Assembly (NCBI GenBank): GCA_000961575.1
Contig: LADP01000042.1
Location: forward strand, 1 to 64,000
DNA from: Peptococcaceae bacterium BRH_c8a
Lineage (GTDB): Bacteria; Bacillota; Desulfotomaculia; Desulfotomaculales; Desulfallaceae
Direction of reading: 5' to 3'
Length of the DNA stretch: 64,000 bases
Position 1 is the first letter of the stretch; each line of letters opens with the position of its first letter. The translations under genes were made by a program, and so were the position numbers. A model generated the notes under the pieces. The model made no database searches. It was not told the DNA's origin and worked only from the letters and a program-made list of their open reading frames with translations. Below are positions 1-64,000 of the stretch, piece after piece.

Positions 1-1607
1 AACCAACTCACCGCGCCGCACAGGCCGACCCGCTCGGGAGCAATCACGCACACGTGGGTGGGCGCAAAGCTCTGGCACAGGGTGCAGGAGTAGAAGGTGT
101 CCACTTTCTCGTCCCGCAGTTCCTTGAGGCGGTCGTCACGCTTCTGGTAGTAGCCCCGGGCGGTTTCGCGCATCTCTTTGACTTTTTCTTCGTCGCTGTA
201 GATGGTGACTTGGACCCGGTCTACGATGGCCGAAAACTCGGACTTGAACTTGGCAAACAGGATCTCGCCGATATGCTTTAAGCGGAAGCCCTTGGCAAAG
301 GCATCTTTACTGATCCTGACCCACATGATATCCCGCTGGGCCACGTGCCACAGACCTTCGCCATAGTTGGTGAAGTAGTGGATGCGGCGTTCCAAAACGG
401 GCTCGAAATCTTCTTCCATTTTGCGGCCGTAAACATCAACCACGATACCCAAGGCCATCCGGCTGCCCGGCTCCACGCTGTCGATGTCGGGGCCGATGAC
501 TTCAACTTTACCATCTTCAATGGTATCGTCGCCCATGCGGACCAGCTCGAAGCCCGGGGTCTTGGTGCCGCCGAACTCCACGTACATTTCCTTCTTGCGG
601 ATGGACTCGCCTTCAAAGGCGGGGCCGATGGTAATGGGTACGTCAATTTCAATGGCGGTAATCTTAATGCCGCGCACTTCCAGGCAGGTTTGGACGATTT
701 TGTCGTAGTCCGGCTCGCTGACGAACCAGTCTTTGATTTGCTTGTCTGCGGGCAGTTCCTGGTCGGTGATGACCGGGAAGCCTACGTTGATCGCGCCCAT
801 AGCGGCCGCGGTCTTGACCATGTCGTGCTCGCCAAGATACAGGATGAAGGCCAGCACGCGACGGCGCTGGTAGTCACGCTGGGCGTCATAGTTACCGGCG
901 GGGATGCCGCCGAACATCATGCCTGCACGCAGCGCGTAGTTGGCGGCGTGTACTACTTGGGTGAAGTTGCCCAGCGGGTAGGCGATATAGTCGACACCCA
1001 GCTTGACGCCTTCTTCCATCAGTTGCTCAATTATTTCGTCGCACAGGAACAGCATCAGACCTTTGGCCATCAGGCTGTCGATGAGCTTCTTGGCATCTTT
1101 ACTAGTCTTGGCGCGGCCCAGAATAACGGCCTCGCCGGGAATGGTCCAGTCCACCATCTTGGTGCCGTACTGGCGCACTACGGGGTCACCGATGAAACCG
1201 GTCCAGGGGGTCTGGTAAAGCGGTTGCTCAGTGGAGTGCTCGATGTACTTGACAGCCTCAATGATATCAGCGGCGTACCAGGTGGCCTCGCCCCACTTGC
1301 GGGCGTTGGCGAAAGTTTTCTCTTCTTTAACAGCGGCACGCATCCGGTTCAGTATGGGTACCATATCGCCCAGAGTCCTGACTTCTTCGCCGCTTAAGCA
1401 GCGGATTACCGGCAGGTAATAGGCGGTGTCGGGGTAGCTGACCGGTTGGCTTTTGCCGTATTTCCGAATGGCCTGGTTTAAGAGTATTTCCGCGTAACTG
1501 AGCGCGGTGATGGTTCCTTCATAAGCTTCCTTGAACAGCTTTTTGGGTTCGCTGCCCGGCTCGATGGCTCCTTCGAAAATCTGATCAAAATTAATGGTTT
1601 CAGACAT
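1..1607 (-). CDS. acsB: Acetyl-CoA synthase alpha subunit AcsB (partial, C-terminus beyond left edge)
   Basis: Acetyl-CoA synthase of the Wood-Ljungdahl pathway. It joins CO from CO dehydrogenase, a methyl group from the corrinoid protein and CoA into acetyl-CoA in the cytoplasm. The reading frame opens with ATG at 1607 behind a GGGAGGG Shine-Dalgarno and stays open to base 1, giving about 535 of roughly 730 residues. The A-cluster cysteine region is visible: C508, C511, C520 and C530 in the context SCTLCQSF...HVCV...GLCG. That spacing matches the known Ni-Ni-[4Fe-4S] ligand region of the Moorella enzyme, where numbering is two lower. The later Ni-binding cysteines fall outside the window. 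It lies 27 bases downstream of acsA on the same strand, so co-transcription is expected, probably with further pathway genes to the left. Confidence 0.97.
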   Translation of the reverse strand, partial: MSETINFDQIFEGAIEPGSEPKKLFKEAYEGTITALSYAEILLNQAIRKYGKSQPVSYPDTAYYLPVIRCLSGEEVRTLGDMVPILNRMRAAVKEEKTFANARKWGEATWYAADIIEAVKYIEHSTEQPLYQTPWTGFIGDPVVRQYGTKMVDWTIPGEAVILGRAKTSKDAKKLIDSLMAKGLMLFLCDEIIEQLMEEGVKLGVDYIAYPLGNFTQVVHAANYALRAGMMFGGIPAGNYDAQRDYQRRRVLAFILYLGEHDMVKTAAAMGAINVGFPVITDQELPADKQIKDWFVSEPDYDKIVQTCLEVRGIKITAIEIDVPITIGPAFEGESIRKKEMYVEFGGTKTPGFELVRMGDDTIEDGKVEVIGPDIDSVEPGSRMALGIVVDVYGRKMEEDFEPVLERRIHYFTNYGEGLWHVAQRDIMWVRISKDAFAKGFRLKHIGEILFAKFKSEFSAIVDRVQVTIYSDEEKVKEMRETARGYYQKRDDRLKELRDEKVDTFYSCTLCQSFAPTHVCVIAPERVGLCGAVSW

Positions 1608-1634
1608 GCTTTTTTCCCTCCCTTCCTCTGCTGT

Positions 1635-3656
1635 TTACCAGTTCTGGCATAGCGGAGTTTCTAAGTCTTCAGCGATGCTCTTGTGCACGCCAAGTTTCCA
1701 GGTTCTGTATTCAAGGGCGCCTAAAAGCTTCTGGATGGAAGCTTCAATATCTGTTTCCAGGATAAAGTAACCACCGAAAACGTCTCCGGCTACCTGAGTC
1801 AGGATGCTGTATATGAGGTCGCAGCCCTCAACCGGCGGCATGGTACCGACTTGAGTGGGCATGCCGATGGCAACGGCCCAGGTACCGATGCTGGTGGCTT
1901 TACCGCTCATGGCTTCTGGAGCCGAGGCAACAAACGGAACCTTCGGGGTGTCTACGCCCAGATCATTGGCCATGTCCATAAGGAGCTCGGCGGCCCGGGA
2001 ATTATCCACGCAGGAACCGATATGCAGAACCGGCGGTAGGCCGTATTTGAGATCGGCCTTTGCGGAGATGCGCTTGTAGAAACTCTTTAGACCTTCACCA
2101 CAGTACTTGTCTACGAAAGCGGGATCCATCAGGCCTTCTTTGGCGCAGGCTTGGGCATTGCAGCCGGTGGAGACGACTAAAACATCGTTCTTCAGCATGG
2201 CCTTGGTTATTTCAAGGTGCGCTTGATCCTGGAAGGTCTTTAGGTTGTTACAGCCTGCCATCAGAACGACACCCTTAAGTTCGCCGCTGGCGATGGCATC
2301 GTTAAGCACCCGTACGGGGTTTTCCGGGTTAACGGAGCCGAAGATTTTATAAATAGCTTCCAGGCTAAAGCCGGCCACTACTTTGTTAACCACGTTGGGG
2401 ATGTGCACCGGACGGCTACCGCGCTCTTTGAAAGCTTGGATTCCTTCGCGAATAACTTCCTTGGCGCTGTCCATTGCGGTGGCTTCCTGGTAATCAAGGT
2501 GCATGGTGCCGGGGTTTTTAACAATATCCGAGGTGGTGATTAGCCGGGTGCCGAAGCACTGGGCCACAGTGTTTAAGGATGGCATAATGCACTGGACGTC
2601 AACTACCATGCAGTCCACGGCTCCGGTGCAGATGGCCAATTCCTGGGACGAAAAGGATGTGACCAGGGGCACGCCCTGGCGCATCAGCACTTCGTTACCA
2701 GTGCAGCAGATACCGGACAGTTGAATACCCTCGGCGCCGGCTGCTTTGGCTTCGCCTTCCAGTTCCCTGGCCGCAGATACGATCATCTCGCTGAGCAGCG
2801 GGTTGTGGCCGTGCAGGATAATGTTGACCTTTTTCGGTTGCAGCACGCCCATGTTGGCTTCGCTGGCTACCGGTTCGGGGGTGCCGAAGATAATGTCGGA
2901 CAGATCGGTGGCGATCCACTTGCCGGCCAGGTCGGCCAGACCTACGCGTACCGCGCTAAACACCAGGTTTACCGGGTCGTTATCCATACCCACGTGAGCC
3001 TGGGTTACCAGGTCGGATATGGTAGCGTGGATGCCGTGAGGCATAACCATATGGCTGGAATACTTGGCATTTCTGTCTTTGGTTACAGTCTTGGTAATCC
3101 AGGCCGAGTCTCCCTCGCCTTTTAAACGCCGGAAATCATCAAGGGCCAGTTCGGCCAGTTCCCTGGCCAGAGCATTGTCGTCTTTGCCTTTAGTTTCAAT
3201 ACCCATCTTATTGCAAATGCGCTGTAATTTGGCCGGATCCTTGATTGAATAATCAGGTGCATGGCCATCGGCGATCATGTGCATCACATGACTGATATGG
3301 TTGCCGTGCTGGGCATGGGAAGCGCAACCGGTAAGAATCATCAAGCCTACGCTGCGGGCCACAATGGTCCAGGCGTTAGCGCCGCAAATACCGCGACTGG
3401 CCGGGCCTTCATCAGCCTTAATCCGGCAGGGGCCCATCATGCAGAAGCGGCAACAGATGCCCTTGTAACCGAACTGGCACTGGGGCTGTTGGGCCAGAAC
3501 ACGGTCAAAAGCGGTAATCACACCTTTTTCTTTAGCTACGTCAAACATTTCCAGCACTGCCGGGTCTACTGACCGCTTAATGTTTTTAGGTTCTATCACT
3601 CGCGGTGTCTTGTTAGATGGCCGGCAGGTCAGGCTGGGGTCTTTGTACCTTGGCAT
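1635..3656 (-). CDS. acsA: Anaerobic CO dehydrogenase catalytic subunit (AcsA/CooS)
   Basis: Ni-Fe CO dehydrogenase, which interconverts CO and CO2 and feeds CO through a tunnel to AcsB. The 673 residues match the length of the acetogen AcsA. The N-terminal cysteine signature is clear: C60, C68, C69, C72, C77 and C91 (CQFGYKGICCRFCMMGPCRI then RGICGAN), the ligands of the D and B [4Fe-4S] clusters. C-cluster segments such as GICCTGNE, MAGCNNLKTFQD, STGCNAQAC and HIGSCVDNSRA follow. ATG at 3656 has a strong AAGGAGG seven bases upstream. It is the first gene of the leftward operon with acsB, and the gene order acsA-acsB supports the acetyl-CoA pathway form over a stand-alone CooS. The protein could run oxidatively or reductively; the window does not say which. 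Confidence 0.97.
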   Translation of the reverse strand: MPRYKDPSLTCRPSNKTPRVIEPKNIKRSVDPAVLEMFDVAKEKGVITAFDRVLAQQPQCQFGYKGICCRFCMMGPCRIKADEGPASRGICGANAWTIVARSVGLMILTGCASHAQHGNHISHVMHMIADGHAPDYSIKDPAKLQRICNKMGIETKGKDDNALARELAELALDDFRRLKGEGDSAWITKTVTKDRNAKYSSHMVMPHGIHATISDLVTQAHVGMDNDPVNLVFSAVRVGLADLAGKWIATDLSDIIFGTPEPVASEANMGVLQPKKVNIILHGHNPLLSEMIVSAARELEGEAKAAGAEGIQLSGICCTGNEVLMRQGVPLVTSFSSQELAICTGAVDCMVVDVQCIMPSLNTVAQCFGTRLITTSDIVKNPGTMHLDYQEATAMDSAKEVIREGIQAFKERGSRPVHIPNVVNKVVAGFSLEAIYKIFGSVNPENPVRVLNDAIASGELKGVVLMAGCNNLKTFQDQAHLEITKAMLKNDVLVVSTGCNAQACAKEGLMDPAFVDKYCGEGLKSFYKRISAKADLKYGLPPVLHIGSCVDNSRAAELLMDMANDLGVDTPKVPFVASAPEAMSGKATSIGTWAVAIGMPTQVGTMPPVEGCDLIYSILTQVAGDVFGGYFILETDIEASIQKLLGALEYRTWKLGVHKSIAEDLETPLCQNW

Positions 3657-3918
3657 TAATTCAACCTCCTTAAAATAATGTGTGTTGGTTGGTTAACCGA
3701 TTCTTTTGTTTATCACCATCCTTTTGCTCTTATTTATTTCAAACCGTCTTTTTCCCAATCAAGAAGGTATGGATAGACAATCTCACAAATACTATACTAA
3801 ATAATTCCTGTTTTGAGCAAATGTCAAAAACAGTGTGCGAGCCAGAAAAAAAGCATGTACTAATGAACTATAGCTTTAAACTAGTTATTTGACATAATTT
3901 CATATCTAAAAATTATTT

Positions 3919-3934
3919 TGTAAACTTTTTAACA
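3919..3934 (+). promoter_or_regulatory. Imperfect Crp/Fnr-type operator upstream of the DUF169 gene
   Basis: TGTAAACTTTTTAACA resembles the two perfect TGTAA-N6-TTACA sites at 5624 and 6403, with one changed base in the right half. A TATAAT -10 hexamer lies at 3956-3961 without a good -35. A start site about seven bases after the -10 would put the operator centre near -41.5, the classical class II activator position. The rest of the 343-base acsA/DUF169 intergenic region shows no other clear element; I could not assign an acsA promoter with confidence. Confidence 0.5.
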
Positions 3935-3999
3935 CCGCTTTGGGGATGGCCGGTTTATAATAGAATGAATATTTAAATATTTAATGGAGGTGGATATTT

Positions 4000-4806
4000 A
4001 TGGTAGAAGTTGACAGGGAGAAAATTTTTGAAACTAATCGGGATGCGGCCGGGATAATTGAAAAATATATTCGGCCGGCTAGTTTCCCGGTAGCGGTGCG
4101 GATTTCGGAGCATCAGGATCTCCCGGAAGGCACCAGACGTCCCCTGGAGGCCCTGGGACACCCGATTACCATATGCCAGGGTATCTCGATGGCTCGAAAC
4201 ATGGGGTGGGCGCTAGGTTTTTTGCGTGAAGACCACGCCTGCGCCCCGTCCTTTGTATCACTTGGTTTGGTTGAAGCGCCCGAGGTTTGGAAAAATGGTG
4301 CTCTAGTCCATCCACTATATGGAGAAACACAGGAAATCTGTGCCCGGACGCAAGAGGCGCTGCCTGCGCTGCCGCTCGGGAGGGCGGCAAGTATCTTGCT
4401 GGCGCCTCTGGCTAAGGCCGATTTTAAACCAGATATTATATTGGTTTATGGCCTGCCGGCCCAGGTTGCACGCTTGGTTCACAGTGCCTTGTACCGGCGC
4501 GGCGGTGCGTTTTCAACCACCTATGCCGGGCGTAACTCGTGCACCAGTGAACTGGTGGCGCCATTATTGGATCAATCATGTCACTTGGTGGTGCCGGGTT
4601 CCGGTGAGCGCCTTTTTGCCCACACCCAGGACCACGAGATGTGCTTCACTTTCCACCGGTCCTGGCTGGATGATATCACTTTCGGCCTGGCGGCCACGCA
4701 CAAGGCGGGAGCCATGCGCTTCCCCACGCCTTTCTCCGGTATGCGCGCCAAGGTCGATTTTCCCAAGAAATATAAAGAGTTGGAGAACCAGTTCGGCATC
4801 AAGTAG
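4000..4806 (+). CDS. DUF169 family protein (COG2043-like)
   Basis: A 268-residue soluble protein of the DUF169 family, found mainly in anaerobes and archaea and without an established reaction. The family look is seen in an N-terminal helical segment, the PVAVRISE strand, the ITICQGISMAR segment with a conserved cysteine (about residue 59), the region around residue 77 with another cysteine (DHACAPSF), and the C-terminal SGMRAKVDFPKKYKELE. Start ATG at 4000 follows AATGGAGGTGGATATTT. It is divergent from acsA and preceded by a candidate Crp/Fnr site placed for activation. Homologues often sit beside metal- or C1-related genes, which fits the CO dehydrogenase neighbour, but a direct role in that pathway is inference. 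Confidence 0.8.
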   Translation: MVEVDREKIFETNRDAAGIIEKYIRPASFPVAVRISEHQDLPEGTRRPLEALGHPITICQGISMARNMGWALGFLREDHACAPSFVSLGLVEAPEVWKNGALVHPLYGETQEICARTQEALPALPLGRAASILLAPLAKADFKPDIILVYGLPAQVARLVHSALYRRGGAFSTTYAGRNSCTSELVAPLLDQSCHLVVPGSGERLFAHTQDHEMCFTFHRSWLDDITFGLAATHKAGAMRFPTPFSGMRAKVDFPKKYKELENQFGIK

Positions 4807-4869
4807 CAGGCGTAAAGAAAACGCCCGGCAATTATACCCGGGCGACGATAAAAATTGGCTTTTATAAGT

Positions 4870-5427
4870 TTACTGGGGGCAGGCCTTAACACAAATACCG
4901 CAGCGTTTACCGGCATTGGTCACGAAAATATAATGGGCGCACTTTTCCTTATTAATGGTCCAGCCGGTGCGGTGTGAGTAGTGCTCCTCCCATTGATCCA
5001 GCGCGCCTGACGGGCATTGGTGCACGCACTGCTGGCACTGATCACAAGCCGAGACCGGCAGCAATTCATCGTATACCAGCGGAGCGGTGGTAATTACACT
5101 GGCCAGGCGCACCCGGGAGCGGTGTTTGGGGGTTACCAGCAGGTTATTAACACCGAAAGTGCCCAGGCCACAGAGTACCGCCGAATGTTTGTGAGAAAAG
5201 TCACCTTTTAGCCTGGCGTAATCGCCAATTGATGCTTCCGGGCCGATACCCATGCTTTCGTAACCGTCTTTTTCCAGGCTGCGGGCAAGCTGATGGGACA
5301 TGCCTAGTAATATCTGGTTGACCGCGTCAAATTCCATGATGTATTGGTTCCTGGAGCCTGGTAAATTATTGAGCGGGCCGTCGTTTAGCCTATAGGTAAA
5401 TGTGATAACGCTTTTGGCCCCGGGCAA
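4870..5427 (-). CDS. 4Fe-4S double-cluster protein, epoxyqueuosine-reductase-like, with a damaged or unusual start
   Basis: Ferredoxin-like redox protein. The C-terminal half carries two cysteine groups, CDQCQQCVHQCPSGAL and KRCGICVKACPQ, ending just after the second motif. The N-terminal half resembles the QueG/reductive-dehalogenase-like fold used by many small iron-sulfur reductases of anaerobes. The only in-frame start is TTG at 5427, without a Shine-Dalgarno. Homology-like sequence (RKLKNLARELGADEVG) continues upstream in the same frame to about 5540 and reaches a stop at 5554-5556 with no ATG, GTG or TTG. An ATG with a GGAGG lies at 5546 but one base out of frame. A one-base deletion, a sequencing error or a decayed start would explain this. 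The cobalamin-binding part of true QueG is missing, so tRNA modification is unlikely. Confidence 0.7.
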   Translation of the reverse strand: MPGAKSVITFTYRLNDGPLNNLPGSRNQYIMEFDAVNQILLGMSHQLARSLEKDGYESMGIGPEASIGDYARLKGDFSHKHSAVLCGLGTFGVNNLLVTPKHRSRVRLASVITTAPLVYDELLPVSACDQCQQCVHQCPSGALDQWEEHYSHRTGWTINKEKCAHYIFVTNAGKRCGICVKACPQ

Positions 5428-5623
5428 AATTTCACCGGGTCTGTGCCCCGGGGGCGCCTGGTTATACCGTTCGCTTGGTGCCGTACCGACTTCGTCGGCA
5501 CCAAGTTCCCGGGCCAGGTTTTTTAATTTGCGGTCTGTAGAAGCATTAGCTTTTTACCTCCGTGTAAGTTACAATTGTTATTGCACTATTATTTTAATTA
5601 TACATTTAATTGTCTGTATCTTC

Positions 5624-5639
5624 TGTAAAAAAGTTTACA
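5624..5639. promoter_or_regulatory. Crp/Fnr-type operator overlapping the regulator's own promoter
   Basis: TGTAAAAAAGTTTACA is a perfect TGTAA-N6-TTACA inverted repeat 38 bases before the Crp/Fnr gene start. It overlaps a possible -10 hexamer (TACAAT, 5636-5641), so binding here would repress: a plausible autoregulatory site. A shorter TGTAA-N1-TTACA palindrome lies at 5563-5573, near the start of the divergent 4Fe-4S gene. Confidence 0.65.
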
Positions 5640-5676
5640 ATAGCGGGGTTGCGCCTGTGGAGAGGGAGGATACCGA

Positions 5677-6348
5677 GTGGAGATGAACCGGCGTTTCTGC
5701 CTGTGGGATTTACCCCTTTTTAACGGCATGGAGAGGGGCACATTCAGCCCGGTTTGCCGGGAGGCAGCCGATAAAAAGCATTACAAGCGGGGGGATGTAT
5801 TGTTTAACCAGGGTGATCCTGCCGAGGCGCTATACTTAATTAAAGAAGGGCGATTTAAGCTGGTGCGGGGCAACGAGGAAGGCAAAGAAGTGATTCTACA
5901 GATGGCCGGGAAAGGAGAAGTGCTGGGTGAGGCCGCGCTTTTCCAGGTTGGGGATCACCCGGTCACCGCCGTGGCCATGGAGGATTCCCGGGTATGCTCG
6001 CTTAATCGCCAGCGATTTGAGAGTGTGCTGCGTGAATCGCCGGATTTGGCACTTCGGGTTATCTTCAGTTTGGGCAGCAGTCTTTACAGCACCTGGGAGC
6101 AAGTTACCGAACTGCGCACCGGAACCACCCGGGAGCGGGTACTCAACCTGTTGCTGCGCCTGGCCACAGAACACGGCGAACCCTGCCCGGAAGGTACTAT
6201 GGTGAAGGTGCACCTGACCCAGCAGGATATTGCCGATTTTGTCGGGGTGTCCAGGGTAATGGCTGCTCGCACGGTTAAAGAACTGGGTGATTGTAACTAC
6301 TTGGCCAAGAAGAATAAGTATTATATCCTTAAAGACCGCTGCTTTTAG
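5677..6348 (+). CDS. Crp/Fnr family transcriptional regulator
   Basis: DNA-binding regulator of 223 residues. Residues about 20-125 form the cyclic-nucleotide-binding-like beta roll (KRGDVLFNQGDPAEALYLIKEG, then GEVLGEAALF). A dimer helix follows, and a winged helix-turn-helix occupies about 150-220 (LTQQDIADFVGVSRVMAARTVKEL). The GTG at 5677 is preferred because GGGAGGA ends six bases upstream; ATG at 5683 is too far from it. There is no N-terminal Fnr cysteine set, and the heme ligands of the CO sensor CooA are not recognisable, so the signal is unknown. It is divergent from the 4Fe-4S gene. Matching palindromes at 5624, 6403 and (imperfect) 3919 suggest it controls itself and two neighbours. 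Confidence 0.9.
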   Translation: MEMNRRFCLWDLPLFNGMERGTFSPVCREAADKKHYKRGDVLFNQGDPAEALYLIKEGRFKLVRGNEEGKEVILQMAGKGEVLGEAALFQVGDHPVTAVAMEDSRVCSLNRQRFESVLRESPDLALRVIFSLGSSLYSTWEQVTELRTGTTRERVLNLLLRLATEHGEPCPEGTMVKVHLTQQDIADFVGVSRVMAARTVKELGDCNYLAKKNKYYILKDRCF

Positions 6349-6402
6349 GTGCCGGGCAGGCATACTTCTACCCGAGCGGTATGAATGTTAGATCCAACAA
6401 AG

Positions 6403-6418
6403 TGTAAACTAATTTACA
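6403..6418 (+). promoter_or_regulatory. Crp/Fnr-type operator upstream of the FMN-barrel gene
   Basis: TGTAAACTAATTTACA is a perfect TGTAA-N6-TTACA palindrome. A TATGCT -10 hexamer at 6441-6446 would put a start near 6452-6453 and the operator centre near -42, the class II activation position. The 5' half (TGTAAACT) is identical to that of the site at 3919. Confidence 0.65.
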
Positions 6419-6476
6419 GACAAACCTTTGCCCGGATTGCTATGCTAGTGTAAATCTGGTAAAGGAGTGAAGAAAA

Positions 6477-6812
6477 ATGGGATGCAATTGTTGTGGATCT
6501 GGTTGCAGCGGGATATTAACACCGGAAATCAAGGATGTTATTGGGCAAACCGCATTTGTTGCTATTACCACTTTGTCCGGGGGCGGGCAACCGCACTTGA
6601 TTGTAGTGGGAAAGGTAAAGGATATTCCCGATGATAATACTTTAATCTTTGGTGTTTATAAAATGGAAAAAACCAGCCGGAACTTGGCTGAAACAGGTTT
6701 AATGCAAGCCGCTGTAGTATCCGGGAAAAAAGGATACCGGTTGAGCGGTAAAGCCAGAGTCGAAGGCGACAAAGTATTCTTCACCGTCGAAAACGCCGAC
6801 CCCCTTCTATAG
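6477..6812 (+). CDS. Small FMN-binding split-barrel (pyridoxamine-phosphate-oxidase-like) protein with a Cys-rich N-terminus
   Basis: A 111-residue protein. The core (about residues 15-108) looks like the flavin-reductase/PNPOx split barrel: IGQTAFVAITTL, then GQPHLIVVGKVKDI, then SGKARVEGDKVFFTVE. It starts with an unusual cysteine cluster, C3, C5, C6 and C10 (MGCNCCGSGCSG), which could bind a metal or Fe-S centre. AAAGGAGTGAAGAAAA provides the ribosome site. It sits 128 bases behind the Crp/Fnr gene with its own operator and -10, so it is a likely target of that regulator. The stop codon overlaps a dispersed palindromic repeat. The substrate is unknown. Confidence 0.75.
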   Translation: MGCNCCGSGCSGILTPEIKDVIGQTAFVAITTLSGGGQPHLIVVGKVKDIPDDNTLIFGVYKMEKTSRNLAETGLMQAAVVSGKKGYRLSGKARVEGDKVFFTVENADPLL

Positions 6813-6834
6813 GGGCACCCCTTGCGGGTGCCCG
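6809..6834. repeat. Dispersed GGGGCACCCCTTGCGGGTGCCC palindromic repeat, copy 1
   Basis: A short hairpin-forming repeat whose core reads GGGGCACCCCTTGCGGGTG. Near-identical copies or relatives lie at 8890, 20848, 22911 and 42411. This one covers the stop codon of the FMN-barrel gene, so the repeat supplies the end of that reading frame. Confidence 0.8.
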
Positions 6835-6844
6835 CTTGTAAATA

Positions 6845-6866
6845 AGAGCCTCCGGGCTCTTTTTTT
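6845..6866 (+). terminator. Rho-independent terminator after the FMN-barrel gene
   Basis: AGAGCC-TCC-GGGCTCT followed by a run of T. Confidence 0.85.
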
Positions 6867-6922
6867 ATGGCATGGGATAACCATCAGTTGTGGTTCAAAC
6901 CCAGAAGTGTCATAATGTAGGG

Positions 6923-6996
6923 GTCAGAGTTAAACAAACTATAATAAATGCTTATTAAGATACGTTTTAGGTTATTATAGTTTGTTTAAGTCTGAC
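6923..6996. repeat. Long imperfect palindrome (REP-like)
   Basis: Two 25-base arms (6923-6947 and 6972-6996) match as inverted repeats at 24 of 25 positions around a 24-base loop. The outer part reads GGGTCAG...CTGAC, as in the palindrome at 10390. It ends 25 bases before the aminotransferase start, so transcripts reading through would carry a strong hairpin in the leader. Confidence 0.85.
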
Positions 6997-7021
6997 CTTG
7001 TTCTGGAAAGGAGAGGCTATA

Positions 7022-8143
7022 ATGCAATTACCGGATTTTAAATTGGAGCGTTATTTCGACAGGTACGAGTTTAACGTGCCGTACTTGATGTGTTGTTCGG
7101 ACTGTGAATCGTTTAGTGTGGGAGAAATACTGGCGATGGATGGGGAAGAAGCGGTTGATGCTTTTATGAACCTGCGGCTTTGTTATACCGAGGCTCGGGG
7201 TAACCCGGAGCTTAGGCATGGTATCGCCGATTTTTACAGCACAGTAGGGCCGGATGAAGTATTGGTGTTTTCAGGGGCCGAAGAAGCCATATTTGTTTTT
7301 ATGAACGCGGCTTTAAGCAAGGGCGATCATGTGATTGTGCAATACCCTTGCTACCAATCACTCTTTGAAGTGGCCAGGGCGGTGGGTTGTGAAATAACTG
7401 AGTGGGCAATTAAAGAAGGTAATCAGGGCTGGGAAACAGACCTGGACAATCTGGCCGGCAGTATTAAGGACAATACCCGGGCCATCATAATCAATAGCCC
7501 CCATAATCCCACCGGTTACCTGCTAACCCGGGGCGAAATGGAAACAATAGTTGAACTGGCCCGCGAGCGGGACATACTGCTATTCTCAGACGAAGTGTAC
7601 CGGCACCTGGAGTATGATGCCAAAGACCGGCTGGAAGCCGCCTGCGATGGATACGAAAACGCGGTCTCACTGGGGGTTATGTCCAAGACATACGGCCTGC
7701 CGGGATTGCGCATCGGCTGGATCGCCACCCGTAACGCTGCTGTTTACAAGAAGATGGCGTCTTTCAAGGACTATACAACTATCTGCAACAGTGCCCCGGC
7801 CGAATTCCTGGCCACGACGGCTTTAAAACACCGCAAAAAACTGGCCGGGCGCAACCTTGGTATTATCAGGGACAACCTGGTCCTGCTGGATGAATTTTTC
7901 GCTTCCCACGCCGAGCTTTTTTATTGGCCCCGGCCCAAAGCCGGCCCCATTGCTTTTCCGGGCCTCAGGTGGGGCGGTGATGCCGAAAGCTTCTGCCGGG
8001 ATTTGGTGCGGGAAAAGGGAGTGCTTCTTTTACCTTCCGCTTGTTACGAATTTGGGCACAGACATCTAAGGCTTGGTTTTGGCCGACGCAGCATGGCGGA
8101 TGGATTAGAAAAATTGGCTGAATATGTTGAGGAGAAACTTTAA
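7022..8143 (+). CDS. Class I/II pyridoxal-phosphate aminotransferase
   Basis: PLP-dependent aminotransferase of 373 residues, cytoplasmic. Visible fold-type I marks are NSPHNPTGYL (substrate carboxylate/PLP region), LLFSDEVYRHLEY (Asp and Tyr contacting the PLP ring), SKTYGLPGLRIGW (Schiff-base lysine and phosphate-binding segment) and the C-terminal LRLGFGRR arginine region. ATG at 7022 follows AAAGGAGAGG; a longer upstream reading is possible but lacks a ribosome site. It stands alone between a palindrome and the convergent yyaC gene. The substrate cannot be told from sequence; relatives are often named aspartate- or valine-pyruvate-type aminotransferases. Confidence 0.9.
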   Translation: MQLPDFKLERYFDRYEFNVPYLMCCSDCESFSVGEILAMDGEEAVDAFMNLRLCYTEARGNPELRHGIADFYSTVGPDEVLVFSGAEEAIFVFMNAALSKGDHVIVQYPCYQSLFEVARAVGCEITEWAIKEGNQGWETDLDNLAGSIKDNTRAIIINSPHNPTGYLLTRGEMETIVELARERDILLFSDEVYRHLEYDAKDRLEAACDGYENAVSLGVMSKTYGLPGLRIGWIATRNAAVYKKMASFKDYTTICNSAPAEFLATTALKHRKKLAGRNLGIIRDNLVLLDEFFASHAELFYWPRPKAGPIAFPGLRWGGDAESFCRDLVREKGVLLLPSACYEFGHRHLRLGFGRRSMADGLEKLAEYVEEKL

Positions 8144-8154
8144 TCTTGACAGAG

Positions 8155-8727
8155 TCATGCTCGACTGCTTATGGCTCCGACCGGGTCGGTACAGGTTTTC
8201 TTTCTCCGGTATGAAACCACGCTGATGCTCCTGGCTAATAGGTTAGCTCCCTGCCACACCGTATTCAGGCTGGCGCAGCCCAACATCATAAAGTTGGCGA
8301 AACCGGCCGGTGCTACGTTAAATAGTATCGAAACGTCACCCACTGGCGGGAGGTTCTTCTTCATCGCCGCGCCCGGGCGAAGGGGGCCGTTAATAAAACT
8401 GATGCGGCCTAATTCTTTATGGCGTCCCATAGTAGCATCAATAGCAACAACAAAGTGATCCCCGGGCACTTGCTCAATTCTATTGGCCATGTTTTTAGCA
8501 TGTACGGTGTCATCAAGCGAGCCAAGCACGCCGGTAATACCCATCCTTTTAAGCAGGGTGCCGGTTAATGGTCCGAATGAATCACCGGTACTCAGGTCTG
8601 AACCAATACATAGGTAGGTGACTTCTACATCTTGGGCAGGTAATATGACTTCCAGCGCCCGGATGACCTTGTTTAGTCCAAATCCTTCAGAATAATGCAC
8701 GTTTTCTGCCAGGAGTTCTCTGGTCAT
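8155..8727 (-). CDS. yyaC: YyaC family spore protease-like protein (DUF1256)
   Basis: A 190-residue protein of the sporulation-specific YyaC family, related in fold to the germination protease GPR. Recognised from YLCIGSDLSTGDSFGPLTG near the N-terminal third, VVAIDATMG, and the GDVSILFNVAPAG...FMMLGCASL stretch. In spore formers this family is made in the developing spore; its exact substrate is not established. ATG at 8727 lacks a strong Shine-Dalgarno. Its 3' end converges with the aminotransferase, 11 bases apart. It is good evidence for a sporulating host. Confidence 0.9.
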   Translation of the reverse strand: MTRELLAENVHYSEGFGLNKVIRALEVILPAQDVEVTYLCIGSDLSTGDSFGPLTGTLLKRMGITGVLGSLDDTVHAKNMANRIEQVPGDHFVVAIDATMGRHKELGRISFINGPLRPGAAMKKNLPPVGDVSILFNVAPAGFANFMMLGCASLNTVWQGANLLARSISVVSYRRKKTCTDPVGAISSRA

Positions 8728-8889
8728 AAGCTAAACCTCATATTTGTTTATTTAATGTTAAATATTAGCATTTTGAGATTGCTTTATATATCATCCACTG
8801 GAACTAAAAAAAGTTGAATTTTCATTTGATGTGTTATGTTTTACTCATACTTTGGTATGATATGAAGCTATCTATTGAGAAAAAAAATT

Positions 8890-8941
8890 GTAGGGGCAAC
8901 CACCTGTGGTTGCCCGGGCAGGCACGGGGGCCTGCCCCTAC
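8890..8941. repeat. Dispersed palindromic repeat, copy 2 (compound)
   Basis: GTAGGGGCA at 8890-8898 pairs with TGCCCCTAC at 8933-8941. Inside are two smaller hairpins, GGCAACCACCTGTGGTTGCC and GGCAGGCACGGGGGCCTGCC. The second is the reverse complement of the repeat at 22911. The remaining yyaC/YkvI intergenic sequence is AT-rich and unremarkable. Confidence 0.8.
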
Positions 8942-8987
8942 GAATGTCGTTACATAATAATTCCGTGATAGGTCAAGATTAATCATT

Positions 8988-10076
8988 ATGGAGACAAAAT
9001 CACGGAAAGTATCAAGTTTTCAAATCGGGGCTACTTATATTGGTGTTACCATCGGGGCGGGGTTCGCGTCGGGGCAGGAGGTGCTGCAGTTTTTTGCATT
9101 TTTCGGCCAAGACAGTTTCCCGGCGCTGTTGCTGACCACGGTGATGTTTGTTTTTTTCGGCTGGCTGGTGCTGCGCCTGGGTGCGCTTTTAAAAGCCACC
9201 TCGCACCGTGAGGTAATTATGCATGCCAGCGGGAAATCGCTGGGAGTAGTGGTGGACATAGTGATTACCTTTTTCCTTTTTGGCTCCTTCACGGTCATGC
9301 TGGCCGGGGCGGGAGCATCAGTGGAACAGCAATTCGGCATATCGCCCCTGGCTGGAACACTGGGCATGGCGGTCATTTCTCTGGTTACCGTGTTGTTCGG
9401 CCTTACCGGCATCGTGTCGGCCATGAGTGTATTAGTACCGGTGATGGTTATAGGTGTGCTGGGTGTTTTTGTGGGCGTACAAATTGTATCGCCCTTAACT
9501 CTTCAAGAGGTTCTTGCTTTTAATTTACCCAATGCGGCCGTTATGCCGTCTTGGCCCCTGTCGGCGGCTACCTACGTATCTTACAATATGCTTGTGGCGG
9601 TGGCTGTGCTGTCACCACTGGGTGCGTCGGCCGGGATGGGAAGACGGCTTAAGGATGGAGCCTTGCTGGGTGGTGTAGGCCTGGGGCTGGGGATATTGGT
9701 AATCAATCTCGTGCTGATGTCTATCCCGCAATCCGCTGGTTTTCCCATTCCGATGATTTATATTGCCAATCAGATTTTTCCGCTGGCCGGAGTACTTTAT
9801 ACCATGGTGCTGGTAATGGCTATATATACCACAGCTGTTGGCGGCTTGTACGGTTTTTCGGCCCGGGTTGCAGATGTGCTGGGCAAGAATAACTTCAGAT
9901 CCGGGGTATTAGTTACTGTTCTCTTAGCGGTAATTGCCAGCCAGGTGGGTTTTACAATCTTGGTCAGGTTTTTATACACCGGTTTGGGTATTGGCGGATT
10001 CCTAATGCTGGGGGGGTTGTTATACAATTTTTTCCGCGGTGGCCTGCGCCGCCCGCGACCCGATCCAGTGCACTAG
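8988..10076 (+). CDS. YkvI-like membrane transporter
   Basis: Integral membrane protein of 362 residues with about ten hydrophobic segments, of the YkvI family within the amino acid/polyamine/organocation superfamily. The N-terminal GATYIGVTIGAGFASGQEVLQFF (broken first helix with GAGFASGQE) is the family signature. The transported substrate is unknown. ATG at 8988 has no good Shine-Dalgarno, so translation may be weak or the start different. The DUF503 gene follows after 27 bases on the same strand. Confidence 0.85.
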   Translation: METKSRKVSSFQIGATYIGVTIGAGFASGQEVLQFFAFFGQDSFPALLLTTVMFVFFGWLVLRLGALLKATSHREVIMHASGKSLGVVVDIVITFFLFGSFTVMLAGAGASVEQQFGISPLAGTLGMAVISLVTVLFGLTGIVSAMSVLVPVMVIGVLGVFVGVQIVSPLTLQEVLAFNLPNAAVMPSWPLSAATYVSYNMLVAVAVLSPLGASAGMGRRLKDGALLGGVGLGLGILVINLVLMSIPQSAGFPIPMIYIANQIFPLAGVLYTMVLVMAIYTTAVGGLYGFSARVADVLGKNNFRSGVLVTVLLAVIASQVGFTILVRFLYTGLGIGGFLMLGGLLYNFFRGGLRRPRPDPVH

Positions 10077-10103
10077 TGTAATTGAAGAGGGAGGAATTGA
10101 AGC

Positions 10104-10385
10104 ATGGTGGTAGGGGTGCTGACCCTGGAATTGTACCTCGGGGAAGCCGATTCCTTAAAGGGGAAGCGGAAGGTCTTGAAAAGCCTGTTGGAAAGACTGA
10201 AACAACGGTTCAATGTTTCGGCTGCCGAGGTGGGGAGACAGGATAGTTGGCAGTACGCCACAGTGGGCATATCAGCCGTCAGCGGGGAAACCGCCCACAT
10301 GCAGCGGACGCTGGATACGGTGGCTCGTTTCGTGGAAAATCACAACGGAGTGGAAGTGCTGGAAATAAGCCGGGAGTTGTTGTAG
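10104..10385 (+). CDS. DUF503 family protein (YlxP-like)
   Basis: A 93-residue protein matching the YlxP/DUF503 family by VVGVLTLELYLGEADSLKGKRKVLKSLLERLKQRFNVSAAEVG and the DTVARFVENHNGVEVLE tail. In many Firmicutes this gene lies between infB and rbfA and is suspected to assist ribosome maturation; here it is elsewhere. AGAGGGAGGAATTGAAGC gives a good ribosome site. It may be co-transcribed with the upstream YkvI-like gene. A REP-like palindrome begins four bases after its stop. Confidence 0.9.
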   Translation: MVVGVLTLELYLGEADSLKGKRKVLKSLLERLKQRFNVSAAEVGRQDSWQYATVGISAVSGETAHMQRTLDTVARFVENHNGVEVLEISRELL

Positions 10386-10389
10386 ACAT

Positions 10390-10469
10390 GGGGTCAGGCC
10401 CCTTTAACTTAACTAACTTATTGGCTGATTTATGCCAATAAGTTAGTTAAGTTAAGGGGCTGCCCCCTG
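10390..10469. repeat. Long palindrome with GGGGTCAGGCCCC ends
   Basis: Arms of about 36 bases (10390-10425 and 10434-10469) around an eight-base loop, with a few mismatches near the outer ends. It begins with GGGGTCAGGCCCC, a form typical of REP-type palindromes mobilised by Y1 transposases. The right arm supplies the last codons and stop of the EamA gene on the minus strand, and the hairpin could end transcription from both sides. Confidence 0.85.
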
Positions 10470-11330
10470 TCCTTTAAACTCGGCTACCAGCATCCCGGCC
10501 AAGATTAGGATGCAGCCTAGTGCCTGGGCGCCAATGAGCATTTCCCGGCCCAGTACGTGGGCGGTAAGAGCCGCAAATACCGGCTCGGTAGTGAATATAA
10601 TAGCGGTGTGGGTTGGCGAGGTGTACCGCTGCACTGAGTTTTGAATCAAAAATGCCAGGGATGTAGCTGGGATGGCGGTAAACAGGAATGCTGTCCAGAC
10701 CGGGGCGGTTATGCGCTCGGGAAAGGTTTCTGTGCCCAGTGCAAAAAACAAGCTGATTGCCGAAACGGTGGTTATTTGGATAATGGCTAACAAAACCGGA
10801 TCATAGCGACCGGCGAAGCGCCCGACCATAATAATGTGCATTGCGAAACACACGGCACAGCATAGTATCAGCAAGTCCCCAAAGTTAAGGGACATGCTGC
10901 CGCCCCGCAGAGTTAAAAAACCTAAACCAATGGTGGCACAGGTAACCCCGGCCAGTAAGTACGGCCCCGGCAGGCGTCGGTAAATAAGGGCCGTTAACAG
11001 GGGTACCAAAACTACCGCCAGTCCGGTGATAAAACCTGCGGTGGCAGGTCCGGTGTACTGCAGGCCTACGGTTTGAAAAGCATAGCCCCCAAATAGAAAT
11101 AACCCGATAAAAACTCCGGTTTTAATTGCTGGTCGGTTAAGGTTCGGTAGGTGGCGCCAGAAAATGATGGCCAGAAAAGCCGCAGCCATTAAAAACCTTA
11201 GGGTCAGAAAATAGTAAGGGCCAATTCCGGCCAGCGCGTCCTGCACCACCACGAAGGTCAGCCCCCAGGAAAAAGCGACAAACAGAAGTGACAGGTCTGC
11301 TTTGACCTGTCTTTTTTTAATGGCGTCCAT
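10452..11330 (-). CDS. EamA/DMT family transporter
   Basis: Membrane protein of 292 residues with about ten hydrophobic segments in two homologous EamA halves (for example LSLLFVAFSWGLTFVVVQDAL near the start and PATSLAFLIQNSVQRYTSPTHTAIIFTTEPVFAAL in the second half). The family exports metabolites or amino acids; the substrate is unknown. The final residues GQGAAP are encoded by one arm of the palindrome at 10390, so the original C-terminus has probably been replaced by repeat sequence. A second EamA protein lies at 40928. Confidence 0.88.
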   Translation of the reverse strand: MDAIKKRQVKADLSLLFVAFSWGLTFVVVQDALAGIGPYYFLTLRFLMAAAFLAIIFWRHLPNLNRPAIKTGVFIGLFLFGGYAFQTVGLQYTGPATAGFITGLAVVLVPLLTALIYRRLPGPYLLAGVTCATIGLGFLTLRGGSMSLNFGDLLILCCAVCFAMHIIMVGRFAGRYDPVLLAIIQITTVSAISLFFALGTETFPERITAPVWTAFLFTAIPATSLAFLIQNSVQRYTSPTHTAIIFTTEPVFAALTAHVLGREMLIGAQALGCILILAGMLVAEFKGQGAAP

Positions 11331-11593
11331 CTTAAAGTTCCCTTTCCGTGTTGTCGCTGCAACGTTTAAAAATAAATAAAAAACTGCCTATTGCGCAGCA
11401 AACTAATTTTGCCATGGGGCTGCAATCCTGTCAAGAGACAACCCGGTATGGAGGGATAAAAATAAAATCTTTTTAAGAGGCAGGAATATGCTGCTATTTA
11501 GCGAAATTTAAGCAGTGCTAAGTTTTCCAGGGGATGTGCGGATCAAGCCCGCTGGGGGGTTAGAAACAATGACAAGTAAGAGGAGGAATAGCT

Positions 11594-12433
11594 TTGAAGA
11601 AAATGTTTAGAACTGGATTGCTACTGTTTGCTGTTCTGGCCATGGTATTTGCGCTGGCCGGGTGCGGCGGCGGTGGAGAAAAGGCCGAGCAAACCGCCGG
11701 CGAAGGTGAAAAGCAAGCTGCGGAATCACAAAAGCTTATTTTTGGCTCCGACACTTCATACCCGCCCTTTGAGTCCTTTGATGCCAACGGCGAGTTGGTC
11801 GGTTTTGACGTTGACCTGATTGCTGCTATTAACGAAGTGGCCGGCCTGGATATTGAAATCCAGACTTACGACTTCAAAGGTTTGATTCCGGCCTTGGAAT
11901 CGGCCAGTATTGACGGATCGATTTCGGCGATGACAATTAAGCCGGAACGGGCCGAAGTGGTTGACTTCTCCCTACCGTACTATAAATCAGGCTTATCCGT
12001 TGCTGTACGCGCCGATAACGATACCATCAAAAGCTTCGATGACCTTGACGGCAAAAAAATAGGGGTACAAACTGGAACCACCGGCGAACTTGAAGCCAAA
12101 AACGTGCCCAATTCACAAATAGTTTCTTTTGATACCATAGTAGAAGCGTTCATGGATCTTAATAATGGCGCTGTGGATGCAGTGGTTAACGATTACCCCG
12201 TTACTGCATACTACATTACCACTGAGGGCGAAGGCAAAGCCAAAATCGTTGGCGACATGAGAACCAGTGAGTTTTACGGTATCGCAATACCCAAGCAAAA
12301 ACCAGAAGTGCTGGAGCAAGTTAATGAAGCACTCTTAGCCTTGAAAGAGAACGGCAAATTCGACGAGATTTATAAAAAATGGTTTGGCGAAGCACCTCCC
12401 GAATATCTGCCTGGCGATCCGCCCCAGAGCTAA
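11594..12433 (+). CDS. Amino acid ABC transporter, substrate-binding lipoprotein
   Basis: Extracellular solute-binding protein, 279 residues, of the polar/basic amino acid family (SBP_bac_3). A lipoprotein signal peptide is clear: MKKMFRTGLLLFAVLAMVF then LAGC, with C24 as the lipidated residue, followed by an acidic/Ala linker. The ligand domain starts near residue 50 (GSDTSYPPFESFDANGELVGFDVDL) and contains the family's SAMTIKPERAEVVDFSLPYY segment and the DLDGKKIGVQTGTTGE hinge region. AAGAGGAGGAATAGCTTTG precedes it. It is the first gene of a three-gene importer with the permease and ATPase that follow. Confidence 0.93.
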   Translation: MKKMFRTGLLLFAVLAMVFALAGCGGGGEKAEQTAGEGEKQAAESQKLIFGSDTSYPPFESFDANGELVGFDVDLIAAINEVAGLDIEIQTYDFKGLIPALESASIDGSISAMTIKPERAEVVDFSLPYYKSGLSVAVRADNDTIKSFDDLDGKKIGVQTGTTGELEAKNVPNSQIVSFDTIVEAFMDLNNGAVDAVVNDYPVTAYYITTEGEGKAKIVGDMRTSEFYGIAIPKQKPEVLEQVNEALLALKENGKFDEIYKKWFGEAPPEYLPGDPPQS

Positions 12434-12528
12434 TCACCTATGTAACATGGTACCGGAATAATAAAAATATGCGTAATGCCGCCCTGGTATTACGCATATT
12501 TACTGTTTCGGCAAAAGGGGTGTAATTT

Positions 12529-13230
12529 TTGGAAATTGCGATTAATAGTCTACCACAACTTTTAAAGGGAGCATCTTTAACAGTTACTATAACGGTGCTT
12601 TCCGTTACCTTTGGTTGTATAATCGGTCTAATCGTAGGTCTGGCCCGTTTATCCAAGAACAAGTTGCTGCGTTTGTTAGCCACTGCTTATGTTGATTTTT
12701 TTCGCGGCACTCCGTTGTTGGTGCAAATTTTAATTGTTTACTTCGGAACCCCCATCTTGCTACAAGATGCACAGGGATTTTTAGTTGACAATTACGGGAT
12801 GCCCCAACTGATTAGCAATTATGCCATGCCCAGGCTGGTGGCGGCGGTTATTGCCTGCAGCTTAAACAGCGGGGCTTATATTGCCGAGATATTTAGAGCC
12901 GGTGTCCAGTCTATTGAGCGGGGGCAGATGGAGGCCGCCCGTTCGCTGGGTATGTCCCCGCGACAGGCGATGCGGCATGTTATTTTACCCCAGGCTTTTA
13001 AAAGGGTAATTCCCCCGCTGGGCAACGAGTTCATTGCTTTAATGAAAGACACTTCGTTGCTTTCGGTAATCGGTATCATCGAGCTAACTAAGAGTGGTAT
13101 GCTTATCGTGGCCTGGTCATACGAAGCATTTGCTATCTATTTGACCGTTGCCTTCATCTATCTAGTGATGACCTTTACCTTGTCCCGTGTTGTAGACTAC
13201 CTGGAGAGGAGGCTGAAGACCAGTGATTGA
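12529..13230 (+). CDS. Amino acid ABC transporter, permease
   Basis: Inner-membrane permease, 233 residues, HisM/GlnP type. About five hydrophobic segments are visible; the EAA loop reads [34 protein letters not shown] and contacts the ATPase. [10 protein letters not shown] is another family mark. The TTG at 12529 is the only reasonable start, with AAAGGGG nine bases upstream. The 95-base gap after the binding-protein gene holds a short AT-rich imperfect hairpin that could trim the transcript between the abundant binding protein and the permease. It overlaps the next gene by eight bases. Confidence 0.93.
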
Positions 13231-13945
13231 AGTACGCAACTTAGATAAAAGCTTTGGCAAACTGGTAGTGCTCAGGGACATCTCATGCCATATTGCGCTA
13301 CAGGAAGTGGTTTGCGTTATTGGACCCAGTGGTTCTGGTAAAAGTACCTTCCTGCGCTGCTTAAACCTGCTGGAACAGCCCACTGCGGGGGAGATCTTCA
13401 TTGACGGGGTTAAACTTACCGATAATGATAATACAATCAACTTAGTGCGGCAGAATGTGGGCATGGTATTCCAGCGCTTTAACCTCTTTCCACATAAAAC
13501 TGCCCTGCACAACGTATCTATGGGACCGGAAATTGTACAAAAAACGCCCAGGAAAGAAGCTGAAAAAATAGCCAACGATTTATTGGTTAAAGTTGGGCTT
13601 GCGGATAAGGCCAATGTTTACCCGGATCAACTTTCCGGCGGTCAACAACAGCGGGTAGCCATTGCCAGGGCGCTGGCCATGCAGCCCAAGATAATGCTCT
13701 TTGACGAGCCAACTTCGGCACTGGATCCCGAAATGGTGGGTGAAGTATTGGCGGTAATGAAGGACCTGGCCCGGGAGGGTATGACCATGGTGGTGGTGAC
13801 CCATGAAATGGGTTTTGCCCGTGAAGTTGGTGACCGGGTTATCTTTATGGACGAGGGCCGCTTGGTGGAGGAAGGGACTCCGGAACAGATATTCGGTAAC
13901 GCTGAAAATGAAAGAACTAAAGCCTTTTTAAGCAAAATACTATAG
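13223..13945 (+). CDS. Amino acid ABC transporter, ATP-binding protein
   Basis: Cytoplasmic ATPase of the importer, 240 residues, GlnQ type. Walker A is GPSGSGKST (about residues 34-42), the Q-loop is [13 protein letters not shown], the signature is [16 protein letters not shown], Walker B is [14 protein letters not shown], and the switch histidine lies in [13 protein letters not shown] at 13223 overlaps the permease end and has AGGAGG upstream, consistent with translational coupling. A strong terminator follows at 14011. Confidence 0.95.
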
Positions 13946-14010
13946 TTGGCTCCCCCTAAAAAAACAAGTTCCATGGAGTTTGTGTTATGGGAATCAACTA
14001 AAAAACATAA

Positions 14011-14055
14011 GCCGCCATGCGGTCATTAATGACCTCTTAAGGCGGCGTTTTTTTT
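14011..14055 (+). terminator. Rho-independent terminator after the amino acid ABC operon
   Basis: GCCGCC...GGCGGC arms with an inner GGTCATTAATGACC stem, then eight T. Confidence 0.85.
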
Positions 14056-14105
14056 GGCTGTAAAAATGACTGGTAAGAAAACCTATTGGTACAGTGATGT
14101 TATGT

Positions 14106-14732
14106 TCAGGATAGTCCTGCCGCATCACCGAAACGGTTTTTGAATTTCATTGCTTCGAACAATGAAATATCTTTTTTGGCAACCTTGTGACCGATGCGAG
14201 CCATTAGCACGTTAGCCGGATGTTCAATAATGTCCGGGTCGTCAGTGGGAATTCTTTTCATGCCAATAGTGCCGAAAAGCTTGGTCAGTGCCTTTTGATA
14301 GGACCAAAGATCCAACTTCGTATTTGACGTATCCCAATGCCAGCAAATTTCCATGGTAATTAGGATGTAATTCTCCATAATAGGGTTGGAGAAGGCCAAT
14401 TGCAACAGGTTTTCGGCAATTCTACAGCGACGCCAATCGGCGCTGATTTCGATTCCACCCAGCTCAATTACCCGGGGATGCTTAATCCAACGGGAGCATT
14501 CGTCAGGTTCATGGAATGTGACATAACCTACAATTTCTTTATCATCACGAGCGATGTAGATCATGCCTTCGGGCAGGTCCGCGATCATCATCAGGGCTTC
14601 TTTTTGTTTGTCTGGCGGGCGAAAGTTGGTTAGTTTACTATTCATTTCTATTTCCGCCAGGTAAGAAGAAGGGCAGGGGCCTTCGATAAAAATCACGCCC
14701 TTGGGTGTTTGATGAGCAACCTGTTTCATCAT
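14106..14732 (-). CDS. acuA: AcuA-like GNAT acetyltransferase
   Basis: A 208-residue GNAT-fold enzyme resembling Bacillus AcuA, which acetylates the catalytic lysine of AMP-forming acetyl-CoA synthetase and switches it off. The match runs end to end: GVIFIEGP near the start, LTNFRPP, ALMMIADLPEGMIYIARDDKEIVGYVTF, VIELGGIEISADWRRCRIAENLL (acetyl-CoA-binding region), ENYILITMEICWHWD, and TDDPDIIEHPANVLMARIGHKV. GAGGAGG lies upstream of the ATGATG start. No acuBC partners or acetyl-CoA synthetase lie nearby. In an organism making acetyl-CoA by CODH/ACS it could tune acetate activation; that is inference. Confidence 0.85.
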   Translation of the reverse strand: MMKQVAHQTPKGVIFIEGPCPSSYLAEIEMNSKLTNFRPPDKQKEALMMIADLPEGMIYIARDDKEIVGYVTFHEPDECSRWIKHPRVIELGGIEISADWRRCRIAENLLQLAFSNPIMENYILITMEICWHWDTSNTKLDLWSYQKALTKLFGTIGMKRIPTDDPDIIEHPANVLMARIGHKVAKKDISLFEAMKFKNRFGDAAGLS

Positions 14733-14879
14733 GCGATAACCTCCTCGGGCCTGTTAAAAAACCGTTCAAGTTTGTAATTCAACCGCTTAACCTATTATAG
14801 CTACTGCTTAATCAGCTTTGCAATAGCTGGAAAACAAGTGTCTAAATTAAAAATTTTCAGTTATTTGCCCCCTACTCAC

Positions 14880-15257
14880 TTATACCCAGTATTCATAGAA
14901 ACGTAATTTTAGTTCTTTAAGTTTAATTGGTCTGGTGGAAATTTTATTTAGAATTTGTGCTGCTGTATCTAGAGCATATACACTGATGCCAATGCTCCGG
15001 GGATCGATTTCGTCCAGATCCAGTTCGTGGCCACCCCGACCTGCTGAACGAATCCGGCCCCACAGCCCGGGCAGGATGATGCCTATATAGGGCCTGTCCA
15101 CAGGCACTAAAATTACTTCATATACTTTTTTATGGACGCCGTCAAACACAAATTCTTCTTTCATGACCGGGTCTACCCTCGCTTCATAGTTATCCCAGTC
15201 AATAATATCTTCATAAATTAAAAGACCAATACCAAAGTGTCTTACCATTCCTATCAT
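14880..15257 (-). CDS. Conserved-looking hypothetical protein, 125 residues
   Basis: Not recognised. The protein is soluble and beta-rich: alternating hydrophobic strands (KVYEVILVPVDRPYIGIILPGLWGRIR) and a charged C-terminus (RPIKLKELKLRFYEYWV). AAGGAGATCGGCA precedes ATG at 15257, and codon use is like its neighbours, so I believe it is real. It is divergent from the MFS gene and downstream of acuA's promoter region on the same strand, but 147 bases from acuA, so probably transcribed alone. Confidence 0.6.
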   Translation of the reverse strand: MIGMVRHFGIGLLIYEDIIDWDNYEARVDPVMKEEFVFDGVHKKVYEVILVPVDRPYIGIILPGLWGRIRSAGRGGHELDLDEIDPRSIGISVYALDTAAQILNKISTRPIKLKELKLRFYEYWV

Positions 15258-15500
15258 TGCCGATCTCCTTATATTTATTTTAATTTTATTAACATATTAT
15301 TGCCATCCATAACACATCTTTACGATACTAACCAGAAAATAGACGTGCCGAATGCCAACTGATTTTCTAATTCTAGCATGCATTTAGATATGTTTCTACC
15401 GTCGGCAGGAAAATAACACAACTGGTTTTTAAATTTAAAAGGAAATGGCGAACGTTTTTTTAATTGGTGTATAATGATCAAAACAGCCAGGAGCTTAAGC

Positions 15501-16733
15501 ATGAAAGATACAGTAACGGACGGTGTACAAGAAAACCAGGCAGAGTTTGTTACACCGGGGACGGCGGAGTTCAGGCGCGCCTCCCTGGCGCTTTTTATAG
15601 CTTCCTTTATTACATTTGCCAATATACACCTGACCCAGCCATTACTGCCGGTGCTGGCCCGGGAGTTCGGCGTTTCCCCAGCCGCTTCCAGCCTGACGGT
15701 TACAGTTACTATCTTTTCCATTGGTTTCGCCCTGTTTATTTACGGGCCTATATCAGATGCCGTGGGCCGTAGGCCGGTGATGCTGTGGACTATGTTTCTG
15801 GGGGTGATCCCGGCCCTGCTGGCCCCGTTAGTCACCACCTTCGACCAGCTAATTTTAATCCGCATCGCCCAGGGGTTACTGCTGGCCGGATTGCCCTCGG
15901 TAGCCATGGCTTACCTGGGCGAGGAGATATCACCCCGGGCGCTGGGATTGGCTTTTGGGTTATATATCAGCGGTAATTCCATCGGTGGTATGAGCGGGCG
16001 TATTATAAGCGGTACGGTGGCAGAAGCTTATTCTTGGCAGGCGGCTTTCGTAGTTCTGGGGGTTATCGGCTTGGCGGGAGTGGTACTGTTTTATTTTCTG
16101 CTGCCCCCATCACACCATTTTACCCCCCGGTCGGCGGGCGTGCGCTCCGGTGCCGCCGCTATGCTGGAACACTTAAGCAATGTTACTTTGCTGAAGGCTT
16201 ACGGGATAGCATTTATGCTTATGTTTGCCTTCATGGGAGTGTTTAATTACATCACCTTCAGGCTCAGCGGGCCACCCTATGACCTTTCACCGGCGGCCCT
16301 GGGCTGGCTGTTCCTGGCTTATCTGGCGGGAACGGTAAGTTCCACCCTGACCGGACGGATTGTGGATGTCGCAGGCCACCGGGTGGGGGTAATCCTGGGC
16401 GTTTTCGTTGCCCTGGCAGGAGTGGCGTTAATGTTTATGCCTGCACTATGGATAATTATAACCGGGCTGGTGGTCTTCTGTTTTGGCTTTTTTGCCGCCC
16501 ACACTACGGCCAGCACCTGGGTGAATAGCAAAACCAATAAGTCCCGGGCCAGTGCGGCAGGCCTGTACCTAATTTTCTTTTACGCCGGGGGGAGCTTCGG
16601 TAGTACCGGCCTCGGTTTCATCTGGCATCCCTGGGGTTGGCCGGGGGTTACGGCCGGGGTTTCAGTGACCCTGATGTTAGCGCTTTTGTTCGGACTGACT
16701 ATGCATGGCACCAAAGTAAAGAACAACAGTTAA
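15501..16733 (+). CDS. MFS transporter (YnfM/drug-efflux-like)
   Basis: Twelve-helix major facilitator of 410 residues. FIYGPISDAVGRRPVMLWTMFLG is the loop 2-3 signature, and AYLGEEISPRALGLAFGLYISGNSIGGMSGR resembles the YnfM subgroup, whose substrates (drugs, sugars or organic acids) are poorly defined. The ATG at 15501 is chosen because CCAGGAGC lies upstream; an in-frame ATG at 15474 overlaps a TATAAT hexamer (15470-15475) that looks like the gene's -10 box. A single gene, 44 bases before the YkgJ gene. Confidence 0.9.
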   Translation: MKDTVTDGVQENQAEFVTPGTAEFRRASLALFIASFITFANIHLTQPLLPVLAREFGVSPAASSLTVTVTIFSIGFALFIYGPISDAVGRRPVMLWTMFLGVIPALLAPLVTTFDQLILIRIAQGLLLAGLPSVAMAYLGEEISPRALGLAFGLYISGNSIGGMSGRIISGTVAEAYSWQAAFVVLGVIGLAGVVLFYFLLPPSHHFTPRSAGVRSGAAAMLEHLSNVTLLKAYGIAFMLMFAFMGVFNYITFRLSGPPYDLSPAALGWLFLAYLAGTVSSTLTGRIVDVAGHRVGVILGVFVALAGVALMFMPALWIIITGLVVFCFGFFAAHTTASTWVNSKTNKSRASAAGLYLIFFYAGGSFGSTGLGFIWHPWGWPGVTAGVSVTLMLALLFGLTMHGTKVKNNS

Positions 16734-16777
16734 AATATAAGGTCAGAATATAATGAAGCAAAACGGGGGTGTAAACA

Positions 16778-17551
16778 ATGCCCAATCAGTTGCCCGGCGA
16801 CGAAAAAATACGGCCGGAACAGGGCCGACAAACTGAGTTTACCGGTAGTGAGAGTTTTCGTTTTTTGTGCCATGAAGGTCTGGAGTGTTTTAATCGCTGT
16901 TGCCGGGACATCAATATATTTTTATCGCCCTACGATGTATTGCGGCTGAGCAGGAAACTGGGTCTGGAAACCGGTGCGTTCCTAAAGCATCATGCCCTCC
17001 GGCTGCAGCCCGAGGGCGGCTTTCCGGTGGTAATAATAAAAATGCGCGAAGACGCTGATTTACAGTGCCCGTTTCTTACCGGGCAGGGGTGTTCGGTATA
17101 TAACGAGCGCCCCTGGTCGTGCCGGATGGCCCCGGTAGAAATAAGGGGCGACAACCGGTACGGTTTTGCCTTTGACAGCAACCATTGCCGGGGGCTGCTG
17201 GAAACGCGGGAGTGGACTGTGGATGAATGGATGAAAAACCAGGGCAATGAACATTACGGGGAGTTGGAAACAGGTTTTAAAGATATCCCGAACCAACTGC
17301 GTTTCTCTGGCCTTTCATCCCTGGACAGCCATATTAGGGAATCTTTTTTCATGGCTTGCTACGACCTGGACAGGTTCCGTCGTTATGTTCTGGAGAGCAG
17401 TTTCCTGCAGGTTTTTGAGGTGGAAAACCCCACCGCGGAAAAACTCGGAGCAGATGACCTGGCCCTTTTGCAGTTCGGATTTCACTGGCTGGCCAACGGT
17501 TTCGATCTGCGCCGTTCCATGGAAATAAGAGACGAGGTGTTCGGTAAGTGA
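16778..17551 (+). CDS. YkgJ family cysteine-cluster protein
   Basis: A 257-residue protein of the YkgJ/CxxCxxCC family, suspected to bind zinc or Fe-S. The cysteines are in order: FLCHEGLECFNRCC (about residues 30-43), LQCPFLTGQGCSVYNERPWSCRMAP (about 92-116), and HCRG (about 132). The start ATG at 16778 follows GGGGGTGTAAACA. The stop overlaps the GTG of the molybdopterin oxidoreductase by four bases, so the two are translationally coupled, suggesting a role in maturing or serving that enzyme. Confidence 0.85.
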   Translation: MPNQLPGDEKIRPEQGRQTEFTGSESFRFLCHEGLECFNRCCRDINIFLSPYDVLRLSRKLGLETGAFLKHHALRLQPEGGFPVVIIKMREDADLQCPFLTGQGCSVYNERPWSCRMAPVEIRGDNRYGFAFDSNHCRGLLETREWTVDEWMKNQGNEHYGELETGFKDIPNQLRFSGLSSLDSHIRESFFMACYDLDRFRRYVLESSFLQVFEVENPTAEKLGADDLALLQFGFHWLANGFDLRRSMEIRDEVFGK

Positions 17552-19542
17552 AAAAAACCTTCCGCACCGCCTGCCCAATGGACTGTTTTGCTTCCTGTGG
17601 ATTGTTGGTGATCACGGAAAACGGCAAAGTAGTGGATATCAAAGGGGATCCGGAGCATCCGCTGACCAGGGGGCGGGTTTGCGGCAAAGCCCGGCGGCAT
17701 CTGGATCGTTTGTACCACCCGGAGCGCTTGCAATACCCGATGGTACGTTCAGGTACCGGCTGGCAGCAGGTTTCCTGGGATGAGGCGCTGGAACTTTGGG
17801 CTACTAAACTGGAAGAAACCAGGGCCGGGTTCGGCACCACGGCGGTATTGCACGCTGACGCCAGCGGCTCCAACGGGCTGCTGCGCGGCCTGGGGGAACG
17901 TTTTTTTAATGTCTACGGCGGGGTGACCAGACCTACCGGGAGTTTGTGCTGGGGTGCCGGACTGGCGGCCCAGGCGCTGGATTTTGGCGGGCACCAAATC
18001 CACGAATGGGATGACCTGGTAAACTCCCGTACCGTGCTTCTTTGGGGCCGGGACCCGACCCGCACCAATATTCATTTACTGGAACATTTAAGAAGGGCCG
18101 CCGCGGGCGGTGCCGAAATAATATCCATTAACCCGGTACAAGTGCGAGGCGTGCCGGGGGTGCGGCACGTTTGCCCGCGCCCCGGTACCGACGGCGCTCT
18201 GGCCCTGGGGATGGCGCATGTGATTATAGCCGAGGGACTGGTTGATACTAATTTTATAAAACAGCATGTGCAGGGCTACCAGGAATTTGCCGCCTCCTTA
18301 CGGGACTTTACAGCGGAGCAGGCGGCGGATATCTGTGGAGTGCCCGCGGGTGTAATCAGTGAACTAGCCCGCCGTTACGCCGGCTCAGGACCGGCAGCGA
18401 TTGTGCTGGGCTTCGGTTTGCAGCGGTACACCAACGCCGGTCGTACGATACGCTCCATCGACGCCCTGGCCGCCATCACTGGTAATGTAGGCATGCCCGG
18501 GGGCGGTGTCAGTTACACCCACCAGTTGTGGAAACAGTTTTTCGCCGACCTATCCGGAAGTGAGTTTGCCACAGGCAGGCGCACCTTTCCCTGGCCTGCG
18601 CTAGCCCGGTACATCCTGGCGGCGGACGAGCCGCCGGTACGTTGCATTGTGGTGACACGCTGCAACCCGCTGACCCAGTTGCCCGATACCAGCCGAGCCC
18701 GGGCTGCCTTTAGGTCGGCCGATTTCGTGGTGGTGGTAGACTTTTTCCTTACCGATACCGCTGCTGAGGCCGATTTGGTGCTGCCCTGCACTACCTTTCT
18801 GGAAAGTGAAGACCTGGTATACTGTTCGTTAAACAACTATCTGTCCTATATGCCGGCGGTGGTTGAACCGTTAGGCGAGAGCAAGTCGGAGTTGGAGATA
18901 TATACATCCCTAGCCCGCCGCATGGGGTTATCTGATTTCGGTTTTTTATCTAACCGTCAATGGATCGATAAAGCGCTTGAACCAGTGGCGGATCAAGGCA
19001 TCACCCTGGAACGGCTTAAAGAAGGGCCGGTACGTAATCCCGCCGCGCCTCAAGTGGCTTGGGCCGACCGGAGATTTCCCACCGACAGCGGAAAATACGA
19101 ACTGTTTTCGTTGCGGGCTCAGGCGGCAGGCCTGGAGCCGCTGCCTGTTTACCAGCCACCGGAATCCTTGGCCGAGGGGCTGCAAACTGATTACCCGCTG
19201 TACTTGCTGACCCCGCATCACCGGGACTATATCCACTCCCAGTTCTGGAATTCGGCCTGCGAAGGGCAGTTGGAGCCTTTGCCCGGGGTGGAGATGCACC
19301 CCGAGACGTCGGCAGGTACGGGCCTGGAGGAGGGGGACATGGTATGGGTAGAAACCAACCGCGGCCGTTTGCAGGGTATCGTGAAGTACGCCAACGAAAT
19401 TAGCCCCGGGGTGGTGCGTGTATACCAGGGCCGCTGGCACAGCCTGGCGGGCGGGGTAAACTTGCTTACGCCGGATTATATTGCCGACCTGGGAGGCGGT
19501 TCCTGTTATTATGACTGCCGCTGTCGGGTGTATAAGTCATAG
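17548..19542 (+). CDS. Molybdopterin-dependent oxidoreductase (DMSO reductase superfamily)
   Basis: Mo- or W-bis-MGD enzyme of 664 residues. The N-terminal [4Fe-4S] motif is C9, C13, C17 and C45 (CPMDCFASC, RVCGK). The probable metal ligand is C134 in GSLCWGAG. The molybdopterin domain follows (LLWGRDPTRTNIH, ISINPVQVRGVPG, PRPGTDGALALGMAHVI), then the C-terminal dinucleotide-binding domain from about residue 545 (YPLYLLTPHHRDYIHSQFWN, GDMVWVETNRG). There is no Tat signal, so it should be cytoplasmic. No electron-transfer or membrane subunit lies adjacent; only the coupled YkgJ protein. The length suits the thiosulfate/polysulfide-reductase or acetylene-hydratase-like group, but the substrate cannot be read. 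The Mo-cofactor genes lie 3.5 kb downstream. Confidence 0.9.
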   Translation: MKKTFRTACPMDCFASCGLLVITENGKVVDIKGDPEHPLTRGRVCGKARRHLDRLYHPERLQYPMVRSGTGWQQVSWDEALELWATKLEETRAGFGTTAVLHADASGSNGLLRGLGERFFNVYGGVTRPTGSLCWGAGLAAQALDFGGHQIHEWDDLVNSRTVLLWGRDPTRTNIHLLEHLRRAAAGGAEIISINPVQVRGVPGVRHVCPRPGTDGALALGMAHVIIAEGLVDTNFIKQHVQGYQEFAASLRDFTAEQAADICGVPAGVISELARRYAGSGPAAIVLGFGLQRYTNAGRTIRSIDALAAITGNVGMPGGGVSYTHQLWKQFFADLSGSEFATGRRTFPWPALARYILAADEPPVRCIVVTRCNPLTQLPDTSRARAAFRSADFVVVVDFFLTDTAAEADLVLPCTTFLESEDLVYCSLNNYLSYMPAVVEPLGESKSELEIYTSLARRMGLSDFGFLSNRQWIDKALEPVADQGITLERLKEGPVRNPAAPQVAWADRRFPTDSGKYELFSLRAQAAGLEPLPVYQPPESLAEGLQTDYPLYLLTPHHRDYIHSQFWNSACEGQLEPLPGVEMHPETSAGTGLEEGDMVWVETNRGRLQGIVKYANEISPGVVRVYQGRWHSLAGGVNLLTPDYIADLGGGSCYYDCRCRVYKS

Positions 19543-19575
19543 GAGTCAGTAGTCAGGAGTCAGTATTCAGGAGTT
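19541..19575. repeat. Short tandem repeat of the AGGAGTCAGTA type
   Basis: The sequence repeats AGGAGTCAGTA, CAGGAGTCAGTA and TTCAGGAG directly after the oxidoreductase stop. A related reverse-oriented run lies at 26403. The rest of the gap to 19664 shows nothing further. Confidence 0.7.
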
Positions 19576-19663
19576 AAATTTAACAATAATTGTCATTATG
19601 AGCGTAGCTAAGAATCTGTTTATTAAAGCGGTGCATTATGTCCATTCTCATAGCTTACCTTAT

Positions 19664-20776
19664 TTAATAGCGAAGATTAAAGGTTATTTTTCCGTTGCCG
19701 TTGCTGAAACTGGTTATGGAAAGCTTGGGGTAATAGCGGGTAATATCCCAGGTTAAATCGCTATTGTCCAGGATAATTTGCAGCATGTTTCCCTCCAGGG
19801 TGTTTTCGTTCACTGTGATGCTCCGGGGTACGAAGATAATTTTTTTCTTGTCCGGGGTAATTGCGAAATTTCCTTTTACGTCAAAGCTAACTCCCTGGTT
19901 GCCGGTGCGGCCGGATATAGTGATCAATTCGGGTTTAATGTGCACGTTAATACCGGTTGCCGGGTCTGGGCTAACCATTTTTACAGCCCGGTTGATGGTT
20001 GCATCGCTGTATTCCAGACGCATACCACTGAAGCTGAACTTGATCCCGTCGGGAGAAAATTCTTCCATGGGCAGGGTACTAAGGCGGTGGATAATGCCGG
20101 AAGTGAGGCCGGTAACCTCAGCCCATTGTTGTGACAGTGCGTTGAGCCTTGCTTCCAGTGCAGCGGATTGGTTTCTTAGGTGGGACAGAAACTGCGCCAA
20201 ATCTTGTTCTGTCCTTTGCAGTTCAGTTACCTTTTTTTCTAATTGTGACATGTCCCTGGCTATGGTGTCGTTGATGGTGCTGATTAGGTTAAGCTTTTCT
20301 TCAACCTGGTTTCTGAGGGCGCGGTTATGTTGGAATGCCAAGGATTGTTGATCCATAATGGCCCATAAGAGGTAAGAACGGTTGATAAAATCGTTAAAAT
20401 CGGACGATGAAACCAGCACGTCAGTGATGCTTACATACCCGTAACGGTAAGTAAACTCAACCCACTTACCCAGTTCCTTGCTGCTAACGGCCAGGTCAGC
20501 CCTTATTTGCAGCAGTTCCTGCTCCTGCACAGCTTTTTCCCGAAGGTTTATTTTCGTGTGTCTCTCCAGAGATTGTATCTGGGTCTGGGCAGCTTCAATC
20601 TGCAGTTTCAAAGCCACCAGTTCGGCCATAATTTTGTTTTCGTTGACGCGCAGTTCCTCTGGGGTGGCGGTGCTTTCGGCTTTGTGCCAGGCAGTAGACA
20701 AAATAATCGCACAGCAAATAAAAACTAATATAAAACTAAATGTTAGCTGTCTATTAAAGGAAAAGGAAAATTTCAC
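19664..20776 (-). CDS. Membrane-anchored coiled-coil envelope protein
   Basis: About 370 residues: one N-terminal membrane anchor (FSFILVFICCAIILSTAW), a long coiled coil to about residue 230 with an FTYRYGYVSITDVLVSSSDFNDFINR insertion, then a beta-rich C-terminal domain. The coiled-coil part with the helical FTYRYG...VLVSS..F segment is like the PcsB/CwlO N-terminal domain that regulates peptidoglycan hydrolases through FtsEX; no hydrolase domain is attached. I chose GTG at 20776 because GGAG lies eight bases upstream; GTG at 20785 has no ribosome site. Probably exported or surface facing; function unknown. Confidence 0.75.
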   Translation of the reverse strand: MKFSFSFNRQLTFSFILVFICCAIILSTAWHKAESTATPEELRVNENKIMAELVALKLQIEAAQTQIQSLERHTKINLREKAVQEQELLQIRADLAVSSKELGKWVEFTYRYGYVSITDVLVSSSDFNDFINRSYLLWAIMDQQSLAFQHNRALRNQVEEKLNLISTINDTIARDMSQLEKKVTELQRTEQDLAQFLSHLRNQSAALEARLNALSQQWAEVTGLTSGIIHRLSTLPMEEFSPDGIKFSFSGMRLEYSDATINRAVKMVSPDPATGINVHIKPELITISGRTGNQGVSFDVKGNFAITPDKKKIIFVPRSITVNENTLEGNMLQIILDNSDLTWDITRYYPKLSITSFSNGNGKITFNLRY

Positions 20777-20847
20777 TGCCGCCACTCCGTTCGCTTATTA
20801 ACACTAGAATTCTGTCTCCACCCCGTTTCTCCTTCCCAACCTGAGCC

Positions 20848-20933
20848 GTAGGGGCACCCCTTGCGGGTGGCCGGTTCACCATGCCATCGCATTATTAACA
20901 TTATTAATTCGGGCACCAAAGGAATGCCCCTAC
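20848..20933. repeat. Dispersed palindromic repeat, copy 3 (expanded)
   Basis: GTAGGGGCACCCCTTGCGGG at the left and GGGCACC...ATGCCCCTAC at the right bracket about 40 bases of unrelated sequence. The ends are the same as in copy 5 at 42411, including the flanking ATTCGGGCACC. Confidence 0.75.
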
Positions 20934-20982
20934 AGGGTAACGGTTCGTAAAGTCATTTTTATGCCAACTAGGCGACAAATAA

Positions 20983-21028
20983 AAAAGCATCCCGGAAGCC
21001 GCAGAGGCCGGTTTTCGGGATGCTTTTC
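20983..21028. terminator. Bidirectional terminator after the stalk-domain gene
   Basis: AAAGCATCCCG and CGGGATGCTTT arms with A-rich and T-rich flanks on either side. Confidence 0.85.
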
Positions 21029-21042
21029 TTATGCCTGTTTTC

Positions 21043-22677
21043 TTATTCTTTTGAGTTGATATAAACCTTGTTGTCTGTATAGTTTACGTCACAATTCAGC
21101 GCTTCGGCCACGAAACGAACCGGTACAAAAGTGCGGCCGTCTTTGACTACCGGCACAGTGTCCATTTGGGTTTGCTGGCCGTCTAAAATGTAACTGGTTT
21201 CACCTGCGAACATGGAGATTACCTGATCGCCCCTGGTGATGCGGATTACGTTGGGGTCAATCCAACGAACTTTGGCGTTTAGGGACTCGCTGACGAACCG
21301 GACGGGAACCATCATGCGGCCGTTTTGCATAAAGGGCTCCGCGTCGGTAGCTACTACCCGATGGTTTACAAAAATGGGTGTATTCCCTCTAGATACCACC
21401 TCCACCGTGGTGGGGCCCGAGGAACCGCCGATAACACCAATGCTTGTGTTCATATACTCTTCTATATTGAGGCTGTTGGAAGAGGTCAACGCAGGTACGT
21501 TAATCACCATGCCGTCTTCCACTTGCTGGGTTGATTGACCTGAGATGGCCACATCAAATTCAACTTCCCCGGTAGCCTTTTTGGCGGTGGCGTAAAAATC
21601 CAAATCCTGAGTTATTGTGTTGTCGCTGGCCTTCACGCCGACTTCCAATGCCCCGTTGACAGAGGTTCCGCCGGGTTCAGTAAAACTCAGCTTAAATTTG
21701 TATATGCCGGTCAAATTATCCGTTTTGCCCTTGGATTCCGAGGTGATATCCATTTGGCCGGATCCGATTTCCGGCTGCAGGGCTATAACAGCGTCAAAAT
21801 TCCTCTGGCCGCCGGGGATTATGGAAGACTGATACTTAAATTGCTTTACCTGTATAAAGCTATTGATCATCTGAAGTTGCTCTTTGGTCGGCCAGGTACC
21901 ACTATTTACAGCATCATCAATACCTTTAATTATTTCAGCTTTCATTTGCTGCGGGTCGCCCATGGTGCCGGTAGTGTCATAAGTGGTGGCCAGGGTGACC
22001 ATAATTTCTGCAAAGCGGGTCTTTTCATTCTTCACTTTTTGTAAAATGGCATAAATTGTATCTACAAAACCGTCCTGGTCAAGTTCCAGCGTAATAGTGC
22101 CGCCCGATGTGGAAAAGTATTCTGCGGGTATTGCTTCCACAAAGAACTTGATTAAATCCTTGGTCTCCTCGGTAATTTTGGCGTTGGGGTAATCAAGCAT
22201 GGTTGTCCATACCTGAGTCATCATCGGGGTGCTAAAATAAAGGTATTCCGGGTATTGACTCAGGTCGCCGATGTCACTTTGCGGAGCCAGTTCCTTGATA
22301 GCGGTAAGAAAACTTTTAGTAAAAATTAGCTTGTCATCGGACAAGAACATTTGTCCCGGGTATGTCTGGTTATTGTATTTAAGTTTCAGGTCGATTGCAG
22401 ACTTCTTGCCGGGTACATCCAGTTTAAAATCGCAGTCCAGCGTAGTGCCGCCAGGAATGCTTACTTCCTTCAGGCTGTTGCCGCCGAACCTGTTGACCGT
22501 ATAGGTTATGTTACCAGATGACTGGTTATAAAACTTTTGGCTGAAATCCAAATCCATGTTGTCAATGCCTGTTAGTACCAGGTCTTTGGGTGACGTGGTG
22601 GCGGCCAGTGTGGCAAAGGTAAAGCTAAAACACAGGATAATGGCTAAAACAGAAATTAGCAGAGTTTTTCTTTTCAT
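21043..22677 (-). CDS. Secreted protein with C-terminal stalk (copper amine oxidase N-like) domains
   Basis: A 544-residue exported protein with a signal peptide (KTLLISVLAIILCFSFTFATLAATT). Residues about 30-410 are beta-rich and unrecognised. The C-terminal 110 residues contain the paired motif GRMMVPVRFVSESLNAKVRW and GRTFVPVRFVAEALNCDVNY, the signature of the stalk domain shared with copper amine oxidase N-termini, common on Firmicute surfaces. No catalytic residues are seen, so the role is probably structural or cell-wall binding. ATG at 22677 follows TGAGGTGGAATA. Terminator at 20983. Confidence 0.85.
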   Translation of the reverse strand: MKRKTLLISVLAIILCFSFTFATLAATTSPKDLVLTGIDNMDLDFSQKFYNQSSGNITYTVNRFGGNSLKEVSIPGGTTLDCDFKLDVPGKKSAIDLKLKYNNQTYPGQMFLSDDKLIFTKSFLTAIKELAPQSDIGDLSQYPEYLYFSTPMMTQVWTTMLDYPNAKITEETKDLIKFFVEAIPAEYFSTSGGTITLELDQDGFVDTIYAILQKVKNEKTRFAEIMVTLATTYDTTGTMGDPQQMKAEIIKGIDDAVNSGTWPTKEQLQMINSFIQVKQFKYQSSIIPGGQRNFDAVIALQPEIGSGQMDITSESKGKTDNLTGIYKFKLSFTEPGGTSVNGALEVGVKASDNTITQDLDFYATAKKATGEVEFDVAISGQSTQQVEDGMVINVPALTSSNSLNIEEYMNTSIGVIGGSSGPTTVEVVSRGNTPIFVNHRVVATDAEPFMQNGRMMVPVRFVSESLNAKVRWIDPNVIRITRGDQVISMFAGETSYILDGQQTQMDTVPVVKDGRTFVPVRFVAEALNCDVNYTDNKVYINSKE

Positions 22678-22910
22678 TATTCCACCTCATGTTGATAGAT
22701 TAGTTGATTTTTTACTCAACCACCTAATAATATCAGAAAGTCAGTGTAAAATATATCATCCGTTAGTCCCATGTTGATTGTGACCTGGCTTGTGCCAAAC
22801 AAGTTTTTTATTGCGCAAACTGCTAAAAAAGGATATCTTTATAAAAAAGCAATATGTTTTTTTAGGCACAACGGTTAGCGTTCTTGATGCCAGGTTTTAA
22901 ATCTCAATTA

Positions 22911-22935
22911 GGGGGCAGGCCCCCGTGCCTGCCGG
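22911..22935. repeat. Dispersed palindromic repeat, copy 4
   Basis: GGGGGCAGGC-CCCCGT-GCCTGCC hairpin, the inverted form of the right half of copy 2. It is the only notable element in the 324-base gap between the stalk-domain gene and the small gene at 23002. Confidence 0.75.
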
Positions 22936-23001
22936 GCTACCACAAGGATCTGCGCCATGATTTTTAATGGGTAAAATTATACAAAACGGGGAGGTTTAAA
23001 A

Positions 23002-23181
23002 ATGAACAAAAATGTTGAAGAAATTAAAGACGCGGTGCTTAAAGCGGCTGTGGAAGGCAAACTTAGCTGTACCAATGCCAGGCGGTTGGCTGAAGAACTG
23101 GGTGTTCCCACCAGTGAAATCGGGCGAGTTGCAGATGAACTGAAGATAAAATTATTTGGCTGTGAGCTGGGCTGTTTTTAA
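23002..23181 (+). CDS. Small helix-turn-helix-like protein preceding moeA
   Basis: A 59-residue protein starting ATG at 23002 behind GGGGAGG and ending 21 bases before moeA. The sequence reads as three short helices with an HTH look (LSCTNARRLAEELGVPTSEI then GRVADELKIKLFGC) and ends in cysteines C53 and C58 (GCELGCF). I do not know the family. The spacing indicates an operon with the two moeA genes; it may sense molybdate or cofactor or help regulate the operon, but that is only a guess from position. Confidence 0.75.
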   Translation: MNKNVEEIKDAVLKAAVEGKLSCTNARRLAEELGVPTSEIGRVADELKIKLFGCELGCF

Positions 23182-23202
23182 AAGCTGCAGGAGGTTATAT
23201 AT

Positions 23203-24432
23203 ATGACTGAACTATTTCAGGCCCGTACGGTGCGGGAGGCCAGGGAACTGCTGGCCGGGCACATCAAGCTAGACGGCACGGTGGAAAAGGTGTCGCTGCT
23301 GGATGCGCTGGGCCGCAGGTTGGCCCGGGAAGTGACGGCCGTTGACCATGTACCTGGCTTTGACCGTTCAACCATGGACGGGTTTGCGGTGCGGGCCCGA
23401 GACACCTTTGGGGCTTCTGAAAGCCTGCCCGCTTACCTGGACGTGGGGGGCGAGGTTTTGATGGGCTGTGAACCGGCGGGGGGAATAGCCGTGGGGCAGG
23501 CCTGGCACATACCCACCGGGGGCATGCTGCCGCCGGGCGCCGATGGGGTAGTAATGGTGGAACACACCGAGGAATTGGACGACCGTACAGTCGGGGTGAA
23601 TAAACCGGTGGCGCCCGGGGAGCATGTGGTGCGCGCCGGTGAGGATATTATAGCCGGTGCTGTTGTGCTGCCGGAAGGACACTTAATCCGGCCCCAGGAC
23701 CTGGGGTTACTGTCGGCGGTAGGAGTGACAGAGGTTCCTGTCACCAGGCGGCTAAGGGTGGGGATTATTTCCACCGGTGACGAAGTGGTGGAGCCCACCC
23801 AAACGCCAAAACCGGGACAGGTACGGGACATAAATTCCTATGTACTGTATGGCCAGGCCCTGGCCGCCGGTGCCCGGCCGGAGATCCGGGGCATCGCCTC
23901 GGACGAGTTTGAACTGCTGCTGGACATGCTGCAGCGGGCGGTGGATGAATGCGACCTGGTGCTGCTTTCAGGCGGCAGTTCAGTAGGTACCAGGGACGTG
24001 GCTTCCCAGGCGCTGGATACTCTGGGTACACCCGGGGTGCTGTTCCACGGCATTTCCATTAAACCGGGCAAGCCCACAGTGGGTGCAGTGGTGGGGGGTA
24101 AGCCGGTGTTCGGCTTGCCGGGGCACCCTGTTTCGGCTGCCGTGGTATTTGAACTGTTTGTGACCCCCCTGATTAAATACTGGGGTTATGTCGACGACCC
24201 GCTGGAATTTCCCGTGCGGGCCAGGCTGATGCGGAACATGCGCTCTGCCGCCGGGAGGGAGGACTATATCCGGGTTCAGCTGGCCCGGAATAACGGGGAT
24301 ATAACCGCTGAACCTGTGCTGGGCAAGTCCGGTCTGATTAGTACCATGGTGCGGGCCGACGGATTGGCCCATATACCGGCCGAAAAAGAAGGCGTCGAGG
24401 CCGGGGAATATATAAACGTGAAACTATTTTGA
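23203..24432 (+). CDS. moeA: Molybdopterin molybdenumtransferase MoeA
   Basis: MoeA inserts molybdate into adenylylated molybdopterin. The 409 residues are full length. Marks: VPGFDRSTMDGFAVRA (N-terminal active-site loop), PTGGMLPPGADGVVMVEHTE, GIISTGDEVVEP, LLSGGSSVGTRD (MPT-binding loop), PGKPTVGAVVGGKPVFGLPGHPVSA. Start ATG at 23203 follows CAGGAGG. It is the middle gene of a run small protein-moeA-moeA-like. A second MoeA-type protein follows immediately, as is common in bacteria that use both Mo and W. Confidence 0.95.
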   Translation: MTELFQARTVREARELLAGHIKLDGTVEKVSLLDALGRRLAREVTAVDHVPGFDRSTMDGFAVRARDTFGASESLPAYLDVGGEVLMGCEPAGGIAVGQAWHIPTGGMLPPGADGVVMVEHTEELDDRTVGVNKPVAPGEHVVRAGEDIIAGAVVLPEGHLIRPQDLGLLSAVGVTEVPVTRRLRVGIISTGDEVVEPTQTPKPGQVRDINSYVLYGQALAAGARPEIRGIASDEFELLLDMLQRAVDECDLVLLSGGSSVGTRDVASQALDTLGTPGVLFHGISIKPGKPTVGAVVGGKPVFGLPGHPVSAAVVFELFVTPLIKYWGYVDDPLEFPVRARLMRNMRSAAGREDYIRVQLARNNGDITAEPVLGKSGLISTMVRADGLAHIPAEKEGVEAGEYINVKLF

Positions 24433-24446
24433 AACGGAGTGAAACC

Positions 24447-26375
24447 ATGAAACGGGACGTTTACCTGGATGACAAACCGTTGGAGCAGGCACTGGCAGAA
24501 TATCTGGCCCACTTGGCCGGGGTAGGTGCCCTGCAGCCCGGGCCCGGTGAAATGATACTGGTAGAAGAGGCGGCGGGGCGGGTGACTGCGGCGCCGGTTT
24601 ACGCCAAAACCTCATCACCCCATTACCATGCCTCGGCCATGGACGGGGTGGCAGTGCAGGCCGCAGACACATTCGGAGCCTCAGACGCCGCGCCCAAGCA
24701 GCTTAACCTGGGTGAATACGCATTAGTGGTGGATACCGGCGACCCGCTGCCCCCTGGCTGCGACGCCGTAATCATGATTGAGGATGTCCATTTCATAAAC
24801 GAGAATACCTTTGAAATTACTGCCGGGGCAGTGCCGTGGCAGCATGTACGGGTCATCGGCGAGGATGTGGTGGCCACGGAAATGATTGTGCCTGCTAATC
24901 ATCGACTACGCCCGGTGGACCTGGGTGGCATTCTGGCGGGCGGGGTTACCTCGGTTAGTGTATACCCCCGGCCGAGGGTGGCGCTGGTGCCCACCGGCAC
25001 CGAACTGGTGCAGCCCGGGGCTGAACTAAAACCCGGTGATATTATTGAGTACAACACCCGGGTGCTGGGCGCCCTGGTGGAACAATGGGGCGGCCAGCCT
25101 GTGCGCCGGCAGATTACCGCTGATGACTACGAAGCGCTTAAAGCAACTCTGCGCGGGGCACTGGAAGAATGCGATATGGTGCTAATTAATGCTGGTTCCT
25201 CAGCGGGCCGGGAGGATTTCACCGCTCATCTAATCGGGGAACTGGGCCGGGTGCTCACCCACGGGGTGGCCATCAAACCGGGTAAACCAGTGGTGCTGGG
25301 CGAAGTGAACGGCAAACCCGTGGTCGGGGTGCCGGGCTATCCCGTGTCGGCAGTGCTAGCGGTAGATCTATTCGTTAAACCGGTAATTTACAGCAAGTTG
25401 GGCTCGGTACCCCCGGCGCCACAGAAAACCAATGTGGTGGTGTCCAGAAAAATTGTGTCCCCTATGGGCACCGAAGAATTTGTGCGGGTAAAATTGGGTC
25501 AGGTGGGCGAAAAGATTATTGCCACGCCCATATCCCGGGGTGCCGGGGTAATCATGTCCATGGTGCGAGCCGACGGGATGCTGCGGGTGCCCCGATTGTC
25601 CGAGGGTTTTAACGGTGGGCAGGTGGTACCGGTGGAACTGATGCGCCCGTTGGAAGAAGTGCGGGAGACCACTGTGGTTATCGGCAGTCACGATATTACC
25701 CTGGATGTGCTGGCCAACCACATGCGTAAAAAATTTCCGTACGCTGCTTTGTCCTCAGCCCACGTCGGCAGTCTGGGTGGTCTGTCCGCGCTGAAGCGGG
25801 GCGAGGCCCACTGCGCCGGTACTCACCTGCTGGACGAGGAAACCGGCGATTATAACGTTTCTTACATCAAAAGACTGCTGCCCGACCGTCCGGTGGTGCT
25901 GGTGAATCTGGTGCACCGGGAACAAGGCTTTATTGTGGCGCCCGGTAACCCGCACGGTATTCGCGGGGTGGAAGACCTGAAGGAACAAGACATTCCTTTT
26001 ATTAACCGGCAGCGGGGCGCCGGCACGCGCATCCTGTTTGACTTCAAGTTAAAGCAGCAGGGGATTGACCCGGAACAAATCAAGGGTTACGAGCGGGAGG
26101 AATACACCCACATGGCGGTGGCGGCGGCAGTTGCCTCCGGTTCTGCCGGCGCCGGCATGGGTATCCGGGCCGCGGCACTGGCGCTGGGGCTTGATTTTGT
26201 GCCCGTGGTGGAGGAACGCTATGACCTGTGCATACCGGCGGAATACTTCGATACCCCCTATATTAGCAGGCTGCTGGAGGTAATGGCCGAGCCGGCTTTC
26301 CAAGATGAGGTGCGTTCCCTGGGGGGGTACGACCTGCGGGATTGCGGCAAAATAATGGAACGGGGACAAATCTGA
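24447..26375 (+). CDS. MoeA-like protein fused to a substrate-binding (PBP-like) domain
   Basis: About 642 residues. Residues 1-400 are a full MoeA (SSPHYHASAMDGVAVQA, GDPLPPGCDAVIMIEDVH, NAGSSAGREDF, GKPVVGVPGYPVSA). Residues about 410-640 are a periplasmic-binding-like domain (TVVIGSHDITLDVLANHMRKKFP, SAHVGSLGGLSALKRGEAH, INRQRGAGTRILFDFKL). That domain is known fused to ModE-type or MoeA proteins and is thought to bind molybdate/tungstate or cofactor. No signal peptide is present, so the binding domain is cytoplasmic. ATG at 24447 has GGAG seven bases upstream; TTG at 24429 overlaps the previous stop and is less likely. The stop lies inside a palindromic repeat. Confidence 0.88.
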   Translation: MKRDVYLDDKPLEQALAEYLAHLAGVGALQPGPGEMILVEEAAGRVTAAPVYAKTSSPHYHASAMDGVAVQAADTFGASDAAPKQLNLGEYALVVDTGDPLPPGCDAVIMIEDVHFINENTFEITAGAVPWQHVRVIGEDVVATEMIVPANHRLRPVDLGGILAGGVTSVSVYPRPRVALVPTGTELVQPGAELKPGDIIEYNTRVLGALVEQWGGQPVRRQITADDYEALKATLRGALEECDMVLINAGSSAGREDFTAHLIGELGRVLTHGVAIKPGKPVVLGEVNGKPVVGVPGYPVSAVLAVDLFVKPVIYSKLGSVPPAPQKTNVVVSRKIVSPMGTEEFVRVKLGQVGEKIIATPISRGAGVIMSMVRADGMLRVPRLSEGFNGGQVVPVELMRPLEEVRETTVVIGSHDITLDVLANHMRKKFPYAALSSAHVGSLGGLSALKRGEAHCAGTHLLDEETGDYNVSYIKRLLPDRPVVLVNLVHREQGFIVAPGNPHGIRGVEDLKEQDIPFINRQRGAGTRILFDFKLKQQGIDPEQIKGYEREEYTHMAVAAAVASGSAGAGMGIRAAALALGLDFVPVVEERYDLCIPAEYFDTPYISRLLEVMAEPAFQDEVRSLGGYDLRDCGKIMERGQI

Positions 26376-26391
26376 GGTGTGTCCCCGTTCC
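26357..26391. repeat. GGAACGGGGACA palindrome over the stop codon
   Basis: Arms GGAACGGGGACA (26357-26368) and TGTCCCCGTTCC (26380-26391) are perfect inverted repeats. The MoeA-fusion stop TGA lies in the loop. The structure could serve as a terminator although no T run follows. Confidence 0.8.
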
Positions 26392-26402
26392 TTACGTAGG
26401 GT

Positions 26403-26434
26403 ATTCTGACTACTGACTACTGACAACTGAATAA
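26403..26434. repeat. Short tandem repeat, reverse form of the 19541 repeat
   Basis: CTGACTACTGACTACTGACA is the complement of the CAGTAGTCAG units near 19541. Confidence 0.65.
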
Positions 26435-26437
26435 GGG

Positions 26438-27229
26438 TTAAATAACCCGGTAGCCATGGGTGTATACATTCATCCGCTGATTCCGAGCGAATCCCACCAC
26501 GGTAACATTCAGTTGTTCGGCCAGTTCCAGGGCCAGGTCGGTGGGGGCGGAACGGGAGACAATTAGCGGTACACCCAGTCGGGCGGTTTTCACCAGTATT
26601 TCCGAGGAAACCCGACCCGAAAAAAGGAGCATTTTATCGCTACCAGTCACTTTATTCATCAGGCACCAGCCAGCCAATTTGTCCAGCGTGTTATGCCGGC
26701 CCACATCTTCAAAAAAGGCCAGGACGGCGCTGCCGTCGCTGAGGGCTGCCCCGTGGGCCCCGCCGGTGGCGGTAAAGAGTTCCCCCCGCTGTTCCGTTTG
26801 GGCCAGCAGTCTGGTAACGTCGCCAGCGGAGATGCGCAGTTCTGACTTAACAGGTTCAATCCCAGCATCGTTAACAAAATAAAAGGATGCCCGGCCCCGG
26901 CCGCAGCACGAAGCGATGTGCCGTTTAAGAAAACCTGCTGCCGGCTGGATCTGGTGGACGGTTTCCACCCAGGCCAAACCATCTTTATCGTGGCTTACAA
27001 AACTGCTGACTTCACTGGCAGTGCTGATCATCCCTTCGGCGTACAGGAAACCAAGGCAAAGCTCCTGCAGGTGAGTAGGCGAACAGACCATGGTGACCAG
27101 TTCGTTTCCGTTAAGGTAAAGAGTGACGGCAGCTTCATGTACTACCAGATCTTCCATACGGGTACGGTTTAGCCCCGTTATCTTTTCGATAATTACAGTT
27201 TTCCTGTCCTCCAAGCTATTTACCCCCAC
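26438..27229 (-). CDS. fdhD: Formate dehydrogenase accessory sulfurtransferase FdhD
   Basis: FdhD passes sulfur from a cysteine desulfurase to the bis-MGD cofactor of formate dehydrogenase. The 263 residues show LCLGFLYAEGMI, the cysteine-bearing loop HIASCCGRGRASF (equivalent to the conserved CxxC loop region, here in the CC form), THATGGAHGA-like TATGGAHGAAL, FFEDVGRHNTLDKLAGW and LLFSGRVSSEILVKTARLGVPLIVSRSAPT. GTG at 27229 is the longest start but has no ribosome site; TTG at 27214 has GGGGG eight bases upstream and may be used. Divergent from mogA. It implies a formate dehydrogenase, or a similar enzyme such as the one at 17548, needing sulfuration. Confidence 0.92.
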   Translation of the reverse strand: MGVNSLEDRKTVIIEKITGLNRTRMEDLVVHEAAVTLYLNGNELVTMVCSPTHLQELCLGFLYAEGMISTASEVSSFVSHDKDGLAWVETVHQIQPAAGFLKRHIASCCGRGRASFYFVNDAGIEPVKSELRISAGDVTRLLAQTEQRGELFTATGGAHGAALSDGSAVLAFFEDVGRHNTLDKLAGWCLMNKVTGSDKMLLFSGRVSSEILVKTARLGVPLIVSRSAPTDLALELAEQLNVTVVGFARNQRMNVYTHGYRVI

Positions 27230-27310
27230 AGTGTGTCATTGACCAAATTGTACCTGGAAAAGGGCCACCAAAGCAAGGTAAAAACGCGGCCGTTAGGAGG
27301 TTTTGCAGGG

Positions 27311-27802
27311 ATGTTTAGTGTGGCTATATTAACCATGAGTGATAAAGGAGCCCGGGGTGAGCGTGAAGACCTCAGTGCCGGAGTAATTAGGGCCCTGGTG
27401 GAACAGCAGGGCTGGCGGGTTGGGGATTACCAGGTTATATCCGACGATTACAAAGGGATTAAAGAAACGCTTGTGGACATGGTGGATCGGGGTAAATATG
27501 ACTTAATCGTAACCACCGGGGGTACCGGTTTAAGTCCCCGGGACAATACGCCCGAGGCTACCCGGGCTGTTATTGATAAGGAAGTGCCCGGCCTAGCCGA
27601 AGCCATGCGCATGGAAAGTCTTAAGAAAACCAACCGGGCCATGCTGTCCCGGGCGGTGGCGGGTATCCGGGGCCGCACTTTGATCGTCAATCTGCCGGGG
27701 AGTCCCAAAGGAGTACGGGAATGCCTGGAAGCAATCATGCCGGCGCTGCCCCACGGACTAGAGATCCTTACCGGCCGTGGCGGCGAATGCGGCTCGCACT
27801 AG
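27311..27802 (+). CDS. mogA: Molybdopterin adenylyltransferase MogA/MoaB
   Basis: Activates molybdopterin by adenylylation ahead of MoeA. The 163 residues include SVAILTMSDKGARGEREDLSA, LIVTTGGTGLSPRDNTPEAT (MPT-binding GGTG loop) and LIVNLPGSPKGVRECLEAIMPALPHGLE. ATG at 27311 is used because TTAGGAGG lies upstream; the frame is open further up to 27233 but that part does not look like family sequence. It completes the Mo-cofactor cluster with two MoeA proteins and FdhD. Confidence 0.92.
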   Translation: MFSVAILTMSDKGARGEREDLSAGVIRALVEQQGWRVGDYQVISDDYKGIKETLVDMVDRGKYDLIVTTGGTGLSPRDNTPEATRAVIDKEVPGLAEAMRMESLKKTNRAMLSRAVAGIRGRTLIVNLPGSPKGVRECLEAIMPALPHGLEILTGRGGECGSH

Positions 27803-28019
27803 GATTAGTATATTTTTAGAGACAAATAAAAAATATACGATAACATATTTTTCCGGCAGTAGTTGTATAAAAACCTGGATCACGTGGGAAAATATTTCTA
27901 GGCATAATTAGGAAAACCAGGAATGGCCCTAAGTGAAATATAGAAGGAGATATCAGGAGCAAGAGCGGAACAATTTGCACTAATAGCCCAATTATGGTCA
28001 AATTCCGCCTGTTAAATAC

Positions 28020-28087
28020 TTGCTTTTGATTTGCTCGTTCTATATTATATTACTTGGGTGTTAGCACTCGCCTGCAATGAGTGCTAA
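28020..28087 (+). promoter_or_regulatory. groESL promoter with CIRCE operator
   Basis: A sigma-A-type promoter TTGCTT (28020-28025), 17-base spacer, TATTAT (28043-28048). Downstream, TTAGCACTC-N9-GAGTGCTAA at 28061-28087 is a perfect CIRCE element, the binding site of the heat-shock repressor HrcA. The 217 bases between mogA and this promoter are AT-rich; I see no gene in them. Confidence 0.97.
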
Positions 28088-28137
28088 CAGCAAACAAACC
28101 AATTTGGACTTACCAAACATTAAAGGAGGGGTTTGTG

Positions 28138-28422
28138 TTGATCAGACCTTTGGGTGACCGCGTGGTTGTAAAACCACTGGCCAATGAAGAAGTAACCAAG
28201 AGCGGTATTATTCTTCCGGATACCGCGAAAGAAAAGCCACAGGAAGGTGAAGTCGTGGCCGTGGGGTCGGGGCGGATACTGGATAGCGGCGACCGTGTGC
28301 CCATTGATTTAAAGACAGGGGACAAGGTTTTGTTTTCCAAGTATGCAGGTAATGAATTTAAGAAAGATGAAGTGGATTACTTAATTTTACGCGAAATGGA
28401 CATTTTAGGAGTCATCGAGTAA
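28138..28422 (+). CDS. groES: Co-chaperonin GroES
   Basis: Ten-kilodalton lid of the GroEL chaperonin, 94 residues. [13 protein letters not shown] at the start, the mobile-loop region [27 protein letters not shown], and [14 protein letters not shown] are standard. TTG at 28138 sits eight bases after AGGAGG; GTG at 28135 would add one residue. Transcribed with groEL under HrcA/CIRCE control. Confidence 0.97.
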
Positions 28423-28429
28423 CGAGTAA

Positions 28430-30100
<1,671 letters not shown>

Positions 30101-30115
30101 AAAGTTAAATTAACA

Positions 30116-30148
30116 GGAAGCCTCGCGATGTAAAATCGCGGGGCTTCC
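30116..30148 (+). terminator. groESL terminator hairpin
   Basis: GGAAGCCTCGCGAT and ATCGCGGGGCTTCC arms, followed by CTATTA and not a full T run. Confidence 0.75.
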
Positions 30149-30154
30149 CTATTA

Positions 30155-31216
30155 CTACGACCGGTTTTTGACCGGGGAAGACTTTTTAATTAATTTGTTA
30201 ATTATTAAACAGGTTAATATTAAAACCATTGTTATTACGCTGCCAAAAAGGACGATATTACTGATAAGATTCAGTATTTCCATAAACTGAACTTTTATTG
30301 CTAAATGTCCTGTATCGACCAAATTAACCGGGATGCTAAAAGCCCGGCTAAGGGCCACCATTCCGACAGTTATGGCCATAATAAGCCTAATTTGCAGGTC
30401 GGTAACAATCTTTGTGGCTATCGCTCCAATGTTAATACCAATTAGGGAGCCCAGATATAGTAGCAGTACTATTCTAATATCAAGGTAACCGTTTAACGTG
30501 TAAAGGTAAGCCCCGTAGGCTCCAGAAAAAATAGCCAGAAACAGTTCGGTGCCGGCCGCGACATAGGGAGAAATCCCAAGCAAGTAAATCATAGCCGGAA
30601 CGCCAACAAAACCCCCGACCCCAACGGTGCCAGCCAGATAACCGGTAATTAGACCAACCAGCAAAACAATCCAAAGCGAAACCCGTACTTTAGCCACGGG
30701 AAAATAGATAACGGGAGGAATGTTTAGCAGCAGACTGGGTTTCATTGCTTGGTTGGGTTTCGAAACGGCTTTTTTCCTTTTGGCAATATCGTAAGTTATC
30801 AAAATAGTCACAAAACTTAAAACCAAAACAAACAAGGAATTGATATAAAGATTGGAATACGCTTCGCCTAATTGTTCCATAATTCCACTGTTGGCGTAAT
30901 AAGCCATTCTTACGCCGGCAAATAAAGCCAAGAACATAATTAACCCCAGCTTTTTGTCAACGTTACCTAGTTCGTTGTGTTTACGCGCACCCTGAATGGC
31001 TTTACCAAACTTGTGCGTTATATTTGCGGCTACGGCCATAATACCCGGGACGCCCAAACTCATCATGGCAGGAGTCATGATAAAAGCCCCGCCACTGCCT
31101 AACAGACCGCTCATGGTCCCGCCCAAAAAACCAATGCCAATAAGCATTGTGATATTTTGGGGTGTCAGAGTAATCAGGTTTAAAGTATCGGAAATTGCCG
31201 GTATCGTGCTTACCAT
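30155..31216 (-). CDS. TSUP (TauE/SafE) family anion exporter
   Basis: Membrane protein of 353 residues with about eight to nine hydrophobic segments. Both halves carry the family's glycine-rich signature (GIGFLGGTMSGLLGSGGAFIMTPAMM and GLITGYLAGTVGVGGFVGVPAMIYLLG). TSUP proteins move sulfite, sulfoacetate, other sulfonates or related anions out of the cell. Its ATG overlaps the stop of the small membrane gene upstream by one base, so the two are made together. A LysR regulator is divergent from the pair. A sulfotransferase and two anion permeases lie across the regulator, giving the area a sulfur/organic-anion flavour, but the substrate is not shown. Confidence 0.88.
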   Translation of the reverse strand: MVSTIPAISDTLNLITLTPQNITMLIGIGFLGGTMSGLLGSGGAFIMTPAMMSLGVPGIMAVAANITHKFGKAIQGARKHNELGNVDKKLGLIMFLALFAGVRMAYYANSGIMEQLGEAYSNLYINSLFVLVLSFVTILITYDIAKRKKAVSKPNQAMKPSLLLNIPPVIYFPVAKVRVSLWIVLLVGLITGYLAGTVGVGGFVGVPAMIYLLGISPYVAAGTELFLAIFSGAYGAYLYTLNGYLDIRIVLLLYLGSLIGINIGAIATKIVTDLQIRLIMAITVGMVALSRAFSIPVNLVDTGHLAIKVQFMEILNLISNIVLFGSVITMVLILTCLIINKLIKKSSPVKNRS

Positions 31217-31494
31217 TAATGATCATTCCTTTCCTGCCGCGGATCATCAAGCTTTCTTTCCAGAGTGTTTTTCAGGAAGAGAGATGCCGTGTTACCGTAA
31301 AGCCCTGATGCACAAACAACAATTAGCAACACCAGTAAAGTAGCACGTATATCCTTATTTTGCGTTATTTGTGTTATATGTTGGTTAAAAAAGAAAACAA
31401 GGTAATAAAAAGCCATACTGGTCAGGGCATAAAAAAGTACCCATAAAATGAATTTATTTTGGGTTTTTACGCTCATTAGCTGTTTCATCTCCAA
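31216..31494 (-). CDS. Small membrane protein coupled to the TSUP exporter
   Basis: 92 residues with two hydrophobic segments (about 15-35 FILWVLFYALTSMAFYYLVFF and 48-65 TLLVLLIVVCASGLYG) and a charged tail (LERKLDDPRQERNDH). I do not recognise the family. TAATG overlap with the TSUP gene indicates tight coupling and probably a partner subunit or an assembly/regulatory peptide. ATG at 31494 follows GATTGGAGATGAAACAG-like sequence; the first two Met codons are both possible starts. Confidence 0.7.
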   Translation of the reverse strand: MEMKQLMSVKTQNKFILWVLFYALTSMAFYYLVFFFNQHITQITQNKDIRATLLVLLIVVCASGLYGNTASLFLKNTLERKLDDPRQERNDH

Positions 31495-31642
31495 TCCTGA
31501 AATGTTTATTAAAAATAAAGTACCACTATAATCTTATATAATCAAATTACTATCTGACATAACTAACATACCTAAATGCTATACCGTGGCCAAATGATAG
31601 CCTCATTCAAACAAGTATGCTGCTCATAAGGTTGGGTTATAA

Positions 31643-31662
31643 TTGTCGAAATTTGTTGACAA
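31643..31662. promoter_or_regulatory. TTGTC-N10-GACAA inverted repeat and -10 box before the LysR gene
   Basis: TTGTC (31643-31647) and GACAA (31658-31662) form an interrupted dyad just upstream of TATAAT at 31668-31673. The T-N11-A-like geometry and position between LysR and its divergent target suggest a LysR-type binding site. Confidence 0.4.
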
Positions 31663-31741
31663 TGTGATATAATTATTTAAAGCGGGGTTATAAAATTTTT
31701 ACACAGGTTGTTTGTTGAAAAGCGGGAGAGAGAGGGGTAGC

Positions 31742-32629
31742 ATGAACTTAGAAAGACTGAAGGTTTTTAGTACTGTGGCCAATCTTAAAAGTTTCACCCG
31801 TGCGGCCGAAGAGTTATATATGACACAGCCTGCCATATCAAAAAATATAAAGCAAATAGAGGAATTTTACGGAGTAGTTTTATTTCGCCGTATAGGTAAC
31901 CATATTGAACTAACGGAAGCGGGTAACAAACTGCTGCAGTTTGCCAATGATATTTTGAAACTGGCGGACGAAGCCAAAGAAGCTTTAAATGAAGGTAAAT
32001 TGCAAGCTGAAGAGAAAATAGTATTAAGCGTGGGTTCAACGGTGGGGGTTTATATTTTACCGCTGGTGTTAAAAAAGTTTATAAAGAAATACCCCAAGGT
32101 TCAATTTACCATTGAAATCAGTAATGCCCAAAAAATTCTTGATCAGTTTGTGGAAGGTACCATTGATATGGGTATTATTGGAGCGCTGGTGCACAAAACT
32201 AGTTTAAATTACCAGCCCTTTATTTCAGAGGAATTAAAACTTATCGTGGCTAATAATCATCCCTGGAGTGAGCTAAATCAAATTTTGGTATCAGATTTAA
32301 AAGGTCAGTCTTTTTTCTTGCGTGAGAAGGGTTCCGGCTTAAGGTATGTGGTTGAGGAAAGGTTAAAGAAAGCCGGTCTTGAGTTAGATAACGTTATAGA
32401 AATGCCTAACAACGAAGCCATTGTTAAACTGGTGGAAGCGGGTCTGGGGGTTTCCATAGTTTCCGAGTATGCTATTGCCGAAGACCTGGAATTAAACAGG
32501 GTTAAAACAGTAGGAATTAAAGACCTCGATTTGCACCGGCATTTTTACCTAGTGTACCAGGAAGAAAAATTATTATCTAAAACATTTAATAATTTTATGA
32601 ATTACCTATTGGAGATTAACAAAATATAA
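31742..32629 (+). CDS. LysR family transcriptional regulator
   Basis: 295 residues. N-terminal winged HTH (LKVFSTVANLKSFTRAAEELYMTQPAISKNIKQIEEFYGVVLF, residues about 5-48) followed by a substrate-binding domain from about residue 88 (IVLSVGSTVGVYILPLVLKKF, ending LGVSIVSEYAIAEDL). ATG at 31742 follows AGAGAGGGG; an upstream TTG in frame at 31712 gives no family sequence. It is divergent from the TSUP gene pair, the usual arrangement for a LysR protein and its target; the sulfotransferase block downstream could be a second target. The ligand is unknown. Confidence 0.9.
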   Translation: MNLERLKVFSTVANLKSFTRAAEELYMTQPAISKNIKQIEEFYGVVLFRRIGNHIELTEAGNKLLQFANDILKLADEAKEALNEGKLQAEEKIVLSVGSTVGVYILPLVLKKFIKKYPKVQFTIEISNAQKILDQFVEGTIDMGIIGALVHKTSLNYQPFISEELKLIVANNHPWSELNQILVSDLKGQSFFLREKGSGLRYVVEERLKKAGLELDNVIEMPNNEAIVKLVEAGLGVSIVSEYAIAEDLELNRVKTVGIKDLDLHRHFYLVYQEEKLLSKTFNNFMNYLLEINKI

Positions 32630-32662
32630 ACTATTTAAGATAATAACCCCATAATTAGTGAT

Positions 32663-32694
32663 AAAAGCACGTATAGCAAATATACGTGCTTTTT
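32663..32694 (+). terminator. Terminator after the LysR gene
   Basis: AAAGCACGTATA-GCAAA-TATACGTGCTTTTT. Confidence 0.88.
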
Positions 32695-32901
32695 CATTTT
32701 TACGGAAGACTTAAGACCCATCCCCAAAAGATGTTGGCCGTTGTTATGACTACTATTCCATAAGGTAATGAGGTTATTCCCGGTGGTAATTTGTATAACA
32801 CAGGCCGGTATGTTAAGTTGGTCTTAAGTTCAAGTTCGTACTAGTACAAGCTACGGAATGTTATGCCAATATTTAGTTAAATGTAAGCTTAAATCCAAGA
32901 G

Positions 32902-32931
32902 GTGATGTTTATAGTTGTGATGTTTATAGTT
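32902..32931. repeat. 15-base perfect tandem duplication upstream of the sulfotransferase
   Basis: GTGATGTTTATAGTT occurs twice head to tail. It lies in the 483-base LysR/sulfotransferase gap, which otherwise holds only the LysR terminator and AT-rich sequence without a promoter I would defend. Confidence 0.75.
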
Positions 32932-33112
32932 CTTGTGTGACAAGAGTGTTATTGTTTGTTAAATCATTTTATTAAGATTATGCATTAGGTGTTTCTTCTT
33001 TAGGTACTTGCGTTTTGGCTCGGCGGATAATAAATTTTGCAAATAGTAGTAAATTGTTAGTTATATTAAAAGTAAAAAATATATTATCTTGTTGAATTAG
33101 GGAGGCAATGAT

Positions 33113-34273
33113 ATGGCAATTAGGTTAAAAGAGAAACCAATCTTTGTCATTGGTAACGAAAGATCCGGGACTACACTGGTAATGGTAATGTTGGGGCAAC
33201 ACACCCGCATTGCTGTGCCTGAAGTAGGTTGGCTGTTTCCTCGGTTTTACCCCTATCTGCACACGTACGGCGACTTAAATAAAGAAAAAAACCTTAGAAC
33301 CCTTGCTGATGAAATGCTATTTGGTCTTAACCGTCATCTCTGGGGCATGGATTTAAACCCCAGAACCGCCGTGGATGAGCTTTTAGCAGAAGTTAAGGAA
33401 AAAAGTTTTGCCGGTGTTTACTGCGCTATGCATGAAATGTTCGCCCGCAAAAACGGCAACAAACCGCGTTGGGGACAAAAGACTCCACACAATCTCTACT
33501 TTGTCGGTCAAATTAAAGAATGCTTTCCCGATGCCCAGTTTATCCACATTGTTAGGGATGGACGCGATGCTAGTGTAGATTACCTGGAATCTTCCTTTGG
33601 CCCGGCTAATATTTTCTGTGCAGCGGAAAACTGGAAAATGACCTGGAACGCTGTTAAACCGTGGCGCGAAAAACTTAGTGCCCAAGAATGGATGGATATC
33701 ACTTATGAAGACCTCGTCCGTAAGCCTGAAGAGGTGTTGAGGAGCATTTGTGACTTCACAGGAGAAGAGTTTGAACCCGCCATGCTGGACTTTTGGAAGG
33801 GCGATATTGGACAAAAGCGTGGTACCACCCGTGATCACAAGCCCCTGGGCCATGCCGTAAGCGACAGATACATTGGCATTTATAAAGAATTGCTCAGTAT
33901 TCGGGACCAGAAAATATTTACGGCTGTAGCTGGTAAAGAATTGGCAGAGGCCGGTTACGAGAATGTGGTAGAGCCATTGGAAATCACCCCCGCGGATGAA
34001 GCTCGCTGGAGAGAATTCGATGGCCGCATCAGGGCCGCGTTGCTTGATGCCCCTGAAGGACATATCCTGTTTGAAAGTTACCGCGATTGGGTGGTAGACC
34101 AGCGTGAGGTTAGAAAAAGGGAAGGTATCTGGAGTGAAGCGGATATTCCCAAAGATATGTTCCCCATTGGTCATCCCCATGAAGAGCTTATCGTAGGGTT
34201 CCGGGCCTGGAAACAATGGAAAGACCACTTCAGTATTAAAAGACAGTATACTGCCAAAGGCATCGTATACTAA
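33113..34273 (+). CDS. Sulfotransferase family protein
   Basis: Predicted PAPS-dependent sulfotransferase, 386 residues. The 5'-phosphosulfate loop is GNERSGTTL (about residues 14-22). The 3'-phosphate-binding segment is HIVRDGRDASVDYLES (about 145-160), followed by NWKMTWNAV. The catalytic histidine is not obvious from sequence alone. These features match the Sulfotransfer_3 group, which acts on carbohydrates, lipids or small alcohols. The C-terminal 130 residues are less typical. ATG at 33113 follows AGGGAGGCAATGAT. The neighbours downstream are two organic-anion permeases, not glycan genes, which is unusual. Confidence 0.8.
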   Translation: MAIRLKEKPIFVIGNERSGTTLVMVMLGQHTRIAVPEVGWLFPRFYPYLHTYGDLNKEKNLRTLADEMLFGLNRHLWGMDLNPRTAVDELLAEVKEKSFAGVYCAMHEMFARKNGNKPRWGQKTPHNLYFVGQIKECFPDAQFIHIVRDGRDASVDYLESSFGPANIFCAAENWKMTWNAVKPWREKLSAQEWMDITYEDLVRKPEEVLRSICDFTGEEFEPAMLDFWKGDIGQKRGTTRDHKPLGHAVSDRYIGIYKELLSIRDQKIFTAVAGKELAEAGYENVVEPLEITPADEARWREFDGRIRAALLDAPEGHILFESYRDWVVDQREVRKREGIWSEADIPKDMFPIGHPHEELIVGFRAWKQWKDHFSIKRQYTAKGIVY

Positions 34274-34338
34274 AAAACGCAAGACCCCCATTAAGACACT
34301 GTACTTGTGGGTAATCGTTAATGATAAGGGGGAACAAC

Positions 34339-35820
34339 ATGGATACCAGACAACTGCCCAAGATAATGATCGGGCCGCTATTGCTGCTAATTGCTTTAAT
34401 GCTGCCCTTTTTCGGAGAATCACTAACAGCCCGGTTGGGCTTTGGCATACTTTTTTGGATGGTCTACTGGTGGGTAACTGCGGTTGTGGACATGAAAATT
34501 ACCTGCCTGGTGCCAATAATTGTAGTTGCTTTTTACCCGTTTATACCTCGTGAAGACGTCCTTAAGCTATATATGCACCGTGATTTATTCCTTATTGTCG
34601 GCGCATCTTTAATCACTTCAGCCTGGATTAGATGGGATTTGGCTAAAAGGGTATCACTCAACTTTTTAAGCTATTTCAGTAATAACACCCGGGTACAGGC
34701 TGTAGGCTGGTTTTGGCTTTGCGGTATAGCCAGTTTTATCATGGGTAATACACCGGTGGGAGCAATTTTTGCCCCCATCGCCGTCGCGGCATTGTTTTAC
34801 GCAGGCTACAAGACATTTCAGCAAAGATACGATAGCAAGGCGGCATCAAATGTTCTTGTGGCAGTTGCCTGGGGTGCTTCTATAGGCGGTATGACAACGC
34901 CTTTGGGCGGCGGGCAGGCTATGGTTACCTGGAGTTTCTTCAATGATTATCTGGGTAGGGAAATATTTTTCCTGGATTGGACTCTGCGGATGCTACCTCT
35001 TTCCCTATTGGTTATGGCGGCGGTATCACTGGTTATTTACTACGTCATGAAGCCCGACCCGGAAGAAGAAAGATTTAAAGGAACCCGTGACTTTTATAGG
35101 CAAGAACTTAAGGACATGGGCCCCATGAGTTTTGAAGAAAAAATTTGTGGCTATGGTTTTTTAACTATTATTATTCTGGCCATTGCCCGACCGCTGTACG
35201 TGGATATTCTAACGGGCCCCTCGTTTCAATGGATGCACCCGGCGCACATGTTCTTTATCTTTGCGATGTTGCTTTTCGTAATCCCCTCTAAACAGGAAAA
35301 AGGGGAAGCGCTGCTTTCCGTTCCTACCGTGGTGCAGAATTTCCCGGCTGCCATTCTATTCATTTGGCCAGGCGCGGTTGCTCTGGGCAGGGTTTTATCT
35401 AAAACCGGTGCCGATGTGGTTTTGGCCGGGTGGATTCAGCCCATTATTGATGCCGGCACCATAACTGCGATTATCGGCATCAGTGCGGGCTCCACCCTGT
35501 TGTCACAGTTTGCCACCGATACAGCGGCAGCAGGGATACTAATTCCCATTGTCATGGAAGCTTTTAATGATTGGGCCGGACTGGAAAAGGGATCCGTTGC
35601 CTTTATCTGGATTGCCGCAGCTTCCTTAAGCTGGAGCTTTGCAGTGGTATCCGCTACCGGTGCCCAGGCCATAGTTGCCGGATTTGGTTCAAATATTAAG
35701 CGGATGTTCATCTACGGCATGCTGGTAGCCTTTGTTTGCTCAATAATTACGATATTGTACTTCGTAATCACGATTGGCATATTGAAGTTACCTTTCTACA
35801 CCATGCCGCCCGGTTTATAA
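34339..35820 (+). CDS. SLC13/DASS family anion transporter
   Basis: Membrane protein of 493 residues with about eleven to twelve hydrophobic segments, of the divalent anion:sodium symporter group (dicarboxylate, sulfate or related anions). The two repeat signatures normally containing SNT are seen in altered form as FIMGNTPVGAIFAPI (first half) and SQFATDTAAAGILIPI (second half). Loss of the serine in the first and Asn in the second suggests different ion or substrate coordination. ATG at 34339 follows AAGGGGG; the in-frame ATG at 34321 has no ribosome site. It starts 65 bases after the sulfotransferase, so an operon is likely. Confidence 0.8.
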   Translation: MDTRQLPKIMIGPLLLLIALMLPFFGESLTARLGFGILFWMVYWWVTAVVDMKITCLVPIIVVAFYPFIPREDVLKLYMHRDLFLIVGASLITSAWIRWDLAKRVSLNFLSYFSNNTRVQAVGWFWLCGIASFIMGNTPVGAIFAPIAVAALFYAGYKTFQQRYDSKAASNVLVAVAWGASIGGMTTPLGGGQAMVTWSFFNDYLGREIFFLDWTLRMLPLSLLVMAAVSLVIYYVMKPDPEEERFKGTRDFYRQELKDMGPMSFEEKICGYGFLTIIILAIARPLYVDILTGPSFQWMHPAHMFFIFAMLLFVIPSKQEKGEALLSVPTVVQNFPAAILFIWPGAVALGRVLSKTGADVVLAGWIQPIIDAGTITAIIGISAGSTLLSQFATDTAAAGILIPIVMEAFNDWAGLEKGSVAFIWIAAASLSWSFAVVSATGAQAIVAGFGSNIKRMFIYGMLVAFVCSIITILYFVITIGILKLPFYTMPPGL

Positions 35821-35928
35821 ATAATGCCTTGAATCTAATATGCTATTCAATAATTTAGTTATTAAGTTATCTACCTCCTCTTCCCATAAAAATACCCCTT
35901 TCTTCCGGGGAAACTGAAATTGTATTGA

Positions 35929-35968
35929 TGCCCGAAAGGTTTTAATATCTTATCGGGCAATATTTTTT
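35929..35968 (+). terminator. Terminator after the DASS gene
   Basis: TGCCCGA...TCGGGCA stem with an AT-rich loop, followed by six T. Confidence 0.7.
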
Positions 35969-36003
35969 AAGCTTGGATAATAATTTGTTAGAGGTGTTAG
36001 CCC

Positions 36004-37758
36004 ATGCAACAGTCAAGAACGGAAGTGCAACGCCCGCCACGCAACTGGGTGCGACCGGTAGTAGCAGCCGGCTTTTTGCTGGTGTTTTTTATAACGGCCT
36101 GGTTGCCCGGAGGTTTTTTCTCCCGTGACATCATAGAATGGGTGCAAGATTACGCCCCGGTGGGGGGGAATCTGTATATTTCGGCTTTGCTGGCGGGCGT
36201 CCCAATTTTTACTATGTTTTTACTGCTGGGTGGTTTAAAAAAACCAGCCCACGTGTCGGCATTAATCTCCCTTACCGCAACATTATTAGTTGCTATCATG
36301 GTGTGGAAAATGCCTGTGGGACTGGCCTTTAATAGTACGATGTTGGGGATGCTTGTAGCGGTGTTCCCTATTTTATGGACACTATCCAGCGCGGTATGGA
36401 TATTTAATATGACCGTTGAAAGCGGTTATTTTGAAGTGGTTAAGAGCTCACTGGGCTATGTCAGCAGGGACCGCCGGATACAGACTTTGCTGGTGGGCTT
36501 TGGTTTTACGACACTCCTTGAAGGTATTGCCGCTTTTGGGGCACCAATTGCGATAGTTACCGCGATGCTGCTGGGGTTCGGGTTCCCACCCTTGACGGCC
36601 GCCACTGTGGCGCTTCTTGCCGATACCACGCCCAGTGTTTGGGGTACTCAAGGTATGCCCGTAGTAGTGCTAAGTTCGGTAACCGGTTTGGATATTAATG
36701 AACTTTCAGCGATGTCAGGAATGCAGGCCCCGGTACTTACAGCCTTTTTCCCTGTCGCGCTGGTCATTTTAATCGCGGGCTGGAAAGGCTTCAAGGAGAT
36801 CTGGCCTTTGACTATTGCGGTCGGATTTAGTTATGCCATTGTCGGTATCCTGGCATCCAAGTCCGGACCATATATTGTTGGCATTTCAGCTTCCCTGGCG
36901 TCAATTTTGACCATTCTATTAGTGCTGCGCTTTTGGCGTCCTAAATCAACCTGGCTTTTCCCGGGCGAAGAAGAATTACCTGCTGCAAAAGGCTCGGAAA
37001 AAAGAGTACCTATTAGGGAAATTATTCGGGCCTGGTCGCCTTACCTGCTATTGATTGGTGTTATTGGATTGGTGACAGGAACACCGCTGAAAAAATGGCT
37101 GACCACTATCAGTACCGTAAATATTGAATGGCCAGGCCTGCACAATACGGTCTGGAAACTGGCGCCGGTTGTACCGCATTCTGAACCTTACGCCGCTGTT
37201 TACAGCCAACCTTTACTGGTGGTGGGGGGCTCGCTGGTATTCTTAGCCGGGGTTATTTCAGTGTTTGTGCTGGGCATTAAACCGGCCAAGGCAGCGCAGG
37301 TCTATATCGCCACGATTAAGAAACTGTTGCTGCCGGGCGTGACCATTGTTAGTATCCTAGGCATTGCTTATCTCATGAATTATGCCGCCATGACTTACAC
37401 CATCGGGTTGGCATTTGCAGCCACCGGTTTTTTGTTTCCGGTGGCCGTAGCCCTGATGGGCATGCTGGGTTGCACGCTGGCCGGCAGTGTGGCTGCTTCC
37501 AATGCCTTGTTTGGCAACCTGTCTGTGGTTAGCGGTGCTCAGTTGGGTATCGACCCGGTATTCTCGGCCGGCACGCTGGCGTCAGGTGGAACCATGGGTA
37601 AAGCAATTGCATTCCAAGATCTGGTTATTGCCAGTGCAACGCTGAATAAGCCGGGCATTGAAGGGGAATTATTACGCCGGGTATTTGGCATTAGTTTAAT
37701 ATTTGTCCTGTTACTTGGTGCCCTGGCGATGCTGCAATTGCACGTTTTGCTAAAGTAA
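36004..37758 (+). CDS. L-lactate permease family transporter (LctP)
   Basis: Membrane protein of 584 residues with about fourteen hydrophobic segments, LctP/GlcA family, which takes up lactate or glycolate with protons. Family sequence is clear in FGFTTLLEGIAAFGAPIAIVTAMLLGFGFPPLTAA, LADTTPSVWGTQGMPV, GVTIVSILGIAYLMNYAAMTYTIG and GSVAASNALFGNLSVVSGAQLGIDP. The ribosome site is TTAGAGGTGTTAGCCC. No lactate dehydrogenase lies nearby. Given the sulfotransferase and TSUP genes upstream, an alternative substrate such as a sulfonated or sulfated lactate-like acid is possible but unproven. Confidence 0.88.
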   Translation: MQQSRTEVQRPPRNWVRPVVAAGFLLVFFITAWLPGGFFSRDIIEWVQDYAPVGGNLYISALLAGVPIFTMFLLLGGLKKPAHVSALISLTATLLVAIMVWKMPVGLAFNSTMLGMLVAVFPILWTLSSAVWIFNMTVESGYFEVVKSSLGYVSRDRRIQTLLVGFGFTTLLEGIAAFGAPIAIVTAMLLGFGFPPLTAATVALLADTTPSVWGTQGMPVVVLSSVTGLDINELSAMSGMQAPVLTAFFPVALVILIAGWKGFKEIWPLTIAVGFSYAIVGILASKSGPYIVGISASLASILTILLVLRFWRPKSTWLFPGEEELPAAKGSEKRVPIREIIRAWSPYLLLIGVIGLVTGTPLKKWLTTISTVNIEWPGLHNTVWKLAPVVPHSEPYAAVYSQPLLVVGGSLVFLAGVISVFVLGIKPAKAAQVYIATIKKLLLPGVTIVSILGIAYLMNYAAMTYTIGLAFAATGFLFPVAVALMGMLGCTLAGSVAASNALFGNLSVVSGAQLGIDPVFSAGTLASGGTMGKAIAFQDLVIASATLNKPGIEGELLRRVFGISLIFVLLLGALAMLQLHVLLK

Positions 37759-37799
37759 AAGATTATCACTTTTTTTAAATCTTCAAGTGGTATACTTCA

Positions 37800-37841
37800 G
37801 TGACAGACACCTATTTGTTTTGAGGTGCCTGTCACTTTTTA
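37800..37841 (+). terminator. Terminator/palindrome after the lactate-type permease
   Basis: GTGACAGACACCT pairs with AGGTGCCTGTCAC (one bulge), followed by TTTTTATT. The GTGACAG ends also resemble REP-type palindromes. Confidence 0.8.
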
Positions 37842-38004
37842 TTCTTTTTATATCTAGGCAAGTGCATTATAATATGGAAGGATTGTTTAATAATGATGTA
37901 GAAATGGGAAGAATAGCTTTACATCAATTGTAACCAAAGTTTAACGATGCCATGGAGGCATTGCTTAATGAAGAGTTTTTAGTACCTAAAAGGGAGCCGG
38001 ACAT

Positions 38005-39693
38005 ATGACAGACACAAACACCATGACAACCAATTTTATTAAAAATATTATTAATGATCACAGACGGATTAACAGGTTTGACAGCCGTGTGCACACCAGG
38101 TTTCCACCCGAGCCAAACGGTTATCTGCATATCGGCCATGCCAAATCTATATGCATTAATTTCGGTATCGCCGGTGATTATGCAGGCCTGTGTAATTTGA
38201 GATTTGATGATACCAACCCCACCAAAGAAGATGTGGAATATGTGGAATCAATCCTGGAGGATGTCAGGTGGCTGGGCTTTGACTGGCAAGAGCGGCTGTT
38301 TTACGCCTCTGATTATTTTGAGGAATTATACCAGTGTGCTGTTCAGCTAATCAAGAATGAGAAGGCTTATGTCGACGACCTGAAAGCCGATGAAATTAGA
38401 GAATATCGCGGCACATTAACCGCTCCGGGTAAAGAGAGCCCTTATCGCAACCGTTCCGTAGAAGAGAACTTGGATTTGTTCCGGCGGATGCGGGAAGGCG
38501 AATTTGAGGATGGTGCCCGGGTGCTGCGGGCTAAAATTGATATGGCCTCACCCAACTTGAATCTGCGGGATCCGGTGCTGTACCGGATTCAGCATGCCAG
38601 ACATCACAGAACCGGGGACAAGTGGTGCATTTACCCCATGTATGATTATGCCCACCCGATATCCGATTCTCTGGAAAAAATAACACATTCTATTTGTACT
38701 TTGGAATTTGAGGATCACCGACCGTTATATGATTGGTTGTTGGATGCACTGGGGGTGTATCACCCCCAGCAAATAGAATTTGCCAGGCTGAACCTCAGCC
38801 ATACCGTAATGAGCAAACGCAAGTTGCGCCAACTGGTGGAAGGTGGCTATGTAAGCGGGTGGGATGACCCGCGCATGCCTACCATATCCGGCCTGCGCCG
38901 GCGTGGTTATACACCTGAATCAATCAAAGACTTTTGCGACCGCATTGGAGTGGCCAAGGCCAACAGCTTTGTCGACAGAGCCTTCCTAGATCACTGCATC
39001 CGGGAGGATTTGCATCTTAAGGCCCCGCGTGTTATGGCGGTGCTGCGGCCTCTACGGGTAGTAATCGAAAATTATCCCGAGGGCAGCGTGGAGATGCTGG
39101 ACGCAGAATATAATGCGGAAAATCCGGAACTGGGTTCCCGTCAAATGCCTTTTTCCCAGGTGGTGTACATAGAGCAAGATGACTTTATGGAAGACCCGCC
39201 TAAAAAGTTTTTCCGCTTGGCCCCAGGCCGGGAAGTGCGCCTGAAACATGCGTATATCATTAAGTGTGAACGGGTGGTCAAGGATGAGCAAACCGGCGAA
39301 GTAATTGAGTTGCGCTGTACATACGATCCCGATACCCGCAGCGGTATGTCCCCCGATACCCGCAAGGTGAAGGGAACGTTACACTGGGTGTCGGCTGAAC
39401 AAGCGGTTAAGGCCGAGGTTCGCCTGTATGACCACCTGTTCCTGAAAGAGCATCCGGAAGAGGATGCAAACTTTACCACGAATCTGAATCCCAATTCGCT
39501 GGAAGTGTTAACCGGGTGCATGCTGGAACCTGTTATGACCGGTGCGGAAAGGGGTACCAGGTACCAGTTTTTACGACATGGCTATTTCTTTGTTGACCCG
39601 TTGGATTCCCAAACAGGCGCATTGGTATTCAACCGCATTGTGTCATTAAAAGACTCCTGGGCCAAAATCCAAAAAAATAAAGCTCAAAAGTAG
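38005..39693 (+). CDS. glnS: Glutaminyl-tRNA synthetase
   Basis: Class I aminoacyl-tRNA synthetase of 562 residues that charges tRNA-Gln. Active-site motifs are [15 protein letters not shown] (HIGH) near residue 33 and VMSKRKL (KMSKS variant) near 270, followed by the RGY..ESI..F domain and the two-barrel anticodon-binding C-terminus ([27 protein letters not shown]). Most Firmicutes make Gln-tRNA with GatCAB and lack GlnS, so this gene is probably acquired from another phylum. ATG at 38005 follows AAAGGGAG. It stands alone, with a GC-rich hairpin after it. Confidence 0.97.
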
Positions 39694-39720
39694 CGTCAAT
39701 GGATTGATTTTATGATGCCA

Positions 39721-39742
39721 AGCCCCGGCTCAGGCCGGGGCT
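39721..39742 (+). terminator. Hairpin after glnS
   Basis: AGCCCCGGC-TCA-GCCGGGGCT-like stem (39721-39742) followed by an AT-rich stretch without a clean T run. Confidence 0.6.
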
Positions 39743-39877
39743 ATAATTATTATTGCGGGGGTTAAGGATCCTTTTATCGGGTCCATTAACGCCCGGTTTT
39801 GTTGTTTGATTGACACGCATTAATGGCGGTGATAAAGTGAATAATAGCTGTAAATTCTGGTTAACGGACGTGATTCA

Positions 39878-40813
39878 ATGTCACTATTTGAATATACAAA
39901 CCAGTTGATCGGTAATACGCCGCTGTATGTTTTAAAACGGTTTGGCGCCGGGTTGCCGGGTCGCATACTGGCTAAACTGGAATTCTTTAACCCCGGCGGT
40001 AGTGTTAAGGACCGCATTGCCAATGCCATGATCGAGCACGCGGAAAAGAGTGGCATCCTGCGGGAGGGCGGGGTGGTTATCGAGCCCACCAGCGGCAATA
40101 CCGGCATCGGATTGGCCATGATTTGCGTCACCCGGGGTTACCGGTGCATCCTCACCATGCCCGAGACCATGAGCATAGAGAGGCGCAATCTGCTAAAGGC
40201 ACTGGGTGCCGAGGTTGTACTAACCCCCGGTACCGAGGGTATGTCCGGTGCCGTGCGCCGGGCCGAGGAATTAGCAGCAGAAATTCCCGGGGCTATTATT
40301 ACCGGGCAGTTTGTCAATCCGGCCAACCCGGCTGCCCACCGGCACACCACCGCAGAGGAGATTTGGCGTGACACCGGCGGTGAAGTGGATGTACTGGTGG
40401 CGGGAGTTGGAACCGGTGGTACCATCACCGGTATCGGTGAAGTGTTCAAGGAGAGGAAACCCGGCTTGCGAGTGGTGGCTGTAGAACCGGCCGGTTCACC
40501 GGTGCTTTCAGGTGGTCAGCCCGGACCGCATAAAATTCAGGGTATTGGCGCGGGTTTCGTGCCGTTGATATTGAATCAAGCAATCCTGGATGAAATTGTT
40601 CAGGTGACCGATGGACAGGCCATTGAGGCTGCCAGGCGGCTGGCCCGGGAGGAAGGCCTGCTAGTAGGTATATCATCAGGGGCTGCAGCGCATGCGGCGT
40701 TGGAATTGGCCGGGCGTGAGGAGAACCGTAACCGCAACGTGGTGGTTATTTTCCCGGATACCGGTGAACGGTACCTTTCAACAGAGTTGTTTCAACAAAA
40801 GTCTAAAGTCTAA
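39878..40813 (+). CDS. cysK: Cysteine synthase A (O-acetylserine sulfhydrylase)
   Basis: PLP enzyme making cysteine from O-acetylserine and sulfide, 311 residues. [11 protein letters not shown] carries the PLP lysine, [13 protein letters not shown] is the substrate loop, [12 protein letters not shown] binds the phosphate, and [11 protein letters not shown] is the CysK signature. ATG at 39878 has only a weak ribosome site (GGACGTG). No serine acetyltransferase is adjacent. I saw no T-box or other leader control upstream. The 3' end runs into a GTCTAAAGTC repeat. Confidence 0.95.
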
Positions 40814-40842
40814 AGTCAATGACTTTCGACCTTAGACTAACG
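40807..40842. repeat. GTCTAAA direct/inverted repeat after cysK
   Basis: AAAGTCTAAAGTCTAAAGTC is followed by GACTTTCGACCTTAGACT, giving tandem units and a hairpin that covers the cysK stop. Confidence 0.6.
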
Positions 40843-40927
40843 TTACTATAAACAGCTATATTCAAGTCAATAACCGTCCCCGACTTGAATGATGGTAATT
40901 GACCAACTGACGAGGTGAAAACTACAA

Positions 40928-41815
40928 ATGTCACAACCGGCAATAAATCCCCACCTGGCGGTTGTTTTAAGCGTGTTCGCCGTATCTTTCGGCGCCATTT
41001 TTATTAAGGCCGCCGATGCACCCCCGCTAATTGTGGCCGTTTATCGCCTGGGCTTTACCGTGCTGCTGCTGGCGCCCATTACCCTGGCCACCGGTTGGCA
41101 GGAATTACGCACCATGGGGCGCCGGGATCTATCGTTGGCTTGTGCGGCCGGTTTGATGCTGGCATTACATTTTGCGACCTGGATTACATCGTTAAGTTAT
41201 ACATCAATTGCTAGTTCCACCGTGTTGGTAAATATGCACCCCCTTTTTGCTATTGCCGGTGGCTATCTGTTTTATAAAGAAAAGGTAAGTGTAAAAGGCA
41301 TGATTGGGGCAGCCATAGCACTGGCTGGGAGTTTGGTAATTGGTTTTGGCGATTTTAACATTGGTGGCCAGGCACTTTACGGCGATTTCCTTGCTTTTGC
41401 CGGGGCTTTTTTCGTCGCCGGTTACATGCTGGTGGGCCGCGGCATCCGGGGCCGTCTTTCTCTTTTTCCTTACATAATCGTTGTTTATGGTGTGGCTACG
41501 CTATTTCTTATCCTTGGTGCACTGGCCTACCGGCTGCCGTTTTACCCATACCCTCCGATGACCTGGCTGATGTTTTTACTACTAGCTGTTTTTCCCACCA
41601 TTTTCGGGCATACCGTTTTTAACTGGGCCTTGCGTTATGTAAATGCATCCGTGGTATCGGTAAGTATTTTGGGTGAACCGGTGGGCGCTTCAATTCTGGC
41701 CTATTTCTTTTTTCAGCAGATTCCTGCAGCGCCCCAAGTTATGGGCGGCTTACTGATTATATGCGGTTTGGTTGTCTTTATCTTTTCCGTCACCGGGGGT
41801 AATCGCCAAACTTAG
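40928..41815 (+). CDS. EamA/DMT family transporter
   Basis: Ten-segment membrane protein, 295 residues, two EamA repeats (VVLSVFAVSFGAIFIKAADAPPLIVAVYRLGFTVLLL; ALRYVNASVVSVSILGEPVGASILAYFFF). The ATG at 40928 follows GACGAGGTGAAAACTACAA. Substrate unknown; the position between cysK and ogt gives little clue. It is a distant paralogue of the transporter at 10452. The gap to ogt is 23 bases, so they may be co-transcribed. Confidence 0.9.
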   Translation: MSQPAINPHLAVVLSVFAVSFGAIFIKAADAPPLIVAVYRLGFTVLLLAPITLATGWQELRTMGRRDLSLACAAGLMLALHFATWITSLSYTSIASSTVLVNMHPLFAIAGGYLFYKEKVSVKGMIGAAIALAGSLVIGFGDFNIGGQALYGDFLAFAGAFFVAGYMLVGRGIRGRLSLFPYIIVVYGVATLFLILGALAYRLPFYPYPPMTWLMFLLLAVFPTIFGHTVFNWALRYVNASVVSVSILGEPVGASILAYFFFQQIPAAPQVMGGLLIICGLVVFIFSVTGGNRQT

Positions 41816-41838
41816 CTTTAAGTGAAAGGAAGTGGACT

Positions 41839-42390
41839 GTGATGCGCGCCTGGATGTTTCAAACCAGTGCTGGTTGGGTGGCAGCGGCTTGTTCAGATGC
41901 CGGCCTGACCAACCTGACATTTCCGGAGGAAAATGAGAGTGTATGTGCCCGGCAGTTGGTAGATATCCTGGATCAAAACGGCTGCGTCAATCAACCGCCC
42001 GAGCCGGGCGATGACATGGATTCCCTGGGACAAGCACTAAGCGAATATTTTTCAGGTCATCGTAAAACGCTGGATTTTGCAGTGGACTGGTCTATCTATA
42101 CACCCTTTCAACGAGATGTGCTTAAAGTGGTTCAGGAAATCCCCTGCGGTAAGCTGCTTACGTATGGACAGGTTGCTGCTATAGCCGGCTACCCCCGGGC
42201 CGCCAGGGCCTCGGGCGGTGCCCTGCGGGCCAACCGGGTGCCACTGGTTATCCCCTGCCACCGGGTAGTGCAGAGTGACGGCTCTCCGGGTGGTTTTGGT
42301 GGCCGCCCCTGGATAAAAATGCGGTTACTGGCTCTGGAAGGAGTTAACCCCGGCCCGTCCGGACGCTACATGTTTAACTATAATGCCTAA
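41839..42390 (+). CDS. ogt: Methylated-DNA-protein cysteine methyltransferase
   Basis: Suicide repair protein that takes alkyl groups off O6-guanine, 183 residues. The active site IPCHRVVQSDGSPGGFGG is near the C-terminus, preceded by TPFQRDVLKVVQEIPCGKLLTYGQVAAIAGYPRAARASGGALRANRVP, the DNA-binding helix region. Start GTG at 41839 or ATG at 41842 with AAAGGAAG upstream. Probably in a short operon with the EamA gene. Confidence 0.95.
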   Translation: MMRAWMFQTSAGWVAAACSDAGLTNLTFPEENESVCARQLVDILDQNGCVNQPPEPGDDMDSLGQALSEYFSGHRKTLDFAVDWSIYTPFQRDVLKVVQEIPCGKLLTYGQVAAIAGYPRAARASGGALRANRVPLVIPCHRVVQSDGSPGGFGGRPWIKMRLLALEGVNPGPSGRYMFNYNA

Positions 42391-42410
42391 CATACACCCA
42401 GCATTATTGA

Positions 42411-42437
42411 TTCGGGCACCCGCAAGGGGTGCCCCTA
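42411..42437. repeat. Dispersed palindromic repeat, copy 5
   Basis: CGGGCACCCGCAAGGGGTGCCCCTAC-type hairpin (42413-42437) in the opposite orientation to copies 1 and 3, with the same TTATTGATTCGGGCACC flank as copy 3. Confidence 0.8.
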
Positions 42438-42516
42438 CGGTGCATTCCTCATGACAGTTGAAGTAAAATAATGGTTATGCTTTTTACAGAAGAACTTTTT
42501 TACCGGAGTAAAAGTA

Positions 42517-44124
42517 ATGTCCAGGAACCTGTTAAACAAACAAACGATGCTGCAGGGAGCACTCATCCTGACGGCAGCAACAATAATAATCAGGATCCTG
42601 GGGGCCCTTTACCGGGTACCCCTGGGGCGTATGCTGGGTGATGTAGGCCTTGGTATCTACGCCGTGCCCAACCAATTTTACCTGCTCTTTTTTACGTTAT
42701 CCTCGGCGGGAATTCCGGTAGCCCTGGCTAGCCTGGTATCAGAAAAAATGGCCCTGGGCCATTACCGCGACGCACTGCGTACATTCCGCATCGCCCGCAC
42801 TGCCATGGTTGGGCTGGGTCTTTTCTTTTCCCTGCTCCTCTATGGCGGTGCCGGGTGGCTAATTAGATCCGACCTAGTACCCAATCCCGACGCCTACCTG
42901 GGGATGAAAGCCATAGCCCCGGTAATTTTCTTCGCTGCGGTAACTGCTGCTTACCGGGGTCTTTTTCAGGGAATGCAAAATATGCAAGCGGTGGCCTATT
43001 CCCAGGTAATGGATCAGTTTATGTTGGTGGGTGGCACATTGCTGTTTAGTTACCTGCTATTACCCTATGGCTTGGCTGTGGCCGCCGCTGGGGCCAATTT
43101 AGGCGCCCTGCCCGGAGCGATGGGAGCCACCCTAATGCTGGTTTACCTGTACCACACGCAGCGCCGGGAATTAATTGACCTGGCCAACCGGGACCTTTCC
43201 GGAGTAAGGGAGAGGACGCTTACCCTGTTAAAGAGGATCTTCAGCACGGCGCTGCCGGTATCATTTGCCAGCGTAGCTATGGCTGTAACCGCCATCATCG
43301 ATCATAAGCTGATTTTGGACCGGTTGCAAATGGTGGGATACTCCCGGCTGGAAGCTGTGGCCTTGTTCGGGCAATTTAATCAAATGGCTATGTCTTTTAT
43401 TAATATATCCATTGCCCTGGCCATTTCACTGGGCGCCACTCTGGTACCCGCGGCGGCGGAATCCTTGGCCACTAAAAACGTACAGCGGATAAAAACCCAG
43501 CTCTCCCAAGCTGTACGCCTGGCCCTGGTTTTTGCTTTACCCGCCGCCGCAGGCCTGTACTTGCTGGCCCAACAACTGACCCTGCTGGTGTTCGACGTTG
43601 GTGACGCCGGGGTGCCGCTGGCCGCGCTGTCCGCCGCCGTTATTTTCTGGTCGGTGCATCTGGTGACTACTGGCGCGCTGCAGGGTATCGGCCGACCCGG
43701 CATACCGGTGCGCAACTTGGTGGTAGGCATTGCTATCAAGCTTTTAATCACCTATTATTTCACCCCTACCCCGCTTGGTATCCAGGCGGCGGCCCTGGGC
43801 ACAGTGGCTATCTTTCTTGTCTCGTCGCTGTTGAACATAGCTTATTTGTCCCGTCTGGTTGGTTTTGAGTTTAGTATTGTAAATACGTTGCTGAGACCGG
43901 GATTGGCCACGGCGCTGATGTCGGTTTGTGTTCTGGCTGTTTATCGGTCAGCTTTTGACCAATGGGGAGGTAACACCTGGCCTACATTACTGGCGGTATT
44001 CGCGGGGATGGCGGTATATCCGGTGGTGCTGTTGGCTTTAGGAGGCATCAGGTCCGACGACGTGCGCCGGTTGCCGGTAATTGGGGGGCGTGTGGCGGGT
44101 ATCCTAAAAAGGATAGGACGTTAA
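42517..44124 (+). CDS. SpoVB-like polysaccharide/lipid flippase (MOP superfamily)
   Basis: Membrane protein of 535 residues with about fourteen hydrophobic segments. The N-terminal LLNKQTMLQGALILTAATIIIRILGALYRVPLGRMLGDVGLGIYAVPNQFYLLFFTLSSAGIPVALASLVSEK is typical of the SpoVB/MurJ-type flippases of spore formers. These move lipid-linked precursors for cortex or wall synthesis. Paralogues are common, so I do not claim it is SpoVB itself. ATG at 42517 follows CCGGAGTAAAAGTA. A terminator follows at 44155. Confidence 0.88.
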   Translation: MSRNLLNKQTMLQGALILTAATIIIRILGALYRVPLGRMLGDVGLGIYAVPNQFYLLFFTLSSAGIPVALASLVSEKMALGHYRDALRTFRIARTAMVGLGLFFSLLLYGGAGWLIRSDLVPNPDAYLGMKAIAPVIFFAAVTAAYRGLFQGMQNMQAVAYSQVMDQFMLVGGTLLFSYLLLPYGLAVAAAGANLGALPGAMGATLMLVYLYHTQRRELIDLANRDLSGVRERTLTLLKRIFSTALPVSFASVAMAVTAIIDHKLILDRLQMVGYSRLEAVALFGQFNQMAMSFINISIALAISLGATLVPAAAESLATKNVQRIKTQLSQAVRLALVFALPAAAGLYLLAQQLTLLVFDVGDAGVPLAALSAAVIFWSVHLVTTGALQGIGRPGIPVRNLVVGIAIKLLITYYFTPTPLGIQAAALGTVAIFLVSSLLNIAYLSRLVGFEFSIVNTLLRPGLATALMSVCVLAVYRSAFDQWGGNTWPTLLAVFAGMAVYPVVLLALGGIRSDDVRRLPVIGGRVAGILKRIGR

Positions 44125-44154
44125 TATAGTTCAAATGAAACTTTTACACAAAAA

Positions 44155-44185
44155 GAAGCCCCTTCCGTAAGGAAGGGGTCTCTTT
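44155..44185 (+). terminator. Terminator after the SpoVB-like gene
   Basis: CCCCTTCC-GTAA-GGAAGGGG stem then TCTCTTT. Confidence 0.85.
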
Positions 44186-44190
44186 ATGTC

Positions 44191-44271
44191 ATGGGCTCGC
44201 AACGACCTTTTTAAGGGCCGGGATAACACCGGTTAAGAAGCATTAAGCCTGCCCGGTAACTGCGAACCCGA
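44191..44271 (+). ncRNA. Possible small structured RNA (unassigned)
   Basis: Between the terminator at 44155 and the tRNA promoter at 44423 there is no gene. The outer pieces GGGCTCGCA (44193) and TGCGAACCC (44261) pair with one mismatch. Inside, CCTT/AAGG, CCGG/CCGG and CCGGG/CCCGG can form smaller helices, giving a branched fold. I do not recognise a known riboswitch or RNA family, and the structure could also be a decayed palindromic repeat. Confidence 0.25.
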
Positions 44272-44422
44272 TGTTTGTAGTATTACCTTTGACACGGGAA
44301 ATATAATGCCAAATATTTAGTTGAAGTTACAATTTTTGCAGAGTATATCTTTTTAAAACAACGCATTTGAGTCAAATAAAACCTACTATGGTATACCTTG
44401 CGTGGACAGCCCGCAGTTACCC

Positions 44423-44451
44423 TTGACAATACCTTGTATTATCGTTAATAT
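44423..44451 (+). promoter_or_regulatory. Promoter of the tRNA-Thr gene
   Basis: TTGACA (44423-44428), 17-base spacer, TAATAT (44446-44451), ending 31 bases before the tRNA. Confidence 0.75.
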
Positions 44452-44482
44452 ATAAGATGCGTTTTAATTCTGATATATGCTT

Positions 44483-44557
44483 GCCGACGTGGCTCAGGGG
44501 TAGAGCAGCGCACTCGTAATGCGCAGGTCGTCGGTTCAAATCCGACCGTCGGCTCCA
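44483..44557 (+). tRNA. tRNA-Thr (CGT anticodon), CCA encoded
   Basis: Complete cloverleaf by eye: acceptor GCCGACG/CGTCGGC, D arm GCTC...GAGC, anticodon stem GCGCA/TGCGC with loop CTCGTAA (anticodon CGT reading ACG), T arm GTCGG-TTCAAAT-CCGAC, and CCA at 44555-44557. Confidence 0.97.
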
Positions 44558-44565
44558 ATATTACC

Positions 44566-44600
44566 AAGGCCTCCAAGGTTTATCCTTGGAGGCCTTTTTG
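44566..44600 (+). terminator. Terminator after tRNA-Thr
   Basis: AAGGCCTCCAAGG and CCTTGGAGGCCTTTTTG. Confidence 0.9.
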
Positions 44601-44661
44601 TGTTTTGGGAGTCTACTTTCATTCCATCTAGAATTATAAGGGAATGCGCGTAATTTTTCTT

Positions 44662-45903
44662 TTAAGTTTCCAGTTCCCTCACGCACACTAGTGTAACGTT
44701 GTCAATGAGTACGGCACTGGTGTTAACGGGTGCAGGTGCAGGCGCAGGCGGTTTAGGCGATACTGGTGGTACATGTGGGGGCGGTACCGGTGGTACATAG
44801 GGAGGCGGAATTGGTGGTACATGCGGAGGTGGTACGGGTGGTTTACATGGGGGTGGTATGCATTTTCTTGTCCCACCGCCTACAGCATTAAGGGGTTCAA
44901 AACTAAAGCGAACCAGTGCTTCCCTTGTTTCCTCAGGTGATACAGCATTTAAACAGTAGTTGGAGAACCTTTCGTCTGAAATTTGGCTGGCATTCCAACT
45001 ATTTGTTTCATTGACAAGAACATTACCAAATTCGTCAAGAAAAGAAAGTTCTGCTATGAGGCTATAAGATGTTACACCTCCATGTGTTTTCAGGTACCGG
45101 GGAATTTCTTGCGCATCAAAACATAGGCGGTACTGGCAGTTGGGTGAGACGTTAGGAAATTCCCGTTCAATAATTTGAAATAAAGCTGCCGGCTCGCTAG
45201 GTATAGCTCCCATCAGTGCGCTACCTTCCTGCAGAACGTTGCTGGCACCCCAGAATATGGGGTTGGTGTTGTTGCCCCAAAATTGAAAGCTGCTGTCCCT
45301 AATGATATTAACACCGCGTGGACAGGTTTCGTTTAGTTGCGGGCAAACCTGCACAAAAATTTGCCTTTCTTCTACCACTTTAACCTGGATAATCATAACC
45401 CCGGTTTGCTGAAGCCTGGAATTTCGCTGTAAATCCCAACGCATGTCGATTTTCTTTTGGTGCAGTTGTACAATGACGTCATCCTCGTTCACAACGGGCT
45501 GGGCTACAGCCAGGGTCACGTCCTCGGCAAAGGGTATATCTTCACCAACGTGCTTGACGTGGTCATTTTTATCTACATAATAAATTTGCTTATGCAGGGT
45601 GCCGCTAACCAGTAATTTTTTCACCACTGGTTGGCGGTGTTCGTTCCAGTGCCAGCCGAATCTTTCCCATCCTGCTTCTTCTATTACGCTAATCCACCGG
45701 TTTCCGTTTTCATGTACGAAAATTGGTCGGGCCTCAAATTCTTGCAATAGTGCGTCGATGTGGTCAATCTTTTGGGCCAATTCGGGAAGAGTAACGGTGT
45801 TGTCAACAATAATTTGCACTTCTTCTTCGGCTAGAACCACGGGTACCTTAATTTTTACACATAAAACATTATCAGGCTCATTGTAGTAATATTGAATTGG
45901 CAT
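44662..45903 (-). CDS. SPOCS (DUF3794) domain protein with a proline-rich insert
   Basis: 413 residues. The region around 90-125 (VVKKLLVSGTLHKQIYYVDKNDHVKHVGEDIPFAEDV) is the SPOCS/DUF3794 motif of spore-coat and SipL-like proteins. Residues about 200-330 look like a beta-sandwich (NIIRDSSFQFWGNNTNPIFWGASNVLQEG...). A proline-rich run of about 50 residues (units like PPPHVPPI, PPPYVPPV, PPPHVPPV) follows, and then a last strand VLIDNVTLVCVREL that looks like the end of the same sandwich. So the repeat seems to be inserted in a surface loop. No signal peptide. GAGGTTTTAGAGT lies before ATG at 45903. Likely a spore-surface or coat-associated protein. Confidence 0.75.
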   Translation of the reverse strand: MPIQYYYNEPDNVLCVKIKVPVVLAEEEVQIIVDNTVTLPELAQKIDHIDALLQEFEARPIFVHENGNRWISVIEEAGWERFGWHWNEHRQPVVKKLLVSGTLHKQIYYVDKNDHVKHVGEDIPFAEDVTLAVAQPVVNEDDVIVQLHQKKIDMRWDLQRNSRLQQTGVMIIQVKVVEERQIFVQVCPQLNETCPRGVNIIRDSSFQFWGNNTNPIFWGASNVLQEGSALMGAIPSEPAALFQIIEREFPNVSPNCQYRLCFDAQEIPRYLKTHGGVTSYSLIAELSFLDEFGNVLVNETNSWNASQISDERFSNYCLNAVSPEETREALVRFSFEPLNAVGGGTRKCIPPPCKPPVPPPHVPPIPPPYVPPVPPPHVPPVSPKPPAPAPAPVNTSAVLIDNVTLVCVRELET

Positions 45904-46200
45904 ACTCTAAAACCTCCTTATTTTAAAATTAACTCCCTTGCTCAGCAGGGGAGTTTATAAGCTTTTGAGCAATCTTTTATTTGCTTGAGTAAATCCCTGG
46001 GTAAAGAATGTCCTCCTCTCAAAAAGACGCTTTAGTCCAATATATGCTTTAACACAAAAATAGTTAATGACCACTGACAAGTAGTGATATTGATACGGGG
46101 ATTCTTAATGGTGCATTGAGTGATTTGCGAAGTAATATGAAGGTAGTTAACCTTTTAATAACGAATTTAGAGTAAGAGTTAAGAGTACGGAGGTGAGGAA

Positions 46201-46419
46201 TTGAAATCCCAGGAGCTTGGCAGCCTGCTAATTACAATATTTGATGGGTACTCGTTGAAGGAAGTGGTGGCCTACGGCAGGGACGACAGTTTTAACAAAT
46301 TGCTAAAGGAAAAACTAGGTGAAGATAAGTATACGGAACTGGATCGGTTGGAGCCGCTAATCTGGTTGGATGCGTTGCGTTCCCTCTACTTTCATTACCT
46401 CAACAAGCAAAAAAGCTAA
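46201..46419 (+). CDS. Small hypothetical protein, 72 residues
   Basis: Not recognised. A helical, charged protein (SLLITIFDGYSLKEVVAYGRDDSFNKLLKEKLGEDKYTELDRLEPLIWLDALRSLYFHYL). The TTG start at 46201 has a very good GGAGGTGAGGAA ribosome site, and a terminator follows directly, so it is probably a real single-gene unit. The 297-base gap upstream contains AT-rich sequence with no clear promoter. Confidence 0.65.
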   Translation: MKSQELGSLLITIFDGYSLKEVVAYGRDDSFNKLLKEKLGEDKYTELDRLEPLIWLDALRSLYFHYLNKQKS

Positions 46420-46429
46420 AAAGAGAAAA

Positions 46430-46456
46430 AAGCCGCCCCTATTGGGACGGCCTTTT
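46430..46456. terminator. Terminator between two small convergent genes
   Basis: AGCCGCCCC-TATT-GGGACGGCCTTTTT, with A-rich sequence on the other side so it could serve both strands. Confidence 0.75.
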
Positions 46457-46474
46457 TAAGGTTGGAATCAGCGG

Positions 46475-46753
46475 TCAACTGGGGTCGACTTCATCATAAG
46501 ACAGGGAAGTCACTCGAGTGAAATTTTTTTTGGCTTTATCTTTTTTACTGGCGTCATCTTTTAAGAAAACGTCATCTCCTGCTGCTGCCGTGGGTTCAAG
46601 GTCGTCCATCCCCGTAGTTATTTCACCAATCCGGTCTTTAAGCATTTCCCCAAGGCTCATCCCTGCTTCCGGTCGGTCATCTGGTGGCGGAGGTATTTTC
46701 CCAAGCCTGGGTAGCGGTTGCGGGGACTCTTCATGATTATTAGCGCTGGACAT
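46475..46753 (-). CDS. Small hypothetical protein, 92 residues, acidic and low complexity
   Basis: Not recognised. Probably disordered: Pro-rich (PQPLPRLGKIPPPPDDRPE), then a short helix (MSLGEMLKDRIGEI) and a charged tail (FLKDDASKKDKAKKNF). ATG at 46753 has AGGTG six bases upstream; GTG at 46762 is possible. It converges with the 72-residue gene. Confidence 0.55.
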   Translation of the reverse strand: MSSANNHEESPQPLPRLGKIPPPPDDRPEAGMSLGEMLKDRIGEITTGMDDLEPTAAAGDDVFLKDDASKKDKAKKNFTRVTSLSYDEVDPS

Positions 46754-46860
46754 TATAATCACCTACTGTTTGTCAATGTGTTTATATTATGCGCTGACAA
46801 AAGAGCAGTTATGCGATGTAATATCGCGCGCGCAAGTTAGTTGGCGTCCCAGGGATTTTT

Positions 46861-47607
46861 TTAAGCCTCGTCTGCTTTAACGCGCTTAAAAAATTTCTTC
46901 AGATCATCTGGTTTACCGGGACTTTTTTGAATTGGTGTTCTTAATAAGTGGGGATAGTCAGGCACCTCGCAAGCGTAAATTCGGAAATCTTCGGCGAACC
47001 ATTCCTCTATTAGAAGGTCCTTGTTCATGCCGGGATCTTTCAAATCATTATGGTATTCCATTGTTTTTTTTCCGTTTACTAAAGCCCGGTATTCCGTCTT
47101 ATCTTGGTCTGTAAGAATATAATACCAAACCCAGTGGCCTAATTCGTGGCTAAAGCCGTACTGGATGGTTTCTTCACCCACACTGGCAATGTCCCATGTT
47201 AATACAATAGCGTTGTACTCTATATCAAACCATGCCAATGTATTTACTGAACGCCCCTGTTTAACTATTGTTATGGGTGTTATTTTGATTTTGGGGATGA
47301 TGGGTTTACCGTTGCGGTAAGCAGGGAAAGGCTTTAGTCTGGGTGAAATAGTATCTAATGTGTGCTGCATATTTTCCAGCGCTTTGGCCTTGTCTTTGTT
47401 TTTAATCTGCACCGGTTTAACAACCCAGGTGCCCTGGTTGGTAAATACATAGGGGAGTACTTTGGGTTGTAATTGGTTGAGGGAGAATGTTGAAATGTTT
47501 TCCGATTCTGTGGAGGAAGCAGAGGTATTTTCGGACTTTTCGCAAGCGGTTACTAAGACGGATATAATCAGTAATATTAAAGCTAAAACTATTTTTCCGG
47601 GCATCAT
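46861..47607 (-). CDS. Lipoprotein with a HExxH zinc-metallopeptidase motif
   Basis: 248 residues. A lipoprotein signal (MMPGKIVLALILLIISVLVTAC) ends at C22 and is followed by a Ser/Glu-rich linker. HELGHWVWYYIL (about residues 155-166) is a gluzincin-type HExxH motif. A downstream EEWFAEDFRIYA could supply the third ligand. It should sit outside the membrane as a peptidase or a structural relative. ATG at 47607 follows GGGGTGAAATCC; an upstream in-frame ATG at 47676 adds residues that do not fit a signal peptide. Family not recognised; no obvious partner next door. Confidence 0.7.
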   Translation of the reverse strand: MMPGKIVLALILLIISVLVTACEKSENTSASSTESENISTFSLNQLQPKVLPYVFTNQGTWVVKPVQIKNKDKAKALENMQHTLDTISPRLKPFPAYRNGKPIIPKIKITPITIVKQGRSVNTLAWFDIEYNAIVLTWDIASVGEETIQYGFSHELGHWVWYYILTDQDKTEYRALVNGKKTMEYHNDLKDPGMNKDLLIEEWFAEDFRIYACEVPDYPHLLRTPIQKSPGKPDDLKKFFKRVKADEA

Positions 47608-47794
47608 GGATTTCACCCCATTAGCACCGCTTTTATGCAGGCTTAAAAGAGAAAACATAAGCAATGCTCTTGACACTATTATATTGGATTTGAGAAAAAT
47701 TTACAACAACGAGTGAAACCGCCGCCGGTGCTTAACCGCGTATATTTGGTTCTTATTCAGGCCAAGTTAATTTTAGCACAGGGGGGGTGATTAA

Positions 47795-47983
47795 ATGGTT
47801 AATACCAGCGATAAAGCGGAATTGCAAAACTGCATCGCAAATACCCAGGAAATTATTCGGCAGATAGAATCTAGGGCCAACCGGCTTGTTGGGCAGGCTG
47901 AAAAAGAAGAGTTGCATAAACTTACCGGTCAGGCGGATATATTGCTGCAGGAGGCAAACGAAAGGTGTAATAAACTTTTTTAA
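47795..47983 (+). CDS. Small helical protein, 62 residues
   Basis: Not recognised. Two amphipathic helices (AELQNCIANTQEIIRQIESRANRLVG and EKEELHKLTGQADILLQEANERCNKLF) that could form a coiled-coil hairpin. GGGGGGGTGATTAA in front of ATG makes translation credible. Similar tiny proteins are common among sporulation genes of clostridia. Confidence 0.6.
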   Translation: MVNTSDKAELQNCIANTQEIIRQIESRANRLVGQAEKEELHKLTGQADILLQEANERCNKLF

Positions 47984-48042
47984 ATACCAGCAAGGGCCGC
48001 AATAGCGGCCCTTAATTACGACTTCTTTTCTGTAACAGGTTT

Positions 48043-48435
48043 TTAAATTTGACCACCGTGTGCGGTGATAACGTTTTCAGCCTGGTCGGCTTTTTCTTCA
48101 CTGGTTACCAGGGTAAGCAGAAAAGCCCTCCCGCCGGCCACACCGTAATCCTTATCGCCAATGCCGCTAGCGGACGGATCCGCGGCCAGTAATACCCGTT
48201 CGGATTCGTTTCGGTTTTCAGCGTTACTGTCCGAATAAATAGTGGGCCCGCTTATAGTTACAGCACGATTAATGGGATTATTATAGTGGGCGTCTAAATT
48301 CACGCCATATCGGGATATGCGATCTACTTGCACCGTTCCGAGCTTAGCTTTTTTTAATTCCTCCGCAGCCTGCTCCGCTGCTTTGGAGGTTGGGAAATAA
48401 GCTAAAAATGATTTTTCACCGGGTTCTAGCTGCAC
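48043..48435 (-). CDS. Hypothetical protein, 130 residues
   Basis: Not recognised. The start is probably GTG at 48435, which has GAGGTG six bases upstream; the longer in-frame reading from 48546 has none and would overlap the small gene above. An alpha/beta start (FLAYFPTSKAAEQAAEELKKAKLGTVQVDRIS) and a C-terminal VTSEEKADQAENVITAHGGQI resemble proteins of the general-stress YflT-like or heat-induced type, in which a short helix-strand unit is repeated. That resemblance is weak. It lies downstream of the 52-residue membrane protein. Confidence 0.6.
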   Translation of the reverse strand: MQLEPGEKSFLAYFPTSKAAEQAAEELKKAKLGTVQVDRISRYGVNLDAHYNNPINRAVTISGPTIYSDSNAENRNESERVLLAADPSASGIGDKDYGVAGGRAFLLTLVTSEEKADQAENVITAHGGQI

Positions 48436-48542
48436 GTTAACACCTCGCTTTAGCCACTTTACAACAACATATTTGCAGTTACGGATGAATCGCTTACCTC
48501 CAGGTATGAAGACGCGCAGAGGGATGTTAACATTAAGGGCGT

Positions 48543-48701
48543 TCAAGGTTCTGTGTTTCTATCACCGGAGCCGGCTTTCAAAGCGTTTCTTACTCCTGAA
48601 AATACTGCCCAGTAAATGATTAACCCTAGGACAGCGACGGACAGTAGCATCATAACCAGTCCCCACAGGCCGAAGCCTCCATAACCGAACATCATGGGCA
48701 T
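48543..48701 (-). CDS. Short single-span membrane protein, 52 residues
   Basis: ATG at 48701 follows GAAGGGTGGTATT. Gly/aromatic N-terminus (MPMMFGYGGFGLWGL), a single membrane segment (VMMLLSVAVLGLIIYWAVF) and a basic tail (RNALKAG). Such peptides (MMFGYGGFG plus one helix) are frequent in Firmicutes beside electron-transfer or envelope genes; no function is known. Confidence 0.6.
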   Translation of the reverse strand: MPMMFGYGGFGLWGLVMMLLSVAVLGLIIYWAVFSGVRNALKAGSGDRNTEP

Positions 48702-48855
48702 AATACCACCCTTCCTGTTTTAAGTGAACAATCGTAATTTGAAATTGTGACGTGTATATTTTGCGCAGACAGGTTTTAATTATGCTAAAACAGCTTTTAC
48801 GTGGATGAATATAAATTGACACATCCGGGCTGGTGGGATTGAACTATAAGTCTGG

Positions 48856-49644
48856 TCATGGTTTTTTGAATATTAACAAGAACTCATGTATTTTATTAAG
48901 CCGAAAAACACTGGGGTATCCCAGCGGCCTCAGGTTGTTGTATTCGTGCCGGCGATCCCAGATAATGATATCGTCAAATATAAAGCCGATTTTTTGCATC
49001 CTTTGGGCCAGGTCGCTGTGCAGCGGGTAAAACATACTCTTTTTTCTAATATCCATGACATTGACAATGCAGTATCGGCTGCTCTTTAAAACCTGAAAAA
49101 CGTTGCAAAAGACCTGTTCCAAGGCTTCTAGAAACCGTTCGTAATCGTTGATCCGGCCCAAGTTCTCGGGTTGATTCCCGTAGTCCCGTTTTTGTTTGCC
49201 ATCAGCAGTACGTTTTTGAGACAAGATATCCCAGTATGGTGGTGACGTTACGCAACAATCAATTGAATTTGGTTCAATAATTGTGATTAAATTTCGGGCA
49301 TCGGCTTGATGTATTTCGTACCCGTTTTCTTGTTGCCGGGTAGACTGCTCCAAGCGCGCTCGGGTCAGTTGAATATATTCGTCAACCAATTCGAAACCAA
49401 TGCCATACTTACCGAGTTCCCTGGCAGCCATAAGTGCAGAGCCGCTGCCCGCAAATGGGTCTAGAACACGTTTATCACTCTCGGTGGTAAAACACATCAG
49501 TAACCGGGTAACAAGCATTTGAGGGAACATTGCCGGATGTTTCAACCGAGTTTCGTCCCTGCTTTTCCTAATGTCGTTCCAAACGCTTATGGAATATCTG
49601 GACCAGGCAGTGCCATCAAGTTCATTGGCCCTTTTTTTAACCAT
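48856..49644 (-). CDS. Orphan DNA methyltransferase (N4-cytosine/N6-adenine type)
   Basis: 262 residues. The SAM-binding motif is DPFAGSGSALMAARELG (about 62-78) and the catalytic motif TSPPYWD is at about 133-139. TSPPYW is the form usual for N4-cytosine enzymes. SAM motif before catalytic motif is the order of PF01555-type enzymes with the target-recognition part at the end. ATG at 49644 has AGGAG ten bases upstream; the longer ATG at 49662 has none. No restriction endonuclease is adjacent, so it is an orphan regulator or housekeeping enzyme, or the remains of a system. It is divergent from the SigH-like gene. Confidence 0.85.
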   Translation of the reverse strand: MVKKRANELDGTAWSRYSISVWNDIRKSRDETRLKHPAMFPQMLVTRLLMCFTTESDKRVLDPFAGSGSALMAARELGKYGIGFELVDEYIQLTRARLEQSTRQQENGYEIHQADARNLITIIEPNSIDCCVTSPPYWDILSQKRTADGKQKRDYGNQPENLGRINDYERFLEALEQVFCNVFQVLKSSRYCIVNVMDIRKKSMFYPLHSDLAQRMQKIGFIFDDIIIWDRRHEYNNLRPLGYPSVFRLNKIHEFLLIFKKP

Positions 49645-49817
49645 AAAGATTGTGCTCCTCATATAGGATTGATACTAGTTAATTATATCATAAATGTAAT
49701 TAAATGGTATATATGATTTTGTCTATAGAAGGATATTGGGTATTTCACCTAGAATTAGATTTTGGATTGTTTAAATGGTCTTTTTGATTGATATTGACAA
49801 CAAGGGGAGAGTTTCGG

Positions 49818-50486
49818 GTGAAATTCCTTCATCATCAGGCGGCAGTGCTGGAGAACAAATATCCTGCAGGATTAAACGAGCTTACCGATGAACAATTGGT
49901 GGCACTGGGCCAAAAAGGCAATTCTGATTCGGTACTGATTCTATTTTACCGGTATAAGTTGCTAATTAATGCTTTAGGCAGGAAATACTATATTATCGGG
50001 GCCGATAAAGAAGACCTGATTCAGGAAGCTATGTTGGGGTTTTACAAGGCCATCAGGGACTTTGACCCGACCCAAAAGCTATCGTTTAAAAATTTTTCAG
50101 TTTTATGTGTTAAAAGGCAAATTATCACAGCTATCAAAACGGCCACCCGACAAAAGCATATACCATTAAATTCATTTACTTCTTTAGATATGGATATTAA
50201 TGAGCAGCCCGGAAGGAATTTGTTTCAGGTCATTAAGAACAGCGAAAGTATGGATCCGGAACGCCAGGTAATCCTGAATGAAGCTTTAAATCAGGTTAAA
50301 TCAACATTACAATTAATTTTGAGCCCATTAGAAATGCATTCCCTGGTCTTGTATTTGCGTGGTTATACATACATGCAAATTGCAGATGAAATTGGTGTAC
50401 CGAACAAAACCATCACTAATTCCATGTACCGGGTGCAGAAAAAACTAAAAAAAATATCACCTAGCTTTTTGGATATTTTAAATTAA
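49818..50486 (+). CDS. SigH-like sigma-70 family factor
   Basis: 222 residues, region organisation of sigma-H (Spo0H): region 2 with YYIIGADKEDLIQEAMLGFYKAIRDFD and the SigH-specific VKRQIITAIKTATRQKHIPLNS stretch, then a C-terminal region 4 HTH (YTYMQIADEIGVPNKTITNSMYRVQKKL, about 183-210). GTG at 49818 is chosen for its AAGGGGAGAG. The genomic place is wrong for the canonical sigH (beside rlmB/nusG), so this may be a paralogue, with a less conserved middle (SLDMDINEQPGRNLF). A 103-residue partner follows after 18 bases. It may direct early sporulation or a stress regulon. Confidence 0.85.
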   Translation: MKFLHHQAAVLENKYPAGLNELTDEQLVALGQKGNSDSVLILFYRYKLLINALGRKYYIIGADKEDLIQEAMLGFYKAIRDFDPTQKLSFKNFSVLCVKRQIITAIKTATRQKHIPLNSFTSLDMDINEQPGRNLFQVIKNSESMDPERQVILNEALNQVKSTLQLILSPLEMHSLVLYLRGYTYMQIADEIGVPNKTITNSMYRVQKKLKKISPSFLDILN

Positions 50487-50504
50487 ATTAGAGGGGGTTT
50501 TAAT

Positions 50505-50816
50505 TTGGAAGAAAGGGATCTATTTGAAGCAGTCCGGCAAGTTCCCGTATATGTGGTCGATGCGCTTGACGCGCTAAAAGATAAAATTGAAACTTGCACT
50601 TGTTGTGCGGAGCAAACGGATGAAAACCCGTATATCAAGGCTTATAGACACGGTATGTTAACCGATCCGGTATTTCTTGGGCAATTTATGATGATGCTTT
50701 TTGAATATAATGATTTGGCATACCAGTACCTAATTCAGGAAGACGGTCAGGAAGTTGATTTCGATAAATTACAGTACGCTATAGTTGCGTTGGATATGAA
50801 ACTGAAGGGCGCTTAA
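50505..50816 (+). CDS. Hypothetical protein downstream of the SigH-like factor, 103 residues
   Basis: Not recognised. Helical, acidic, with a CTCC cluster (about residues 31-34) and CAEQ immediately after. TTG at 50505 has GAGGGGG. Eighteen bases behind the sigma gene and before a terminator, so co-expressed; it could be an anti-sigma or adaptor protein, but nothing in the sequence proves this. Confidence 0.65.
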   Translation: MEERDLFEAVRQVPVYVVDALDALKDKIETCTCCAEQTDENPYIKAYRHGMLTDPVFLGQFMMMLFEYNDLAYQYLIQEDGQEVDFDKLQYAIVALDMKLKGA

Positions 50817-50846
50817 TTGCGTAATTTGCTTAATCGAAGGTTGCAT

Positions 50847-50880
50847 AAACCACCCGTAGCAAGCAACGGGTGGTTTATTT
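50847..50880 (+). terminator. Terminator after the sigma-factor pair
   Basis: AAACCACCCGT and ACGGGTGGTTT then ATTTTGTT. Confidence 0.85.
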
Positions 50881-51031
50881 TGTTCATTTGGAATAAACAT
50901 TGATGGGTTTCAAAAACTTTGCATGATATTAACCGCGGCAAAATAAGTTTAAACATAGACTTAGTCTGGTTTAAGTTTGTTAAATTAGAATTAACCAACA
51001 ATTAACCCTTATTGCTAGGGGGGATTATCAG

Positions 51032-51481
51032 TTGTTGTCGCCGAGTCTTGAAGATTACCTGGAGGAGATTTACCGTTTTTCTCTGCATAACGATGTTGTC
51101 CGGGTAAGCGATATTGCCACATGCCTGGATGTAACCATGCCATCGGTAAATAATGCCATTCGCAAGCTAAGTAATGAAAATTACTTGGTATATAAAAAGT
51201 ACAGAGAACTGGTGTTGACTAAAAAGGGACGCAAGCTAGGCAAGTTTCTGGTGGAAAGAAACAGTATACTGCAAAAGTTTCTAAGGGTTATTGACTCTGA
51301 TTGCGATATCAAAGCCGAAGTTGAAGCAATGGAGCATTATTTAACTTTGCCCACCATCAGGGCTATAGAAAGTCTGGTCGATTTTTTTAAAAACAACCAG
51401 GAATGTCGCTTAGAATTTCTTAAACACTGTGACCAAAGAAAGGAAAAAGGCCTGGGTTTAATTGACGGGTATAAAGACTAA
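51032..51481 (+). CDS. DtxR/MntR family metal-dependent regulator
   Basis: 149 residues. An N-terminal winged HTH (SLEDYLEEIYRFSLHNDVVRVSDIATCLDVTMPSVNNAIRKLS) and the dimer/metal domain (DCDIKAEVEAMEHYLT, about 90-105, in place of the usual C..EAE..EH). There is no SH3-like third domain, as in MntR. TTG at 51032 follows AGGGGGGATTATCA. Located just before feoAB, it is the likely iron (or manganese) repressor of that operon. I could not identify a clear operator. Confidence 0.88.
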   Translation: MLSPSLEDYLEEIYRFSLHNDVVRVSDIATCLDVTMPSVNNAIRKLSNENYLVYKKYRELVLTKKGRKLGKFLVERNSILQKFLRVIDSDCDIKAEVEAMEHYLTLPTIRAIESLVDFFKNNQECRLEFLKHCDQRKEKGLGLIDGYKD

Positions 51482-51540
51482 GATTCACGTATTTGGTAAA
51501 CCAGGTTTTTATAATCGTTCCGAAAATAATAAAAAATTGC

Positions 51541-51569
51541 AAGGCCTGGCCGTAGCCGGGTCTTTTTGT
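51541..51569 (+). terminator. Terminator after the DtxR-family gene
   Basis: GGCCTGGC-CGTA-GCCGGGTC (G-U pairs allowed), then TTTTTG. Confidence 0.6.
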
Positions 51570-51722
51570 TTATTCAAAGCAGGCATAAAGTTAGCAAACA
51601 TTGCATCATGAACAGGCTGGTTATGCCTTGTAACACAAAAAGCTGCTTAAACATATATTTTTATATATAATGTTAGCTTCATTTAACAAACTAAAGCACA
51701 TTAAAGTTTAGGGGGCCGAAAA

Positions 51723-51962
51723 ATGAATAAGAGTACGCCGCTAAACCGCCTGGGCAATGGTTGCTGTGCTCTGGTTACAGAGCTAAACGCCCAAGGTCTA
51801 ACCAGAAGACGGTTGCTTGACCTTGGTCTTGTGCCCGGAACTAAAGTGGAAGTTATACGCAGGAGTCCGTTGGGCGACCCCATTGCTTTTAATATTAGGG
51901 GGGCCATTATTGCTTTTAGAAAGGAAGAAGCTGAGAAGGTGCTTGTGGTTCAGGTTTCTTAA
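51723..51962 (+). CDS. feoA: FeoA ferrous-iron transport accessory protein
   Basis: 79-residue SH3-like FeoA. TPLNRLGNGCCALVTELNAQGLTRRRLLDLGLVPGTKVEVIRRSPLGDPIAFNIRGAIIAFRKEEAEKVLV is standard for the family, with LDLGLVPG the core. A TATAAT-like -10 lies in the AT-rich sequence at about 51665. First gene of a three-gene iron operon. Confidence 0.95.
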   Translation: MNKSTPLNRLGNGCCALVTELNAQGLTRRRLLDLGLVPGTKVEVIRRSPLGDPIAFNIRGAIIAFRKEEAEKVLVVQVS

Positions 51963-51990
51963 TTATAGGCACTTCCAAAGGAGGAGCGGA

Positions 51991-52770
51991 ATGGGACTCA
52001 CTTACCAATCGACCGGAAGGTCAACCACCAGAGAAATATTTAATGTTCCAAATGCCGGGAGCGAATTGGTGATTGCGCTGGCCGGGAACCCAAACACAGG
52101 AAAAAGTACTGTATTTAATGCACTAACAGGGCTGCGGCAGCATACCGGAAACTGGCCCGGTAAAACGGTGCTGCGTGCTGAAGGAAGTTTTATTCATGGT
52201 GGCCGCAGGTATACTTTAATAGATTTGCCCGGTACTTATTCACTGCATGCCAATTCCGTTGAAGAGGAGGTGGCCAGGGATTTCCTGTGTTTTGCAAATC
52301 CGGACGCTACGGTTGTGGTAGCCGACGGAACTTGTTTGGAGCGCAATCTAAACCTGGCTCTTCAGGTAATGGAAATTACCGACAATGTTATTGTATGTGT
52401 TAACCTTATTGATGAAGCCAGGCGCAAAAAAATGCACATAAATATCCAAAAGCTAAGTAAAGCACTGGGTGTTCCTGTTGTACCCACGGCGGCCCGCAGT
52501 GGGGAGGGGTTGTCTGAATTAATGGATACCATCAGTGATGTAGCTTTGGGGCGAGTAATGCCCAAACCAGTGCTGGTGCGCTATTCGGATGAAATGGAAA
52601 AAGCGATTGCCCAAATGGAGCCCAAAGTGCGAGAAATAATTGGTACCCATATAAACACTCGCTGGGTTGCCTTGCGCCTAATAGATGGTGATACGAAACT
52701 CGTGCAGGCTATGGAGCGATATTACAAAGAACAGAATCCAAAACAGGCGGACCTGGAGGTGCTGGCGTGA
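51991..52770 (+). CDS. feoB: FeoB N-terminal GTPase, as a separate protein
   Basis: 259 residues: the GTP-binding part of FeoB. G1 GNPNTGKST (about 31-39), the switch I NWPGKTV, G3 DLPGTYSL, G4 VNLIDEA, then the helical GDI-like domain to the end. In most bacteria this is joined to the transmembrane part. Here a TGA ends it at 52768-52770, and the membrane part starts with GTG at 52767, overlapping by four bases. ATG at 51991 follows AAAGGAGGAGCGGA, so the frame is intact and the split is natural-looking. A longer in-frame opening overlaps feoA and is not used. Confidence 0.9.
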   Translation: MGLTYQSTGRSTTREIFNVPNAGSELVIALAGNPNTGKSTVFNALTGLRQHTGNWPGKTVLRAEGSFIHGGRRYTLIDLPGTYSLHANSVEEEVARDFLCFANPDATVVVADGTCLERNLNLALQVMEITDNVIVCVNLIDEARRKKMHINIQKLSKALGVPVVPTAARSGEGLSELMDTISDVALGRVMPKPVLVRYSDEMEKAIAQMEPKVREIIGTHINTRWVALRLIDGDTKLVQAMERYYKEQNPKQADLEVLA

Positions 52771-54164
52771 ATTCGGAAGCCGCCGTGGGAAACCTGCTTG
52801 AAGAGGCCAAAGGCATTATCGGCGACCAACAAGCCGGCATCAGGGATGGAATAGTTAAAAGCATTTACGATACCTCGGAAAATATAACCAAAGACGTGGT
52901 TAGCTACACGTCAGTTCACAGAGTTGACTGGGACCGTAAGATAGATAATATTATTACTTCCCCGATCTGGGGATTTCCCATCATGTTCGGCCTGCTGGCC
53001 GTTGTATTCTGGATCACCATTGCCGGTGCCAATTACCCCTCCGAGTTTTTAGCAACGCAGTTATTTTGGGTGCAAGGCAGGTTAACCGAACTTTTCTTAG
53101 CTTTAAGTGCACCGGAATGGCTGCATGGTTTCCTGGTGCTAGGGGTTTACACCGCGTTGGCTTGGGTTGTTTCGGTAATGCTTCCGCCGATGGCTATATT
53201 CTTTCCCCTTTTTACTTTGCTGGAAGATGCGGGTTATTTACCCAGAGTTGCTTTTAACCTGGATCGGTTCTTTAAGAAAGCCGGCGCTCATGGCAAGCAG
53301 GCTTTGACCATGAGTATGGGGTTTGGGTGTAATGCTGCCGGTGTGATAGCTTGTAGGATTATCGAGTCCCCCAGGGAACGGTTAATAGCTACGCTGACTA
53401 ATACCTTTGTGCCCTGTAACGGCAGGTTCCCCACCATCATAGCCCTGGCAAGTCTGTTTATTGCCGGTTCGGTCTCGGTAACCCTGGGCAGCTTCATTGC
53501 CACCCTTGGAGTGGCTGGTCTGGTGGTCTTCGGCATAGCGGTAACGCTATTTGTATCCTGGCTTTTATCAAAGACCCTGCTGAAAGGTGAGCCTTCGTCC
53601 TTTACCCTGGAACTGCCGCCATATCGGAAACCGCAGGTGGGACAGGTATTGGTTCGCTCGGTTATAGATCGCACCATATTTGTGCTTAGCCGCGCGGTTG
53701 TTATTGCCGCCCCCGCCGGTGGGTTAGTCTGGATCATGGCCAATACAACCATCGGGGACAGCACTATCCTCGCCGCCGCCGCTAATTGGCTGGATCCCTT
53801 TGCGGGGTTGATGGGGTTGGATGGTTTCATCCTGATGGCCTTTATCCTGGGTCTGCCGGCCAACGAAATAGTGTTTCCCATCCTGATTATGAGTTATGTT
53901 TCCGGTGGTACCTTGGTGCAAATGGAAAGCCTGGCCGACTTGCGTCACCTGTTGATCGATCAGCACGGCTGGACTTGGCTAACGGGACTATGTACCGTAA
54001 TATTCGCGCTGTGCCACTGGCCCTGCGGGACAACGCTTTTTACCATACAAAGGGAACAGAAAAACTGGCGGTGGACTTTATTAGCTGCCATAATCCCGGC
54101 TAGTATTGGAGTTATAATCTGTATCACCATAACCACTCTGGCGCGGGCCCTAAATTTAGTTTGA
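52767..54164 (+). CDS. FeoB transmembrane domain, as a separate protein
   Basis: 465 residues: a short cytoplasmic lead (about 60 residues, coiled), then about eight to ten membrane segments with two gate domains. Family marks: LPPMAIFFPLFTLLEDAGYLPRVAFNLDRFFKKAGAHGKQALTMSMGFGCNAAGV (the conserved Cys of FGCNAAG) and NTFVPCNGRFPTII (the second gate Cys, FVPCNGR). FILGLPANEIVFPI is the second Gate. GTG overlaps the GTPase stop by four bases (GTGA), so translation is coupled. It imports ferrous iron driven by the GTPase. A terminator at 54208 closes the operon. Confidence 0.92.
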   Translation: MNSEAAVGNLLEEAKGIIGDQQAGIRDGIVKSIYDTSENITKDVVSYTSVHRVDWDRKIDNIITSPIWGFPIMFGLLAVVFWITIAGANYPSEFLATQLFWVQGRLTELFLALSAPEWLHGFLVLGVYTALAWVVSVMLPPMAIFFPLFTLLEDAGYLPRVAFNLDRFFKKAGAHGKQALTMSMGFGCNAAGVIACRIIESPRERLIATLTNTFVPCNGRFPTIIALASLFIAGSVSVTLGSFIATLGVAGLVVFGIAVTLFVSWLLSKTLLKGEPSSFTLELPPYRKPQVGQVLVRSVIDRTIFVLSRAVVIAAPAGGLVWIMANTTIGDSTILAAAANWLDPFAGLMGLDGFILMAFILGLPANEIVFPILIMSYVSGGTLVQMESLADLRHLLIDQHGWTWLTGLCTVIFALCHWPCGTTLFTIQREQKNWRWTLLAAIIPASIGVIICITITTLARALNLV

Positions 54165-54207
54165 TTTTATTAGCTTTCTGGAAATTTAATTGACGTTTGC
54201 AGAGGGA

Positions 54208-54238
54208 AGCGCCAGTTGTTAAAGTGGCGCTTTTTATT
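54208..54238 (+). terminator. Terminator of the feoAB operon
   Basis: AAGCGCCA...TGGCGCTTTTTATT. Confidence 0.85.
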
Positions 54239-54333
54239 GCGAAGAATTACCAGCCACTATAATGAATTGTGTTACTCATTCCCGCAGAGAATTAAATACA
54301 ACATTAAATCAAACCCTAGGGGAGAGGACGCAC

Positions 54334-54909
54334 ATGATTAAGGACAGGTTTCTGCTGGGTATAGTATCCGGCCTCACCGGCAACGCAGTTAAAATTGCAT
54401 TAGGGTCATTAGCTATGAAATATAACCTGTCCGAGTTCGATGGGCCGGTAAGGGCATCAAGTATGTTACTACCAGCTCATAAAATAACAGGAAAAAGAGG
54501 AAAAGTTGTCGGTTATTTGGCCGATAATATCATTGCCGCCACGCTTGGGATTGTCTCGGTATATGCTCTGTCGATAACCGGCAAAGACAGGGCTACGTTA
54601 AAGGGTGCTTTGGCCGGTGGCATGATGTGGACAGCCTTATACGGTGTATTTGGAACTATGGGAGCAACCAGAATTCGCGCTGCCCTACCCAAGACCGCGC
54701 TTACCGAGTTTTTCGTTCAAACGGTCTATGGTGCGGTAACGGCAACAGTTGCAAGTAAGTTGGGTGCCTCCGGGTTGTTTGAAAACACAATCCCTCTATC
54801 AGCCAGTGCTGTAGGCCGAGCGACCACTAAGAACGAAGACCAAGAGCCTGAAGAAGTGAATTATACTTTGTATGAACCGAACCACCCGGGGCAACCGAGG
54901 GTTCATTAA
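54334..54909 (+). CDS. Membrane-associated hypothetical protein, 191 residues
   Basis: Not recognised. Four hydrophobic stretches (FLLGIVSGLTGNAVKIALG, NIIAATLGIVSVYAL, GALAGGMMWTALYGVFGTMG, FFVQTVYGAVTATVASKLG) and a charged soluble tail. It is glycine-rich like YtrH- or YqhR-type small sporulation membrane proteins, but I cannot assign a family. ATG at 54334 follows GGGGAGAGGACG; the upstream in-frame ATG at 54262 has no ribosome site. Confidence 0.65.
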   Translation: MIKDRFLLGIVSGLTGNAVKIALGSLAMKYNLSEFDGPVRASSMLLPAHKITGKRGKVVGYLADNIIAATLGIVSVYALSITGKDRATLKGALAGGMMWTALYGVFGTMGATRIRAALPKTALTEFFVQTVYGAVTATVASKLGASGLFENTIPLSASAVGRATTKNEDQEPEEVNYTLYEPNHPGQPRVH

Positions 54910-54939
54910 CTATGATTGTCCATAGGCATGATAAGCTAG

Positions 54940-56370
54940 TTAGCGTGCTTCAATAAAGTTTTGTGCAAATTCATATATTTTTTGGCAAGGTACTGCCAGA
55001 TTAAGATTTTGTCCTTTATCAAAACCTGCCGTAATCAATCCCACTAGTCTTCCAAACATATCCAACAGTGCACCGCCAGAACTTCCATTGGAAATCGGAG
55101 CAGTGAACTGGATCATGGGTATCCCATTAATATCTCGGAAACCGGAAACAATGCCATCCGAAACGGAATTAAACAACCCTAAAGGACTGCCAATGGCAAC
55201 AATTTTCTGTCCCCGCACCAAATTACCATCAGTTTTAACAATGAGCGGTGAGCAGTTTTTATCAATTTTAATAATAGCTAGGTCATATTCCTGGTGATAT
55301 TTAATTAAATCAGCTGTGATATATTCTTTAGTTTCATTTTCGTAGAGCACAGAAAAAAGATGTCCACCCGCAACTACATGTAAATTAGTTAAAATATACC
55401 CGTTGCTATGAATGACAACACCGGAGCCGCTGCATAAAATATTATTATGATCATCATAAACTTTAATCATTACAACAGAGTTTGAAAGCCCGGCCAACTC
55501 CTCATAACTGTATTCTTTAGCGTTGGATAGATTTGAGGACATTTTTGCAGTATTAGGTATGCTAGAGCGGGAAATATTATCCGGCATTGAGGCCAAGGAA
55601 GGATGTCCTAGGTGCGGTGTAGGTAAAAAATCAGGTATTGTTACTTTATCTAGATATAGAGTGCTGCACTTATATAATGTTGAGTATTTTTTTACTTCAG
55701 GGTACAAATTGACAATGTCCTCTTGGGGGTTCATATAGCATATGTCACAGCCAAGTCTAGATAAGAAATACAAAAATAATAATTCATGATGTTTAATCTC
55801 TCCGATAAAAATAACTTTCGGGGAAACACTGATATTTATTGGGGTATAAAAAAGCCTTGGCAAATAAAGTTGCATCCAATTCATAAATTTAACAACAAAG
55901 TTTTTTAATGCAGTCGCATTGGAATTTGGATGTGTATCTTTGTATATCGAAATAATTTCTTTAAAGGTAATTTTCATAGTCCATTCAAGGGTATCGTTAC
56001 CTAATTGTATGCCCAGAGGTGTTTCATAAAGTGCAAGCGAATCATTGAAGGAATTATGAATAATATTTTGCCAATTTGCCCACACATTAGCTAGCCTGTC
56101 AACATCCTGTTGATTTGATAATTTCTCGAGCCTATGCAGCCGTAAGTAAGGAACGGTAGACATGCTTGAAGAAAAATGCCGGTCTATATTTAGAATACTT
56201 TCTATGTAAAGCTTAATGGAATCAGGAATACCAATATATCTTACAAAAAGAACTTCTTTAGTATGGACATAATAATTATCATTTTTGTTGATGAGCATAA
56301 AATCACCGAGAGGGTTTTTTGTTTCTTTAAGTTTAACCTTTAAAGGTTTAGTGCTCACTATCATATCCAT
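54940..56370 (-). CDS. YceG-like domain fused to an HtrA-type trypsin-like serine protease
   Basis: 476 residues. The C-terminal third (about 290-475) is a trypsin-like domain with a full triad: H331 (NLHVVAG), D363 (YDLAIIKI), S431 (SNGSSGGAL). The N-terminal 240 residues have no signal peptide or membrane segment and resemble the bacterial YceG family associated with tellurium-resistance-type gene clusters (VPYLRLHRLEKLS; HELLFLYFLSRLGCDICYMNPQED). Residues 245-285 are a Pro/Ser-rich linker. No PDZ domain follows. So the protease should be cytoplasmic. ATG at 56370, or 56364 with a better spaced GGGAG. It lies next to the tRNA-Leu remnant and is visibly AT-richer than the feo genes. The N-terminal assignment is tentative. 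Confidence 0.7.
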   Translation of the reverse strand: MDMIVSTKPLKVKLKETKNPLGDFMLINKNDNYYVHTKEVLFVRYIGIPDSIKLYIESILNIDRHFSSSMSTVPYLRLHRLEKLSNQQDVDRLANVWANWQNIIHNSFNDSLALYETPLGIQLGNDTLEWTMKITFKEIISIYKDTHPNSNATALKNFVVKFMNWMQLYLPRLFYTPINISVSPKVIFIGEIKHHELLFLYFLSRLGCDICYMNPQEDIVNLYPEVKKYSTLYKCSTLYLDKVTIPDFLPTPHLGHPSLASMPDNISRSSIPNTAKMSSNLSNAKEYSYEELAGLSNSVVMIKVYDDHNNILCSGSGVVIHSNGYILTNLHVVAGGHLFSVLYENETKEYITADLIKYHQEYDLAIIKIDKNCSPLIVKTDGNLVRGQKIVAIGSPLGLFNSVSDGIVSGFRDINGIPMIQFTAPISNGSSGGALLDMFGRLVGLITAGFDKGQNLNLAVPCQKIYEFAQNFIEAR

Positions 56371-56520
56371 GCTCCCGTACTGAACAATTCTTCTAATGCA
56401 ATTATAAATAAAGATTGAATCAGTGCATAGTTAAATTTTTAACAAGTTAAAGTACGGTGACCAGGGGTAGATGAAGGTGGGAGGGGTGCACAGGTGTACT
56501 GCAGAACGACACAACAAAAA

Positions 56521-56552
56521 AGGCTTCACAGGAACCTGTGAAGCCTTTTTTG
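56521..56552. terminator. Bidirectional terminator next to the tRNA-Leu remnant
   Basis: AAGGCTTCACAGG-AA-CCTGTGAAGCCTTTTTT with A run on the other side; it would serve the minus-strand tRNA. Confidence 0.85.
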
Positions 56553-56561
56553 TAATACTTT

Positions 56562-56632
56562 TGGTGCCGAAGGAGGGAGTCGAACCCTCATGAGTTTCCC
56601 CGCACGATTTTGAGTCGTGTGCGAAGTCTAGC
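56562..56632 (-). pseudogene. Truncated tRNA-Leu (CAA), 3' portion, probable attachment-site remnant
   Basis: Read on the minus strand the sequence gives the end of the D arm (GCTAGAC), anticodon arm GCACACGA-CTCAAAA-TCGTGC (anticodon CAA), variable arm, T arm GAGGG-TTCGACT-CCCTC and acceptor 3' strand CTTCGGCACCA. The 5' acceptor strand (GCCGAAG) and most of the D arm are absent; beyond 56633 the sequence is unrelated. This is what is left at one end after a genetic element integrates into a tRNA 3' end. Confidence 0.75.
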
Positions 56633-56639
56633 ACCCTAC

Positions 56640-57103
56640 ATATCCAGGTATATCAACGGTTTTCTCTTCATGGTTTAATTTAGACTTACACGATTTCTCT
56701 AAATGGAAACATCCCAAATCAGTGAATCGTGTAAGGTAATATTAGCATGATTGGCAAAGCCAAACAAGGTATGCAAAGTCCTCTTACCTTCAAACGTGTT
56801 AATTCTTCCTTCTATCTTGACTGCTGACTAACCCCACTCCATAGACAATGGGCATCTAAATTTTTGCTAGTAAACTATCCCCTACCCTCACATATGCTCA
56901 CCGTGTTCAGGAGTTTAACCTTTCATAGGGATGTGCAAATCCCCCCTTCGCATTATTGCTGACCAAACACTAGTATATAGACAAGCCTTTGTTTAAATTA
57001 AGTTTGTAAAGGTGGAGGGTTCCCGCTTTAACAGTACGAAGGAATTTTATACCTGTTCGTTGAAATATGCTTTAAGAATCAAGTCAGCAAGGAGAACTCC
57101 TTA
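56640..57103. other. Non-coding stretch at the left end of the accessory region
   Basis: No believable gene. It holds repeat A (56814-56910, listed separately) and AT-rich sequence just before the BglII-like gene. A GAAGGAATTTTATACC segment and AAGGAGAACTCCTT before 57104 supply the ribosome site. Confidence 0.6.
56814..56910 (+). repeat. Direct repeat A flanking the nuclease pair
   Basis: The first 29 bases (56814-56842) match 58544-58572 at 27 positions (core ATCTTGACTGCTG-CTAACCCC-CTCCAT). Similarity continues patchily through TAGTAAAC and ATGTTCAC-GTGT-like pieces to about 56910. Confidence 0.75.
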
Positions 57104-57676
57104 ATGCAATGTGAACATTACTTTTACAACTGTTCCAAGGAATATATAGATTCTATTAACCACAACCTATATCAAGAAATCATAGATGCATTAGACAAAC
57201 TTCCAAAGTTGGCAACCCAATCAGAAATCAATCGGCATTTATTCCGGGCATTGCTCAATAAGGGATGGTCTTATGATACATGCCCGCCTGGTGTAAAGGG
57301 TTTATCTTCAGGGGTATTGGATGCCTGTGGTCAAGGGAAAACTTCAAACAATCAGCGTTCCTTATGTTTAACTTCTTCAACCCTTGGTGCTAACTGGCAT
57401 ACTGATTTTGCAAAATCTATTAACGGTAAACTGATTCATATCGAAGCCCAATTTGGTAAAGTGGAATCTATGTTTAAAGACTTTTGTGGATTCAGAATAG
57501 CTTATTTTGAAAGACGTTTAGCTTTAGGAATTAAAATCGTTATTTCTGAACCCTATAAATACTTTTCTCATAGAAAAGCTTCTATTGGCGGGATGGCATA
57601 CTTCGATATTGCTAAAAGAACCTTGTCAGCAATTGGATTAAACTGCCCTATTTGGTTGATTGGGCTAAAGGAATAG
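57104..57676 (+). CDS. BglII/BstYI-like restriction endonuclease
   Basis: 190 residues. The central part has D101 (HTDFAKS) and E114-A-Q116 in LIHIEAQFGK, followed by a helix-rich RIAYFERRLALGIKIVISEP. This D...ExQ arrangement and the EAQFGK segment resemble the BglII family, whose catalytic residues are D-E-Q. The N-terminal helices and the region 60-95 (CPPGVKGLSSGVLDACGQGK) are less familiar. ATG at 57104 follows AAGGAG. No methyltransferase is adjacent; the convergent neighbour six bases away is another nuclease. Nuclease of type II or a stand-alone effector. Confidence 0.6.
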   Translation: MQCEHYFYNCSKEYIDSINHNLYQEIIDALDKLPKLATQSEINRHLFRALLNKGWSYDTCPPGVKGLSSGVLDACGQGKTSNNQRSLCLTSSTLGANWHTDFAKSINGKLIHIEAQFGKVESMFKDFCGFRIAYFERRLALGIKIVISEPYKYFSHRKASIGGMAYFDIAKRTLSAIGLNCPIWLIGLKE

Positions 57677-57681
57677 AATAA

Positions 57682-58482
57682 TCAATCATCTGTAAAATCT
57701 TGAACTCTTTCAAAATAAAGATATAGAGGTTGCCTATCAACCCCTAAACCTTTCTGTATCATAATATCAATTATGCTTTCACCATTCATAAGGATTATCG
57801 GTACAGCACCCTTTTTTATGGAAGCTTCTTTTGCCTGTTGGGTAAAGTCCGAGGTCGTAAAGAAAATGCCTTGCTCATACTCCCCTTGAATAGCCCCTCT
57901 AAATTTATCTATTTCAGGTCTACCAACAACCCCTTGCCAGCGTTTGCATTGAAAGGCTACATACATAGATGCAAGGCCGACTTTCAGTTTTCCAAATCCA
58001 TCTATACCACCATCGTTTGAAATCTTTGTGTTTTCAAGGCTTACAAACCCATACGCTTGCAAAAACTTTTTAGAGAATGCTTCAAACTGAGCGGGACTTA
58101 GTTCAAGCAAACGTTCAAGAAGTTGGGTTCTTATGCCTTGTTCATAATCTTCATATAGTTCAACTAGGTTTTTAGGTTGACTATTAGGTTCCTTATTAGA
58201 TATACCTTTGATACGTTCGATGCCCTTTGCAGTTATTTCCCATATACCATATTCAGGAGAACACATTTCACCTAGGGATACTAAACGCTGTCTAACCCAC
58301 TGAATTCTGTTATTCCACTTATTGCCACCAGAAGACAATGTCTTCTGAACATCTTCTTGAGTTAATTGCGGGAATTTTTTAGAAACTAAGGGATATATAA
58401 TTGATGGTTTACCCTTACCCCCTATTTCAATTAGAACTTGGAGCAAGGGAAACTCAATTTCAGATTGCTTGGGCATAGACAT
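57682..58482 (-). CDS. Mrr-like restriction endonuclease (type IV, methyl-dependent)
   Basis: 266 residues. N-terminal winged-helix (about 1-95, EFPLLQVLIEIGGKGKPSIIYPLV...WEITAKGIERI), then the Mrr catalytic domain: LSPAQFEAFSKKFLQAYGF, D157-GGI-D161-G and Q178-C-K180-R (AFQCKRW), then FFTTSDFTQQAKEAS. This is the PD-(D/E)xK variant of Mrr, which cuts DNA with foreign methylation. ATG at 58482 has GGAGGG eight bases upstream; the longer opening from 58530 lacks one. It is convergent with the BglII-like gene and bracketed with it by direct repeats A and B. Confidence 0.88.
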   Translation of the reverse strand: MSMPKQSEIEFPLLQVLIEIGGKGKPSIIYPLVSKKFPQLTQEDVQKTLSSGGNKWNNRIQWVRQRLVSLGEMCSPEYGIWEITAKGIERIKGISNKEPNSQPKNLVELYEDYEQGIRTQLLERLLELSPAQFEAFSKKFLQAYGFVSLENTKISNDGGIDGFGKLKVGLASMYVAFQCKRWQGVVGRPEIDKFRGAIQGEYEQGIFFTTSDFTQQAKEASIKKGAVPIILMNGESIIDIMIQKGLGVDRQPLYLYFERVQDFTDD

Positions 58483-58543
58483 GGGAAAAACCCTCCATTT
58501 GCTTTTGAGCATTATACCACGCTTGCTCATTCAAGAAGCGTAT

Positions 58544-58646
58544 ATCTTGACTGCTGGCTAACCCCGCTCCATGGGCATTAACCTTTTTTATTTCAAGTTA
58601 GTAAACCCCTGCCCTTAACTTATGTTCACTGTGTCCATAAGTTAAG
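58544..58646 (+). repeat. Direct repeat B, with an 11-bp inverted repeat at its end
   Basis: Starts as repeat A (see 56814). Its right part is CTTAACTTATG (58614-58624) and CATAAGTTAAG (58636-58646), a perfect dyad that may terminate the minus-strand methyltransferase-like transcript. A related GGACACCGTGTCC dyad lies near 62947. Confidence 0.7.
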
Positions 58647-58686
58647 TTACTTATATAACGAATTAAAGTTTTAATTGCATTGATAA

Positions 58687-59640
58687 TTAAATATCAGCTT
58701 CTGTAAATGTAGGGAAATAGCGGTAGACTTGTGCATATCGTTCTATATCTCTTTTCGGTACACCAGGAGCATCTAGTTCTTCAAGATTCGCAGTTGGGAG
58801 CTGGGCATTAAGCTGACGTATTTCACGTAAGGTTAAATTAGGTACTTCTATGAGATAAGGTTCCTCATTATTTTTTATGAATGGAAGACTTCCAAAAGCA
58901 CAACTTTCCAGTTTAGGCAACTGGCCTTCATCATATAATATTCCTCCAACGGTAAGCATTTTTGCACCATCAGAATAATGAAAATTAAACAGCTGTCTAT
59001 ATAGAATCTTTTGCCCTGAAGGTCTAATTGCATTTCTATCTGTTAGAGTTTCATCTATTTCGTTTTGAACAATCCTTCTACTTATTTTTGCTAGTCCCCA
59101 TGAGTTTAAATCTCCTGGTGCTACGTTTGCTGGAACTTTTTCAACGCCGACATACTCCCTTAGTGTGTCTAGCCTTTCAGTTGGAAGTTCTTTATATTGA
59201 TATGGGTGAGCATTAACAGAGATAATTATTAAGCTCCCAGGTGCTGAATTGGCTGTAATGTGTTTAATATCTTCTAAAACACTATTGTTTAACGCTCCAT
59301 CGTAATCCAACCATGTTAAGGTACATATATCGCCCCACGGCAATTGCGGTAATATTTCATTTGATTCCCCAAAATTTATTTCAATACATTTAAACGGTCT
59401 ATTAAATAAAAACCTTTCTGTGTTTTCAGTATCGTGTTCAATGCTATTCATCGCACATATATTTAACTCTTTATGAAAAAGATTAAAGTCACTGAAATAA
59501 GGGGAGCCAAATCCTACGTATCTATATGATTCTACCAACCTGAAATCCGATAAGCGTCTAAAGGCTTCACATAACATTTTTCTTTCAATGCATTTAGCTG
59601 GTCTTAAGGCATAATTAATCCTCTCATAACTCCCACTCAT
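58687..59640 (-). CDS. Methyltransferase-like protein partnered with the GHKL ATPase
   Basis: 317 residues, unassigned family. Residues 40-145 read like a class I SAM methyltransferase: YVGFGSPYFSDF (41-52, glycine loop), NSIEHD (65-70, acidic end of strand 2), INFGESNEILPQLPWGD (88-104), TWLDYDG (109-115), and a hydrophobic SLIIISVNAH (136-145). The C-terminal 150 residues are mostly helical and unrecognised (DLNSWGLAKISRRIVQNEIDETLTDR; NLTLREIRQLNAQLP). Its ATG overlaps the stop of the GHKL gene by one base (TAATG), so the two are made together. The substrate could be nucleic acid, protein or small molecule; methyltransferase activity itself is inferred. Confidence 0.65.
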   Translation of the reverse strand: MSGSYERINYALRPAKCIERKMLCEAFRRLSDFRLVESYRYVGFGSPYFSDFNLFHKELNICAMNSIEHDTENTERFLFNRPFKCIEINFGESNEILPQLPWGDICTLTWLDYDGALNNSVLEDIKHITANSAPGSLIIISVNAHPYQYKELPTERLDTLREYVGVEKVPANVAPGDLNSWGLAKISRRIVQNEIDETLTDRNAIRPSGQKILYRQLFNFHYSDGAKMLTVGGILYDEGQLPKLESCAFGSLPFIKNNEEPYLIEVPNLTLREIRQLNAQLPTANLEELDAPGVPKRDIERYAQVYRYFPTFTEADI

Positions 59641-60971
59641 TATTCCTCACACTCCAAATCAAAATAATACTCAAATGTTTTTTCACCAACCTCCTTATAT
59701 GTGTCTACGTTTAGAATTTTTTTAATTTTTTCTATTTCCTTAAGTGGTTTAGCATATGAAATACGACCCATCTGTGGTTTGTCCTTTCCTTTTAGACGGG
59801 CTGGTGCAATAAAAATCTGTGGTTGGTTGTACTCAAAGCGTTCAATAATTTCTGGTTTAGCATCATTAATAAATAATTCGAGCGGTGTAGGGTCTTCCTT
59901 TTCATCTTTATTCTCTTTTTCTGATTCAACTTTTTTTAGAAACTCCAATATTGGACGCATCAAAGTAATCATTTCTAAACGCACTGAACGGAATACTGAA
60001 GAACTATAATCAACATCACTTTTGGTAGTATTCCATGGAAGAAATTTTGCTACGTCAGAATCAAAATATGCATAACCTCTAAACCTTGCGTATCTATTAT
60101 GAAACTGAGGGTTGCCGTCACCCCACCCTGTAGTTTGAGTCTTATCTGCTTCAAGAATCAATCTACCGTTACAAAATATGTGCCAACCTGCTTTAGATGG
60201 TTCTGATTTAGATAAGCCTGCAAAAATTTTTACCTTTACTTGATTATCCTCAACAGAAATTGAGAGTTCTTTATGTGCTGGCTTAAGGTTGCTGGACAAT
60301 AATAACTCAGCTGGCCTATGTTTGAGGGGTATTCCATTTAAAGTAATTGCTAATCCTTTATCTAAACTAGATTGATGAGCAGCTTCAATTTCGGATATAA
60401 GACGGGTTTGGAAATTTTCTAATCTAAATTCATCAGATACAGTTTGATGAAGTTCTGTAACCGTTATTTTTGTTCCACTTTCTTGCCCCGCAGGCAATTG
60501 CCAATTATCATCTATATCACTAAAATGAAAATCCCAATTAGATTTATCTTTTGCCCATTCAAGAACGTTTTGGGTTACGACAAAACGGGAGTTTTCTGTT
60601 TGTGATTCAATGCTAAAAACGTTACCTAACTTAAATAATGACCTTTTCATACCTACACCAAACTGTCCAATGGAATATGGCATATCAGGCATACCTTCAG
60701 CCCTGCCGAACCGAAATGCATATTTCCTTGCTAAATCAACTGAAATACCGCCACAATTATCCGCTATTATAAAGTGAGCCTTATCAATTTCTATTCTTAT
60801 ACTTAAACCATCATATTGTCTATTTAGTCTTAACCTTCTTGCACCGTCTACACTGTTATCAACTAAATCTGCAATTGCACGAATTAGTGATATATCCTTT
60901 GTAAGCATAAAAATAAAGAATTCTTTTGTTGGGGAAGCATCTATTCTTGTTCTGCTCACTGGTTCTACCAT
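59640..60971 (-). CDS. GHKL (Hsp90/MutL/MORC-like) ATPase
   Basis: 443 residues. Bergerat fold from about 25 to 190: N box ADLVDNSVDGA (34-44, with D35 where most have the catalytic Glu), G1 ADNCGGI (70-76), G2 GQFGVGMKRS (102-111) and a downstream GTKITV strand. A second domain (about 240-370) contains GWHIFCNGRLILEADKT, like the S5-type transducer domain of MutL/MORC proteins. The C-terminal 75 residues are charged. ATG at 60971 follows AGAGGTG; GTG at 60980 is possible. It is the first gene of the pair with the methyltransferase-like protein, in an island with nucleases and a recombinase, so a defence role is plausible. Confidence 0.8.
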   Translation of the reverse strand: MVEPVSRTRIDASPTKEFFIFMLTKDISLIRAIADLVDNSVDGARRLRLNRQYDGLSIRIEIDKAHFIIADNCGGISVDLARKYAFRFGRAEGMPDMPYSIGQFGVGMKRSLFKLGNVFSIESQTENSRFVVTQNVLEWAKDKSNWDFHFSDIDDNWQLPAGQESGTKITVTELHQTVSDEFRLENFQTRLISEIEAAHQSSLDKGLAITLNGIPLKHRPAELLLSSNLKPAHKELSISVEDNQVKVKIFAGLSKSEPSKAGWHIFCNGRLILEADKTQTTGWGDGNPQFHNRYARFRGYAYFDSDVAKFLPWNTTKSDVDYSSSVFRSVRLEMITLMRPILEFLKKVESEKENKDEKEDPTPLELFINDAKPEIIERFEYNQPQIFIAPARLKGKDKPQMGRISYAKPLKEIEKIKKILNVDTYKEVGEKTFEYYFDLECEE

Positions 60972-61106
60972 TTTTATCACCTCTCAATCCATATTTCTTC
61001 CTTTACCGATGTTTTTCCTTTTTTTTCACATAGAGTAAAACTTAAACTATGACCACAATAATTGTTCGTAAAATACCATTTAAAACAGATTAAACGGTTA
61101 AGTTTT

Positions 61107-61149
61107 CTAGCAACATAAGCTAGCAACACAATGAGAATTATGTTGCTAG
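61107..61149. promoter_or_regulatory. Array of CTAGCAACAYAA repeats resembling a tyrosine-recombinase core site
   Basis: CTAGCAACATAA (61107-61118), CTAGCAACACAA (61120-61131), six bases TGAGAA, then TTATGTTGCTAG (61138-61149). The last two form a 12-bp inverted pair (one mismatch) around a 6-bp spacer, the geometry of a Xer/integrase crossover site. A fourth copy, CCAGCAACACAA, lies at 61207-61218, and the integrase starts at 61248. It may be the site used by the integrase, its operator, or both. Confidence 0.6.
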
Positions 61150-61247
61150 TTGCATGGTTATTTGGTATAATAGTGTCAACAAGTAACCACTTAGCAGGTG
61201 TAAATCCAGCAACACAATTATTTAAAGCACCTAAAGGAGGATTTACA

Positions 61248-62114
61248 GTGGAACATGTTGACCAATTCAGAGAGGAATTAATCAGGCAAGAGAAATCAAC
61301 TAACACCATATCAAATTACATAAGGACAATTGCTGACTTTGCTAAGTACATTGAAGGCAGGACAGGTAAACAATTTGACCCCAAAGAAATGATTGAACTG
61401 GATATTAGAGAATATAAATCTTACCTGCTTAGCAATGCCAAGCAGAACCCTGCCAGCATTAACAATAAGCTTTCTGGTTTATCCAAGTTCTGTGATTACC
61501 TGTCCGCAATTGGTGTTTTATCATCCAACCCTGCCAAGGCAGTTAAGAAGGTTAAAATACAAGCCAAGGATACCGCTCCCAAGTCTTTGTCAAAGAATGA
61601 TTTCTACAAGCTAAGAAGGGAGTTCCACAGAAGCGTTAATCTAAGGGACATAGCCATCATTGAAACCCTATATAACACTGGATGCCGTGTCAGTGAGCTT
61701 TGCAATATTGAACTAGATGATATTCAAATCAGTGAAAGAAAAGGCACATTAACAATCAGGTCTGGTAAGGGTAGTAAATACAGAACAATCCCCTTAAATG
61801 CTCCTATCAGAAAAGCTATATCAGATTACTTAGGGGTTAGACCCTTAACCAATGATAAAAGACTGTTCCTAGGCCAACGTGGAGCTTTAAGAAGGGAAGC
61901 TGTTTTCCGTATCCTTAACAGGTATGCAACCAAGGCAAATGTTGGAGAGGTAAGCCCGCATATGCTAAGGCATACATTCTGTCGGGAGTTGCTTACCAGT
62001 GGGGTAGATATTACAACTGTTGCAACATTGGCCGGACATGCTAACATTAATACCACTATGGTATATACCCAACCGACAGAGGATGAGAAGATTTCAGCTT
62101 TGGGTAAGTTGTAA
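61248..62114 (+). CDS. Tyrosine recombinase/integrase (XerC/D-like)
   Basis: 288 residues. N-terminal SAM-like core-binding domain (FREELIRQEKSTNTISNYIRTIADFAKYI), then the catalytic domain with the first Arg in TLYNTGCRVSELCNIELDDI, HMLRHTFCRELLTSGVDI (HxLRH), LAGHANINTTMVYTQ (GH...Y nucleophile). GTG at 61248 has an excellent AAAGGAGG; upstream in-frame codons run through the repeat array and are not coding. It would integrate or excise the element, or resolve dimers. A promoter-like TATAAT is present at about 61165, before the start. Confidence 0.9.
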   Translation: MEHVDQFREELIRQEKSTNTISNYIRTIADFAKYIEGRTGKQFDPKEMIELDIREYKSYLLSNAKQNPASINNKLSGLSKFCDYLSAIGVLSSNPAKAVKKVKIQAKDTAPKSLSKNDFYKLRREFHRSVNLRDIAIIETLYNTGCRVSELCNIELDDIQISERKGTLTIRSGKGSKYRTIPLNAPIRKAISDYLGVRPLTNDKRLFLGQRGALRREAVFRILNRYATKANVGEVSPHMLRHTFCRELLTSGVDITTVATLAGHANINTTMVYTQPTEDEKISALGKL

Positions 62115-62406
62115 CTTGATTTTTAGCTTATCAGAATGATAAATAAAGGGCTTAAAATTACGGGGTAGGGGTTTATTCCTACCTCGGTTCCTTATGAATT
62201 GCATACAAATATTCTGACCATTGCAGGGTAGTATACGGTAGCAAACTGGAGCTAGTTTAAAAATATAAGGAGTGGGGAAAGCTGGTTGTCTAACATCAAA
62301 CATTTTTAAAATACGCAATAAGATTTGCTGTGAAGGTATAATTAAACTAACACAGAAAATTTACTAAAGGCGTAAGACCAATCTCACCAAGAAAGGAGTT
62401 TTCTTT
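62115..62406. other. Non-coding gap between integrase and metallochaperone genes
   Basis: About 290 AT-rich bases with a short GGTAGGGG...CCTACC inverted repeat at about 62164-62193. I see no gene. Confidence 0.5.
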
Positions 62407-62820
62407 TTGGATACTTCAACAGTGGTATGCGGAGCCAATCACTTAGATGTCAATGCACTTACCTGTCCCGTTTGCGGGAAACCTGGTAAAGAAGTGCGGT
62501 CTGAAACAATTAAAAATATCGTTAAGGAAGAATGTCTTCCAACCGTAAATGAAGGCTTTTTTCTCTGCCTTTCTAAGGATTGTAAGGTTATATATTTTGG
62601 TAATCAGATTTACTTCAAGCCCGATGTTAAGGTTAAAGTGTGGTTTAAAGAGGAAGATAATCCTTCAGTACCATTGTGTTATTGTAAGAATGTTTCTAAA
62701 GAAGATATTTGTAACCATATTGCCTTTCAAAAATGCTGTTCAGATTTAAAAAACATTCAGGAACATACTGGTGCAACTACTGGTAAGGAGTGTCTGACTA
62801 AAAACCCAGCGGGCACATGA
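62407..62820 (+). CDS. CopZ-type (2Fe-2S)/zinc metallochaperone-like protein
   Basis: 137 residues. N-terminal zinc-ribbon-like CPVCGKPGKEV (about 20-30), then a domain of alternating Cys (FFLCLSKDCKVIYFG, VPLCYCKNVSKEDICNHI). The LCYCKNVSKEDI segment matches the BFD-like [2Fe-2S] domain seen in the N-terminus of the Archaeoglobus CopZ copper chaperone and related metallochaperones, though the copper-binding HMA half is missing. TTG at 62407 has AGAAAGGAG upstream. It is common on mobile elements of clostridia beside metal transporters; none is seen here. Confidence 0.75.
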   Translation: MDTSTVVCGANHLDVNALTCPVCGKPGKEVRSETIKNIVKEECLPTVNEGFFLCLSKDCKVIYFGNQIYFKPDVKVKVWFKEEDNPSVPLCYCKNVSKEDICNHIAFQKCCSDLKNIQEHTGATTGKECLTKNPAGT

Positions 62821-63408
62821 TGTAAACCTGCTGTGCAATCGGTGATTGCTAAAGCTCTGAATATAAGATAAAGGCTATTTACAAAATCCAATGGTTTAAT
62901 ATTGTTGAAAAGCTCTAAGCTATTAGATTAACTGGTTTTAACTTAAGGACACCGTGTCCATGTGTAAACAATATTAGGCTTTACAATATGTACCAGGGCA
63001 ACGGGGCATCATACGATGTTTTTATCGTTGATAAACTTAGCCTTAGCAGGCCTTGTTGCAAATTTCACATACGGATAAATGTTTGGCAAGAGTATGCAAG
63101 AAGGGTGGTTTATTGGGAAAGTATTTCCTTGTCAGTGTTGGAACCTTGTCAGTATTGGAGCAGAGTTTGAATACTACTTTTCCCACTGAATGGCAGGGGG
63201 GTCAGGGGGGACGGTTAGTCCCCCAAGCTATTAGGTAAGGTTACTTTCCAATAATAAATCTTCCCCAAATCATTCACAACTATTGAATGATATTGGGTAA
63301 TATTGAAACATATTGAATATCTATAGTTCCAGTAAAAAATAGCTATTACAGAGTAAAAAACAATGAAATTAGAGTAAGAATTTAAATTATGTGAGTAAAA
63401 AATCTTAC
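62821..63408. other. Non-coding stretch of nearly 600 bases
   Basis: Two short open frames (about 60 codons each near 63000-63240) have no ribosome site and unnatural composition. A GGACACCGTGTCC dyad lies near 62947 and a G-rich run GGCAGGGGGGTCAGGGGGG near 63192. AT-rich, with repeated TGAATGATATTG/TTGAAACATATTG/TGAATATC pieces at about 63284-63322. Confidence 0.5.
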
Positions 63409-63744
63409 TCATAATGCATACCTTTTTTCTCTTCTTTGTCTACTATCATGAATAGATTTACTTATCCTTTTAATTTCAACATTTTCTTTGACCTCTACAA
63501 CCTCATTGCACCAATCATAGGTCAATTCATCTAATGGTGGTAAGCTTATTAGTTCCTTAGATAAAAATTCTAAAGTTTCTTTTAGGGATATTAAGTGACC
63601 AATGCGTTTTTGGGTAAGTTCAAATATATCAACGGTAGTCACAGTGTAAGGGTAATTATGTTCCTTAAGTAGTTTAATAATTGAATTTGCTCTATCATTA
63701 AACACTTTATTGTGTTGCTCCTTAATTTTAATAACTTTAGGCAT
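63409..63744 (-). CDS. Hypothetical protein, 111 residues
   Basis: Not recognised. Lysine-rich and helical (HNKVFNDRANSIIKLLKEHNYPYTVTTVDIFELTQKRIGHLISLKETLEFLSKELI), ending in a basic tail. Its ATG overlaps the stop of the upstream gene by one base (TAATG), so it belongs to an operon entering from the right edge. Possibly a plasmid- or element-maintenance protein, by position only. Confidence 0.6.
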   Translation of the reverse strand: MPKVIKIKEQHNKVFNDRANSIIKLLKEHNYPYTVTTVDIFELTQKRIGHLISLKETLEFLSKELISLPPLDELTYDWCNEVVEVKENVEIKRISKSIHDSRQRREKRYAL

Positions 63745-64000
63745 TATATCAGTAATAGACTTCCTGGTATAAGTAAATATTTTATTATGTCTTTTATCTT
63801 AAATAAGTTCCCGGCATATTCAATGCAATTTTTTATTTCGTCGATTGAAAAGCCCATTGATTGCATTTGTTTAATTTCACTATTTGCTATGGATGTGTTA
63901 ATATCAGTTAATTTATATTCCTTCATAACATGATTGATAAGCCCAATTGATGGTTTGTCTTTTGAATCACTTGTTAAAGTGTCTTTGCTTTTAAATGGTA
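63744..64000 (-). CDS. Hypothetical protein, partial (N-terminus beyond right edge)
   Basis: The minus-strand frame is open from the window edge to the stop at 63744, at least 84 codons. An internal ATG at 63926 could be a start, but the coding look continues to the edge (KDKPSIGLINHVMKEYKLTD). Helical C-terminus with MQSMGFSIDEIKNCIEYAGN, resembling UBA/RepA-type helices only vaguely. Family unknown. Confidence 0.55.
   Translation of the reverse strand, partial: PFKSKDTLTSDSKDKPSIGLINHVMKEYKLTDINTSIANSEIKQMQSMGFSIDEIKNCIEYAGNLFKIKDIIKYLLIPGSLLLI

Follow-up and report, generated by a model that had tools for sequence, protein, structure and literature searches.

Two adjacent genes of Peptococcaceae bacterium BRH_c8a, encoding a MORC-like GHKL ATPase and a protein of the Methyltransf_35 family (PF20553), represent a real, tightly linked and widespread gene unit carried by phages, prophages and, in this genome, a mobile island. 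We think it probable that the members of this family are the attacking half of a modification-guided, restriction-modification-like defence, in which the DNA mark is made by a separate enzyme encoded next to the pair. The window, i.e. the whole stretch of DNA that was analysed, has a length of 64,000 nt (contig LADP01000042.1); the copy of the pair that it carries is an orphan with regard to such an enzyme.

The two genes and their predicted folds

Both genes are located on the minus strand of the window. The first one (59640–60980) encodes an ATPase of 446 aa and begins with GTG; an earlier note on this DNA, made from the sequence alone, took the in-frame ATG at 60971 as the start. The second gene (58687–59640) encodes a Methyltransf_35 protein of 317 aa. 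As described in the earlier note, the genes overlap by one base, with base 59640 common to both ORFs. A profile search detected a single PF20553 gene in the genome and none in 15 other searched genomes of the host's family.

The ATPase matches the HATPase_c_3 domain (PF13589) with E-value 3.5e-9. All ten top structural matches of its AF2 model (pLDDT 90.3) are MORC chains with Z-scores from 22.1 to 23.1; the best one is MORC3 (Z 23.1, rmsd 4.2 over 302 residues), and MORC2 has Z 22.9. Hsp90 and SMCHD1 rank after MORC, no more than ∼2 Z units behind. Residues D38, N42, G108, G110, K112 and K320, the motif GWxxxCNxR and the motif glycines are invariant in the family. The earlier note had proposed a Bergerat-fold ATPase with Asp in place of the usual catalytic Glu; this assignment is supported by the PF13589 match and by the invariance of N42 and the glycines, as well as by the presence of Asp38 at the position of the catalytic Glu in all 48 scorable family members. 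Asp at this position is, therefore, a trait of the family, and Asp38 may act as the base in place of Glu. The catalytic Glu of the N box is a general feature of GHKL ATPases and is not given as a defining one in Iyer et al. 2008. The S5 stretch of the ATPase, GWHIFCNGRLI (residues 265–275; G265, C270, N271 and R273 are invariant in 49 of 49 sequences), fits the S5 motif GhXhhpXXRhl given for prokaryotic MORC proteins in the main text of Iyer et al. (PMC2292703), with C classed as polar in the motif notation used there. As modelled, the protein is a MORC-type ATPase with GHKL ATP-binding motifs and an S5 domain.

The second protein matches PF20553 with E-value 1.4e-107 (360 bits versus a cut-off of 27) over positions 2–307 of the 309-position profile. 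Its AF2 model (pLDDT 92.9) has the strand-helix order of a class-I Rossmann methyltransferase and the final hairpin. The residues expected at the SAM site are kept in nearly all family members: G43 in 37 of 43, G45 in 42, E or D at position 68 in all 43 and D112 in 42; residues Y10, R20, Y41, D51, R76, W110, E273 and P310 are invariant. Thus, the second protein, described earlier as SAM-methyltransferase-like, is confidently predicted to have a class-I methyltransferase fold with SAM-binding residues. The closest solved folds are those of tRNA/rRNA methyltransferases, with class-I methyltransferases and their relatives found at Z from 11.9 to 14.4. The top match is Trm1 (3axs, Z 14.4, rmsd 4.0 over 219 residues); since Trm1 is less than one Z unit ahead of several other folds, the fold match does not name a substrate. 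The structure predictions that the earlier note had suggested thus gave a MORC-type fold for the first protein and a Rossmann methyltransferase fold for the second.

A search for solved structures related by sequence to either protein found none. Neither protein has a recognizable nuclease domain: Pfam searches detected only the GHKL and Methyltransf_35 domains, and the predicted folds agree.

Conservation of the pair and the exchange of its modification enzyme

When viral contigs were searched with nothing but the ATPase alignment, 73 loci were identified; in 70 of them a Methyltransf_35 gene was situated directly downstream, so that the frequency of adjacency is far above chance. In the three remaining loci, the ATPases are longer (571–624 aa; L115:6105–7958, L117:10004–11878 and L118:9998–11713); there, a C5 methyltransferase gene adjoins the ATPase gene and Methyltransf_35 is absent. 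Fusion of Methyltransf_35 into these ATPases was rejected, as profile comparison found no such domain in the C-terminal extensions. Loci found in genomes and plasmids via PF20553 or homologues have the ATPase gene directly upstream on the same strand, with two exceptions: a Sinorhizobium locus with ∼3 kb inserted between the two genes (L011) and a locus with a broken second gene (L033). Both genes show strong purifying selection, with median dN/dS from 0.02 to 0.07 within close groups. Clustering (70% identity) reduced the ATPase loci to 49, of which 46 have the partner gene (non-redundant pair loci). On haloarchaeal plasmids, we observed distant relatives of the ATPase adjoining Dam-type methyltransferases (L013 and L014); the L014 gene is also close to dptF and dptG.

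The neighbourhood survey proposed in the earlier note found the pair conserved and linked to DNA-modification genes. The Pfam label of PF20553, ‘putative O-methyltransferase’, would suit a metabolic or housekeeping pair that came to lie near defence genes by chance. Such an origin of the observed pattern appears highly improbable, given that PF20553 has a rare and patchy occurrence (4 of 398, 5 of 395 and 3 of 301 genomes in profile searches of three phylum samples) and that the pair is carried by phages and islands and linked to DNA-modification genes.

C5 cytosine methyltransferase genes are the most frequent neighbours among these modification genes. Of the 46 pair loci, 37 have one no more than 7 kb away (as do 40 of the 49 ATPase loci); measured for 34 of the pair loci, the distance is at most 100 bp in 26 and at most 684 bp in all. 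A Vsr-type gene is situated within 7 kb in 12 of the 49 ATPase loci. Four other pair loci (L034–L037) have an N6/N4 methyltransferase, Dnd phosphorothioation genes occur at two (L006 and L008), and in one from Microvirga (L012) the pair is inside a DISARM operon with MmeI. In total, a DNA-modification enzyme is encoded nearby in 44 of the 46 non-redundant pair loci, which makes the pair look like part of a restriction-modification-like system. The two loci without such a gene are L060, truncated by the start of its contig, and the window copy, whose flanks are readable. Of the two-component module suggested in the earlier note, the conserved pair stands, while its stand-alone character does not.

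In the tree built from joined protein sequences, two single clades are nested among the C5 loci, that of the N6/N4 loci (97%) and that of the Dnd loci (100%); this placement indicates that the partner modification enzyme has been exchanged. Evolutionary distances of the ATPase correlate with those of the Methyltransf_35 protein at r = 0.79 and with those of the C5 methyltransferase at r = 0.32, each value exceeding all 2000 permutations. We read these comparisons as suggesting that the two genes are tightly bound to each other and that the modification enzyme beside them can be swapped. Within locus L006 (L006:1–15946), PbeA, PbeC, two unassigned ORFs and the pair make up one same-strand run, convergent with DndBCDE; according to PADLOC, PbeA and PbeC are components of a phosphorothioation-linked system.

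The same neighbourhoods could arise if the pair were part of the modification arm, with the second protein being a MORC-driven, ATP-dependent nucleic-acid methyltransferase, or controlling the neighbouring DNA methyltransferase, in an epigenetic or phage-protecting device. The retention of the SAM motifs (G45, the acidic residue 68 and D112), the similarity to solved tRNA/rRNA methyltransferase folds and the many copies in phages and prophages agree with this role. Still, the pair also occurs with Dnd, MmeI/DISARM and N6/N4 methyltransferases, none of which is known to need such a helper; the L006 pair shares its run with PbeA and PbeC; and the ATPase covaries just loosely with the C5 enzyme. 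We consider a role in modification unlikely and prefer to place the pair in the attacking half. No nuclease recurs in the 25 commonest families of the 130 neighbours of the pair; restriction enzymes or helicases are encoded at single loci.

Several loci belong to well-known phages and prophages. In Pf phage PfAC20, the genes for the ATPase, the Methyltransf_35 protein and a cytosine methyltransferase are consecutive; the methyltransferase was classed as an incomplete system by its describers (PMC11878078). A lambdoid version of this three-gene cassette, which includes prophage Sp10 of Escherichia coli O157:H7 Sakai (ECs_1953–1955), has its pair in 172 of 5426 complete E. coli genomes and its methyltransferase in 172; for the cassette of P2-like E. 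coli prophages both numbers are 45 of 5426. As the E. coli copies belong to near-identical prophage lineages, these counts reflect stable linkage, not many independent events. The P2-like cassette (L163:1734–8186) has a portal gene on one side and a replication endonuclease gene on the other, a gap which we take to be a known accessory-gene site of P2-like prophages. In the open-access literature, we found no paper that treats this cassette in connection with defence hotspots in P2-like prophages.

The orphan copy on a mobile element

The broken tRNA noticed in the earlier note is a 65-bp sequence at 56559–56623, identical (100%) to the 3′ part of tRNA-Leu. The second copy of this direct repeat, at 66496–66560, is situated past the window end, as are the intact tRNA-Leu(CAA) gene (66499–66583, minus strand; detected by ARAGORN) and the integrase gene beside it (65388–66365, minus strand). 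The repeat, the intact tRNA gene and the adjoining integrase delimit an element of ∼10 kb (56559–66560), with the 56559–56623 sequence as an attachment-site copy; the element therefore extends past the window end. In a sister genome, this tRNA-Leu(CAA) is occupied by a different element that brings an integrase of its own. Just beyond the left end of the element we observed a gene (54940–56370, minus strand) for a protein of 476 aa with a YceG_bac-like N-terminal domain (3.9e-21) fused to an HtrA/trypsin-like protease (2.1e-24). A CopZ-N-terminal-like zinc/iron-sulfur protein is encoded within the element (62407–62820, plus strand); its best NCBIfam model is a (seleno)protein family, with a score below the cut-off.

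All three neighbours listed in the earlier note were recovered, one of them with a weak score. The Mrr-like nuclease gene (57682–58530, minus strand; Mrr_cat 1.6e-25, Mrr_N 8.9e-16) is located 156 bp downstream of the pair. The XerC/XerD-like tyrosine recombinase gene (61131–62114, plus strand; PF00589 8.3e-36) is located upstream. The BglII-like ORF (57104–57676, plus strand) matches PF09195 with E-value 0.0017 and 18.6 bits, below the 26-bit cut-off, so only a weak similarity stands for the predicted BglII-like nuclease; the ORF has no relative near the other compared loci and no methyltransferase gene beside it. An imperfect direct repeat (56813–56915 and 58543–58643; 72% over 105 columns) flanks the BglII-like and Mrr genes.

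Given its position on the same strand just downstream, the Mrr gene could form with the pair a local three-gene unit in this island, where Mrr would do the cutting; a related Mrr near the pair in L039 also fits this arrangement. The L039 gene, however, is on the opposite strand, and no other surveyed locus has a related Mrr nearby. With Mrr present near only two loci, a conserved unit of the pair and Mrr was ruled out, and even a unit confined to this island seems quite improbable. Mrr is probably a neighbour and not a conserved part of the module; the Mrr, BglII-like and recombinase genes are all outside the conserved module.

No modification gene was found on the 56559–66560 element. Three candidates for a missing modification enzyme were rejected. 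The first, a C5 gene surviving as a remnant within the island, left no trace in a tblastn search. The only C5 methyltransferase of the genome (contig C45), a possible partner in trans, is ∼31% identical to the pair-linked kind and belongs to another branch. An N6/N4-type methyltransferase gene (48856–49662, minus strand) is located outside the element and is kept at ∼86% DNA identity in the sister genome, which lacks PF20553. This gene has no adjacent nuclease gene; its retention in the sister genome suggests that it is probably a core orphan methyltransferase.

Although an orphan carried by a mobile element, the window copy of the pair is structurally intact: neither reading frame is broken, and residues that are near-invariant in the family have been retained. 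It has either lost its DNA-modifying partner or never had one, and its local function is thus uncertain: the copy could be a relic, could depend on a mark of some other kind or could do no harm unless triggered. In the tree, the window copy and loci L031 and L046 form a 98% clade. Both of these nearest relatives have a C5 gene directly upstream of the ATPase gene, on the side that is occupied by the tyrosine recombinase gene in the window. This difference, along with the absence of any C5 trace from the island, is what one would expect if the window copy were a decaying leftover with no present function, whose C5 gene was lost, perhaps in a rearrangement around the tyrosine recombinase gene. 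We regard such decay as a real possibility, short of an even chance given the intact frames and conserved residues; it is compatible with a role of the family as a whole in attack.

A model of action and its relation to known systems

If the pair serves as the attacking half in a defence system, we infer the following course of events. A separate modification enzyme, usually a C5 cytosine methyltransferase, would mark the host's own DNA. The ATPase, if it behaves like MORC and MutL, would form a dimeric clamp that closes on DNA upon ATP binding; DNA looping was proposed for the whole MORC class in the main text of Iyer et al. (PMC2292703). The methyltransferase-fold protein would be an obligate partner that reads, with SAM bound, the sequence or its modification state. 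We put forward the role of a reader subunit tentatively; an analogy is provided by BREX, where, according to the abstract of PMC11842806, the site is read by the methyltransferase subunit. Unmarked incoming DNA would be held and then cut or silenced. The DNA may be cut by an unrecognised site or by a borrowed host nuclease, or it may be blocked without cutting; we make no choice between these options.

Three considerations weigh against the attack model. Classical restriction is in doubt, since no nuclease is recognizable in the pair or recurrent among the 130 neighbours. The orphan copy in the window would be odd if an active restriction half is harmful without its mate. Finally, neighbourhood alone does not separate attack from assistance to a methyltransferase. 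A different form of restriction would do without a nuclease: the MORC clamp, guided by the methyltransferase-fold reader, would entrap and silence DNA lacking the host's mark, whatever its chemistry, and would thereby parallel in bacteria the silencing by MORC proteins of eukaryotes. We hold this form to be rather improbable.

As a candidate attacking module, the pair can be compared with several described systems. Operons of MORC ATPase and cytosine methylase genes were predicted to be parts of restriction-modification systems as early as 2008 (PMC2292703, main text). The pair resembles the prokaryotic MORC and paraMORC proteins described there in its GHKL and S5 domains and in neighbourhoods with C5 methylase and Vsr genes, some without a helicase gene. 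It differs in having Asp for Glu as the presumed base, in its fixed Methyltransf_35 partner, absent from the main text of that work, and in its coupling also to N6/N4 methylases and Dnd. The HEF_HK/Response_reg_2 duplet (PMC8011034) likewise has an HATPase_c_3 ATPase and a second gene adjoining a C5 methyltransferase gene; its second protein is, however, response-regulator-like, whereas that of the pair is predicted to have a methyltransferase fold. In Shedu, VcSduA/paraMORC3 is a GHKL ATPase active in phage defence, and an ATPase mutant of VcSduA is inactive (PMC12137116); unlike the pair, VcSduA is a single protein with its own PD-(D/E)xK nuclease and no methyltransferase-like subunit. MzaB of the MZA system, also a GHKL ATPase, is weakly similar to the window ATPase (20.6 bits versus a cut-off of 850). 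The Microvirga pair is situated inside a DISARM operon, in 1 of the 46 loci, whereas drmA, drmB and drmC are absent from the island in the window.

The earlier note knew of no named system with exactly this composition, and the comparison with PADLOC-DB 2.0.0 agrees: neither protein of the window pair had a match even at E-value 1, nor did four distant pairs at 0.001. In the open-access literature, with PADLOC 2023 as the sole set of defence models, we found no paper that names or describes the pair or mentions PF20553; it is possible that the pair has a name elsewhere. As far as this literature shows, the fixed Methyltransf_35 partner, the exchanged modification chemistry and the link to supposedly orphan prophage methyltransferases are new.

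If the attack model is true, many prophage cytosine methyltransferases that have been read as orphan or incomplete would be members of full cassettes of three genes, the other half of which had escaped annotation; examples are the PfAC20 methyltransferase (PMC11878078) and, in E. coli O157:H7 Sakai, the Sp10 DNA methylase. The cassettes would offer a compact, E. coli-borne system for asking what role bacterial MORC ATPases play, a question standing since 2008, and a way to ask how one attack module serves such different marks as 5-methylcytosine, N6/N4 methylation and phosphorothioate.
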